Below, piece by piece: positions 1 through 64,000 of a DNA stretch of 64,000 nucleotides (its first letter is position 1; each line of letters begins with the position of its first letter). The position numbers were made by a program, and so were the translations under genes. The stretch comes from Daphnia pulex. Lineage: Eukaryota > Arthropoda > Branchiopoda > Diplostraca > Daphniidae. A model generated the notes under the pieces. The model searched no databases. It was given only the letters and a program-made list of their open reading frames with translations, and was not told the DNA's origin. The DNA lies in contig NC_060018.1 in assembly GCF_021134715.1 (NCBI RefSeq), forward strand, positions 6,341,501-6,405,500. The letters are read 5' to 3'.

Positions 1-735
1 ATTGCACTAAGTCTAAATATGGTTGTTTTCCTGGGATATTGTAGCAAGAAAAATGAGGGAAAAGCTTTTTGATGTCGTTCGTCATTTTGTTATAACAGGA
101 CTTTTGCGTTCGTGAACAACTCTCATCATAGACCAACACTTTCGAATTTAGCGTAATTCTCGCGACATCATTTGTTTTAAATGCAACAAAATTGTATTTT
201 CAACCAAGCACGTGATGTGTATATTAGGTAACAACAGCGAGCACTTTACCACACGTATGCTATAACACATTGATAAAGGACAAATGCAGAATCTGGCGCA
301 AAATAAGATGAGCACTGATTTCACTTTTCTAGTTTTCCTCCCGTTCCGCTCACTTTTGTTTTTCTGTGCGAAATGAAGTTAAACTGAAAATGTCAATTTG
401 CATCATCTTTACCTATACATGAAACGATCAAAATTACGACGGACACAAATAAAAATGCAACGAAAACGCATCAAATTGTAATTATCACAGATTTCCAATA
501 GATTACATAGCAGGTCCTACACGCTGTATCAAATAGATAATACAGAGTAGGCTACTGCACTAGACCTGCTAAGTAATTTGTTGCTTTTTTTGACTAGAAT
601 AAACTATCATGTCTCTCCACACGGCAAATGCCAATCATGTCAACCAATCAACGCTATAAAAAAAAGTTAAAAAGGAACATCTCAAAAAATATCGTGGTTC
701 ATAATAAGGCAGTTTGAAACGTGGAACCTATTTGC
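1..735. other. 3' flank of the guanylate cyclase gene, no gene seen
   Basis: The stretch lies downstream of the stop codon of the minus-strand receptor guanylate cyclase and is AT-rich. I see no open frame of note, no RNA gene and no clear minus-strand AATAAA signal. It should contain the 3' untranslated region of the cyclase mRNA. Confidence 0.5.
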
Positions 736-3700
736 TCAAACACACGGTTGAGGGCTCGTCGTCCGTAACGGGATACTAGGCGAAGAATCACGATGGTACG
801 TCGGATTAGAAGCGATGATGGGCGTGGAACGATGGTAGTGCGTTGTCATCATTCGCTGTGGATTACATATGTTTCCTTGGATTTGACAAGTTTTGCACGG
901 AGTCTCGATGATGGACGGTTGGCGTGTGAGAGGCACGGGGTTTTGATAATGGCCAAACGAGCAATGATTCCTTTCATTCTTGAAACTAATGTCGACTCCG
1001 TTATTCAGTTGCGGCACCTTTGATTCGTAGTCTTCTTCCGGGGTTGCTGGGCAGTCGCCAAGCAGCCACGTACTCGGAGATGTGTCGATAGGATCCAACT
1101 CTGTTGGCGACTGGACGTTGTCTAACATGAGCGGAATGTCACGCGGCGTCTGTTGATCGACAACCAACGGTTCCGAAGGGATGGATGGTGTCTCTGCTTC
1201 AATGGCAGTCAAACGGCCGCCTCTAGTACGCCAAGGCTCTTCACCAACGAGCCAGTACGTCATCATTTCACCTTTGCCCTGTCAAAATGATCAAAATGAG
1301 TTCAACTGATTCACAATAATCGCGGTAGAAAATGAGCCGCTTACCCGAATGGGAGTCATTCCGCGCTCTTCAATGATGTAACCACCTAACCGATCCAAAA
1401 GCTCTTTGGTGGCGGCGGAAATGTGAATTCGAAGAGCTTGTCCGGATGATTCCATTCTGGACGCAGTGTTGACCGTGTCGCCAAAAAGACAATACCTGGG
1501 CATTTTCAATCCGACCACTCCGGCAACGCAGGGGCCGGAATGAATGCCAATGCGCAGCTTGAGCGTTTCTCCCGGTCGATGTCGAATGTGGAAGTTGCGT
1601 ATCTCCGACAACAGGTGAAGGGCTAGTGAAGCGATTTCGGCCGCGTGATGGTCGCCGTTACGAATGGGTAAACCGCTGGCTACCATGTACGCGTCGCCGA
1701 TCGTCTCCACTTTGTAGGCGTCGTAATTTTCCAGGATCGAATCGAATAACGTGTAGAGCTCGTTGAGAAGGCCAACCACTTGCAGCGGTGTGCTCACGGC
1801 CGATAGCGACGTGAAACCGACGATATCGCTGAAATAAATCGTAACCGAGTCGAAACTTTCCGCTTTCACAGGTTCTCCTCGTTTCAGCGATTCCACCACA
1901 GACCTGTTGGATTTTAATTCTCAGATTAATATCATGTTTCTAAATTTAAATTATTAAAAAGCGAATTACTTTGGTAAGACTCGATGCAAAAGAGCTTCTG
2001 TTTTCTTCTTCTCCTCGACCAGTTGATCGGTCCTTTCCTGGACGAGACCTTCTAAATTATAAGTGTACTTTTCCATCATGATCATGATGTTGTCGAAAAT
2101 GTTGGGCTTTCTGATAATAATAGAATACACATCATCAGTATTTTACGTAACAATTTTCTGTATGATTTTGAATAAAGACTTACAGTCCTGCTTCCATTTC
2201 CTTTAATCGACCGCGAATGGATTTGAAATCAGGCCGCATGTCTGGCGATTCGTGCCAGCAGTCCTGCATGCACCTGATTATGTAATCTTTGCAATCCAGT
2301 TGCGATATGGGCGGCCGGAAGAACTTGTAGAAGAACCACTCCGGGTGCGCTACCTTTTCGACGATTTCTACTCCAACCAATGATAACCAGCACAATGTTA
2401 GCACACGGCATTTGTTGATAAAATAACTGGGACACAAAAAGTTTCGTATTACCTTTGGGCGACATGGTGTACAGCAAATCACCCCAAGGTCCTTTACGAC
2501 CTATGATCTCGTAGAGAATGATGCCAAAAGAGAAGACGTCACCTTTCTGGGTCCCACGCAACGGGGGATTGTGGTTGCGCAGCAGTTCGGGAGCTTTCCA
2601 CAAAAGGCGTTTGCTACACTGCATTTTCATGCGGGCTTCATGACTGGAAGCTATATACAATAATAACATTCACAATATGACACGTTATTCAATTATTTCA
2701 AGACTATTTCAAAATTTGTAATTTAATTTACCCTTGAGTTCTTGCAGACCAAAGTCAGTGATTTGTAAAACCCATCGGGAGTCGACCAAACAGTTGGAAG
2801 ATTTCAGGTTACCGTGTGACACAATTTCACTGTCGTGTAGAAAAATCATTCCCTGAGTAACGGAGAATTTTTTAATGATTATTGCATGATGTTTAGCGCA
2901 GCATTGAATTAAAAGACACCGGAAGGGGCAAATATACCTTGATCAAATCGGCTACGAGGGATGCGATGAAGATGGTGTCCAATTTGAAATCTGGATTTTG
3001 AAGGACGTCTTCCAAACTCCCGCGGGCGCAGTAGGCCGTCAGGATGAAAACGCCGCCGTACTCGACAGACGCGCCGATGAACGAGACGATATTTTCATGG
3101 CGAATTTCCGTCATCTCTTTCAATTCCTTGCGCACGTTCCTGGTCAAATCGACGTTCTTGTGACTGATGGCCTTGATGGCCACTAGGTTGCCTTTGTAGC
3201 TGCCGGTTCGAGTGTAGACACGCTTCAATCCCAAGTCGCCAATCGGGTCGCCTTTGACACCCGGAGTCGGTCCGATGCTTCCATTGCTGCTGTTGTTGTT
3301 GTTGGAGCCGTGATGGCCGCCAAATCCCAGGAGGGAGCGACGTGTGACGGGAATATCAGACGAAACCGTCAAGGCAGAAGATGGTGGGTCGTTGATACTG
3401 TCCGGGAAATTGGTTATGATGACCTCACGAATGTCCACTTTCCAGAGGAGGCAAGCCAATTTGTGCTCATAACGATAGTGTCTAATGGGGGATGAAAATA
3501 GTAATAAGTTTATCGACCACAAAAGTCGTCGAGTGAAAACAAAGATCTCACCTGGACACAAGGCCAATGGCCACAATGAGCACAACGCCGGACACGGTGC
3601 ATATAACAAAACTCCTCCAGTCGGGTGTCGCAACTTGGACACACTTTTCGCCAACGAAGCCGCAGGGAGGTTCTGGAATTGGTGGACCCGATCCAAGCCA

Positions 3701-6700
3701 GTCGATTGGGCGACTCAAGTTAAAATATTGAAAGATCTATAGACGGAATTTAAAGGTTTAAACGATCGTGAACAAAAAACGTTGGCAGCCAATTTCAGGA
3801 ATGGCGAGTTTCTCCATATTAAAAAAAAAAAAAAAAAAAAAAAACTCTAACTGGAAAATCGCAAGGTGAGAATGGGAAAGAGACGGAACTTACCGGCAAA
3901 TCGTTCGGGGAATTGCTGCTTGAATTGTACTGGAAATACCCAACCGGTTGCATGACGTAAGCCGTTGTCTCGTCCGACGCCGAGGCTTCCGACCGCTTTC
4001 CATGGAAGGGAAGCATGGAAACCACGGTGTAATTGCCTTCAGCATCGCCGTTCGAGTCAATGAATACCTTGGGGGTGGAAAAAATCCCATTAGAAACATA
4101 AATACCAGTTGACACATTTCATGGTAGGATTGTTGTGTACTCACATCGAACCCAAGAACCGAGTGGTAAGGGCGATTGCGGATCCGTTCCATGATGTTCG
4201 TCCCATTGCGGGGATCGAATCCGTCGCGAAGAGCTTCCGTCAACGCCTTGGCGTAAATCATGATGGCGTCATAAGCATGATAGGCGTGAATAGGAACTTC
4301 GATGTCGTTGAAGATGATCGGGTGGTACGGCACGCAGAACGGCGGTCGAGCCGAGTACTCTTTGATCTTGGCCAGCACTTTCCTGTGTGACAATAAAATC
4401 AAGGTGTTAGATTGATGAAGCGAGACACAGCTAATTGGTGTTGGACTTGCTTGAAATCCGGATTACGCGGATGAGAAGCCGTCACTTTCAACACCGAGCG
4501 GAAGGCCTGGATTTCGTCGTCTTTTTTAATGGTGTGCATGTAAGGATCGAGGTAATCTTATGGCGACAAACAACAGAATGTTTAAAATCAACGTATCACT
4601 AGAACTGTGAATAAGACAACTTACTGCGACTAGTGTACTCCTGGGCATTGCTCTCTGGATCGAATATAAAGTCGTCGATGGAAATGATCATGTAGTCCCC
4701 GTTTCCCAACACTTTGAGCCCGTGGAGAGCTTTAACAAAATCGACAAGGGCTATATGTTCTCCAATGAACAGGTAAACTAAAACATTTAAACAAGAAAAA
4801 GATGAGAAATAATTGAATTATTGATCGTAGGAGAACATTCTTACCCCTAGTGCGTTTATAGGTTTTCCGGGCTATTTTGTTGATCGTTTCCACTTGAGCA
4901 GGTATATAATCGTCCAAATGAATAACGTCGGTCACGTCAATATTTTTATCTCTGGCGGAATCCTATACATATACAACAGTTCACGGGAAAGGTCTTTTAA
5001 ATAAAAATTCTTCTCTGTCAAAATGTACTGACAATGAGAGCGCAACGAACCTTGATGGCGTCTTTGATTTGGATCCATTCATTTCTCCTTCCTACGATTA
5101 TGATGACTTTGTTCCATCCGAATTTCTCCAACAAAGCCATGACCGATTTGGAGATTTTAGATGACGGTGGCAGCGTTCGAGCGAACGTGAAGTACGTCTG
5201 CGGCATTTCAGATAACTTCGTTTCAGAGCATTTCTATACGACAAAGAAATAAAAAAAAAATACAATTGTAATTTCTCGGAAACCTTCAGAATAAATTTTC
5301 TTAGAAATTTAGGAAAAAATTCTAACTCGAAATAAATTTATGAGCTGGTCGATATAAAATAAAGTTACGTAAGTGGTTCTAAACCTGAATTTCTCAAAAA
5401 CTAGATTGTTGAGCATGTCGGGAAAAAAAAAGAGTGCGCATAATGAAGACTGGATCCTGGATGTTCAATGTCAATGATCGATTTCACGATTACGAATAGA
5501 CTGGGGCGAAACCAGAATAAGGGTTTTCTTTTCCTATGAAAGTTTACGATACCTCTTCAGGTGTTTTTATTTTTTTGAAAGGATGGACCCATTACCGCAA
5601 AGTGGAGGATACCAATTTTATTGTTAGGGCGGCCAAATTGAATATCAAACCTGACCATGAGCAATGTTTTGGAAAAAGCAAAGGCAAGAGCAAAAATAAA
5701 TTAAAACATAACTACTATAGCGGAGAGAGAGAGAAAAAAAAAAAAAAGATGGATGACCGCTGTCGGACAGCACAACTCTCGGTCGGACGGTCCACTAAAT
5801 TTATCCACGCCCCTCTTCCTCCTTAACCGGAGGACAAATACAAAGACAAAAAAACTTCCAACAAACAAAACAAGTCTTGAAAAGAGGAGAAAGTCTTGTG
5901 CAGCTGGAACAACCCGAATAGGTAATTACTTCATTTGCATTTAATTACGGTCATCTCGAGCAGCAAAAAAAAAATGGAAATAAGAGAGAGACGGACAAAT
6001 AAAGAGCCACAACAAAAGATGAAATCAGGACCAACGGGTTTTTGAAAAAAACAAAAAAGTTTTTAATCATTATTCGAGGGGGTAAACAGCTTGCACGTGC
6101 TCATTATAGGTTACCACTATCCTAGTCCGCTCCGGGACAACTTTGCAGTACGCATTAGACAGGATTACAAGGACGAGGCCATTCAGCTCAGGTTCGATTG
6201 AACCCGTAACATATAATCTATTTTATCATGAAAGAGGATTTCTCCCGTGATAAGAGATGATAGACTCCCCCCAAAGGAAAATGAACAGGAAAATGAACGA
6301 TATTTGATTGAGTCATTACGTACATGCGTAATCATGGGTAGGTTCCAGGCGGCCGCCACCAGGGCTTCGGCTGCACACTGTCCATCGGGTCCAATGAAGG
6401 CGATGGTCGAGTTGTTGTCCCTCATTTCGGTCATGCGCCGGATGGCCAATGCCGTCAGTCCATCGTTCCCTACTATACATGTTCCGATTTTTGGATGTAT
6501 TAGAAATTTTCTTTTTCCCTTATAAATCGCGCTCGTAGTAATTGCGCTGAGCAGCCAATAATGTGTGCAATTTTAAAAGAGCGTGTGCATACCCGGGTTG
6601 CCTATGTCGGCCGCAACAAATTGGAGCTTGCGTCCGGGCAAAAGATTCGGGTCGTTGTTGATTGTCTCGATGGCCAGCGGGATGGCGCCCAGCGTCATTT

Positions 6701-8623
6701 TGCTGCTCAGGTAAGAACTCAGGTAACCAATGGTCAACGGCACTTTTGGGTCGATGGCTGACTGGTCTGTTGGACGCGTTGCGTTCAGCATATGCAATGA
6801 GAAAAGAAGAAAACAAAAAGAAAATAGAAAACAAGGTCCAAAAACGGAAAATTTAAGAAGACGATCCAAATGTGTTATCCAAGATTGATGATATCGGCTG
6901 GGTTACGTTCAAAATCAGTAGATTTAAATATTCAAATCCCATCGAGACGGAGTCCATAAATCTAATGAATTAGCTAGCGTTCCAGCTCGAAATTTCACGA
7001 GCGCTCAACTCGTTATGGTCATTTACAAAATCCGTGTCGCCATGCCATAATAATGTGACGATAATAATGACACAACTCACAAGGTGCTGCATTTGTTATG
7101 CTGTGCAAACGTTTCACTTGGAAGACTGCACTCCTTGCTATTTGGATCACTGCCCGTGTTTAGAAAACCAACGACTCCACCCGTTCTGTCTATTAGTTGT
7201 GGCGGTTCCTCTAGATCATACAATTTTCTGGTTGCACTTTGCATTAGGAGATGAAAATTTACTTATTATCGAATTTGAAACAAACCTTATTTCAACCATG
7301 TAAATTGTAAAATAGTGTTAGTTGGCAAATCATTCCAGTTTTGTTCCTCCAAGAAAATCGGAATGTTTAAAATGACAAGCAATGATACATTTGCAAAGAA
7401 AAACTGTCAGCCACACTGCAGCATTAAAGAGTTCAAGAGAACTTTCAAGAAAATATGAAAATGTTATGTTTTTTTATCGGCATGGTTGTTTTCTACATAA
7501 ACTTGGGATATTCCTGAAGGAACAACACTGGAATACTTTGCTGACAAAATAACTGATGGTTGTTTCAGTTTCAGAACTTAGATTATTATAAATGATTTTC
7601 AAATTTTGAAATGTTCGAACTTTAGTCTCTAGAAGCAAAGAGCAAATAGCAAATTTGGTATTTATCAAGATGTTTTCGTAAATCAACACGATTGCCTTCC
7701 AGATTGACTTAAAAACTAATATAAAAAACTTTAGCAATACATTTAATCACTTCAAATTGGATTTTACCTTGAGCTGGATTTCGAATGTCAACATTCCGAT
7801 TCGTCGGAACAAAAACAAAACAAAAGCAGACGACACTTTTCTTATTTAGCTGTCGTTGAGAAATCAAAACAATCACAAAATTGACCCCTTCCGGCCAAAT
7901 CCGAACCGCAAAAACGATTAAAGCAACTTTCTCGCTCGCGCTGGACATCCACTGAACAGATTTAATTTGATTGATTCCTCTAACGATTCTAATATCCAAC
8001 AGATCGTCTCCACAAGTTACACTAAGCACCGCATAGACAAAATCAAGATAAAAATTTGCACGAAACTCCCAGCAGATAATTACTTTTTGACCGAAACCGT
8101 CACAATATTAAGACCTTCCCCCATTAATTAACGAATTTCTTTGTCCGCTGTGAAATTGCCTTCCAACGAGTCAATCCTGAAATGAAAAGTACGAAACGGC
8201 CAACCCTAAAACTTGATCGAATTGTGTGTGTAGCTCACTCGTTCACGTCAAACGCAAATTACTATTGTTTCTCAGAATATAACACACGAATTGAAAAACA
8301 AAAAAAAAAAGAGAAAATAATTTTTTTGAAGACTCACCCGACGAGATTAGGTAATCGGATTGGCTGTAACGTTGGCGGACGGGTGAGGACTTTCCGCCTC
8401 CGCCGGAATTTTTCATTTGATCCGACCATCCCGGATCGGCAAAGCTAAAGGTATCGTCGTCGTTGGGACAGGACTCTACTGACCCATCGCTGGGTTCCTC
8501 CGAGGTCATCAATCGCAAAAGATCACTGTCGCTTATGTTGAGACGGAATGAGGCGATGGCCGAGTTGGCACGGCTGACGCCTGTCCATAAGCCAAGGCAC
8601 AACAAGACGGTGTGAATCATCAT
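736..8623 (-). CDS. receptor-type guanylate cyclase (17 coding exons)
   Basis: A single-pass membrane guanylate cyclase that makes cGMP from GTP. Coding exons, in transcript order: 8338-8623, 6593-6766, 6324-6469, 5051-5233, 4845-4962, 4625-4777, 4451-4556, 4145-4382, 3894-4067, 3552-3736, 2938-3481, 2732-2852, 2453-2650, 2184-2367, 1970-2110, 1345-1903, 736-1278. They sum to 1350 residues, usual for the family. Residues 1-20 look like a signal peptide. The ANF-receptor-type extracellular domain runs to about residue 565 ([20 protein letters not shown] is typical). A membrane helix lies near 569-587. The kinase-homology domain has HGNLKSSN in place of HRD, so it is a pseudokinase. A coupling helix follows, then the cyclase domain with [17 protein letters not shown] and [10 protein letters not shown]; the Glu and Cys of the last two set GTP specificity. 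The C-terminal tail of about 180 residues is not recognised. It resembles Drosophila Gyc32E/Gyc76C; I cannot choose between them. The ligand is unknown. Confidence 0.93.
3821..3844. repeat. A24 homopolymer in a guanylate cyclase intron
   Basis: Twenty-four consecutive A lie just beyond the 3894-4067 exon, inside the following intron. On the transcribed strand this is a poly-T tract. Its length is likely polymorphic and prone to sequencing error. Confidence 0.9.
4446..4450 (-). other. GC-AG intron donor in the guanylate cyclase gene
   Basis: The intron between exons 4451-4556 and 4145-4382 begins GCAAGT rather than GT. Only this donor joins the frames to give [13 protein letters not shown], which fits the receptor domain. 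The nearest GT downstream breaks the frame. Confidence 0.7.
5234..6323. other. 1.1 kb guanylate cyclase intron
   Basis: The intron separates two extracellular-domain exons. It is rich in A runs. On the plus strand at about 6074-6201 there is a short open frame ending at TGA 6199-6201, with protein-like codon choice but no recognised homology. I see nothing else. Confidence 0.6.
6767..8337. other. 1.6 kb guanylate cyclase intron
   Basis: The intron lies between the signal-peptide exon and the first ligand-binding exon. The phases of the two exons join directly (phase 1). No extra exon is needed and I see no convincing one. Confidence 0.6.
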
Positions 8624-8704
8624 CTTCGTTAGAGTTTCAGATGGGCGTATACCATCACTCAGTTTAGCATCATTTCCTCCCGCTCAGCTCTCGTCCAAAA
8701 GGCC
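8338..8704 (-). other. first coding exon with a 5' leader splice acceptor
   Basis: Upstream of the start codon at 8623, the minus strand reads TCTTTTGCAG followed by an untranslated stretch beginning at 8704. This is a good acceptor, so the cyclase mRNA probably has at least one non-coding exon further upstream, inside the large gene-free region. Confidence 0.55.
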
Positions 8705-11700
8705 CTGCAAAAGATATAATGACAAATTCAAATGAGAATCGATAAATAATCGAATATATTCAATATAATTATTTTTTAAGTTAAACAAGAAGTTCCCTAA
8801 ATTCTAATCATCTTTAATTGTTTCACAGATGGTGTTCTAAACATTTTTTTTTCACTGTTAAATTCTTAGTGTCATTTCTTTTGAGTTCGATCCTTTTCTC
8901 ACACCTTTTGTGCGTCTGTTTATTAGCCACCTGGAGAAAGAAAAGAAAAATAGTTCTCTGCGCTTATTGCGGAACAAACATATTATTGAGAGTCTGAGAA
9001 ATAGCGTGGGGACGCGCCGTGTCGGGGCCATAGAGATCGAAAAAATTTTTAAAAGCTAATACGGCCTACACACAACAAACTATTTGTAAAAAAAAAATTA
9101 TATTTCCTGTTCTCACCCCCGGCCGTTGCTGCTGCAATCCGACGCATATGTGTTCCAGACCGACGACCAGCTGCGGCCTTTTGCGAAGCTTATTTTATTT
9201 TGTAGCCCAGCATTTTATAGATTTTCAGTTTTATTATTTCGCGAAAGAATCCCTTTCAGCCCCCCACGTGCAGCATGTCACCTTCAAATAATTCCGTAAA
9301 ACTTCCCTTCAATTTTTAAAATGGCCGGATAGTAAATAAAAAAGCAGTTGTCACCCCCTTTTTTTTCTTCTTACACAAATGTTATTGAGTGAAAAAGTAT
9401 AAGCGTTTTCTTCTGTAGTTATCCTCGTTAAAACCAAGTGAATCCTTCCACTTTTAACGACAGTTTTTATACTTAGACACAACGACATCTTCCCTTCTCT
9501 CCCTCATATTTCGTTTTACGACCGCTTCAAAATCCTTTCCGGGAAATATTTCCGAGCTGCTTTACTATCGCGAACCCAATAGGCTATACAATCAACCCCA
9601 AAAAGAGTGGCACGTAATGACGTAATCCTTTGCTGGGTGCAAAACTGTAAAAAAGAAAGAAAAAAAAACTAAACTAAAGAACTAGAGAACAAATTGTCTG
9701 AGTTCACGGTACACTGCATCCTGTGTTATCAGCTGGGCATACCCCCAAACTCGTACATTTATGAGAAATTTTTAAAGACTTTGTTACCCTTCTTGATTTT
9801 GTTTTGTGCCCCAAAATAATTTCCCTCCCACGTTCATTTTGGTTTTCTATTATTGGATGACAAGGTATTCGAGGGCGTTTGGGTACGGTGATTTCGAACA
9901 ACTCTGTGTGAAATTAAAAAAAAAAATTAACAAAAAAGAAAAACCCAGAAAAAGAAAAGCTATTATTAACCGGGAAATGGTTTTTCGGTCGAATCTTATT
10001 AAATTATAAAACAACAAATAGAATCTTAAATTTTATGTCCAAAATTGGGCTAGCGAGTCAAACAGGTATCATAACAAATGGCCAATCTACTAGTATTTTG
10101 ACGTCAAGCTATTAGTTATTGCCAGCGTCTCAGCATTCTACGCAGGATACAAAACGTGCTGTGTAAGCTAGCGAAAAAGTTAGCAACGAAAAATAATTGG
10201 AAAGATTATGTAACCGGTGAAACTAGTCTGGAGAATATAAGGGAGGACGCAAAGGTTGTATAATTTTACGACCTCTTACATATGCGCTTTCCTATAGAGT
10301 CTAGAGTTCCTGTGTTACCTTATCGCTGGTTTTTTACTTATTCATTCTTTTCGAAAAATTACTTATACATGTGTGTGTTCCTCTCCTCCATTAATCACGA
10401 GGAAAACGCAACCCCAGTCAAAAGATATTGATCATTGACAATAATAATACTAGGGTTATTATTATAGTCTTTATATTCCCAGTCTAGCAGGGCCCTGGTG
10501 GGGGGTATTTCCTTTTAGAAACGAACCAAAATGGCCATCCCCTAAAAGTTACGCAATATCATGCTGTAATCACAAGAGAGGAGATATAGCAGAGAACGAA
10601 AGCCAACAATAAAGAGGTTAAGGTAGGTCGAACCGCAGCGGGTCGTTGTTTTTCTCCTATATAGCTGTTGTTCAAAAAGAATGAAAAGAAATCCTCCACG
10701 GGCTGCTGGAGAAGAGGGACGAGAGTTCACAGAGTACACGATGAAGGCTCAACGGTTTCCATGCGGAACGGGAAGAAAGAAAGAAAGAAAGAAACAGATA
10801 TAAAAGAAAAAAGGACTGAAATGAAGCAACCAATGCAGAGGCGCGCTCCTCCGTTATTAGAATTTATGTTACGGTAGGTCGTCGCAAGCTCAGCGTATAG
10901 AGTTGCTGATGGCCATTTTCATACTGTATGAGCGAGGGAAACTTCAACATCAATGGCCGCCAGCATCAGCCGAGCCCCGTTCTTGTTCCCGACTGTTAAT
11001 GGTGGACAAACTATGTGTGGGATCGTGAGGTACACTTTTGAAGTTTTTTCCCGTCCCGGCTAGGACTTGAAAAGAATAACGATAAAAGAGGGAGAAAAGA
11101 AGAAAAAGAATTGTTTTAAATAAGTCACGGAGGGTGGTCGGTGGCGGTACCGTCAAACAACATTCCAATCTTTAAGTTGTTCAAATCCTTCACCCTAGCT
11201 TTGATCAACGCAACAAAACAGATCGTGAGGTGAAATGTTAATCAAATGGATCATGTTCTCCGGGTCTAAGAACAAGACACTGTGCTGAAAACAGGGCAGC
11301 CATCGAGCGGGTGTCTCCATAAGTAAAATTTTGATTCGTCTCTTTTTAATTTCCAGCTCTCTATCGCAATCACTCAAACGCCTGATTTCCAACTTGCCAA
11401 TCACCTTTTTTTGGAGAATGTCGCTCGAAAACGAGTTATGTTAGAACCAAGAGCGAAAGAAACCAGTTTCAATAACGCCCCAAGTCTTTTCCAATTTGGA
11501 CAGTCTCAGCGTTCGAGGGGTTTTTCATTTTCTCTCCCGCATCGTTACATTTCCACAAACAAAAAAACGCCGAGAAATTCCTAAGAGCCATTGTAAGTCA
11601 GGTAGATATTGTGTATAGAGAGGAGCTCCACAAAAACAGTTCACACATTGTGAAGGTCCAGAATGATGTTGCGCTGGCAACATCCCATTTTGCCCTAAAG

Positions 11701-14300
11701 AAACGAGATGAGCTCAAGGCTCACGACCGTTGCGGGGCTGTGCGGATCGAACGCCGGATCGTGACAGGCCGCCGTTCAAAGATTAAATAGATGCGTTCAA
11801 GTATGGAGATATAATAAAGAGTTGGAAAAGTTGGGCTTATAGCTGACCAAGCACACGTCGCCGGAATAAACAAAACATATTGGGTCGTCAGTTGGTGCGC
11901 ATATGTTCGGGTGGGGGAAAAAAAACCATAAGAAAGGATCATCGGGTACGAAATTAATAATGTCCAGCAATTGGCCCATTTGAGCGGACAATGCTATATA
12001 ACCAGCAGCCAGCCAACGCCGTACTGCAGAGCCGCTATAACAGGAGAAGAAAGTAGCGAGTTTGTGCTGCGTCTAGTGGAATAATGTTACGTGCGACTGA
12101 AGTTTATTTTGGTGTTTGCCTTGGCCAACCAACAACGCGTGATGAAGATTTAGCAAATTAAATTTTTAATTCGTTCCCAGATTGGATTATGTGTCCAGAT
12201 GGTTCGCAAAAATACCATAAAAAAATGGAAAAAGAAAGAATATTATTTCGGTGTTTTCAAATGAAATTGTCGATTTTCTGTTTCGATTTTCCCACTTGTC
12301 GCAAGGAGGACCACCGAAATGGTCAAAGTCATAAAATTTCAAAAAAGAAAAGAATAAGCGGAGACAAAAAAAATCCGTCCTGACCAGCATACAGCATTTA
12401 TTATTCCAAAGGAAACAAAGTGGCGCCAGTGATTGGTTTCTTGAATTGCTGCCGTGTTATTTCTCTTGGCAAAATCAAAAAAGGGCCTTCGAAAAATATA
12501 CATGACCCCGAAAAAAAAATCCGTTCTCTTTCTTTCTCTCTCTAGAAAATGGTGAGGTAGACAAACGAAATCTAGAAAAAACGAACAACCGTAGGATAAA
12601 AAACAATAATGAATAATCGCGATAATTAAGTATAATATAAAGACGATGAAAAAATACGGTTGGCTAGTTAGATGGCTAGTTGAATCCTATGCCCTTTGAT
12701 TTTGAAGGTTATAGTTTAGTTTGCGCCAAAGTGATGGCTGTTGTTATTGAAATGCGCCCAGGTATAAGAATATTGTGGCCATGACCAGCAACAAGAAAAA
12801 TTCGATTGGCGAGAGCAGGTACACAACAGCGGCGCATTCAGCACAGCCAGCAGCAGCCCACAACCAGCAAGGCCCACATATGATAAGGCGAAATAGAAGC
12901 AGATAACTCAGTATAATATCAAAACATTTTTAAAAAATTCATGGGGCATTTTGGACACGTAATCTCAAATTCATTATATAGGAGAGACACCCGAAAAAGC
13001 TATCCGGTGTGGCCCTGCTGCGATTTCTAATGCGCACAGGCGAAGAAATGCAACGCATTCTTCCAATGAAACTGCGGCCGCGTTGCCTTGTTACTAAGGG
13101 ACGAGAGCCAAATAATAATACGTCATAAAAATGGCAGCAGTGGCGATTGGTTGCGACGTACTATACGCCAGCAAGCGCGCCTTCCTTGTTACATTTGTTG
13201 CGGTCGAATAGAAGATGCGTGACGACAGTTTGATTCTGTGGTTCTCATATCGCCAACCAACGATCCATCATGCACATATGCACAGGAGTGTGTGCGTTAC
13301 ACACAGTCAGTCTGTACACTATATACACTAGCAGCAAGAAAACGCAATGAAGGACACGATTTCAAAGCAGCAGACAGGACAAAGAAGGAGGAAGAATAGC
13401 TGCTGCAGTACAGTTTTTGGGTTAAGTTGGGCACGGCAAGGCAAACTGCGTATATACCTGCTCAAAGAATTTGCATCGCTAATTGTTACATCGTCGTTTT
13501 GTATGTCTATTGCCGGCCTTCCTTGTAGAGTTTGTTTTTGTTCTTTTTTTTCTCTGGTTATTGGCGACCGGCGCCTCTCATCTCACGTAGCCGATGAATT
13601 GTTCACTATTTTATAGCTCGAAATCAGTGGCCGGATTTTTCAGACTTTTTCTTTCTTTAAATGAATCGAATTCTATACGTGCCCAATATATATTTCCTTT
13701 CCCACTCCACTACAAAGGCACCTTGGCTATATTATAAGAATGTCACAATGAGCGCCACTGGACTGTGTATACGTCTCACTTCCGACGGCCCCAGTTTCTT
13801 TTTCTTTTATGGTTGCCATTTTCTATGTTATAAATGATCCCCCGTCCGGGATTCCGAGCTGCGCAATCGAGTCACCAGTCAAAGGAAAACCCTCGCCATT
13901 TCCCCCCTCACTTTGGCGACATGCAATATTACAGGAGCCGAGAGAGAAAAGAGAGAAAGAAATCAAAAGATATAATCACGCAATCATGCGTCCTACCGGA
14001 TGTACGATAGATTGCCGTTGTAGCTGCCAATCCACGGGGGCGTCGTTTGGCGTCGCTATGTTGCTCCTCCGTCTCCCGACAAATCAAAAAGGCCGAACGA
14101 CAATTTTGATGATGGCGCCTAGCGACTGGTTGAATCTACACACTGCGCCAGCGTCGAGATGGATAACAAACAAGTGGTTGCGAGACCAACCAAATCGAAT
14201 AGATTCGCTTTTTTTTATTTTTCGAATCAAAGTCTCAAAGCCAAAAACGAAATCTCCTAGCCAATAATAACCAGCAAATCAAACTACAGAACTAGATAGA
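8705..14300. other. gene-free region, part 1
   Basis: No open frame here resembles a known protein, and the longest frames are low-complexity. The sequence has many A and T runs, a GAAA repeat at about 10772-10794, pyrimidine runs near 12530, and scattered TATA-like words. It may contain leader exons or enhancers of the minus-strand guanylate cyclase; none can be fixed by eye. Confidence 0.5.
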
Positions 14301-14404
14301 TTGCTGACATGAGAGAGAGAGAGAGAACTTGTTGAAATTTTGATCCGATCTGGTCGCCAGTTGGCCAGTCACTGAGGCAAGTTAGACCGGGACCAGTTGA
14401 CTAT

Positions 14405-14540
14405 AGAGTTTATATACAGTGAGCTGCGCTCGACTCGCCAGCAGCAGCTCACTCGCGCTCGTCGCTCTCGCTCACACAAACAACACACAGAGACAGACAG
14501 GGCAACAATATTTTAAAAGTGCACGTTCAAGTTAAGTATT
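14405..14540 (+). promoter_or_regulatory. possible TATA promoter and leader exon
   Basis: A TTTATATACAG box near 14410 is followed by a GC-richer, CT-rich stretch of about 110 bases (CAGCAGCAGCTCACTCGCGC and similar) ending near a GTATTT donor-like site. The composition contrasts with its AT-rich surroundings and looks like an arthropod core promoter with a short first exon. No downstream coding sequence on this strand is identified, so it could be unrelated or non-coding. Confidence 0.2.
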
Positions 14541-15203
14541 TCTTTTTCTTTTCAAATTCAAAGAGAAACTGCGCGGGAGAAATTCGGTTATATAGAGGCT
14601 TAGGCATTTCGATCGCCTCTATAATTTGGAAGCTTTGAAGAAGAAGAAGATGGCTATACATAGATTTGATGTCTAATTACCGCGTATACTACACGCCGTA
14701 TTATATAATAGCAAACTGTTTGATCGCCGTGTTGCTGGGTTTTTGATGGCGCTCTTTGTTTGTTTTTTTTCTTTCTGTTTTCATTTCGTGAAAGGAAAAC
14801 ACTGCTCAGTCTGGACAACGAGGGGGATCGCAACGATGTAGGTGTAAGCCGCTGGGGGCAGAGAGAGAGATTGCTGCTGGGATATACTACATAGGGGGGA
14901 TGGAGAGACGAGAAATAAGGAGCAGCAGGAAGACAAATATAAGGAGCTGTAGGGACCCCGATGTTTGTGCTGTGTTAGCGATTCAGCGTTTATGTTATAG
15001 CCGGGGCTGCGCTGGCCTATACGCTCGTCGTTGTACCTCAAGCAGAGAGTTGCTCTCTCCCTTTTTTTCATCCTCTCCTTGTCTTTCTCTATTCTTTCTT
15101 TCTTTCTTCTTTTCTCTGCTGTAGTATTTACCTATAGACCTTTTTCTTTCGAAGAAGAATAAGAGGACAGATGATTGGAGGGGGGAGGAAAGAGAGAGAA
15201 AGA

Positions 15204-15220
15204 GGGGGGGGGGGGGGGGG
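15204..15220 (+). repeat. G17 homopolymer
   Basis: Seventeen consecutive G follow a GA-rich purine tract. It could form a quadruplex, and its length in the assembly is uncertain. Confidence 0.9.
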
Positions 15221-15343
15221 AATTGTATGTTATAACGTCGGCCGCAGTTGCTGGCCTCGCCGACGTGGGTTTCAGGCCGGTCTCTCCCTCTCTCTACACG
15301 ATGCCCAGTGGCTCCGAGTGTTTCCCAAAACTCATTGCGGGAC

Positions 15344-15366
15344 GTCTCTCTCTCTCTCTCTCTCTC
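15344..15366. repeat. TC dinucleotide microsatellite
   Basis: About eleven uninterrupted TC units. Confidence 0.9.
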
Positions 15367-18300
15367 GTCGATGGGCATCCATCAAAACCCAAATGAAGAA
15401 AAACAAGGTTTCCCGTCGTGTACAGCAGGTATATATCAAATATATTTATTCCGGCTCGGCGCGCTGTATAGATTTCCCCCCTCTGCCCAGCAGCGGAATG
15501 GGCTTTTTTGTTTTTCAATTCTTTTCGTCGCTCGAGTTTTGTTTTTGTGTTTTTTACCTTGTCCTTTTGATATGTCTGCTGGTCTACATGTGATTTTCTG
15601 ACTGACATTCGTCCAAGGATTTCAAGGCTAGTATTATTAGGAATGGATGAGAGCCGATGGCAAGAGTGCTGTGTGCGGAGGGCATGGATAATACATACAC
15701 ACACAGAATAACCAGAAATACAATGAGAGAAAGGCCATCCAGCGCAGAGACCCCAGCACAATGGTGTTCGCGGCTAACAACACACCTGATGCGGATTATA
15801 TATGTGTGCATGCTTCTGCTTCTGAACATTTTGCCTTTTTTTTTATTTTATTCTATTTTTCCACGTGCTGCATATGGAGAGAATGTAAGTAAACAATTTT
15901 TCGCTACCGACAATAACAACCGGCCATCCGTCATGCAGGTCTGACATCTGCGGCACACATAGACATGTTGTATATAGCTACGTGTGTATATATATATATA
16001 AACTTATACGCAGCTATGCAATGCCGTAAATCATTCATATTCGTGACATAACAGTGTATAGATGTCTGACATTGTGTACAGCGCTTTCTTTTTATTTATT
16101 GCCCCTTATCGCTATTATATTATATTATACCGAAAGGCTGTAATATTACGTGAGCAACCTGACCAACCGGACAAAGAACTCAGCATTGAGACTTTGTCAT
16201 TCGCCCAAAACGGTGATGTCGATTGTGCTGTCGGCATAAATTGGTTGTGACACACAAGTTAAATAGTATACATCCGGGAATGTATATATATGTATTCCAT
16301 ATAGTCAATGAATTAGACGCGCATCACAGAATTCAACGAATGTAATATAGTATTACGCAAGCGCTAACCAGCAGTGATTATCGTCCACAAGTCGAAATCA
16401 AAAGAATTAAGAACCAAATGAGCTGATGGAGACTTTTTTGAGGCCGATGCGCCATCTCGTCGTAAAAATATAGTCGAACCATCGTATTATATATGATTTC
16501 CCAGTCAAGCATATAAAAACCGGCCTAATAGCAAATAAACTTCTATAGAACATTGTACCGGTATTATATAGCTCCGGTAGCCAATAAAATGCGCTAATTA
16601 CCAATGCAATTAAACTCACGCTACCTACTAGTACTATATATAGTAATACCAGCGTAATACCAGAATAGCCGCAGCTATAGCCTACTCGGTCTTCCACAGC
16701 ACGTATTATATTATATCCGTTTCATAACGCGAGCTACCACACCGCTATACCTATATATACGTACTATACAACAAATAAAGTGTTACGCGATATAGACTCT
16801 GTTCTTATGACATCGAGCCTATATATACCTGTGATTCCTGTATTAAAACGAGTTGTCTAAGCCTAACCAACTGTAAGCGCAGTGAGACGGAAATTCTAAC
16901 GCCTCGGTCGGCCGAAAAAAAAACAACTTATTTTTAGTACCTGAAAACCACCTAATTGTCTATATAAGAAAGAAAAGAATGATTCAGCAGGATTTGGGAA
17001 GTTCTCTCACGTTTTTTTATTTTTATTTTCTATAGGGAGACAACGAACCGATGGAGTTAGAGAGCGGCGACCCTACAACATTTTCCTATAGTAACGTTGC
17101 ATTATTGTGTACATTCGATTGCGGCCATTTATTAAACTGTCGCCACGCGGAAACCCAAAAGTTATTCCCCGCGTTTCCTTTCCGTAGCTGCTGAGAGTAA
17201 TGTGACGCGGATAATGTCGTGGAAAATTCGGCTCCTAACATCCGCGAGATATCTCTAACCAAAACGTATATGAACGGCCGGTGGAACCCAAAGAGCCGCA
17301 AGAGCGGAAAAGGCGCACCACCAGCACTAGCAGCAGCAGCAGCAGCTGAATTTCAGTTGAGGGGAGAGGACGAACGCGGCGTCAAGCGTGAAAGTATATA
17401 CGGCCAAAGTAGAACGAGGAAAACAAAAATGGCTATTAAATTAGTTCTTTATTTTATTTTTTTAAAATTCTCCTTCAAAGTTGAAAAAAAAAAATGTTCA
17501 AAAGGAAAACGAAACAAAACACCAACGGACTGTTACTAAGGCGAAAATTTAGGAAAGACTAACGAGTCTTTTTTCCTTTTTGTTCTTTTCTCTCTCTATA
17601 CACGGATTGGGAAGATACGTCAAACTTCTTTTTTTTTTCCAGTAGTACATACGTATATAGACGCCGGCCGCGTAGAGACCAACAAGTTGTGTGTTGGCAA
17701 TGGTTCCCTGCTGTCTGCTGGGAAGCGGTCGGTATATTATACTGTGGGTCAAAAATCCCCCACCCAAAAAAGAAAAATCAAATAGGAGAAGAAAGAAAAA
17801 GAAAAAAGAAATAAAGCCTAGCTCGTCGTCTCTCCTGTGAGCCTTGTCATCACCACAAGGTAACCAGAAGCAGCAGGGTACCGTCCGTTTGCTGTGTGCT
17901 TCTATACATACGGTATATAGCTGTGTTGGATGTACGGTTGCCAGGACCCGCCAGGACCAAGACAAAAAGGCCGTGGTCTCCTGTGTAATATAATTCCTCG
18001 ATTTTATAGAGCACTCGCCCCAAATACTATATCGCCGGCTCCTATCGCGCAATAGAAGGTGATGCCTGCATGCCTGGCGACAGGTTAGCGGTCGGTTTGG
18101 ACAGTGCCTACTGGTTCTATTAGAGATATCCTGGCTGCACTTGTACACATGATATAGAAGCCAGATTATCTCCAAACGAGGATTGTCACCGTCGAAGGTC
18201 TATACATAGTATATATGCTATTGCTGCTGGCTCTGCTGCTGCTGCTGTTTGAGTCGCTGCACCCACCAAGAATGTACACCTTGAATAATAATTGAATAGT

Positions 18301-19099
18301 TATTCGCCCTTGATGCGATGCGGAGCAGATAGAATATATACAGCAGACGAGCCAACGTTATTTGTTGTTGTTGTTGAGTTTGTGTCACCCATGTTTGGTC
18401 CTATATATCGGGGGACGACACACACGCACCAAGGGAAGTTACCAATCAGCTCTCTGATCAGTCTCTGATGCTCTCCTTGATATTTAACAAGTCCGAATTT
18501 ATTTTTATGTCATCGGATAAGGAAATACACCGAGCCAAGACAACAACAAAAAAGAAGAAGAAGTTGTTGTATTCAATTGTTTTGAGCTGGCAGGGCGCAG
18601 CAAGTCGAGAGAACCAATGCTGGAAAAAAAAAGGAAATTGGATGTGCTTAGAGAAACAGACCATGTGACCACATTACTATACTAGTCGTGCATATACTAT
18701 AAGACGGGCGACCAGACGGAGGGGAAAAAAACTGGAAGAAGAAGAAGAAGAAAAAAGTTAGTTGGAAATGTTCAGATCTATAAACTTGATTGACCGTCTG
18801 TCAACGAACGACTCGAGCTGCGACGACTGACCAGCAAAAGTTCATCAAACAGTGAAAATTCCCTAACCTGTTCGGGTCGTTGCTCGTCTCGTCTATCGTC
18901 TTTCGTGAGTCTTTTTCGGGGAAAAACAAAAGGGATTTGAAAAAAAAGGACACACACAAAAAAATGGCCATCAGCAGAGCGAGCGGATGTTATTGACCTG
19001 TCTATTGAAAGAAATGTTGAACGAGGACGATGCGCGATAACTTTCTCTCGGTTTTTTTACTTCAAATTCTGACTGCTGCTATCTGCTCGTGCTTATATA

Positions 19100-22000
19100 T
19101 AACTCATTATTTCTTGCTTTTTCTTTTGCTCTTTTCCTGGAATGAATGTATTTTTGGAAACGGATTAGATCCAGAAGGTTGTTGTTGGTAGCCTCCAACT
19201 ATAAACGTAATTAGAAACAATTTATTTCGAAATTGCTTATATAGATGATCTGTTGGGGCCGGGGATTTGCGTGTTTGGCTTCAATGTGCTGTGTGCAAGA
19301 CTACAGGCGGCGGCGGTGGTAACAAATTTCTTCTTCACCACGCAAGGTGGGATTTTCCTGGAAGCCAAAAAGGGCCCCCCCCCCCCCCCCAGCACCTGCA
19401 GCCTCAGCTATCAAACAAAAGGCGGACACCAACAGCAACGAAAATAACTTTCCGATATCAAATCGGCAAACCGAAGCCTTTTTTCACTTTGATTTCTGGT
19501 TCATTCCAGATTATATTCCCAGCTTATTTCCAGTTAGGTCTTCCCACGCATTAAAATCCTAAAAAAGAAAAAAAAAACGACACAAATTTATATACCTTGG
19601 TGGTAGGTTTGAAAAAAAAAACTTAACAAAATCCGGTTACTACTGGATTTTATTTTGTGAGGTAGGTTCTTCCTCTTTTAATAACTCGGCTCCTTGAATT
19701 GCTTCAGTCTGCTGGCTACTGTTGAGTCCCTGGGTACAAAAGCGCTCGTTGTCCAGCCACCAGAACGAAACAGAAAGAAAGAAAAAAAAGGACAAGAAAT
19801 CATTCAGCGGAACTCTAGCGGAAATCATTTTCTATTTTTTCTTTCTTCCATCGACTGTGCCCGCCAACCGGGACATCCCCCATAGCCCTTTTTTCTTTTA
19901 TTTAATGAAAGGTTTTGAAAGAAAGAAAATAATAATAATTTACTTTTTTTCCAGTAGCGTATCTACTGTATATGTAGTCATTTGAAATATAAGAAAGCAT
20001 ACATTGCCGCTGGGATATATGCTGGTGGTTAATGGTGTTGAGGATCATCTTTGGTCGGGATGTTGCCGACCTCTTTCCCCTTTTCGTCTGTGATGGCGCC
20101 CGTAACAAGAAAGAAAGAAAAAGAAAGAAAAAAAAACTGGCCATATGTATATAAAATAATGAGACACTTGGACATGCGTGCCACGTCTCCAGCATCAGCC
20201 AGCAGCGCACACACTAAGAAAATATAATTCACTGCCGAAGGATTTTTTTCCAGAGACCCCCTCGGTCGATGAGTGAATAGAATTCATCCATCCGGGATGC
20301 GGTACCTACCATTGACGTCACTGACGTTGCTGGACGCGTCAGATGGACATCACAGCGATAGACCATCCAGTGCCGGCCCAAATGATGATCAAAAGTTTGT
20401 TGCCATTCGGCCATAGAGAAGAAAAAGGAGACAAGGATACCACAGTTTCCCCAAAGCTGATGGCAACGGCTGAAAACTTTTAAAGATTTTTTTGTTAAAA
20501 GAAAAAAAAAAGAAAAAGTTTTTTTTTTCTCCTTGGAGAGGAAAGCGTGTTGCGTCATCGAGTGGAATAGACGATGCCTGATGCCCGTCATTTCCAAAAA
20601 GCCAAATAGGAAAAAGTTATATAGAAGAAGAAAATGGGAGATAATGGGCGCCTCACGCAACACGAACAGCCGATGCTGTAACAGCTCAAAGAACGGCCCC
20701 CGTGATCATTTTGACTGCACATGACCAAAAATAGGGGCAGCCGGTTGGCGGCCACAAGCAAGGCTTAACTTATTGCAGTTCAGTTGTGTGTATTACACAG
20801 TGGACTGGAGTGAAGGTCGGGCCGCCGGGTATGAAAGGGCCATTTATTACATATACATTTATTTATTTTTCCTTTTTTTCTTTTCTTTATTCTTACAACA
20901 TTTATAATAGCTCAGCTATAGAGCCAACAGCCAAGCCAGCCTAGCTTATCCCTTTTATTTGCTGTGTCTCGCGTAACCTTAAATGCGCTTATATACAAAG
21001 CCGGCCCTCTTTTAGTTCTTCTTATCCAACCGCAGGTGTTGCGTCACCGTGTTCTAGATTGGACACGTCCAAGAAAACTATCTATACATAATGAAGGAGA
21101 TAAAAGATAAAACCCAAAAAGAAAAAGAAAGAAAGAATTAAGATAAGGAACGCGACCGCCAGTTGCGCAACCATCTAAGGAGTTTGAAAATGATGACGAG
21201 GGCATATTAAAACAGTTTTGTGTTTGTTGAGAATCGACGGGGTCGTTGGGAAGGGTCGAGTATTTGGGTACGCCGAAATATACAAAAAAGAATGAAAAAG
21301 AAAATCAAAGAGAAAACTGTAAATACGTAATAATATGAATATATTATACTTTCTTGAGTCGAGCTATAGTCTATAGGAGCAGCTACATATAATGTAGACG
21401 AAAGCGTTTTTGGGTTGAACTCGCGGCCAATAGATTTTTCTTGGTTACCTACGGGGGGGTTCAAAAGGCTGGGCCGGATGGCAACTGGCAACAGCACAAC
21501 ACGTCGGTGTATATAGGCTATATACACAACTATTAGAGCTGCTAGGTAATATCCAGACAAAACCAGACCCAAGTTGTTGTTCCCTCCCAACAACAGCCAC
21601 CACAGATATTCGTGCAAAACCCCAACAAAAAACCTTGTTGATATGGGTCGGTTATAGCATAGACTGTGCCCGGCTCCTCGTTCCTTTCAACATTTTAGTT
21701 TCGGTTCAATTAGCAACACTGAAAGGAGGACTCGGTGGATGGCGAAATCCTTCTCCCGACGACACCGAATAACATCTGGATGTGTATAATAATATTTCGT
21801 TCTACGGATTTAGAAAATGAAAAAGAGTCAAGTAATTTTACTCTTGTAAAAACCTTGGACATAAATATTCGTTTATTCCTTTAATTTTCGCCATTGTATG
21901 GCAACACGCAGCAGGTCGTTGAAAGACATCGGATGTTTGCTCAACTTCATACTTTATGGACAAACACAATAAATAAAACGAGAAGTTCAAGAAAAAAGAG

Positions 22001-24100
22001 CCAGCTGGCCTCGGCCATATTACGATGGGTTTTTTTGATCATCATTTCGTTCAATGGGAGAGGGCGGATTGAGATAAGGAGAGTTCATTGGATACGAATC
22101 TATATATTTTTGTATTTTTAATATTTCCGTCATTTAAGGCATCAATGCGGATCGGGCGCGCTTTTTGTTGGCTCCATTTTTTGGGTTTTTAACGACCGAA
22201 AGGATTCATATTACTCGATAGGAAATTTCTCTATTTATTTCCTCCTCGTACATTTTCGATTCGGAAATATCAAAAAGAAAAAAAATTTTTAAATATTTTA
22301 TTAAAGATCCAGCAGAAGGCATCACGCTGGCCGCGTCTCTCGACATCCGTGACTCGCACGGTCACGTACGCCCGTCGCTGGAGCATTGAGCCGGCCCCGT
22401 CGAATGACGTCGGTTGGTGTACGCGGAGGAGCGCACATCGACAAAACATTTAAACATTTTACCTATACAGCATTTCCCCTTAAAAAAAAACATGCTGTAT
22501 ATACATAACTGGAAATATGTTAACTCGATACTTAATTTTGAGTTCCATTTCTCCTCCGTTGCCCAGCAGCGCAGTCGATCATAAAATACCAAACAGCAAA
22601 CGAAAAATTTCGTCAGCCATCAGTTTTGGGATTTTCCTATTTTTATTTTTGGGTGGGTATATAGGCAGCGCAGTTCAGGTATAAGTATAGGCCAAACATC
22701 CAGAAGAAGAAGTCAAGTCACCGGGCAACGGGTACGATCATTCAGAAAAGGTTTTTGGGTTTTTCTTTTTCTTTTTTTATTTTAACAACTCCATAATCTT
22801 CGCTTTATCTGCTGTGTGGGTCCAATTTTGGGTGTTTCAGGATTTTCCAGACGGACAATGCTGCGTGCGGCCTTCACGGCATTTCTGATTAAGCGGATGA
22901 GATTCGGGTAACTAAAGGAAGAAAGAAATAACTGGCATCAATGAAGAGATAAGGAAAAGATTAAAAACCTGCTTGGCGCTTTTCATTTCGTCTTCTAGAT
23001 TCAATCAGAGAACTAGATAATACAACAGCACACTTGTAGACTGCAATTATTTTCTTCTCCGTTCAATAAATTTTAGTTGAGATATATTCCCCAAATGACG
23101 AATGACGTCATTCGCCATTTCTTTCTATGTGTTGGCCTATTCTGCGTGCCGTCAATTAGGCGGGGCAATCATCAGATCGATCTAATGAGAAACTCTCCCG
23201 AGCAGAGAGCTCTCCTCGATGATGGCGATACAATCGACGACGACGCACGCAACAAGAGAGAGAGAACGTCCTTCAGGGTCCTTGAAAGAGATCAATGCAT
23301 GCGATCAATGTCGACTCTTTTTTGTTATCCACTTTTTCTCTCCTTTTTTCAAATATCACTTTGTTGGCTATTGTCAAGAGAGAAAGAGAGAGAGGGATAA
23401 GGTGGTATAGAGGGCAGATTTCGGTGTTTGGGATTCGTCTTATTTATTCGTCTGGTTTCAAACGCAGAATCGCCAAAATGAGAGAACAAGACAAGCGAGA
23501 GAGGAGAGAGATCATTTTGAGCCAGGTGGGAAATAAGAAAAACGAGTTTCTTGTCATCATGCCTCCGAGTTACAAACAAGAGCAAAAGAAAAAAAGAAAA
23601 TAACAAGTCAAATATGCGATCGTCGATGCAATTATTTAGTCGAGTCTCGGTGCGTCTCTCCTTTTGATGATATCCATCCGCCCAGAAACTTGTAAGTTGC
23701 ATCCCTTTGAATCGATTCCCCTCCAATCCTTTTATTCACCTGGTTTTATTTGGTGAGGTTGTTTCAATTGTTTTTTTTTGCATAAATTAGGAAAGATCAA
23801 TGGATTAGTGCATCACCTGCAGCATATCAATTTTCTTTTCTTTAATTTTATCTCTTTTTATTTGAAACTTTTCCCTTTAATTATTAATTTTTCTACCTTG
23901 TAAAAAATTGTCTGGGACGACAGGTACAAAGAAAATATTTCTACAGGATCTTCTATTTTCTATCCATTTATTTTGTGTGTATAAATATTTCCTTCGCAAG
24001 AAAGTAGAGAGAGAGAAGAAAAGAGGGCCGGATGAATATGTACAGACGAAGATTTAGAAGGGAGAAAGGCGGCTATCGTTCCAGGTATATATACATACTA
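19100..24100. other. gene-free region, part 3
   Basis: Contains a C16 run at 19375-19390, many poly-purine and poly-pyrimidine tracts (for example 20100-20140 and 20500-20530) and GA-rich stretches around 23250 and 23380-23400. All frames are composition-driven (Lys/Arg/Glu or Phe/Leu/Ser rich) and match no family I know. A TATATAGG box near 22657 is a weak promoter candidate. Confidence 0.5.
19375..19390 (+). repeat. C16 homopolymer
   Basis: Sixteen consecutive C, the opposite-strand counterpart of the G17 run about 4 kb away. It could form an i-motif or quadruplex, and its length is unreliable. Confidence 0.9.
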
Positions 24101-27100
24101 TATCTTAATATTTGATGATCAAATGTAAAATATAAAAAAGAAAAGATCCTCCGACGTCATTCTCTTTCTTGGCTGGAAGCTGCTGGCTGGCTGACTGGCT
24201 GTTGCTAAGCCGGCCATCGAGAGAAAACCGCCGTTACTTATTGCCATGAGTCTAACGAAAAGCAGCCCGAAATAGCAACGCCGCCAGCTCTTTAAGGACC
24301 AATAAAATTTAAAAAAAAACAAGAAAAACCCCAACTGTTGGCCGCTAGACAAGGGCGACCTGAGCGATTCCAAAAAGAGAGAGAGAAGAAAAAGAAAAAA
24401 AGAACACAAACGCTCGGCCCCAACAGCCAAAAGAAAACAAAACAGGTTGTCCCGCGCGGAATCAAATAGCGCGCGGCCGTGCGCACATTTCGTTTGCTCG
24501 CCTACTACCAGCCATCCACTTTGCACGCAAGTGTGCGCACTTGACTTGGCCATTTCTTTTTGTGTGCGCTGTTTGTTTGTACTCTCTCTCTCTCTTTTGA
24601 GTTATTGTTATGCACACAACACTTTGGTCTTGTACACACTAAAATGTCTATATACTATGCATGTAACATACAAGAATGGTCAAAGTCAACAGCACCTTTC
24701 TTTTCTCTTGTTGTTGTTTGATATTCTTTTGGTGTTGTGTCTGAAAAGTCCTAAATGTAGATATTTGGTCGGAGACCGGTTGATTTATTCACCCGGTGCG
24801 CAATTGAATATTGATATCAACAACCTGTCGGTCACACGCCGAGGGTTTTTAAATTATTTGAAATTATTTTGGAGTGTCAGCACATGGATTGAAGAGTGCT
24901 GGTCAAGTTATACACAGTCCCGTTTTTTTCTTCTCTCCTATCTGCTGCTGCTGTTGGCAGCACAGTAAAAGTAATGTTATCAACCGCAGTCATTTCGTCA
25001 TTCCCGCTCTCTAATTCTATTTTTATAATGGTGACCATTTTCGAAACGAATACACATTTTTATTTATATTCTAATATAAAAGGGATTCCAACAACATCTA
25101 AACTCTGAGTGTGGTCTGGCGTGGATCCGGGAACTGATCCAAACAGCATCTTTGTATTTTTAACTCTTTCTATATAGTAGCTCTCTATCGATTAACATAA
25201 TCTAAAGAAAGAACAACATTTATACCGTTTGACCCTTTTCTTCTTTTGACTTGGATTTTGGATTCTGTTTGTTGTTTTTTTTTTTCGGGTGAAAGTTGGG
25301 CAGGAAGGGAAACGAACCCTTTATATATATATTTTCGTGTATTACACGCGAGCGATTTGGGAGTTGGCCATGTTTATATTATACAATACTATGTATCGAT
25401 TTGTTTATCTCCCCGAAAAGAAATTTTTTCTTTTACAAACATTGTACAGGCTATACAAATACGGAGAAAGACTCATTTTCTTTTTCGAGGGTACATGCGC
25501 TGACCATTTGTTCGAAAGACAAGCGACCAATAGTCTCTCTGCTTTCGGGTCGTTAAAATAGGACGAATAACCAAAAAGAAAAGAAAAAGAAAAAAAAATT
25601 ACAATAATAAAATACAATGTCTTGGGAAAGTAGCAGCGTGGCCATCGCAACGCCAAAGGTGTTGTGCCTGTTCGCTTCCAAGTAATTTCTGTAGAAAAAA
25701 AATGGAAACGGAAAAATGCCCAAAAAATATGACAATGTATATAAGACCTCCTCTTTTGCCCACCTACCGACCTCCCAATTAAATACTATAAAGTCTTACA
25801 TCTTTACAACGAAAACGGTTGACCAACAAGACTTTATACCACTTTGTTCTATCGTTTTATTGTTTGATACACATCTTCTGTGGCCTTATATATCGGCATG
25901 AATTTTGGGTGTACAAGGAAGAGAGAAATAATCGCTAGGAATCACGCATCGATTCGTTGATGGAATGTTTTTGTTCAACTTTTGGTTTATTGTTGTTTCC
26001 TTACTCGCAATAGTTGCAAAATAAAATAGAAACTCCAAACGAAAAAATAAAATAAAAAAGAAGAAGAAAAATAATAATAAAGAAGAAACATTAATTCGAA
26101 ATGTAGACAATAATTTACAAAAATGGGAGGTCGACCGTCTGCTGACGCAAAACGGTGTGTCCTACGCGATCGTTAGCACGTAGGCCAGCAGACAAGAGTA
26201 TATTCCATTGTTTCTTATTCTTCATCGCAACAACGGGTTGCCGGGTGTACAAGAGTATAGTAATGACTTTTAGAAAATTTTTAATCCGCATCAAGTGAGG
26301 ACGAAGACTCTTGATAAATGTGAGAGTATATAATAATGCAGTATTTACGGGAAAATATACGAGTTTACAGGCAAGTTAGGCAGCCAGCGAACCGAAAACT
26401 GACGTCTTAGATATGCCAGTCATCTGCGTCTATATTTATCAACCCAAAATTTCCTTGTATGGAATTGAGAGATTTCAATGGCTATTTTCGTGACTGGTCC
26501 AGTCCCGTCTCCGACGCCAGTATCACCACCTGGTCGTCAAAAAGTATCAGAGCCGAGAGCGGAATATAACAGAACAGAACAGAAATGAATGCAGCAACAA
26601 CAGGTATTTTCTTGGATTGGAAAAAAATCAGCAGCCAAAAAACCGAAACAAAACCAACAACAAAAAACAGACCATCTATTTACACGTGTCCAAGTTGCGA
26701 AAGAGACGACGAAAAAAAAAGATAAAAAAAGGACTGATCACGACCTGTCCAGTGCAGCAATCGTGACATCCAATTCTGTCCCCGCCTTTATTCCCCCGGT
26801 CTTATCACAGTCTCTCATCCGATGACAAGGAACAACGGCCACTCTGAATAAAAACAATCGACGCAAAGATAGAATTGTTGTGTGTGCCATTTACTTATCG
26901 AATATGTATATATGTAGACGGTTTCCCAGACTTTTGTGCGCTGGGATGCCCATCGCGGGATTTTAAATAAAAATCGCGACCGGACCGCCAGCCACGTATA
27001 AATTAAAATCTACGCACCGGTGAGCGAAGTCCACGTCTATGAGAGCGCGGTCAGACGTCACCGCAGACGATCCGGTCCAATGTGCGATTCATAGACCCCC

Positions 27101-29925
27101 AAGTAGACATGACATTGACGGATGAGATGATTAGTTGTCTCGGCCAGCAGCAGAGTCGTTGCAAATTGCATTCCTAGGTGCAATATAACCGCAATGCAGA
27201 CTTTATCCGAGGGGGGCGTTAACAGAAAGGTCGTGCGAGTCCGTCTTCAGTATCTGTCAGGGCTTTTTATTAACGAATAACGCCATCATGTAAAACCGCC
27301 GTGAGTACGTACCTCGTGGCCGGAAAACAACAACAACAACAATTCAAATCCAATTCGAGTTGCACTCGTCAATAAATGTAATTCCAGTCACGATTTCCTC
27401 CTCCAGACGAAACACCATTTTCTCTTCTCTGGCTATTTGGATAGCCTGCGGGCACAATAGCGCTCCTCCTCTTGCGTCTGTTTAAAAAAACCTGGCTGTC
27501 TAAGAAAAAACTCTTGTCGGAATTGTTGTGTGTAATCTTTTATTTTGTTTCTCTTCTCGTCTCGGGAGTCGTCCTTTCAAACGACCCAACGAGTGACGAT
27601 GTCTATTTATAGAATAAGGACCGTGAAGAGATTATAGGCACAGATCGCACACACAGACTCACGCCGGTGGCAAATTAAATCGACAATGTTAGGGCGCCAT
27701 AAATATCATTTTTGGAATAAGCGCCCCGAGCGACGTCTGATCTATAGAGTATCTCTCTTTGCCTATTTTCGTGTTGTTGTGGTGCGTTTTTATTCTTTAT
27801 GCTGTTGGGTTTTCCAATTTTTCTCTTGCTCTCGTCGCTCGTTTTTCGTCCTTGCGCTGCTCTGACTTTTCCCTTCCGCTATACTACATCACCACTCGGC
27901 CATCAACAAACGATCTCTCTTCTGGAGAGGCGGGACGCGGGTTACATTTTCCAAACGTCATCGGCAACTTAGATATAATCTCTCTCAGGTGAATATGTTA
28001 ATGTTTGATTTTTATTATATAGCCAGTTATTGCGTTCGGCTGTTGTATACAGGGGCGACCATATAGGCTGAAAGCTGAGACGTTATTTCTAATCTGAGAG
28101 CACAGCACAGAGTTCTGGATCATTCAAGCTTTGAGACTTCACGGTTAAATTTGTCGTATAAAATTTCGCTGGGATGGGATTTTTTTTAAGTTTTCGGAAA
28201 TAACAAATAAAACACGAAATTGATTTGAGATTCTTCCTGGAGTCGGATATGTATACATCCTTTGCTGATTGTATAGCTCTTAATAATGCGGTTATATGGC
28301 TCGCAAATTAACAAATTGCGGACAAGGATATAGTAGTTAGCAGGAATAGTCGTGCAGTTCAGTCCGATGGCTATAGTAAGTTTTTCCTTAACACGTGTCC
28401 CGCAACGTGAATGTGAAGGTTACTAGCTGCTGGAGTTGTTGTTACGGAGCTGCGCCGACGGAACGATTTGGAACGGTGCAGACGCGAGGACATTGTAAAA
28501 CCATATCATCAAGTAAATATAAAAAGGAAAAGACAGAAAACCTAAAGGCTGTATTGTCTTTGTCTCTTGTTTCACGAGTGCCCAAACACGAAAAGGGTGA
28601 TCGATTCCGATTCCCATCTGTCCCTCGGCAAATGCACGACATGGGCGGTGCAAACATTTCATTCCGACCCCGGTGGCAGAATGCGCACAACAACAAATGT
28701 TGTTCCCTTTCGATGCAGGAATTCCGAGTCGCATTATTCGCCGGCCGCGATCCTGTCGCCGGTGGTTCACCTCCAAAACAGCTGGACTATGTGGAATAAA
28801 AACCGAAACGGAATTTTTTTTTTCTTCTGCGGGAAGGTGATCGACGATTTCGAACCAGGTGAAGAAAGAATTTTTTCCTTGGGGCTTTTAACCGCAATGT
28901 CAAAAATAACTTTGTCGATCAAATCTGAAAGAAAAAAAGATGGCCTCGTTGATTAATTTTTAAAAATATTGACAGCAGCAGCAGCAGCGGTTTGGGTTTG
29001 GTGAATATTTACCATCAGTTACGAATGTGTATCCATCCAGGTGGAAATCATTGTTTTGCCAAGAAGTGACCTCATTCTGCTACATTTCAAACGACAATCG
29101 ATTTGACAGGAAGGTGAGACCTTGAAATAGTGTCTCTTAAGGTCGAAAATATGTTTTTGAGCGGAAAGCTCGTCTATACCTTTTATAGATATGGTGTAAC
29201 GCCAGCCCGAAAGTTGTCTTTTTAAAAATCGTCACAAAGAAACATAAAAAGAACAAACAATCCGGAAAGTAATGGCTTCCATCTCTGATTTAGCAATTTT
29301 GCGCACATGATCGATAAAATTCGAATAGCCTATTACAGAACATTTGGTGCATGTGTTCTTCGCCTGCTGGGGATCTACTAGTTGAATATCTGAGAAAATC
29401 GTTATCATAAAATAAGATTAGAGACAAATAGTAACCCCCCCTGAAGCCATGCTATTCGTTCACATCGTTGAGTAATATAATTCCAAACCAAAAGCGTGCG
29501 CGAATTTAATTTTTCTTATCAGGATCATCGTCTTGGCTAGATACATTCATATCTAGTGACTTCATTTTATTATTATTACTCGTACGGTTCAGGTGTTTTG
29601 GCCTACCTCAATCGAAATGTTGTGCGAAGATTGAGCTGAGCAGCTAGCAAAACAGTGAACGTCCAGCCATCTATCGTCGATGGGATTAGTGTAAAAAGGC
29701 AAAGTTTGAAAAAGATAAAACGAAACCAGTTATCAATGAAAAACTCGCACGTACTTTATCTTCAATAAAAAGGGGCAATTTCAACGGATTTCTAACACAA
29801 ATGAGTATATCAAAACAAGAGATTATCAACTGTAAATAAACGCAAACCCGGAAATTAAACAGACGGCAGAGGATTTTGTTTAATTATTTTCGACAGCCAA
29901 GGGAAAGAGAAATGGAAATTGACCT
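24100..29925. other. gene-free region, part 4
   Basis: Contains CT/GA repeats near 24375 and 24583-24597, an AAC repeat near 27329-27343 and a CAG repeat near 28974-28989, plus many TATAG/CTATA words. The last few hundred bases should include the 3' untranslated region of the minus-strand ERCC6 gene. No coding gene is supported. Confidence 0.5.
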
Positions 29926-32900
29926 TCATTGGAATTCGGGTTTCAGCTGCCAGATCCCTTGGTTGTGGACATCTCTTGTGAAAATGCACAGCTGGTTGAG
30001 GAGGGCACGGAAGAGAGGAGCGCCCCGAAGGGGTAGCTTTCCGTCAAACTCGCTGAGGATATCGGTCGTTGTCACTTGGCCAGGTGTGACACCACGAAAG
30101 GCCACAAAGGATCGAATATTTTCGGTCATGGTGTGGTAGTCGACGCCCGTGGCGAATTCCAACGGAGCCGATTGCGTTTCCAAGATTAGCGACTCTTCCT
30201 CATTGGCAGATCGGAAAGAAGAGCCTGCTGCACAGTCATCTGCACTGTTGCCTGGCAAGCCCAGCAACCGGTTCCTCGCTTGCATTCGACTGAGCAAATC
30301 TTGTGAACTGAGAACCGCATTCGAACTTCCTGGAATCGGCAAATCAATGGCATCAACAGCTCCAGGTGATTCTTTCGACATTTCCGCATGGTGTGATGAA
30401 GTGCAAGCGCCGACAGATGGAAGAACGGATTTCTTTTTGGCACCAAAGCGAGGCTTCTTCCTGGAAACGATCAAATAATACCAAATAATAATACATAAAA
30501 ACGCTGAGAGCTTTGAGCAATTTTGTACGTGTCTGTAGGGCCTGCAGGACGGACAGCTCCGCTTGTTCCAGTCCACGTAGGAATTCCTGCTTCGGCTCTG
30601 TAACAATTACGGCGAGAACTCTTTAAAACTTGGACCTAGAAGACACACCAATTGATTAGATCAAATATTAGAACGCCGTAATAGAAATGTCTTACAGCTT
30701 CTTTTGCGACTCGCTCCGCTTCACCTTCCACTAGCGCATAGTCTGGATCTCCGGCATCGATAATACTATCGTGGCGTAAGGCACTCATTACTCCTATTAT
30801 CAAGGAAAACCAATAAAAAAATAAGGCTTGGACAGTCGTCAAATTGAAAAGGATAATGCTACCTGTCTTGGCAAAGAGCCGTTGGAGAACATAGTCATCC
30901 TGGTTATTGGATGAAGTGGATGGAGTGCTGCCATCATCCAAATCGACAGCGACTGAATTGTGGCTACTCATTTTAACAACGTGTTTCACTTTCGCACCGT
31001 CAATTTTAATTCGCTTCTTTTCCTTCTTTTCTTTGGCTTCTCGTTTCTTCCGTCTCCGCTTTTCCTCTTCCGTCTCAGTCATTTTCGTCTTTTGTTTTTC
31101 GCGTTTGTCCAGCGATTTCTTCCATTCGAGTTCTCTCTTTTCCCTTTCCTTTTTCCACTGACGCATCCATTCGTCGTCGCTAGGCTTGTCCATTATGCCG
31201 GATGGCGGCCCGTCGTGCGGATTGGTCGCCACTTCCGAACCCGTTCCCGCAAAGATCGCTTCAGTCTCTGTGCACTGGTTGTCGGTATCTTTCAGAGTGA
31301 AGAGTTCGTAGAGGTCGTTCGATTTGAAGAAACGTCTTTGCTTGGGATCCTTGAGCACACGATTGGTGAGATATTGCTTGAAAATTTGGCGGTGGTAGAT
31401 CTTTTCTTCGATGGTGCCAGATGTTAGTAAACGATAAATGGTGACGTCCTTTTGTTGGCCAATTCTCCAGGCGCGTTCACGGGCTTGAGTGTCGGTGGAC
31501 GGATTCCAATCGGGGTCATATATAATCACTCGATTCGCACCTGTTCTTGACGGACGAGAATTAAATTAAAAATGCATAACGGTACCAAACAAGAGCAAAT
31601 ACGAGCAGACCTGTCAGATTCACACCCAAACCTCCAACACGTGTCGTGAGCAAAAAGACGAAAATATCTGCCGATTTGTTGTATTTCTCAATCATGGGCT
31701 GCCGTGATCCAATGCTGGTAGTTCCATCTAATCGTAAATAGTTGTAGCTTTGCTGTCGTATGAAACACTCCAAAATATCCAACATCTAAAAACACGGTTT
31801 AAATTAAATAACAAGTCACACACATGTACGAAATTTATCTCGACACTTACCTGTCTTGATTGAGAAAAAAGCAAAACACGGTGGTTCTGTTCTTTCCAGA
31901 TTTTCAATAGAGATTCGACGACTAATAATTTCCCTGATCTTTCGACACATCCAAACTGTTTCTTGGGGTCACTCTCGTTGAACTGATCGTGTATCCATTT
32001 AAAACATTATTTTTATGTTTTTATTCTCTTTATTCTTTATGAATTACCTCTTTCTTACAACCAGGAGGTCCACCGTCAAATAAATCCGGGTGGTTGCATA
32101 TTTTCCGCAAGTTCGTGAGGCCGACAAAAATTTGCAAGCGTCCATCAATGATGCTCTTGATTTCCCCGGAATCCAAATAAGTTTGATATAACTGCCGTTG
32201 TTCTTGAGTTAAACGGCAAAACAACACCTGCAGTTGCAATTGTTAGAAAGCATCCAATCATTACGGCAAATGTTGTATCCCACCTGTTCGTTTTTGTCGG
32301 GTAATTGGAGATGATCTTTGACATCAGCTTTCATCCTGCGCAGAAGATACGGATTGATGGTATCCCTCAAAACTGTAGCGCACTTGTAGGCAGTAGCCAC
32401 TTGAACTTGAGATGCATTAGAGTAACCGCCTAGGTTGGAAAATATCTGATTTAATAGTTTGCATTTACCCAAGATTATCTGCAGTTTTACCTTGTGTAAT
32501 GGGAACCGCGAATTGCTGTAGAAAAATTGGAAGGGTTCCCAACTTTCCCGGGAAAACAAAGTCAAACAGCGACCAAAGTTCCTTCAAATTGTTTTGCATA
32601 GGAGATCCACTGAGAATGAAACGGTGAGAAGTGCGGAACTGTTTGACCACCAAAGTCGCTTGAGCATCCGGATTACGAATCTTGTGTCCCTCATCTAAGA
32701 TGACATAGTCCCAATCAAGTTCCAGCAAACGTTCAGAGTACTGCGGCACGCCTGTGTACGACGTAATGAGCACTCCATTGCTCGAATTGATGGATTTGAT
32801 AAGGGCATCTCTGGTACCCGTGTGAGAACCAGATTCGTGAAGTATTGCAACTCGAATAGGAGGGTACCATTTGTGGAATTCTTTGACCCATTGGTGCATC

Positions 32901-35900
32901 ACTGTAGCCGGAGTAATGAGGAGAACAGGACCAAGTCCGCGATAACTCGATAGCCGGGTAAGCAATTTGCTATGTGCCAATCCTGCGAGAAATGCTACTA
33001 CCTGAATGGTCTTTCCCAATCCCATTTCATCACCGAGAATGCCACCACACCTTTGCAACCTCAACTCGTACATCCATCGGACACCTACCTATTTGAAAAT
33101 AAATGTTGTAACTTTTTTAATTTTATTGAATAAATTATAAACTGCTTTTGACCAACCTTTTGGTAATTATAAAGTTGATTCCAGATGGAGAGAGGTATTC
33201 GATAACCACCTTCGAATTCTTCACAATCTTCATTTTCTGTTTCGAAATGCGGGAGTACGGCTAGTCTTTCTCGGAAGTCGTTGATATTTCCATCGTCGAC
33301 AATCCGGTCTGAAGTTTTCTTGGACTTTCTCTTTTTTGGTGTTTCTTCATCCTCAGAATACTCCCAATTGTCGGTAAATTCGTTCGACATTGACTGTGTG
33401 CGACCTCTATATTTCAGCTGCTTCTCAGCAAACAAAAGAACAACAAAAACGGGGGATAGGTGAGAGATGGCGCTCAGGTGGGCGGACCTTTCCCTTAGAC
33501 ACACCAGATCTCTTTTCGCTCTCGTTGTGCAAACATCATGTCGGATCCCGAACAGTCAAGCGATTCTAGCTCAAATTCTAGTAGTTCAGGCTCCGACTCA
33601 TCAAGAAGAGGAGGCGTAAAGAAATTTCGTCTCTCAAGTGAAAAGTCAGCTAGTTTGGCCGACTGGGTCGTATCGGGTTTAGATGACACTCGAGCGAAAA
33701 GTGCTAGAGAGGCCTTTAGACCCAAGCTAAAGAAGAACGCCGACCTGCTGATCAACCCCAATCTAGATGATGCATTCTACATCCGGCTGAAGGCAGTTAA
33801 GTCATCTTCGGCAGCCAAGGTCAACATCGACCCAATCGAGAAAATCTACAGAAATCAAACCTTCAAGATCCTTGACTTAGTCAAGCCCATCATGTTTCTA
33901 GCAAGTCGGCTCAAGAAAAAGAAGAAATCCCGAGCCGACGCCAAGGCGGTCAAAACAGCTCTGAAGCTCTGGGCGGTGGTGTACCACGACATCACGAACG
34001 CGCGACGCCGCAACATTCTGGCCCAAATCTACCCGCAGAATATTGGACTGCTAGACGACAAAGCTGTCCTGCCAACGGGTGGAGAACACCTCTTCGGTCC
34101 GAAGTTCACCCAGGCCCTGGTCGAGCAAGTGAAAACTCTGAACGCTCTCGAAAACGCGGGAGCCCCTCGCGCGCCCGGATCTAAAGGTGGTCATGATCAA
34201 CGCCAATCGAGTCGCGATTTCAGCCACCCCCCTTCATCTTCAGGCGGTCGCTATTCCAATTTTAAAGGATCTCGGTATGTCCAATCTATTCTCCTTTCCT
34301 TTTATGGGTTTTTTCTCTTGGACGCATAGCGCGTTTTTATGTTAAATTGTCAAGACCGGCTTTCGATCGGTGGAATTTATCAACGGTGGCCCCATATCTA
34401 CAACTAAATTCTATTTGTGATCCCGTCCAATTATTCGGGAGCGGGTTGGCTCACCAAGTTGAACTTGATTGACTCATACTTGTCGGTCTCAATTTTTTTT
34501 CCTATTTTTGAAGGCCTTTTGAAATTCCTTCAGTTTAAATGGGGGCGTTTTCTTCGAATTCGTGCCCCCCCCCTCCTTCGTTTTAAACTCAATGTGATGG
34601 GCGTTCACCAGACTAGCAAGGGGAGTGGTAACCTTCCTGCGGAAGAACGACCTTCGCCTCGAACTTTATTGGGATGAGATTTTAATCTCGGCGCACGGGT
34701 ATAGAATTGCCCCAGCACACTTCCGTGCTCTTCGGATCCCCTTAGATTCCAAACCGGATGATCATCTGATCAGGTCAAGAGAGCAATTTACGCTTTCGGC
34801 ACGTTTACAAGAGGCTCTTAGAAATCCTTCTTGGGTGGTTTCAAAGGCAGATTTTACATCTGGCCGTCCGCTCAGTTTTCCCGACGACGGATTTGTCCAG
34901 GGCGTCGGATGCATCCTTTTTAAAGAAGGGAGGGGGGCAGTATGAAACGAATAAGGACTAGGAAACTAGCCGAGATTGCCCTAGCAACACCACTGACCTC
35001 CCGTCCCTGATAGAGCTAGCAACGGAAATTCCGCTCCTTCTCTTCCCATCCAAGTAGGCTGATCTCCCCGTTGGGGGAGGGTCATCCATTGACAGGAACG
35101 AATCCATCTGTTTTATCGCTCGGTGGTTCTCCGGAGTTGTCTGGAAGAACGAACCTTTCCGAAGGAAATTATCGAGCTCATACTGGGAGCAATTCGATCG
35201 AATACGCACCCTGCATACCAGTCCGCTGAGGTCGCTTGGAGCAGTTGGTGTAAGCAACGGAACCACAACTCTCTGTTGTCTGGCGTCAAGGAGGTATTAG
35301 CTTTTCCTTGTTAATTTTCATTCCAGCAAGAGCTGCAGCACGGTGGGAAGGAACCCTCCGACAACTATTCGTATGAAAGAGTATTGACGCCTTTTTAGAC
35401 GAAATGCCGATTTGGTGGCGCATCCATGTTACACAGTCCAGCAGGGCTCCCACGAGCTCCAATTTTCAATCAGGCGTTGGTAACTGTCGACCATCAGGGG
35501 GTCTTATCTTATATCTTATTATATCTGATTATATCTTGCTTTAAAGACACAGTCAATGTCGAACGAATTTACCGACAATTTGTAAATTGTTCGAGCGAGC
35601 TTTAGCTCGCGATGAGCAATTTGGATTGTTGGGGGAATGGAGTGAAGACATTGACTGTCTTCTAACCACCCATCCCGCCCACTTCATTCCCGTTATCATT
35701 ATATTATTTAACTTGAATTAGGTGCAGCATCTGATTATTGACGGCCCACTAATTCCTCTTTCCTTCTATCTTTTTGCTAGATACAACAATGATAGCCGCA
35801 GATCCAATTTCGACCGTGGCTCACCCAATCCCGCCAATAAAGGCGATCAGAACAACAACAACAAATAGGCCATTTGAACCATGGATCACCTTACACATTT

Positions 35901-36858
35901 TCCGTTAAGCCAGATCCACAGTTTGTTTTTGCTTCCAATTCTGATGTGTCTAAGGGAAAGGTCCGCCCACCTGAGCGCCATCTCTCACCTATCCCCCGTT
36001 TTTGTTGTTCTTTTGTTTGCTGAGAAGCAGCTGAAATATAGAGGTCGCACACAGTCAATGTCTTCACTCCATTCCCCCAACAATCCAAATTGCTCATCGC
36101 GAGCTAAAGCTCGCTCGAACAATTTACAAATTACTGTCATCAGTATTCCATTCTTTCTCAATTTCTTGTTTCCTCTTTTTTCTTTGAAGGCCCCCAGGCT
36201 TTTTGGGTTTTGGAGATTCTTCATCACTTGGAACATAATCACTGTCGGATTCATTTAAATTATGAAATCCTTTTTTTGATGATGTCTTGGTTGGTGATTT
36301 TGGGGCTACTCTTTTAACTATGTTTTTCCCCGGGCTAAGGTTCACAACAGATGCAGGGCTTTTGAGGGTTTTGCCCTTTCTAGTTGAAACTTTTGTCTTT
36401 ACATTTTGGAGCTTTTCTTGTTCCAACATGTATTTTTCAAAGCTCGTCAACTCAGTAGTTTTGCCACTGGAACCTAGAACAGTGCCAAAAGGTGTCATTT
36501 GACCAAGCCGGACCATCTTTTCCTTTTCTGTTTCTTTCCGTATCTTAAGTGGCTTGTCAGCCACAGTTTTTTCCTTGTCACCATCTTTAGAAGCCAATAT
36601 TTTCTTGGCATTAATAACTTTCTTGTGACGTTCTTGTTCCTCAAGTGCATCGTCAACTTGGCGTAGAATACTTTCTTCAAATTTTGACTGATCATACACG
36701 GTGATACCCAGAGATCTCAATTCCTCTGATTGATTCTCGAGAGCTACACTTTCGATAATATCACGATTGATTTGAAAGTTGGGCAAGACTCGCGGGGTCT
36801 CATTTTCATTCACAACGGATGCAATTACACTCTCTGGACTTTCGTTAGGTTCTTCCAT
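29926..36858 (-). CDS. Ercc6: ERCC6/CSB transcription-coupled repair ATPase, first coding exon split by a DIRS element
   Basis: Swi2/Snf2-family ATPase that remodels stalled RNA polymerase II for transcription-coupled repair. Coding parts, in order: 36133-36858, then (after the insertion) 33157-33369, 32491-33088, 32284-32429, 32048-32227, 31851-31982, 31611-31785, 30863-31540, 30696-30793, 30529-30635, 29926-30460. Ignoring the insert these make about 1195 residues in one frame. Visible motifs: GDEMGLGKT (Walker A), DEGH (Walker B), [25 protein letters not shown], and [17 protein letters not shown] (motif VI). The C-terminus matches the CSB tail ([10 protein letters not shown] and a terminal winged-helix-like domain ending [10 protein letters not shown]). 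The N-terminal part (about 242 residues) is charged and disordered-looking. As sequenced, translation stops one codon past the junction (stop at 36124-36126), so this copy can encode only an N-terminal fragment or a truncated ATPase starting elsewhere. The downstream exons show no frameshift or stop, which suggests a recent or heterozygous insertion. Confidence 0.93.
33386..33503 (+). repeat. left inverted terminal repeat of the DIRS element
   Basis: 118 bases, the reverse complement of 35945-36062, from GACATTGACTGTGTG to CTTAGACACA. I found no mismatch by eye. On the minus strand it is an open frame that runs straight into the ERCC6 coding sequence. Confidence 0.93.
33538..35868 (+). CDS. 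DIRS gag-like protein, two exons
   Basis: The start codon is 34 bases inside the left repeat. The first exon (33538-34274) encodes a Ser-rich acidic start ([13 protein letters not shown]), then a helical basic domain ([20 protein letters not shown]) and a disordered His/Pro/Ser/Gly tail, typical of DIRS gag proteins. At 34275 there is a GTATGT donor. A pyrimidine-rich acceptor ending GCTAG lies at 35780. Joining 34274 to 35781 keeps the frame and adds about 29 residues ([15 protein letters not shown], then an Asn-rich end), with a stop at 35866-35868, giving 274 residues. This tail continues the Arg/Gly/Asn style of exon 1 better than the unspliced reading, which runs into hydrophobic residues and stops at 34327-34329. 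Splicing is inferred, not observed. Confidence 0.72.
34400..34945 (+). pseudogene. degenerate DIRS reverse transcriptase fragments
   Basis: Two overlapping frames hold reverse-transcriptase pieces. One includes [16 protein letters not shown], where the motif A catalytic aspartate (expected in KLDL) is replaced by Asn, followed by FLQFKWG. The other, one base out of register, has [19 protein letters not shown], where the YLDD box has become YWDE. Large parts of the domain are missing, so the enzyme is dead. The remnants lie within the proposed gag intron. Confidence 0.75.
35111..35314 (+). pseudogene. DIRS tyrosine recombinase N-terminal remnant
   Basis: The frame contains [20 protein letters not shown], then [19 protein letters not shown] and SGVKEVLAF. 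This resembles the SAM-like core-binding domain of DIRS/Ngaro recombinases. The catalytic half (Arg, His-x-x-Arg, Tyr) is absent, so it is non-functional. Confidence 0.65.
35547..35658 (+). repeat. internal complementary region of the DIRS element
   Basis: Bases 35547-35579 are the reverse complement of the left tip (33367-33399), and bases from about 35577 to 35658 are the reverse complement of the right tip (36051-36132). The two meet at the shared ATT/AAT, as if the element's ends were joined head to tail and inverted. This is the template thought to guide circle closure in DIRS1 replication. Confidence 0.9.
35945..36062 (+). repeat. right inverted terminal repeat of the DIRS element
   Basis: 118 bases, the reverse complement of the left repeat. 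A 70-base extension (36063-36132) follows, containing the near-palindrome GCGAGCTAAAGCTCGC at 36099-36114, and then the ERCC6 exon resumes. Confidence 0.93.
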
Positions 36859-38447
36859 TTCAAAATAGACCGACTGTCAAGTCAAATCCAAACATGATCC
36901 AAATTCCAAACTCTCTACTTCGTCTGCAGTAAACTCAAGTAAACCAGGGTTGTGTGATTTCCGGAAATTCATTTCGAAACTCAAATAAAAAAAAACGAGT
37001 TTCTTGGATTTCCAAATTTTCTTTTAAATAAAGACACTTTCAGTCGTGTACTTCTTCGAAGATCTGATACATTACACAGCAGATCAATCGAGCAGGGCAT
37101 GGATTACTAAATAGTTTGACACTACAGATTCGAAAAGAAATCCGAAGGAAACAGCTGATAGTTGACGGGAAAAAATGGGAAAAAAAATCAAGAGGAATAA
37201 GTTTTTCGGCATAAAAAACGAAGGTAATAAAAAAGTAAAGAGTGTGAAACCCAAATTCAGGTGGGAAAGTGAAGCTGTCAGACAATCTGTTGCATGTTCC
37301 AGGTTACGAACAATTGCAGAAATACACACGAGAGGCTTGCACATACAAGTCTTTTTTAGACAACACTATTTCATTGCAATAGAAACACTTTCAGCATAGA
37401 GGAAAACAATTGATAGCCTTTCTTTCCGTCGTCGTCCATTTCAATCCGATTCGAGTTCATCAAAATAAGTTTAGGATTTTTAAGGGAGGGAGATTGTGAA
37501 TAGTTGGCGCGGGAGCAGGGAAAGAGCGTGTCGAAAAAAAAGAAAGAAAGTCACAAGATTATAAAATAGACTTGCAGACATAGAAGTAGGTATGATGGTG
37601 GTGGAGAGAGAGAAGAAAAAGAAAAGTTTTACATTGACAAGATAATAGCTGGCTTGCACTTCTTTCAGTCCATCCGCTGTGTGTATCGTGACCGCCTCGA
37701 TTTATCTTTCTTTAACAGTTATTGATTCAGGTAACTGGAATGTTAATATAGAACCGCCAACCCGCAAATGTATTGAGATTTTTTCCCCTATACGTTCCAA
37801 ACTTTCAAGCGGAAAAGAGAATAATCCGAAGCTAAAGAGCAAACATTCCAATTCCAATATGACGACACATTGTAAATTTTTGGGCGTTAATTACGTTCGA
37901 TTCGGGTGGTTGTTTCTAAATTTTTTTTTTCAAATAAAGATAATATTAAAAATGATGATGCAGCATCTTGCGATCTGCCGGAACTAGAGGACGATGAAGT
38001 GGGAGAATGATTCCATTGAAAAGAACGGGAAGAGAAAGAGTTTGTGTGGGAATTTGAAGCTGGCAAAGCGGGGGGTAAAATAACCAAGATGGGTTATTCG
38101 CTAGCTGAAAGTCCAAGGATCGTACAGTTTTTTTCGATTATCTTTTTTTCCTATAGTGGGGGGGGAGGAGGATATTTTGACATCGGCCTACCTGCGCCGC
38201 TGAGGCACTGAAACCAAGTACAAGTCCTTTTAGTCTGTGACTGACTGGCAATACGGAAGAGTCATCATCGTCTCTCCATTCGTAAGTTGACCAATAAAGG
38301 AGAGTAATTACTTAAAGAAGATATTTCAATTTCATTTTCTAAAAAAAAAGAGGAAAAAATGAATCATAACTGTATAAAAGAAAAAGGAGGGAACAGATAT
38401 AGAAAGTGAAAGGAAAGAAAAGACAGATAGGTGGGATAGTAGAGAGA
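36859..38447. other. ERCC6 promoter region and 3' flank of the HhH gene
   Basis: About 1.6 kb between the ERCC6 start codon and the stop codon of the next minus-strand gene. It holds AT-rich sequence with short purine runs. I see no coding exon, RNA gene or repeat of note. The part next to 36859 should hold the ERCC6 promoter. Confidence 0.5.
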
Positions 38448-41400
38448 TTATGCGGTTCCCTCCTCGGGCTCTTGGAGTCGAATCTTTTTTGACGAAGGTT
38501 CCAAAGACAATTCTTCTTGATCGACAACAGCATTGTCATCTCCTCCTATGACAGCATTATCATCTCTCCCTCCGACGACAGCAGCATTGTCATCTGGTGC
38601 CACGACACTTGCACCATTGGTTGGTACGCCATCAGCCAGTGACGAATCGTGATCATTGGTGGTGTTGTCGTTGGTGTTATCATTGGTGGTATCATTACCG
38701 TTACCATTAGTCGTGGGCTCCCGGCTTGTCTCCTCAGAATTAATCACCACCGATAAGGAATCGTTTGTTGCCTCAGATGAATCCTCTGTATTGGCCAGCG
38801 CAAGCGGCCCGGAAGATGAATCTTCACTGTCTTTCCCATCTACAGCTGCAATAACAATCAGGAAATTCGTTAGAAAAGAATTGATTTTTAAGATAGTATC
38901 GCGATACCTGTAGGGGAACCGTTAGCAACATCACTCGATTTTGCCGTACCATTTTCTTTGCTCTCCTCTTCCAGACCAGGAATACCATCCAGCAAAGATG
39001 GCTCTAGTTTACGGGTGACGTAATGACACCAAAGGGCTAGTTCCACTCTGTGAGGGCTCCACGCACTGTTTTGGTTCTCGGCGTTGAGTCGGTCCACAAC
39101 TGTTCGGATGTGCTGAACATATTTGAGGTATTCCTTAGCGGTGTAGTCGAGGCCTTCGATATCAGGGATTGCCATCAGGCACTCGTCGGCCATGAAAGGA
39201 GCTATTTCGGGAGCGGCAGCTGCCAAAATAGCTGCATCAACACAAGATAAGAAAATCATTAATCAACACTGTCTGCTTAATATGAAAAGAAACTTAATAA
39301 AAGCGCATATTGTGAGTTATATACCTACTGTCATGTCAGATCATTGCCTTCGTATACGACTTCGACAATTTGAAGTGACCCCATCACCAGGATTTAACAA
39401 AACAAAAACACAAATAACAAACAAAACTCTCCCATACCTGTTGCCATGGTTGTTCCAACGCCTTTCAAACTACTCAGGTTATTCAAAGCGGATTCGAGGT
39501 TGGGTAGTTTGCGCAGAGCTTTCCGGGTCTCGGTGGCCACCGCTTTGGGAGTGTTGATCATCACCAAGTTGATCATTTGCGAGTAAAATTTCCCTCTCTA
39601 AAAGCCCCAACACAAATTAAATCATCAACGTCAACCTTCCAGAAAACCAGAAAAAAAAAAAGGAAAAACAAATGCCACACTTTTGCCTCTAAACTAAAAA
39701 ATCGATAATCAGCCACAGCCAGCGGACGAAAGAGTAAACAAGACATATAGAACATGCCCCGCGAAACTATAACCTTTCTTACCATCATAAAATAGAATCA
39801 CTGACCTTTGTTCTTTTGTTTTCGCAAGTTGGAGAAAAGAACTGAAAGCTTGTAAACAAAAATAACACCCTTACCGGGATTTCGAAGGGTGGACTAATCA
39901 TTGCAGTTAAAAAACAAAAGGGATGAGCCGTGACAATTAGCAAATTGTAATCTACTTTTAGGTGAATTAAATTGCGTTGTTCTCTCGCGACAGATTTTAC
40001 GACAAATTTCGGCTTCCATTTTGGAGTTTAGCATTTTAAATCCAGAATAACGACGTTGAGTTTTCAAATCACCTGAAGCCGTAGCCGGCCCAACACCCTT
40101 CAATTTCGCCAAACTATGAATAGCCGACTCGATGCCTTTTTCGCCTTTAAGGACCATTTGTTTGAAAGCTTCACGGCTCTGGTCTTCAACTGCATGGGGC
40201 GTATTCAGTTGGACAAGATTCTGCAGCCGTGGTCTCCATTGACCTCTCTGTTTACACAGAAAACCAAACAACTCGAGGCAATCGCTAATCACTTAACCTT
40301 CCATTAACGAATTTTGCTCAATGGAACACAATACTAGTTATAATAGGCAAGTAGCATGTGAAATGAGAGAAAAAGCGGAAATGGTGGGGGGTTGCAACCC
40401 TAAGGGATATACATCAACGACGAGCAGCACAGCACCGGGCATCAACCCGCATCGAACATGCTGCATCGTTAAAACCTTAATGGCGTCTTTTGTTTTGAGC
40501 TGGCACTGTGCTGATCGTCGTCACTGACTGCAGTGCTGGCACAAAGAAAAACGGTGCTGCCCACCAAAAAATAATGACAGAAAAACTAGCGAAGAATACC
40601 AAAACAACAATGTTTTATGCTGAACAACATACCGTCAACTTCCATTTCATACACTGAACCAGTTCGTCGTGGGTCAAATGTGCGTCTTTACCCCGAGCTC
40701 GAATTTTCTTGGGTAATTCCTCTTGATACCTGATGAAAACAAAAGCACAATATGAAAAGAATTGAATGAACCACATGGATACTACACGCATACACGTGAA
40801 AAACTAATCGCGTGTCAAGTTCAAGGCTGTGAGCAGAGTATGTGAATGTGGGGATTTGTTGTTATGAATTCTCTCGTCTTTGATATGTGCCATAGTCGAT
40901 GCGAGATAAAAATAAGGAACGGAAAGAGGGCCAAATGCGCGTTCTTGAGCGAGTTCTACACTACGACGCCGAGCCCAAGTAAAAGCGGCCATTGAAATCG
41001 AGCGAGGTCGACGGGTTTCTGTAGCCTGGGGTAGTAGTAGTCTATTCTTATTGATTTGGGGAGCCCGTGTGAAGGGGAGGGGGGGGGATCGAGTCGTGCA
41101 TTTCATACGAACTAGCTGACTTTGGAGAGTATATGCTGCGAGCCGTAACGAGACGACTGGAGAGTACTACTGTCAATGCAACTAAAAAAGCGGGTTGCAT
41201 GAGAGTGTATCACGGCGCGGTCGAGAGATGAAAAGAGGGCCGTGAAGGAGAAGACAATTTCAGTGGACTGTCGGTCGGACTCGGCAGCGGATGGCCGAGC
41301 AAGAGACGAGAAAAATGAAAATAAGAAAAATAGAGTTGGGCGCGAGCAATGGAGGGAGACAAAGGAAAAAGAACGGAAAAAACATTCTTGTCTCGGTTCC

Positions 41401-41881
41401 CGGGTTTAGAAATCCTCCCTTCCCTTCCTCTCTTCCCAAGCCAGCCAGCGACGCGGTCAATGACTGTGGGTTGGCTTCGCCTGCCATGGCGCTCGAGGCT
41501 TTGGCTCGACGACAAAGGAGGTCCGTTCGAAAGGCGGGCTAGACTAGCACGGGTCGTGAGCCAAAAACAGAATTTTGATTCTTACTCTCTCTATCAGCAT
41601 AGTTTAAACAGCAGTTGCGAGCTCTTAACTAGCAACCATGAGTTGGGGGACACGTTTGACAACACACTAGCTTACAAGATGCATCCACCAATAAACAAGG
41701 ACGCGAAGAGAGTAGAAAGACAAATTTACCATGCGTCGAGTTTCAGCAGGTCTTCGGGCTTCTTGAGTTTCTTCTCCTTGGCTTTAAGTTTTAAGGCTTG
41801 TGGGTAGAGAGTTAGGACAAATTCATACTGTTTCGAATCGCCATGAGTGAAAAAACTCCCCGTTTCTTTGACGGAGGCCAT
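38448..41881 (-). CDS. conserved helix-hairpin-helix protein of unknown function with mutually exclusive exons
   Basis: Five exons are used per transcript: 41730-41881, 40633-40729, then either 40073-40247 (form B) or 39438-39597 (form A), then 38908-39231 and 38448-38845. The product is 381 (B) or 376 (A) residues. The N-terminus (MASVKETGSFFTHGDSKQYE) and the core around LDAWYQEELPKKIRARGKD recall a widely conserved animal protein whose function I do not know. The alternative exons each end in a helix-hairpin-helix turn (LKGVGPATAS in B, LKGVGTTMAT in A), which continues into AILAAAAPEIAPFMADE. Such motifs often bind DNA non-specifically; that role is an inference. The last exon is acidic and disordered, with Asn/Asp/Thr repeats and a terminal KKIRLQEPEEG stretch. 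Confidence 0.85.
39438..39597 (-). other. alternative exon A of the HhH gene
   Basis: 160 bases, phase 0 to phase 1, starting RGKFYSQMINLVMINTPKAV and ending GVGTTMAT. The acceptor ends CTTTTAG and the donor is GTATGG. It aligns with exon B along its whole length (same RG start, LV..NTPxAV, LxxLKGVG), so the two arose by tandem duplication. Including both or neither breaks the frame. Confidence 0.8.
40073..40247 (-). other. alternative exon B of the HhH gene
   Basis: 175 bases, phase 0 to phase 1, starting RGQWRPRLQNLVQLNTPHAV and ending GVGPATAS. The acceptor ends TAAACAG and the donor is GTGATT. It carries the canonical HhH signature. Confidence 0.8.
40730..41729. other. first intron of the HhH gene
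   Basis: The 1 kb intron between coding exons 1 and 2 has several composition-driven open frames in GA-rich sequence (41200-41560). None matches a protein family I know. Confidence 0.6.
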
Positions 41882-42549
41882 TCCTGTTTAATAGAGGACT
41901 GTCACTAACTCACAAGCAAAACCCAACACAAACTTCTATCGACTCTGTAACACAAGGAAGGACTGTCGGCAACTACGGGTCTACCTTGGCTGCAGGGAGT
42001 GCAGGCGCTCTCTATTCACAATTCGAATTTTCCTCGCTAGATGTCTGTTTACTACAGCATTGTCGCTTGCATAGCGTTCCCTCAATAGGCCTAATTAGAC
42101 CCACTTTCTTTTTAAATTGATCAACATTTTTAAATAATTAAAATTTTCAGTGTATAAAGGAATAATAACCTACTTTTGACTTCTTTGATAAATGTACCGC
42201 CTGAACTGAACAAACGTTTCAATCAAAATTTAAATCCATGAAAAGTAAAAGATTATTCTTTACATAATACAATCAGAACTGATTCAACAAGGTTTTATCC
42301 AATAAAAACTCAAGAGCTTGCCTCTCAATTTGTTTTTCTAAAAACTAAATTTGAAAAATGGGAGCATTTTTTGTATTTGGAATTTAGTTCCAATGAATGA
42401 AGCGAACTGGCATCATTGTATTGATCAATTTTCAAATTTTTTTTTTTTTTTTTGTGTTGTCTTCTCTGTCACTGTGTCTTCTCACTTACTACACTAATTT
42501 TTTAACTTGGCATTTTCTCTACAAGTACTTACCTTCAGTCTTCTCCGTA
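41882..42549. promoter_or_regulatory. shared upstream region of two divergent genes
   Basis: 668 bases between the start of the HhH gene (minus) and the start of the coiled-coil gene (plus). It includes an oligo-T tract near 42437-42453. A bidirectional promoter is likely from spacing alone; I could not pick a TATA box with confidence. Confidence 0.4.
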
Positions 42550-44212
42550 ATGGATATTAAAACTCGAGAATTAAAACGTGGACTTGATAAGTGTGAATCT
42601 GCTTTTTTCGATGACATGCCTATGATGATAGTTACGTCTTCTCCGATCGAAGGAAAACAGTGTGAAAATCCTAGCCCTTTACCCTTCAGATATCCTCCAT
42701 CTGAAGATAATCCTACCTGGTCTGAATTACTCTGTAAATTTCAAACTGTGAGGGATGGGAAAAATGGAAAAAAGCAACACATTTCTGTTGTGGAATCCAC
42801 TACAGACACTGAAACATCTTCCTCTTATCAGCCAATTGCAGAACATAAAATGAAGATTCTTGTGACCCCTGGTAAAAAAATTCAGGTTCTATCAAGCAGT
42901 GCTAGAAAGACACACTTTCGAAACCAAACACCCAAGAAACCAACTTCATATTCTGTACTTAGCCAACAATATCGGCAAAAATGTGCAGATGAAGATAATG
43001 AAAGTGAGGAAAGCATTCAAACCATAAGAAACAGAATCCAGAACTCTGAAGATTTGTCAGTAAGAGATATAGAAAGGTATGAAAGAATTGTGAGGAAAGT
43101 GGTCAATCAAAACCAAATGAAGAAAGAAGCCTATAGTAGAACTCCAGTTGAAGATTCTGATTTGATGCGGTATGTAGAAGATCAAATTGGCCTATGCAAT
43201 TTGTCACCTAAAGCACTTAGAATGCTGGAAAAGCAAAGCCAACATCAAGAAAAGAGATTAATCGGCCTTTCTATTGCCAAAAGAAAATCTGCTGCTGAAA
43301 TACAGAAAAAAATTAACAGCCAACTTATGGAAACCAAACAGCAGGTATGATGATCCCATTAATGAATATTGAATCACATTTCTCTTTAATTCGATTTTGG
43401 TTGTGCAGATTAAGAATAGAGAGGAACTTGAAACAAAACTTGTCAAGGCAGCTCACCTACGTCGTGAAGCTACCGTCACATCAACATTGTTCAATCAAGC
43501 TCATGCTGCTCGTCACCGGCAATTCGTCACCCAAAGCCGACAAAAGAATAAACTATCACAACTTGAAAGAAAAATACAAGACGAAAAAATTAAAAACAGC
43601 ACCCAGATTTCGAAGGTACTTCCGTTATTAATTCATTTATTTTATAAAGCGTTTTGTTTGTCATATGAATCAACATTTTATTGCTACAGGTTGTTGGAGA
43701 TGTCTGGAAAACATTTTTAAAAGAACAGTACAATGAGCTACGCAAGGAAGTTAGAGAGCAGAATCTTCAAAAAGCTGCGATGCTCAAAGAATCTGAAGAA
43801 CAACTTGGACGTCTAAAAAAGAGGTAGATTCAAATTCGTGATAGAAAGTGGAAGCGATAATCATTAATTGCTTTACTGTAATACCATACTAGTTACGACG
43901 AAAAACTCAACGAATTGAAAGATATGGCCGCAACTAAAGGTGCCGAAGCCGGAATGGAAAAGAAGGAGATAAGCAGAGAAATTGAACGTATTCAACGAAA
44001 AATGGAGCACCAATTTCGAGAAGAATTCCAAACTTTGCTTCGTAATGTCGAGACAAAAGGAGACCATAAACGATTTATCAGGTAAAGCATGATTATCTTT
44101 ATTGATTCATTTGAACACCCTCCAACACCTATTGCTCTATTTATTTAGGGATGAGAAGGCGTCTCAACTGAAAAAGAAACTTCAGAAGGCAGATTATGTG
44201 TTTGATGTGTAA
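42550..44212 (+). CDS. coiled-coil protein, unknown function
   Basis: Exons 42550-43344, 43409-43615, 43690-43823, 43893-44081 and 44149-44212 give 462 residues. The first 200 residues are polar and low in order (a GKKIQVLSSSARKTHF patch, then SEESIQTIRNRIQNSEDLSV). From about residue 200 to the end the protein is a highly charged coiled coil (LRREATVTSTLFNQAHAARH, EQYNELRKEVREQNLQKAAM, REIERIQRKMEHQFREEFQ). The helical layout recalls centrosomal proteins such as CEP95, but I see no diagnostic motif and do not assign a name. An in-frame upstream ATG at 42397 would add a Phe/Leu-rich stretch encoded partly by an oligo-T tract, so the 42550 start is preferred. Confidence 0.82.
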
Positions 44213-44377
44213 ATTCAACTTGATTTAATGAAATTAACAAAATTATATGTTCTTTTTCAAAAATAACCACTATATCAACCCTTCTCTATAGGCAGCATGT
44301 ACGTACTAGAGTAATAAGCATACGAATTTTTAAAAATATTAACTTCATCACTTATTTCGAATGAAATCACACACGGC

Positions 44378-46244
<1,867 letters not shown>

Positions 46245-47071
46245 TATACAGTTTTTTTTTTCGATTTTATTGCTTTATATAATACAATACTTCGCTCTAT
46301 TAGTCTATTGCTCTGTGATTACAGCGCAACAGGTGTTCTAATTCTAAATCGCAGACGACCGTGGCGTGCATGAGTGCAAGCTAAAGGTGGAACCTGTTGG
46401 CGGAAGTCACGGTCAAATTCTTACTAATTTGTAATTTAGTAAATTTACACGTATAATTAAAATTTGTAAAATTTATATTCCATCCTTGTATTTCAAATAA
46501 TAAGTTAAAAACTTTTATTATTTTTAATGTATAAAATGAAGATTGCAGAGCAACAGCAACTTAGCAAGCTTCACAAAGCTTCACAAGTCTTATAGGCGTA
46601 TTTAGAATGGGCAACCATGTGCCTAACGTAAACTAAATGGCGCGATTTTGAATTGTGAAATTTGCCCATGATTTAATTACGAAACATCTACATAACGTTA
46701 ACCTAATTCGTGGTCATACAGAAATGTGAGCGTGCTTTTGAGGGAAAACTTGACACCACATGATGTAAGTAGTTTTAGGGACTAGGGACTAAAACAGGAA
46801 TGAATGGAAAAATTGAATTTTTTCACAACTTTAAAAATTTTGTGCGGCGAATTGTATGATTGTTTTACATGAAATATGTAGAAAACTCCATAAGGCATAA
46901 CCTTTTTAAGATATACGAAAAAATAAGATCATTAACGAGTCAATTGTAGGAAATTACCATACCATCCGTTGTATAGGAACACACAGCTTAAACATTGGGT
47001 TATATATGGAACGATAGCTTTATAAACCGAAGGCACATGAAAAAATACGATTTGAAAAAGAAATAGCAATG
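46245..47071. promoter_or_regulatory. galactokinase upstream region and Rab9 3' flank
   Basis: About 830 bases between the galactokinase start and the Rab9 stop, both on the minus strand. It is AT-rich. It should contain the galactokinase promoter and the Rab9 3' untranslated region; no further gene is seen. Confidence 0.4.
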
Positions 47072-47852
47072 TCAACAGCAATAGCGCCGGTTCTTCGAAT
47101 TTCCTTGAGATTCCGGCGTTAAGTAAAGCGTGTTTCCAGCAGCTTTGAAATTCAGGTCTAAATCACTTTCCCTCTTGATCCATTGTTGTACAGACTCTTT
47201 GAACACTTCACCTATGTTAACATCAGTTTTTGCACTGGTCTCATAGTACGGTGGATTTCCATGGTAGCTACACCACTGTTTGATTTCTTCTGCATGGACT
47301 GTTCGAGAGGCAGCACCAAGGTCAACTTTATTTCCAACAATAATAAAAGGATAGTCTTGAGGATCCTGAATATCAGCATAGTGAAGAAATTCCTGCCGCC
47401 ACAAAGACAGATTGCTAAAGCTTGATTTGTCATCAAGAGCAAATACAAGAAGGCAAATGTCGGTACCTTCATCATAATGAGAACAAGGGAAAATAAGAAG
47501 GAATCACCATAGTAAGTATTTAATTTAATATTTTACCCCTGTAAAAAGGTGTTCGTAGCGATTTAAACCTTTCTTGTCCTGCAGTATCCCAAATCTATTT
47601 ATACAATATTTATTTAATATGGAATTTATTTTGTGGAAATCTTAATTATATAACCTGCAATGTATAGTTTTTCCCAGTCAGAGCAAAATCTTTATTAAGA
47701 AATTCTACTCCAATGGTATGGAATGAATTATCTTCAAATTGGTCATTGATGAAGCGCCCCATAATGCAAGTCTTTCCAACACCTCCATCTCCTAAGATCA
47801 AAACCTTCAGGACAGATCTCGTTTCCACTTGAGGTTTCCTTGGATTTGGCAT
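47072..47852 (-). CDS. Rab9: Rab9-type small GTPase
   Basis: Small GTPase of late-endosome to trans-Golgi transport. Coding exons, in order: 47655-47852, 47537-47594 and 47072-47466, giving 216 residues. Motifs: GDGGVGKT (P-loop), FHTIGVEFLNKD (switch I, Rab9-like), WDTAGQERFKSLRTPFYRG (switch II), GNKVDL and ETSAK, ending in CC for double geranylgeranylation. The start is taken at MPNPRKPQVETRS. The exon itself begins at 47891, after a TTTCTAG acceptor, so a 5' untranslated exon lies further upstream. Rab9 is chosen over Rab7 because of FHTIGVEFLNKD and the RTPFYRGTD run. Confidence 0.92.
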
Positions 47853-48208
47853 ATTCGTATCGAGATTATTCGTATATCGCTCTATTTCCACCTAGAAAGC
47901 TACAAAATAAATACATGCCTGTAGGATAGTTATTAATACAAAAAGGTTATAAACATAAATTACTAACACCGAAATTTAATACGATCTTCATGAAATCAGA
48001 CTGAAGAGTTTGGACGACGATGAAAGGGGTGTAACTTGATTATGTTTACTTCCTGCTTCGTCTGCTCTCCTCTAGTTGGTTTTGGGTAGTTTCGAAATTG
48101 TTCGTTAGTGTCGCATGAAGAAACAATTGAAAAATTTGCAGCCGAACTTGCTCAGCTCAAGCACCGAACGGAATTTTTATACCGGTAAATAGAACTGCCC
48201 AGCTAAAG
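47853..48208. promoter_or_regulatory. divergent promoter region of Rab9 and COX16
   Basis: 356 bases separate the two start codons. The Rab9 side includes a leader intron acceptor at 47892-47893. The rest probably drives both genes. Confidence 0.45.
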
Positions 48209-48725
48209 ATGTTACAAAAATTGCAACAGTTTTTCCAAAAAAAATCCGTGAAATATTCTATACCTTTCCTTGTACTTGTGGTTGGGGGTTCCTTTGGTCT
48301 TAAACAATTCACAGAAAATAGGTATGATGTTTTTTATATGAATGTTCTACTAAACTTACCTTATTAATGACTGCTAGCTGTTTGCTTGAGTAAACAGTTT
48401 CTTCTTCACTTTTTTAATCAATTTTATCCCTGGTGTTTAATTTTTAAAAACAGATTCATATTTTTCTCTCCTACAGGTATAGGTTCAGGCGAAATAAGTT
48501 TTTGGATAAGGAAGAAGCTGAAAAGTGGGGGATTCTTAAAAAAGATAAGAGTGAAGTTACTCTTGAAACAGAATTTGAAAAAGTCAAGCAGGTAAGTTTA
48601 ATGTACTGTTACTAAGTTTCATATTTTACAATACTAGCGAATTTAAACATTTTATTTAGATCAATATAAGTGACTGGGAGAACAAAAGAGGACCAAGACC
48701 ATGGGAGCAGGTTACTGAGAAGTGA
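48209..48725 (+). CDS. COX16: COX16 cytochrome c oxidase assembly protein
   Basis: Small inner-mitochondrial-membrane protein needed for copper-centre assembly of complex IV. Exons 48209-48321, 48477-48591 and 48660-48725 give 97 residues, a usual size for the family. One hydrophobic helix (IPFLVLVVGGSFGLKQF) with the conserved VGGSFGL is followed by a charged matrix or intermembrane segment, and the C-terminus has the signature WENKRGPRPWEQ. The stop codon lies 24 bases before the start of the next gene on the same strand. Confidence 0.92.
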
Positions 48726-48749
48726 GGGGTTTAGTCTTTAGGTAGAAAA

Positions 48750-49232
48750 ATGAATCCACATGTAATGCACTCCATTGAAGAGCTAAGTTATGTAAAAGAT
48801 TTGAACAACTGGAGTAATAATAATGTTCAGTTTATTGGGAAACTTCTGCTGGGTATTGATGGGGTGTACATGTGTGAAGGAATAGAAAAGAATTCATCTG
48901 TCAAGATTGCTGTAGATTTTTCACTGACTGCTCAGATACCTCCCCGTAACGCTGTCGTCCGCATATGGGGTGAACTTGAATTGAAACATATTGATAACCA
49001 GACAGTGACCATGCCGTTTATCAAAGCCAAGGTATGTCATCTTTCCAAAAGAATTACTTCAACAAATGAAATCTAAATGAATGTAACCCAATGTTTTTAA
49101 ATGATGAAGATCGCACGTGTCATTAAATCAGTCGATATTCCGCTCTATCGAAGGTCATTGGAAATTCGTCGCGAGTATGCACCTCACAATTACGTCTCCT
49201 TGACATCGACCAGCAAAAAACCGATTCACTAA
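48750..49232 (+). CDS. TEN1: TEN1-like CST-complex subunit (OB fold)
   Basis: Exons 48750-49031 and 49110-49232 give 134 residues. The pattern fits the single-OB-fold protein TEN1 of the CTC1-STN1-TEN1 complex, which helps fill in telomeric and other single-stranded DNA. It begins with an extended N-terminus (MHSIEELSYVKDLN), then FIGKLLLGID, a NAVVRIWGELEL strand, and the C-terminal helix VDIPLYRRSLEIRREY, matching the family's VDG-DL-LY-RAL--RR pattern. There are no metal or catalytic residues to check, so the assignment rests on this pattern and the size. The start codon is 24 bases after the COX16 stop; between them is TTTAGTCTTTAG, a possible splice acceptor. Confidence 0.65.
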
Positions 49233-49321
49233 AGATTTTTGTTAATGAAAAGAGATCCCATTTTTCTAAAATGTTTGGATGAAAAACAGGAAATACAACA
49301 AAACCTGAAAAAAGCAAGCAA
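49233..49321. other. short convergent spacer between TEN1 and CP190
   Basis: 89 bases separate the two convergent stop codons, so the 3' untranslated regions of the two mRNAs very likely overlap. Confidence 0.6.
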
Positions 49322-52300
49322 TTAATTCTCCATCATATTCTCTTCCATATTTTTGGTTCCTTCTTCTAAACCATCTGTCTCTTCTTGAGGCATTGATTCT
49401 TCCACCAAATCGTCACTGTGAACAAGAGCTACTGTATCTCCGTCGACTGCGTCACCAGAAACCGTGATGTACTGTTGACCATGCTCATCTGATGTTGTCA
49501 AATATGCAACAGTTATTCCATCTTCAGTTGTCGTAACAGTAGTGGCAGTACCCATGGGAATACCCAGAGAGGTAGCGATTGTTGTAGCCATATTTGATAG
49601 GGCTTCAGCTTCTGTCCCTGTTGCGTCTACCGTGACTAAAGTTGTATCTACATAAAACAATAGTTAATGATAATTTTAAAAATACATATTGCTCTAGTGT
49701 AAAACAGTTGTTCTTCAGATATGCTTACCAGATGAGAATGCGTCACCATGGGCTAGTTGCACTACTTGGTCTCCAGTGGTTACCCACGTCATCTCCCCAG
49801 CCTCATTCTGCTCCACAGATTGCGCCTCTAACAATACTTCTTGCCCCATTTGACCATCATCTTCTTCTACGACTGGTTCGTGAACACTGTCTGGCACTAC
49901 AGAAGCCTCTAACCTTACCGGCCAACCGTCTTCGTCCATTTGTTTGGCCAAATCTTTATGGCAAGTCCTGATATGCGCCTTAAGATTCATACCACGAGCA
50001 AACTCACGATTACATCCTTCGGCAGGACAGGGATTATTACGCACGTGGCCACGTAAATGGCCAGTGCCATGAAGGTGCTGTTGCAGGTTCTGAAAATAAA
50101 GAAATTTCTTAGAAAAAAAGAAAAGTGGTTAAGACAAATAAATACAAACGAACCTGCTGAGAAGCAAAAGGTTCGCTACAAACTCTGCACTGATTTTCTG
50201 AACCTTCCTGATGTTTTTGTAAATGTTTGCGCATGATGGAGGCTGTTAGGGCGACATAGTCGCACTCTTCACATTGCGGGAATTTAGTGTGAGCCGGCGG
50301 TGGAACTCCATGAACAGTAAACAAATGAAACAACATATGATTGCGCTTTACGGCTCGGTGGCCACAATATTCGCATGCCTATTTCGTTTAGCAAGGAGAA
50401 TATGTTTATATGAGAATAAAATATTAAAACAAGGGGAGAATAGGTTACATACCTGAGAATCGGATTTGAAACCATGAGTTTGGATCAGATGACACCGATA
50501 CTCAAAATAAGTTTTGAGCCTCAGAGCTGCACTTTGACCGTCTTCAGTCGTTTGCAGACAGTCATAGCAGATCCAAGGACCAGTCACGTTGTCAAAAGGC
50601 GAAACGCGTTTATTAACTGCAATAGCACCACTCGAACCCAAACCCGAAGCTCCACTTTTCCTTCCTCCCGCAGCGGCTGCGTTATGTTGACGCAGTATCG
50701 AAGGCTTGGAACCAACATTGGTGGCGTTTTCTTCATCAGCTGTCGTCGGTTTTAAAAGGACAAAACTAACACGAGCCTTGGCCCACCATGGGCTTCTCTG
50801 AACGATCTTTAGTTTGGTATTTTTCCCACTAGAAACTAAATTCGGGTTTCGTTTAAGTACTTCAGCTATCATTCGGCCTTGCACTTGACTCGGCGATGTA
50901 TTACTGGACACCACCTCACGAAGTAAAACCTTAAAAAGAAAGATTTTAGCTTTTTAATCGGTACGAACCAGACAAAATTTTTGTAAACAAACCTCGGAAT
51001 TTTCGTTAAAAATCGTTATAGTAGACGAATCTTTATCTGGGGAAGCTGAGGCAGCTCCACCAGCAGATTCTGCTGCGGCCATCAGTTGTTCCATATTTCT
51101 TTCTTCATTATCAACTTGTTCTTCTACAGTAGATGTGTCCATAGCTGATGCATTAGCACCAGATTCTTCATTCACCATGAAGTGGACTCGCTTTCCTTCT
51201 ACTGCTGGTGATAAAGCCTCCGTTTTCAAGATAGATTTGTGTTGCCCTTTGAGGGAGTCATCTTTAGATCCCTAAACAAGAAGCAAAATTTAAATCAACT
51301 CGTCAAAAAAAAACCTTTGAAGCAATAAAACATTATACTTCGTTAAGGGAATCTACTTCTTCATCCTCGTCTTCTTCTCCCCAATCGTCCAAGCCAATAT
51401 CAGCAGCAGCATCGTATGTTGCCGTAGTGTCTTCTCCCTGTTCGGCTGCCAATTCTGTCCTTCTCTTTTGTTCGGCGAGCAATTCCTTGAAACTTTCAAT
51501 ATCCTCTTCTCGTAACCTTTTGGCCTCGGGTGGTTTTGTGCTACCAGTATTGGTGATTGGTCGGCGAATCGCAGAAGGCGTGATCGTCTTCTTCAGTTCA
51601 TCAAACGTTTTTTCTGCCTTTTTAAGATCTCGTTTGACCACAGGAGTATTATTGCTACCTTTTCGTACCAAAGGCAATAATGGTGGATTCATTGGAGTGG
51701 ATGGGGTATCCATTAATAACTCTGACAGTTTAGGAAGAGATCCAAACTCACAAGCAGAATCTCCAACCTAAAATGTAAACAAAAAGACATAAGGCTGATA
51801 AATTTGCTTTAAAGGTTAAAATTTTTACCTCAAGATCTATTCGACTTGGCCCTGCGGGTAGAAGCTCTTGTCTTGGTGTTGTCCTATTCATTTTCTTTGC
51901 TGCTGGTGATACTGAATAATTAGCTCTAACTGGAGCTCTGTTTATTTTTGGCTTAGGTGTTATTGGTGTTGGTGGGCTGTTTGTAGCAGCAAGAGCATGA
52001 GTCTGAAGTAACTGTTCAAGGAGAGGCATGTCAAGGAATTGGGCAGTTGACACTAGGGTTGGAACTGAGCCTTCACCAATATCAAGTTGACCTGTATACA
52101 TGAACCTGCAGAGAAAACAGAAACATTAAACTTTCGATACTTAATTTTATAGGGAAAAAGTTATTTGAAAACTAACAAACCTGATTACTGGTTCTAATGC
52201 CTCTCTGGTAAGCTCAGAGGGTAGGTGCAGAGTAGAGTTATCCAATGCTTCAGTGCCTTCCAAAACAGCAAAAAAACTACAACAAGCATGCAAAACCATC

Positions 52301-52491
52301 CTGTGGACCTTTGGAATAAATTTCGTTTAGAGTGATGTACTAACAATACAAAAGGTCAATTAAATTACCGGAATCTCTTCTCCTGTGTGAAACTTCAACA
52401 TGATATCACAGTGCTCTCCCCTTTCGTAGAGTTGTTGTATTCTTTGTAACAAGAGTGAACCCCAATTATCCACTTTAAATGACCTCGCCAT
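49322..52491 (-). CDS. Cp190: CP190-like BTB and C2H2 zinc-finger chromatin protein
   Basis: Exons, in order: 52369-52491, 52181-52308, 51829-52105, 51339-51767, 50993-51271, 50453-50929, 50154-50378, 49729-50089 and 49322-49647, giving 874 residues. The N-terminal BTB domain (MARSFKVDNWGSLLLQRIQQ, VHRMVLHACCSFFAVLEGTE, FMYTGQLDIGEG) has the SVKVDNWG-type start seen in Drosophila CP190. A long acidic, disordered middle follows, then about five C2H2-like fingers between residues 525 and 700 (CYDC, CEYCGHRAVKRNHMLFH, CEECDYVALTASIMRKH, CRVCSEPFASQQNLQQH, CPAEGCNREFARGMNLKAH). The C-terminus is Thr/Glu/Asp-rich, also a CP190 trait. CP190 links insulator proteins to chromatin domain boundaries and active promoters. 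Other arthropod BTB-ZnF proteins are possible but fit the N-terminus less well. Confidence 0.78.
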
Positions 52492-53307
52492 GGTGGTTTA
52501 AATACAGATTACTATTCACCGTTAAAGATTATTACTCCGAAATGAAAATTTCAAATCGGGCGGTAGTTTGGCCACGAACTATGCACAGCACTGAATCTGT
52601 GAAACATACAACAGCTATGGCAAAATCAGGAAAGATGGCGGGCAAGATGCTACAACAGCGGCTTCAAGCAAAGCTCATGGGTCTCGAATGGATTTGGGAA
52701 ACGGTTCTCTTGCTAACGGTGTACAGATTTCAAACTAATTGACGAAATTAATCGTTGTACCTTAAAATTGAATATTTTCACGCTAATAAATAATGAAAAG
52801 AAACGAAAAATATTTAGTTTTATAGGTTTTGTTATTAAATATTTTTTCTTTTTACAGAATTAAAGAAAAATATTATTTTCGATAATGTAATATTAATTCG
52901 TTATATTTTTAATATTAATTAAATAAAAAAATTACAGATGTATTTCATACATAGATTCCCAGTATTCAGTAAAAAAAATTTATTTTTGAATTTGGTGCAA
53001 TCTGGAAACCCTTAAGTTCCCCTAAGAATCGAATATCCGCCATGTTGAACAGTTTTTTTCTTCTAAACAATAAACGCTTCATGTTTTCCGTAAAGTTGAT
53101 CCGATATTTATAACAAAACATTGTTGTTAAAAAGATTACTATGTAATCTTAAATTCGTTAAAGATTAAGGTATTTGGTGTTAAACTGTGAATTGATAAAT
53201 ATCTATTGAATCGTATTTATCACTCGATTGTAATCTTCAGTAATGCTAAACAATCCCGTGTTTGTTTTTTTCTTTCAGTTCTGCATCTGCAAGCTTTGGG
53301 CTCAACC
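52492..53307. promoter_or_regulatory. divergent promoter region of CP190 and ash1
   Basis: 816 bases between the CP190 start (minus) and the ash1 start (plus). A TTTTTTTCTTTCAG acceptor at about 53266-53279 indicates that ash1 has an upstream non-coding exon within this stretch. The middle (52760-53000) is extremely AT-rich. A plus-strand open frame at 52479-52742 overlaps the CP190 start in antisense and is not supported by any family. Confidence 0.5.
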
Positions 53308-56300
53308 ATGGCTAACTTGAATAAGCTTCCTGATTTATCAACAGTGGATATACAAGCAATTCAAGATTCTGGGCCAGTGCATCCACGTATTTCATTGCCT
53401 CCACTGACTACCATAGCTGAAAATTGGGACTCTGTTGAACCATCATCAAGGAATCTCATAGTGAATGACGAAAGCTGTAGCGAAGATGATGATGAGAGTG
53501 AAGAAGAAGGACAAAGCCATAGCAGTACACCTGGTAAAGTTCAAGACAGAAACTCTCATCGTACAAGCTGCAGTAGCAGTAGTAGTGCTCCTGATTCAGG
53601 AACAGATAGCTCAGAAACTGAGCTTTCGAATGCAACATCAGATTCTGCTGGGTCTTCGTCAAGTAGTACTGACAGTGACAGTGACTCGCAAAGTAGTGCT
53701 TCAAGTGCCAGTAGCAAGAGCAAGAACAAGATTCAACAAGCTTCTGGAAACAACAGAAGCAAAGCAAGCTTTTCAGTGCGAGAAGCAAACTTTGATAAAG
53801 GCAGAGTAACTTTGAGGCTTTCTACATTACAACTAGGAAGAAAAGAGGAGATAACTGATATCCCATTAGGCAAGACTGGAAAAATATCTAAACATGAAAA
53901 TACAAGGACTACCAATGTATCTTGTGCCAAGTCACGTGATTCAGAAAGTCTATGTTCGAACTCAAACAATCAACTTTGTAGTATAATTAATACTACAAAA
54001 TCCAGGCCTAATCAAGTAAAGCTTTATATCTTTCTACTCACACAACTTTTGTGTATTTACTTTTATTATTATTTTTTCTCATTTTCTAGAATCCTACAAT
54101 ACCTGCCAAGCGCACTAGGCAGCTAAGACTAAAACCCAGTCCGGAGCCTTTAAAATCTGAATCTTCGAAACTCTGTCGCAGTGGCTCGTCAAAGTCCATC
54201 GCCTATTCTACAACTTTGACGAAGACACAAGATAAAACAAGAGGGAAAGTTCTTGAAGCTTCTGTTTGTAAGAAACAGGAATGCTTACCTACAGCAGTTG
54301 ATTATTATGGAACCAGCATCACTGCTGTAAAAAAGGACCATAACCAACCAATAACGCCATTGGTTCGACCTCCACTCATCCTTTCTTCATCCCAACCGAC
54401 TGCTGTTAGCCTAGGTCCATCTATGAGTGATCTGGATTCTGATAGTGACGAACTTTATTTGCCTGCCGTCAGTGAGGCCATTCGTATGCTTGACCTCGAC
54501 AGTCAAAGATCGCCTGCCAGTCAGAATACAACTGGACCATCTCACAGTGCATCAACATCTGGCCATCCCTCATTGCCAATCAATCTCGCTTCTAATGTAA
54601 GTGGAAGTGCCTGGCCCTCTGTAGGATATTGTTCGAGTCTTCTGCAACAATTCGTGGCAAAATCACAATCCGGAGAGCCACCGCCACCTCCTCCAACTTT
54701 AATGCTACCGACAAAAGGAGCGCGGAAGTGTTTCCCCCCCAATGATGAACCTTTGCCTTTGCCAACGTTCACTAGTACGTTGGATCCCAAAAGTATTAAG
54801 CGTGCGACTGATACGACAAAGCCATCTTGCTTCACAGCCATTACCTCCGCCTCTCTTCATTCTTCAGTAAGTGTTGGTCACGCAGATCAAGAGCTGGACA
54901 TGATGGTACCGATGCGAGGCCTCGATTGTCATCCTTCGCACGTTTCACCTGACTCAGGCATCCAATCCGTGTCTGGGTCACCATTCAGCGTTCATAGTTC
55001 GCCGGTTCATCCTTCTGGAGCAGGGAATAATCAAACTAATGGTCAGTCACAACCTCTTGTCGCATCTCCCTGCCCTCAAATCACCTCACCAAGCCCACCT
55101 CTCCGTCAAAAACAAACGAGTAAAAAGTCTAATGGCAATCAAAAGAATTCGGCTGCTAGAAGTAAAGACGTCTCTCCTCAAGCAACAACAAAAGTTAAAA
55201 ACAGTAGTGGTCGGCAAAACGGGAGTAGAGGTAGACGTCCCCGTTCGTGTCGTGATACTGCCAGTGCCCTGTCTTCCGGATTAGGAAAAGATAGTAGCAT
55301 AGTTCAGGCTATTCAGCGCGGAATGAACGCCGCGCTTAGGCTAAAAAGTAAAGATGCGACAGAAAAAGAAATAACTTGTCCAACTGAGGTGGTTGCCACC
55401 AACGTCCTTCCTTTAATGCCTTCTAAAAGTTCACGAAAGAAAAAGTCTGGCAGAAATCAACAAAAAATTGCTAATGCTCAAGCATTAGAATCTATTAAAA
55501 CAGCTGATTCATCGACTTTTGGTATTGAAGTAACATCACAACTTCATTCATTGACGGCTAAAGGCAGTGAAGTTGAAACAAGCCCAGCAATGTCACATCC
55601 ACAACAACCTAAACTGAAATGTGAGTTAAAAGCTACAGCTACCCGTTCTCCATCGCCGCAAATAAAAAATAAGAAGAGGAAGAAGAAGCGGAAGAAACAA
55701 AAGAGCAGTGTTCATGATCAAGTCTTTTTAGCTCCGGTGGATCCGAATTTACAGAGCAATTTGGAACAGTTGTGTAGACGATTGGATCGTTGCGTCATCT
55801 CACGATCGGTTGCTCAAAATGGTTCTGTGAGTAGTGACGTGAGGCCGTGGATCTTCCAATGTCGGAAATATATCGTCGTGAACGGTAACATCAGTGGCAG
55901 CGGCCGAACGAAACGCAAGAAGGTTGTTGAAGACATAGCCATCCAGTCAAACGTCCAAACTATTGTAACAAAGCGCAAGGGCAAAGCTAAGAAGACTGGG
56001 TTGCAATCACCTCCTGTCGCAGCGATTTCAAATACTGAAACCAGTAAAGAGGACGAACCTTCTACTGCTACTTCCGCTGCGTCTGTTGTTCTTTCAACAG
56101 TAGAATTACTGTTACCTTTGAAAAAACGTCATCACCACCACCTGGCTACTTCCGCCGAAACTCCAGTAGTAGAGCCTGTTCCCGCCAATTTACATCAAAG
56201 CGAAGCTGCCATCGGAAAACCTAGTCACGAGCAAGTTCTCATCAAAGCAGGTCAACACCAAGTAAATAGTAGAAAGCGAGCGGCCAACAGCGAATCGGTA

Positions 56301-59300
56301 GCAACAGTAGAAACGACAGAATCAGTGGGCTTTGATCGAGAAGTTGAAAGCAAAGTTCATTTAGCCTTGAATCCGAAAAACAAAAAAGGGCGGTGTAGTA
56401 AAAAGGCGAAAACGGATTCGAAAATGGACGCAAAAATGGCTGATATTGCTGAAATAATTGATGCTGTTGCTGCGGCACCTGTTAACCATGATCATGAGGA
56501 CATGAAAACGCAGATGAATTCGTCTACTATACCTACTCCTGTAATACAAGGAGAAAATGATGTAATTGGAGATCAAGTAGCTAAGAAAAAACAACGCCGC
56601 CGTAAGACTTTCAACAGAACAGGTTTTCCCAGTGTGAAGAAGAAGCGCAAGAAACCGCCCAGTCCTATTCCTCCTCCTGTTTCTCAACCCCTATTCAACA
56701 AAGATGAAATTGATCAATCGGCCTGCCATACAACTTCCCGACAGGCAAAAAGAGCAAAACTAATGCCTAGTAAAGATGATGACGATGATGGACTTCTTCC
56801 GGAGCCGACTAGTAGTGAGGCGCCTTCGGGCGATGAATCCAATCCAATTCTTCCTCTTCCTACAAACAAAAGTTCACAACCCAAGAAGCGTCGAATGTCT
56901 ACTGTGAGGAAGCGTTATTTACCAGCCGGTCTGCTTTCAAATTACTTTAAAGAAAGTCCCGAATCCAGTAGCTCAGCAAGTTCCGTGTCTACTGATCGAA
57001 CCAAACTCTTGACATACGAACCAGAAGAACATGAACATGGTCTATTACCTCCACCATTCTACTGCGAGCGCATTCTGCGTAGAACTAAACGTGACTTTCA
57101 ATTGCCGTTCGACGTATGGTGGCTTCACCAACAGGGAAAGCTTCCCGATCGTGATAATTTGGTTCCTTCTTGGAACTACCGAAAGATCCGGAGCAACGTC
57201 TACTATGACGTCAAACCTCCGTTTACCAATGACGCTGAAGCTTGCAATTGTACATTACCACAGCCCGAGGCCGAAGGTAGTGATTTTCTTCTACTTTTTT
57301 AAAATTATTATTTTTTAAGTTTGCTCTTTATATTAATGATTTAATTTTGATATCATTAGATGCTGAGGCTCAGTGCTGTGGCGATGACTGCCTTAACAGA
57401 ATGGTATATACAGAATGCAGTAGTCAGATGTGTCCGGTGGGCGACAAGTGTATGAACCAACGAATCCAACGTCATCGCTGGGCACAGGGTTTGGAGCGTT
57501 TCATGACCAAAGAGAAAGGATGGGGAGTACGGTGTCGCAACGAACTTAAAACGGGTGTGTTCATTCTTGAATACGTCGGTGAAGTCGTTTCGGACAAGGA
57601 ATTCAAAGAGAGAATGCACACAGTCTACGTTCACGACACGCACCACTATTGTCTTCATCTCGACGGTGGGCTTGTTATTGACGGACACAGAATGGGAGGC
57701 GATGGTACGTGCAATTGTATTTCACTAAAATGAATCACATTAATTTTTTTTAAATGCTTAATTTAAATGTTTCGTAGGTCGCTTTGTCAACCATTCCTGC
57801 GCTCCCAACTGTGAAATGCAAAAGTGGAGTGTCAATGGATTACCTCGCATGGCCCTATTTGCTCTCAGAGATATCTCACCCTTGGAGGAATTAAGTTACG
57901 ATTACAACTTTTCCCTTTTTAATCCAGCTGAAGGTCAACCGTGTAAATGCGGTAGCCCACAATGTAGAGGCGTAATTGGTGGGAAATCACAACGAGTCAG
58001 TGTGGTATGTATCATTTATTTTTCCTTTTTAAATTGCACAATTAGCAGTGGTAACATAATGGCTTTGTTGATGTAGGTCCAAGATATTGATGGATCAAAG
58101 TTACCACAAAAATTAAGTCAACAAAAGCGGAAACGTAAGACGCAACTTCAAGGCAAAACAAGTCTATCAATCTGTTCGTCATCGATTAATTTGCGTCCGC
58201 TGTCGACACAGCAACGATCCTTTGTTCTTCTGCACCGCTGCTTTCTGCTTCGAAACTTGGATAAAGTGCGAGATTGGAGGGATCGCCAGAAAGATCGGAT
58301 GAAACAAGCAAAACAGCAAAACCAAATCGTGGGTCGTTCTCGACGCTTCGTTTCTAGACCAAACATTGATCAAGAGAGAGACTTGATTCTCACGACACTG
58401 GAAAGAGACTTGGCGCTTCAGGAAAACACGGCAACAGACATGGAAAAGTCATCCGAGCCTACCTTGGATCTGCAAATGTTGAAGATGGAAGAAAATCAAT
58501 CTAATACAGAGGAGATCGTCCGCTGCCGTTGTAGACTTTACGACGACGAAGGTTTGATGGTCCAGTGTGAGCAGTGTGAAACATGGCAGCATAGCGATTG
58601 TCTCGGCTCTGGAAAAGCTGCCGCTGTGGATGCTGAGCACTATGTGTGTCACGCCTGTGCTGGATTATCTCTCTGCCCCGACGATCTAAAGATTGTTCTG
58701 GTACCGCAACCGGAAAACCCGCCTGAAGGACAGACTTACTACCTTTCGCTTTACTACAAAGATTTGCATTTGCGACAAGGAGATTGTGTGTATGTATTAC
58801 GTGATCACGACACACCGGATTCTGAACGCACGCTTTGGAATGGTATAAAAGAAGCATACCCGTTACCCCGACCTCCGCATCATTTACCCTCGCACATCAA
58901 ACTTCCTAATCTGGACATTTTTCAAATTGAAAGAATGTGGACAGATGAAAACGGGAAGCAGTTTGTTTGGGGTCACCATTTTTATAGGCCACAGGACACG
59001 TACCATGAGCCTTCTCGGAAATTTTTTGTAAACGAATTGTGTCATTCGCCATTGGAAGAAGCTATTCCCATTTGGGCTGTAGTTGGTCGCTGCTGGGTCT
59101 TAGATCTTACAACTTTCTGTAAAGGTAGACCTATCGATGCTGTAGAGGAGCATGTTTATATTTGTGAATACCGCGTTGACCGGACAGCAAGCCTATTTTC
59201 AAAGAATGCCAGAACTAAATTCCCCATCTGCACGCGTCGCTTCGCCTTTAAGAGTTTCGTTACACGACTCAAACCACAGCGAACGTATCAACCTCATGGA

Positions 59301-59710
59301 GCTCCCCCGATTAACAGCCGCAAAGCAACGGAATCACCTGCTGTTAAATCTGCCCCGAAAAGTGAAAAATCGGGGAAGGAAAAGGTGAGGAAGTTGAAGC
59401 AAGAATCTTCTACCATGCAACAGCCACCACCATTGCCTGCTCAAGCACTGATAAAGGTACTTTTTCTTATTTTTTAAATATAGTATGTGAAAACAATTTG
59501 TCATGTTTTGGGTGCCACGTCATTTTCGCCTTTCTAATTCAATAGATTGAAGATCAAAAATTGCGGCTTGACAAGCTTCTCCGCCATCTTTTAATAAAAA
59601 AGACTCCTGAAGGATGTCCCACCGAAGACGCTACCCACTTGCTACATCGGGGACGTGGGCGTATGAGAGGACGCCCTCCCAAACGGAAATCGTCCAGTTT
59701 AACAACATAG
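53308..59710 (+). CDS. ash1: ASH1 histone H3K36 methyltransferase (trithorax group)
   Basis: Exons 53308-54015, 54090-57276, 57360-57704, 57778-58004, 58077-59456 and 59546-59710 give 2003 residues, near Drosophila ASH1. The first 1260 residues are disordered, Ser-rich and basic, with an AT-hook-like GRRPR near residue 615. Then come the Cys-rich AWS ([16 protein letters not shown]), SET ([40 protein letters not shown]) and post-SET ([14 protein letters not shown]). A PHD finger ([20 protein letters not shown]) lies at about 1636-1683 and a BAH domain ([20 protein letters not shown]) at about 1700-1865. The C-terminus ends with an AT-hook ([10 protein letters not shown]). There is no bromodomain between SET and PHD, as in Drosophila but unlike vertebrate ASH1L. 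It methylates H3K36 and opposes Polycomb silencing. The start has a good context (CAACCATGG). Confidence 0.95.
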
Positions 59711-60367
59711 TGGATCAGGAAAGAGGAAAGTAATTTCCATACAGAGACACACTCGGAGTTCTCTCTATCTTTGCGATGTGTATTCTCCCGAGTCTAAACA
59801 AAAAATGTGAATCATCGAGTGAGTTTCCTTCTTACTTGCTGCAAACATGTACAGTGTTAAAGCTTTAAATTGTGCTACACTTGTCCTTTTTCGTTAATCG
59901 CACGATGCTTTCAATCGCTTCACAGCCCCCATCACATCTTTCACCATCAATGCTTGAAGCTCTACAATATCCCTCCTGCACATCAAACGAAAATGTAAAT
60001 ACATTATACAACTCTGAAATGATACTTTATCTGCTTTAGTCGGATAATCGCTGTCTGCTGATTAAGTCATCAGCAATCTCATTTGAAAGAAATTGTTTTA
60101 GCGATGGAAAATTCGGTTACGTGCTTTTTTTCCCTGTCCCTTTCTGTTTTGGTTTTATGAATACAAATTTTGGAAAATGTGAATTTTTCTCTCTCTCTCT
60201 GAATATGTATGAAAATCAATTCATTCTTTTCTATTGACTCAATCTTTATTTGGTGCGCGATTGTGGTGGTTAAAGTATAAAGTTAAAGAAAATTTGCTAC
60301 ATTTAAGGTACTTTTAAGGAATTCTTACAAAATTGATCACAACGCTAAACTGATTTCAAGGCACATA
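59711..60367. other. convergent 3' region of ash1 and the mitochondrial carrier
   Basis: 657 bases between two convergent stop codons. It contains a short CT repeat near 60188-60201 and no coding signal. It should hold both 3' untranslated regions. Confidence 0.5.
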
Positions 60368-61654
60368 TCATGTACTACCCTCAAATTTTGTTTCACGTAG
60401 AAACGTCCAGATTGTCAATGTTAAAACAGAATGCGGACCGACTCGCAGATAATTCGCGAGGCAACCCTTGTAAAGGCCAAAAAAACCTTCTGCTTTAAAT
60501 ACTTTGATTAAACAGTCAAACGGACCGGAATAATAGACTCCTTTTCCATATCTGTCCAGTGTCTGATTATATAATCGAGTCGAAATTACGTCAAACGGAG
60601 TCATCGCAACTGCAACCGCAACGCCGGACAACATTGCTGCTGCAAGAGTCGACTTCCAGGAATTATGTGGTAATATCTAGAATAGCCATTCAAACTTAGA
60701 TCCAAAATGTTTAAATTTTTTAAAATTGTCATTACATTTAGATTGTTGATAGTTTCTCTGCTTTTGGTAAACGTAGAGAGTTGAGCAGCGGAACCGACGC
60801 CTTAATTAAATATTTTCGTAAGCAATGGTTTATGAACTCGGATTAATTTTCTTAACCTGTTCGCATCATGGATGCTGTTACTCCTCTCCAAAGACCCGTA
60901 ATTCCACCGCTGTAATACAACTTTTGTATTGCAGATAAAAATCCTGTGTGATTATGCTGGCAACCAACAGCAATGGTTTGACTGGACTGGCTTTGAAGTT
61001 GTGTTTTAATCTTGACACAATATGAAAAGTTGATAAATTGAATGTTACATAGTATCTTAATATTGAAATGAGCAGATTTTACAAGATAGAATGGGCTTGC
61101 TGTAAATGCCCCTAAAGCTCCTGAAACAGCACCAGCAGCAATGCTAAAGACAGATGATACAGATCCGTGACTGTGTGTCCATCCTCGATTTTCCATGAAG
61201 TGGTATAGACCAAGTCGGGTGCCATTCATGGTCATCTGATACCAAAGAGCTGGTACAAGCCTGAAAGTTTCTCCTTCACCCTTTAATGAGATTATTTTGG
61301 AAAACTACTATTTAAATTAAATACCCCTTTTGTAAGCCCTTTATTCCATCATTCTGTAAAACAAAGTTCCTTGTGGTAAGTAAAACTATCACCTCATTTA
61401 ATCATTATCATAAAATGTTACACCACAAATACCTTTGCCACAACATAAAATGCATGAAGTGAATTTTTGTATAGAACAGAATATGCTCCTCTGGAAAGCA
61501 GTTCTCCCTATACAAAAAAAAACAATAAAGTGAAGCGCAATAAATTTTGACAAATGTAATATGCCTGAAGTTGCATTCGAGTTTTAACAACATCCAATGG
61601 ATTTGTAAACAAACAGGCTCCACATGCAGCTAATCCACCAAATGCATATTCCAT
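60368..61654 (-). CDS. SLC25A35: SLC25A35-type mitochondrial carrier
   Basis: Inner-membrane solute carrier of the SLC25A34/35 (yeast Oac1) branch. Exons, in order: 61565-61654, 61433-61507, 61325-61353, 61083-61260, 60857-61010, 60736-60800 and 60368-60676, giving 299 residues, exactly family size. Three repeats carry the carrier motif: [18 protein letters not shown] then IKTQLQSQ across a splice junction, and [14 protein letters not shown]. Strong branch markers are [60 protein letters not shown] and [15 protein letters not shown]. The substrate is probably a dicarboxylate or oxaloacetate, by analogy with Oac1. Two introns are unusual: one with a GC donor after MQLQ, and one of 72 bases that is stop-free and in frame. 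Confidence 0.93.
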
Positions 61655-62315
61655 TATGAAGTACAGAGAATTATTTGAAATTCCCAAGCTACTGCTTCTT
61701 ACAGGAGACTTTTAAATTGGAATACTGTGAGTGCCTGCTGTATAAAAATTAATTGTGATTAAAACACTTGGTTACATTTCCGTATAAAAACTCGATCTCA
61801 CTAAAATATATTGATAAATGATTGGCACAAATAACTTGTTGAATTTCTGACAGTTCGTACTCCCTCCGTAGTAACTAGTAAACATGCCGGTGAATATCGT
61901 CTGCACTGCTAATTATGTTATGATTACATACAAATGTTATATTAATAAATTATGAATTAATGTATAAATAAACAGATCAAACATATTGATTTATCAATAC
62001 AGGGATGAAAAACATTTGAATTGATTGAATTGTATAGTATAATGGTGTAGTGTGATGGCAACTAGGGTAAACTCGATACTCGATACTTGATATCTGAATC
62101 GACATCTGGCAGACGATCACACTTCACACGTCAGACGAGACTGAATGTAAACGAAAAAGTTAGGTGAGATTAGATCAAGCCACTAATTTAGTCATATAAA
62201 ATAACAAATTGTCCAACTATATTGATTTTATACAGAAGGTGTTCTACAATAAAGAGAAAGGAGTAACAGTACTCCGGAAAGTAAAATAAATTGTCCACCT
62301 GTGACATTTTCGATC
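61655..62315. promoter_or_regulatory. divergent promoter region of the carrier and SELENOF
   Basis: 661 bases between two start codons on opposite strands. It is AT-rich with an imperfect CTCGATA triplication near 62070-62095. It probably contains both promoters and leader exons. Confidence 0.4.
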
Positions 62316-62997
62316 ATGACGGAACCTGTTGCTTTGTCTTTGGCCCTGCTTTCCGCCTTGGTAAAATAGAGAATGGTTTATTGATATTTGAATTTAATAC
62401 TCATTATTATTATTTTATTTATAGATTGCTATTGTGTCCTGTGAATATTCAGCTAGTGAATGTAGATCACTTGGATTCAACAAAGCAAATTTGCTGTGTT
62501 CTTCATGCTTTTATCTTGCTGAGCATGATTTAGAAGTTCTAGTGTAAGGCACATAAAATGAAAAAATGAAATTTTTGTCTAATTTGTAATTTCATTTATC
62601 AATATTTATATTTTTAGAAGCCAATGTCGTGAATGTTGTTTACAGGAAGGAAGAAATGATTCTTTAACATTATATCCACAAGCCATCTTGGAAGTTTGTG
62701 GGTGAAAATTAGGATCATACCCTCAAGTCCAGGGTGAAACATTTTTTTGTACATTTTTATATTAATATTTACTAATTGTGACCTTTTTGCAATGTAGCAT
62801 TCATAAAGGGTGACAAGGCTCGTGGGTTTCCTAACTTATCTATCAAATATGTGCGTGGAGCAGACCCAATTATCAAACTGCTCGATGCTGATGGTGCAGT
62901 TCAAGAAGAATTAGCTATTGATAAATGGAACACTGACTCAGTGGAAGAATTCCTAAAGATGCATTTGATCATGGATCATTCCAGCAATGAGTTGTAA
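62316..62997 (+). CDS. SELENOF: selenoprotein F (15 kDa selenoprotein) with in-frame UGA
   Basis: Thioredoxin-fold protein of the ER lumen that partners UGGT in glycoprotein folding control. Exons 62316-62360, 62425-62543, 62618-62733 and 62798-62997 give 159 residues when the UGA at 62703-62705 is read as selenocysteine. A signal peptide (MTEPVALSLALLSALIAIVS) is followed by the Cys-rich UGGT-binding part (CRSLGFNKANLLCSSC, QCRECC), then the redox motif ILEVCG-U-KLG and the thioredoxin-like end (IKYVRGADPIIKLLDADG, KWNTDSVEEFL). Read without recoding the protein would stop after about 93 residues, yet the sequence beyond the UGA is highly conserved and spliced in frame, so recoding is required. 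Confidence 0.95.
62703..62705 (+). other. SELENOF: selenocysteine UGA codon
   Basis: TGT GGG TGA AAA TTA encodes Cys-Gly-Sec-Lys-Leu, the redox centre of SELENOF. The codon lies near the end of the third exon, and the following exon continues the family's C-terminal half. Confidence 0.93.
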
Positions 62998-64000
62998 TTT
63001 TAAAGTGTTAAGTGTACTGCCATGTATTATGAAATCTTATTCTGAAAACCTTGAAAAGGAAGGAATGAGATGGATGTTTGACCAAAAATTTGACTGGCTC
63101 CTGCACTGAATCTGCTCTATAAATTACATCATTGCTAAAGCACATAACTAATTGTTAGACTTTAATTTTTACATAGTAGCGGCAGATAGAACCAACGAAG
63201 GGTATGAATCAATATTTTACAGAAATGCAGTGTAAGTGTGAGTGTTACCCCCGACGTATTCAGTAGAGGGTAACACGGTAATCCTGCTCAAGATAACCCT
63301 GCTCAGGAATTTTTATTGGAAAGTTAACTGAAACGTTAGGGTGGCTTACGGTTTTCATTAGAAAAGACGCACATTTTACTAGGTCGTGTTTACCCTCGTA
63401 CCACCAAACAGGCATATGGACCCATTTTCATTGTTGTCGACCCTGTGTCCGTTCAAACTTCGCTAAGTAAAATTTGTGAAAATCATCAGAATTTGCTATC
63501 TTGACCATACTATTCAGTATTCATCCTGTGTTCATTAATCATTAGACGCGAAAAATAATAGTTAAACATTACAGTACTCAGCTTCCTTCGTCTTGTTAAA
63601 ATAAAAATTTAAAAATCTAGAGAATTTTTAGTATTATTTGAATAAAAAAATTCTCGCGTTTGTCTGTTAATTAAAAAAAAATATTTTTCTGAATCAATGA
63701 TAAAACTAATATTGCTAAGATGAAGAGGAAAAAAAACATTACAAGAATAAAGAGGGAACGCCATAACTTGTTTATTACAGCCAGGGAGATTGCAGCTTTG
63801 AAAACTTCAATAATTGAAACAATAAACGACAAGCTCGACTAAATACGATCAACATAGTGTTGTCACGTTACCTGACTAGTAGATCATTGGCAGCAGCTAG
63901 GAACAAGAAAACAGACAAATATCTTCTTAACATTCTTAATCATCGAACACCGATCAGACCCAGTTGAAAGCGCACTTCTTTATAAGGCGGTTAAAATGCA
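62998..64000. other. SELENOF 3' region and right edge
   Basis: Beyond the SECIS element there is a perfect 9 bp inverted repeat (GTGTTACCC at 63242-63250, GGGTAACAC at 63268-63276). The rest is AT-rich with no coding frame I can support. A TATAAGG near 63980 could belong to a gene beyond the window edge. Confidence 0.45.
63022..63083 (+). promoter_or_regulatory. SECIS element in the SELENOF 3' untranslated region
   Basis: ATGA at 63029-63032 faces GGAT at 63072-63075 (the non-Watson-Crick quartet, with tandem G-A pairs). The stem ATCTTATTC (63034-63042) pairs with GAATGAGAT (63063-63071). An unpaired AAAA lies at 63045-63048, and CCTT pairs with AAGG across a short loop, as in form 2 SECIS hairpins. 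It starts 25 bases after the stop codon. The lower stem looks weak by eye. Confidence 0.7.

Follow-up and report, generated by a model that had tools for sequence, protein, structure and literature searches.

The stretch of Daphnia pulex DNA that we analyzed, a window of 64,000 nucleotides, raises the question of what becomes of the repair gene ERCC6/CSB when a DIRS retrotransposon is inserted in its first coding exon, and of what kind of element is responsible. The best overall explanation, to which we assign a probability of roughly 0.85, is that a young DIRS lacking pol disrupts ERCC6 and creates a predicted null allele, that this is one of several insertions of its family in frames, and that its Gag is likely spliced.

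Once the insert is removed, our gene model is a minus-strand gene of 10 coding exons and 1195 residues:

36133..36858, minus strand: 5' portion of ERCC6 coding exon 1, with the ATG at 36858 and codons 1-242
33157..33366, minus strand: ERCC6 coding exon 1, 3' part (70 codons; the frame resumes at the element's left boundary)
within 29926..33088, minus strand: ERCC6 exons 2-10, placed by homology, GT-AG sites and frame
33088-32491, 32429-32284 and 32227-32048, minus strand: exons 2, 3 and 4
31982-31851, 31785-31611 and 31540-30863, minus strand: exons 5, 6 and 7
30793-30696, 30635-30529 and 30460-29926, minus strand: exons 8, 9 and 10

Exon 2 matches human CSB with an E-value of 1.2e-90 and Rad26 with 5.7e-69, compared with 5.4e-37 or weaker for other SNF2 proteins, and in this exon 2 comparison the ATPase is nearer to ERCC6 than to any other SNF2 family. 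CSB-specific segments are present at the N-terminus (1.1e-12), exon 7 matches CSB at 3.9e-55, and the C-terminal domain is also present, matching CSB at 2.7e-13 and an ERCC6 fragment of solved structure at 8.8e-14. The exons downstream of the insertion are intact, in frame and all bounded by GT-AG sites, as the initial annotation had stated, but there are nine of them and not ten. A genome search (133,188,837 bases, 13 contigs) gave a single match for exon 1 and a single 100% match for exon 2, with the runner-up at 37%, which leads us to reject a second copy of ERCC6 in the assembly. Among the papers listed for ERCC6 or Cockayne syndrome and Daphnia, no title or abstract opening concerned ERCC6 in Daphnia.

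The sequence interrupting coding exon 1 is organized as follows:

33370..36129, plus strand: core of a non-autonomous, pol-less DIRS element, its ends fixed by 20 sibling copies
33367-33369 and 36130-36132: flanking ATT, presumed 3-bp crossover
33367..33508, plus strand: left end with its inverted terminal repeat (arm 33386-33508)
35940..36132, plus strand: right inverted terminal repeat and right extension (arm 35940-36062)
35547..35658, plus strand: internal complementary region, joining the complements of both ends
34988..35314, plus strand: degenerate tyrosine-recombinase fragment (61% identical, with 4 stops in frame; C2:6376488-6376814 in the genome)

The inverted terminal repeats (ITRs) are 123 nt long and 99% identical. 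The left end has its internal complement at 35547-35580 (34 nt, 100%) and the right end (36051-36132) at 35577-35658 (82 nt, 100%), both complements sharing an AATT overlap. The siblings that we fetched, which are the best-scoring 20 of 32 other gag matches and not a random sample, obey the end rule X|ATT-GTCGG...ACAA-ATT. The left ATT is found in 20/20 of them, and the right one in 18/20, the other 2/20 having AAT; ATT stands at both edges in the window copy as well as in 18/20 siblings, all of these being assembly sites with the insert present. Repeat anatomy, sibling-set ends and CSB homology therefore bear out the proposal of a DIRS retrotransposon within the first coding exon of ERCC6, where it lies antisense to the gene. 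Its location was correctly given as 33367-36132, although, since the siblings fix the ends, that range comprises the element plus both ATTs. The element is 2.76 kb long, has lost pol and has kept Gag; the recombinase remnant is the only enzyme trace found in the window copy, whereas domains of both a reverse transcriptase (RT) and a recombinase were found in the relative L043 (RVT_1, 7.5e-24; Phage_integrase, 1.3e-11, in the part of its pol frame that was scanned, end excluded). We infer that the enzymes of an autonomous relative, supplied in trans, would have reverse-transcribed and circularized the pol-less element, which would then have recombined at an ATT of ERCC6 (read AAT, codon 243), antisense to the gene.

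With the insert, the ERCC6 frame ends after 244 codons. It stops just inside the right boundary, as the initial annotation had read it: the minus-strand exon continues GAC AGT AAT TTG TAA, and the protein ends in ...DDSNL. The statement that removing the element and one ATT restores 313 codons is equally accurate, for deleting 33367-36129 keeps one ATT and leaves the exon open over exactly that length. The allele is predicted to be null, because it should yield just a 244-aa CSB fragment without the ATPase; we infer loss of function of ERCC6, and low frequency or heterozygosity of the insert.

Could the insert be spliced out, so that ERCC6 is expressed normally? The introns of ERCC6 are short, and the weakest donor and acceptor among the sites of the gene, which served as thresholds (scores came from nine introns and a general consensus), score low. 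However, no single canonical intron restored the frame among 19 donors and 14 acceptors, and the intron predicted for the element itself lies on the opposite strand and spans only part of the element, so that we see very little chance of normal expression. A shorter working CSB of 960 aa, with ATPase and C-terminus kept, would instead combine a promoter in the element with a restart inside it:

33388..33390, minus strand: in-frame ATG in the left ITR, which could in principle restart CSB

This ATG is open into the remaining ERCC6 and, according to PMC4482531, Dictyostelium DIRS-1 is transcribed from both of its ITRs. Yet in that element sense transcripts come from the left ITR and antisense ones from the right, and therefore a right-ITR transcript here would first cross the entire element. 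Moreover, 56 ATGs of any frame, the gene's own start included, precede the ATG at 33390 in the exon-1 transcript, and the conserved N-terminal part of CSB would be lost. Such a product is improbable, and the alternative product envisaged in the initial annotation is weakened both by these upstream ATGs and by the splicing test.

It could also be argued that the element was misplaced into the ERCC6 exon during assembly, as the family is repetitive, its copies are nearly identical and the junctions are those seen in the assembly. Nevertheless, both junctions fit the rule that the ends follow at 20 other sites, and with one ATT kept the exon is joined in frame, which makes an artefact unlikely. 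An old, fixed loss would resemble the situation in Drosophila, which lacks CSB according to part of PMC8892495, so arthropod life without it is possible. Against it, the remaining ERCC6 exons are all open with GT-AG sites, and the insert is identical to one of its siblings over 2767 bp. Taking the D. pulex mutation rate of 2.30-4.53e-9 per site per generation given in a section of PMC12926508, 0-1 private changes in this length cap its age at ~0.24-0.74 million generations (hand estimate, 95%), and we give an old loss little credence.

Because of that identical sibling, the insertion in ERCC6 is, by sequence divergence, young. The same identity is the main reason why the claim that the gene was functional until recently holds as regards recency, intact exons alone bounding the age poorly (hand estimate). 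The rest of the family is similarly homogeneous: 28/33 gag matches in the assembly, window copy included, are at 99-100% identity, 19/20 fetched siblings are within about 1.3% over their full length, nine siblings have a single differing site in the core, and L033 has a 237-bp internal gap. Siblings L022, L035 and L036 interrupt frames with AKAP7_NLS, 7tm_7 and MIF4G domains, respectively (Pfam); 9/20 sibling-site frames were scanned for domains, and 5 had no match. Compared with the 95% limit of a neutral-frame null built from the right flank of each site only, the spanning frame is shorter at L022 (160 < 182) and barely longer at L036 (367 vs 348) and L035 (178 vs 176). Because these three siblings also break Pfam-supported frames, ERCC6 appears to be one of the targets hit when this DIRS family recently expanded in a burst. 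In D. pulex lines, Rho et al. (PMC2996953) observed insertions of two DIRS families that are putatively somatic, and the matches listed in our literature search on DIRS insertion into Daphnia coding exons included no direct precedent.

The element itself appears to encode Gag in two exons:

33538..34274, plus strand: Gag exon 1, 246 codons including the split codon, with mostly synonymous change relative to L043
34275..35780, plus strand: predicted Gag intron, 1506 nt, phase 2, GTATGT ... TTTTTGCTAG, with pol/tyrosine-recombinase remnants and the internal complementary region inside
35781..35868, plus strand: predicted distal Gag exon, with the end of the split codon, a 28-aa R/N/G-rich tail and a stop

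The window copy and 4/5 relatives (L043-L046) have a donor where Gag ends and, in frame with it, an acceptor on the 3' side of the internal complementary region, the fifth, L042, being a left fragment at 93% identity that lacks the acceptor and the right part. The layout occurs in one relative that is autonomous and in three DIRS families that are distant (recombinase identity 44-52%). That splice signals recur at corresponding positions across these families suggests that splicing yields the RNA for Gag, and that Gag-Pol is translated from RNA left unspliced. Relative to L043, 37/55 changed codons of Gag exon 1 are synonymous, where a share of 0.283 is expected (binomial p 2e-9); the distal exon has 3 synonymous and 8 non-synonymous codons, and its residues are not visibly conserved. 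In a control, 34/391 frames were as rich in R/K/G/N/Q/S as the predicted distal exon, and at the L043 acceptor a second frame is almost as rich (0.68 vs 0.73). In the most likely scheme, the Gag RNA would be spliced from exon 1 to the small distal exon, which would remove both the pol remnants and the internal complementary region, and the full-length genomic RNA would remain unspliced. Near-identical pol-less copies number at least 28, versus at least 3 close pol-bearing relatives. On balance we think it probable that the DIRS of this genome split Gag and Gag-Pol by alternative splicing, through a phase-2 intron that starts where Gag ends, spans pol, the recombinase and the circle-junction region, and leads to a very small, basic final exon ahead of the right repeat, and that a Gag-only derivative with precisely this layout has outgrown its close pol-bearing kin and lately breaks host genes, ERCC6 among them. 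We found no description of spliced Gag in DIRS in the literature searched: PMC3266345, PMC2685390 and PMC9210276 contain neither 'intron' nor 'splic' in their main texts, and 'intron' is absent from PMC2996953.

Should the null allele prove real in living clones, it would be a case of CSB lost naturally in an arthropod in which the gene is otherwise retained, together with a UVSSA-type domain. It would then allow one to ask how strongly transcription-coupled repair relies on CSB outside mammals, and ERCC6 would be understated in the reference genome of the species. Spliced Gag, if true, would explain how the structural protein of a DIRS is made apart from its enzymes, and would provide a simple marker of expressed DIRS copies in RNA data.

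Human ERCC6 hosts PGBD3, which is intronic, lies in the orientation of the gene, carries its own splice and polyadenylation signals, and has been domesticated. Both cases place a mobile element within ERCC6, 5' of the ATPase part, but the one described here is exonic, antisense and young, which leads us to reject a PGBD3-like domestication; the resemblance initially drawn is superficial, as siblings break unrelated frames likewise. In Drosophila copia, pol is spliced out for the Gag RNA and Gag-Pol comes from unspliced RNA. The present element differs in being a tyrosine-recombinase element whose predicted last exon lies beyond the circle-junction region. With DIRS1-like retrotransposons, as characterized in parts of Piednoel et al. 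(2011, PMC3266345) and, for D. pulex, Rho et al. (2010, PMC2996953), it shares the ITRs and the right extension, the two internal complementary regions that overlap at the circular junction (PMC3266345), and a relative with RT and tyrosine recombinase. Unlike the elements described there, it has lost pol, kept Gag, and has a predicted Gag intron and distal exon; at 2.76 kb it is also shorter than the intact D. pulex DIRS of 4.3-5.5 kb (PMC2996953). Finally, the LAP2alpha exon of TMPO and ZNF451 derive from DIRS1 gag, domesticated via alternative splicing according to a part of PMC4495291, and here too DIRS gag sequence lies within a host gene; a fusion of Gag with ERCC6 is nonetheless unexpected, because in this case, unlike in those two, the element is antisense.

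Judged by its protein matches, the minus-strand gene interrupted by the DIRS element is ERCC6/CSB. Its ATPase exon matches human ERCC6 at E 1.2e-90 and yeast Rad26 at 5.7e-69, versus 5.4e-37 or weaker for other SNF2 proteins. Exon 7 matches ERCC6 at E 3.9e-55, the N-terminal 242 residues do so in two segments at 1.1e-12, and the C-terminal end matches a solved ERCC6 fragment at 8.8e-14. The initial annotation had reported this insertion, and our analysis confirms it with one small correction: the downstream exons are present, but nine were found rather than ten.

36858 to 29926, minus strand: ERCC6/CSB gene, ten coding exons; with the insert left out, 1195 residues (1196 codons, stop included)
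33370-36129, plus strand: core of the pol-less DIRS element, with ATT at each edge, in coding exon 1

Elsewhere in the window, a 1070-aa open frame without Pfam match (54090-57302, plus strand) is followed by a BAH/PHD-domain frame (58077-59477, plus strand).

With the element and one ATT removed, exon 1 comes to exactly 313 codons, the restoration that had been proposed. As it stands, the interrupted frame reads two codons past the host part (AAT TTG) and then stops, yielding 244 residues. A search of the 133.19-Mb assembly (13 contigs, the window being C2:6341501-6405500) found no second copy of exon 1, and for exon 2 the runner-up match is 37% identical. With splice thresholds set at the weakest sites among the gene's own nine introns, the 19 donors and 14 acceptors that qualified yielded no frame-keeping single-intron transcript. 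At 33390, within the left repeat, an ATG could start a 960-residue CSB; 56 ATGs lie ahead of it in the exon-1 transcript (any frame, the gene's own start counted). For these reasons, we predict that the interrupted ERCC6 is a null allele. DUF2043, the domain of UVSSA, remains encoded at a place other than the ERCC6 locus. Drosophila is viable without CSB (PMC8892495), so even a homozygous ERCC6 null could be viable.

The ends of the element are fixed, since the flanks of its siblings (near-identical copies elsewhere in the genome) define both edges: ATT-GTCGG on the left in 20/20, and on the right ACAA-ATT in 18/20 and ACAA-AAT in the other two (L029 and L031, whose left edge is ATT). These sequences fit a three-base crossover, in which case a target duplication would be lacking; an empty allele was not encountered. 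A mismatch in the target crossover bases is a possible source of the right-edge AAT. The inverted terminal repeats are 123 nt long (99%). Inside the element, the stretch 35547-35658 consists of two parts that share AATT, one exactly complementary to the left end (34 nt) and the other to the right end (82 nt). This repeat plan is the DIRS1-like one set out in PMC3266345.

The gag part has 33 genome matches, window copy included; the siblings compared are the best-scoring 20 of the other 32, and from the remaining 12 we examined two relatives, L042 and L043, as shorter stretches. Nineteen of the 20 siblings match at full length within ~1.3%, and L033 has a 237-bp internal gap. The window copy is identical to L030 across 2767 bases, and nine other ungapped siblings differ from it in the core at 33504 only, three of them with edge-base differences at 33366 or 36131. 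Given zero to one private change and the D. pulex mutation rate of 2.30-4.53e-9 per site per generation (PMC12926508), the insertion would be no older than roughly 0.24-0.74 million generations, by a hand estimate that leaves reverse-transcription errors out of account; the intact ERCC6 exons alone set a looser bound than sibling identity.

The window copy has lost pol and retains a recombinase fragment with four stops. L043, 89% identical to it in the gag half, has open gag-pol (943 codons) and recombinase (502 codons) frames, in pieces of which RVT_1 and Phage_integrase domains were found. L042 (93%) keeps the left part alone, ~1.2 kb, and two more recombinase matches at 99% carry one stop each. 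Genome-wide there are at least 109 recombinase matches; ten of them, with a 373-aa open frame at 46% identity, score identically and may represent a further DIRS family that has recently expanded. Of the 55 codons in Gag exon 1 that differ between L043 and the window copy, 37 have changed synonymously, where 28% would be expected if changes were single (p 2e-9). Because pol-bearing ancestors belong to this branch, the excess is no proof of continuing selection on the Gag of the short family.

To judge from sequence, a predicted intron in Gag is a more novel matter than the ERCC6 insertion. Without splicing, the window-copy Gag stops 16 residues past GSRY; joining a predicted donor, CG/GTATGT at 34275, to a predicted acceptor, TTTTTGCTAG ending at 35780, would keep Gag in frame with a 28-residue tail whose stop ends at 35868. 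In L043 the long gag-pol frame contains the predicted donor, and the predicted acceptor sits where it does in the window copy, past the internal complementary region. Three distant DIRS families (recombinase identity 52, 48 and 44%) were also compared.

L044, C1:1345400-1350400: distant DIRS family
L045, C10:9090200-9095200: distant DIRS family
L046, C7:5171400-5176400: distant DIRS family

Each of these carries a predicted phase-2 donor where Gag ends (AAT/GTACGT, AAG/GTATGA, AGG/GTATGT) and a predicted pyrimidine-rich acceptor directly past the internal complementary region, positions that match those in the window copy. The tails of L043-L046 would have 12-30 residues, 58-80% of them R, K, G, N, Q or S; as a control, 34 of 391 frames behind similar acceptors at these four loci reached 55%. 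The acceptors were chosen from three candidates in L043, three in L046 and two in L044, with a single one in L045, the donors among several per locus, and a second frame at the L043 acceptor reaches 0.68 for the same residues. The gag and pol frames are discontinuous in L044 and L045. The tails of the window copy and L043 show no conservation of residues (3 codons synonymous, 8 non-synonymous), and L042 is without the Gag acceptor. The donor is kept in 19/20 siblings and the acceptor in 20/20, these copies being nearly identical. Because the region required to make the circle lies inside the intron, the simplest mechanism would be one in which Gag is made from spliced RNA, and Gag-Pol and the genome from unspliced RNA. 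Neither 'intron' nor 'splic' appears in the main text of PMC3266345, PMC9210276 or PMC2685390, all three on DIRS elements, and titles and abstract openings among the literature matches listed contain nothing on a DIRS Gag intron, most subscription papers lying outside that search.

A Pfam scan covered 9 of the 20 sibling sites, using spanning frames made by joining the flanks. Four gave matches, and five (L026, L033, L037, L040, L041) gave none.

Sibling sites with a Pfam match in the spanning frame
L022, C12:540000-548600: AKAP7_NLS (AKAP7/2'-5' RNA ligase-like), break after residue 126, match 19-133, close to where the domain match ends
L035, C7:12122000-12130600: 7tm_7 chemosensory-receptor frame, break after 130, match 8-171
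L036, C3:2166400-2175000: MIF4G frame, break following codon 6, counted from an in-frame ATG
L031: Sterile (C-terminal domain of fatty-acyl reductase), break past the domain and perhaps intronic

Compared with the 95% value of a null of 200 random positions per site, the spanning frame of the window is clearly longer (342 vs 157). It also exceeds the null in 6/20 siblings: L028 (156 vs 105), L040 (120 vs 96), L037 (233 vs 203), L026 (101 vs 90), L036 (367 vs 348) and L035 (178 vs 176). It is not above that value in L022 (160 vs 182) and the other 13. The parallel drawn earlier with PGBD3, the transposon hosted by human ERCC6, does not hold; the gene-breaking insertion in the Daphnia ERCC6 is a striking yet ordinary product of a young family.
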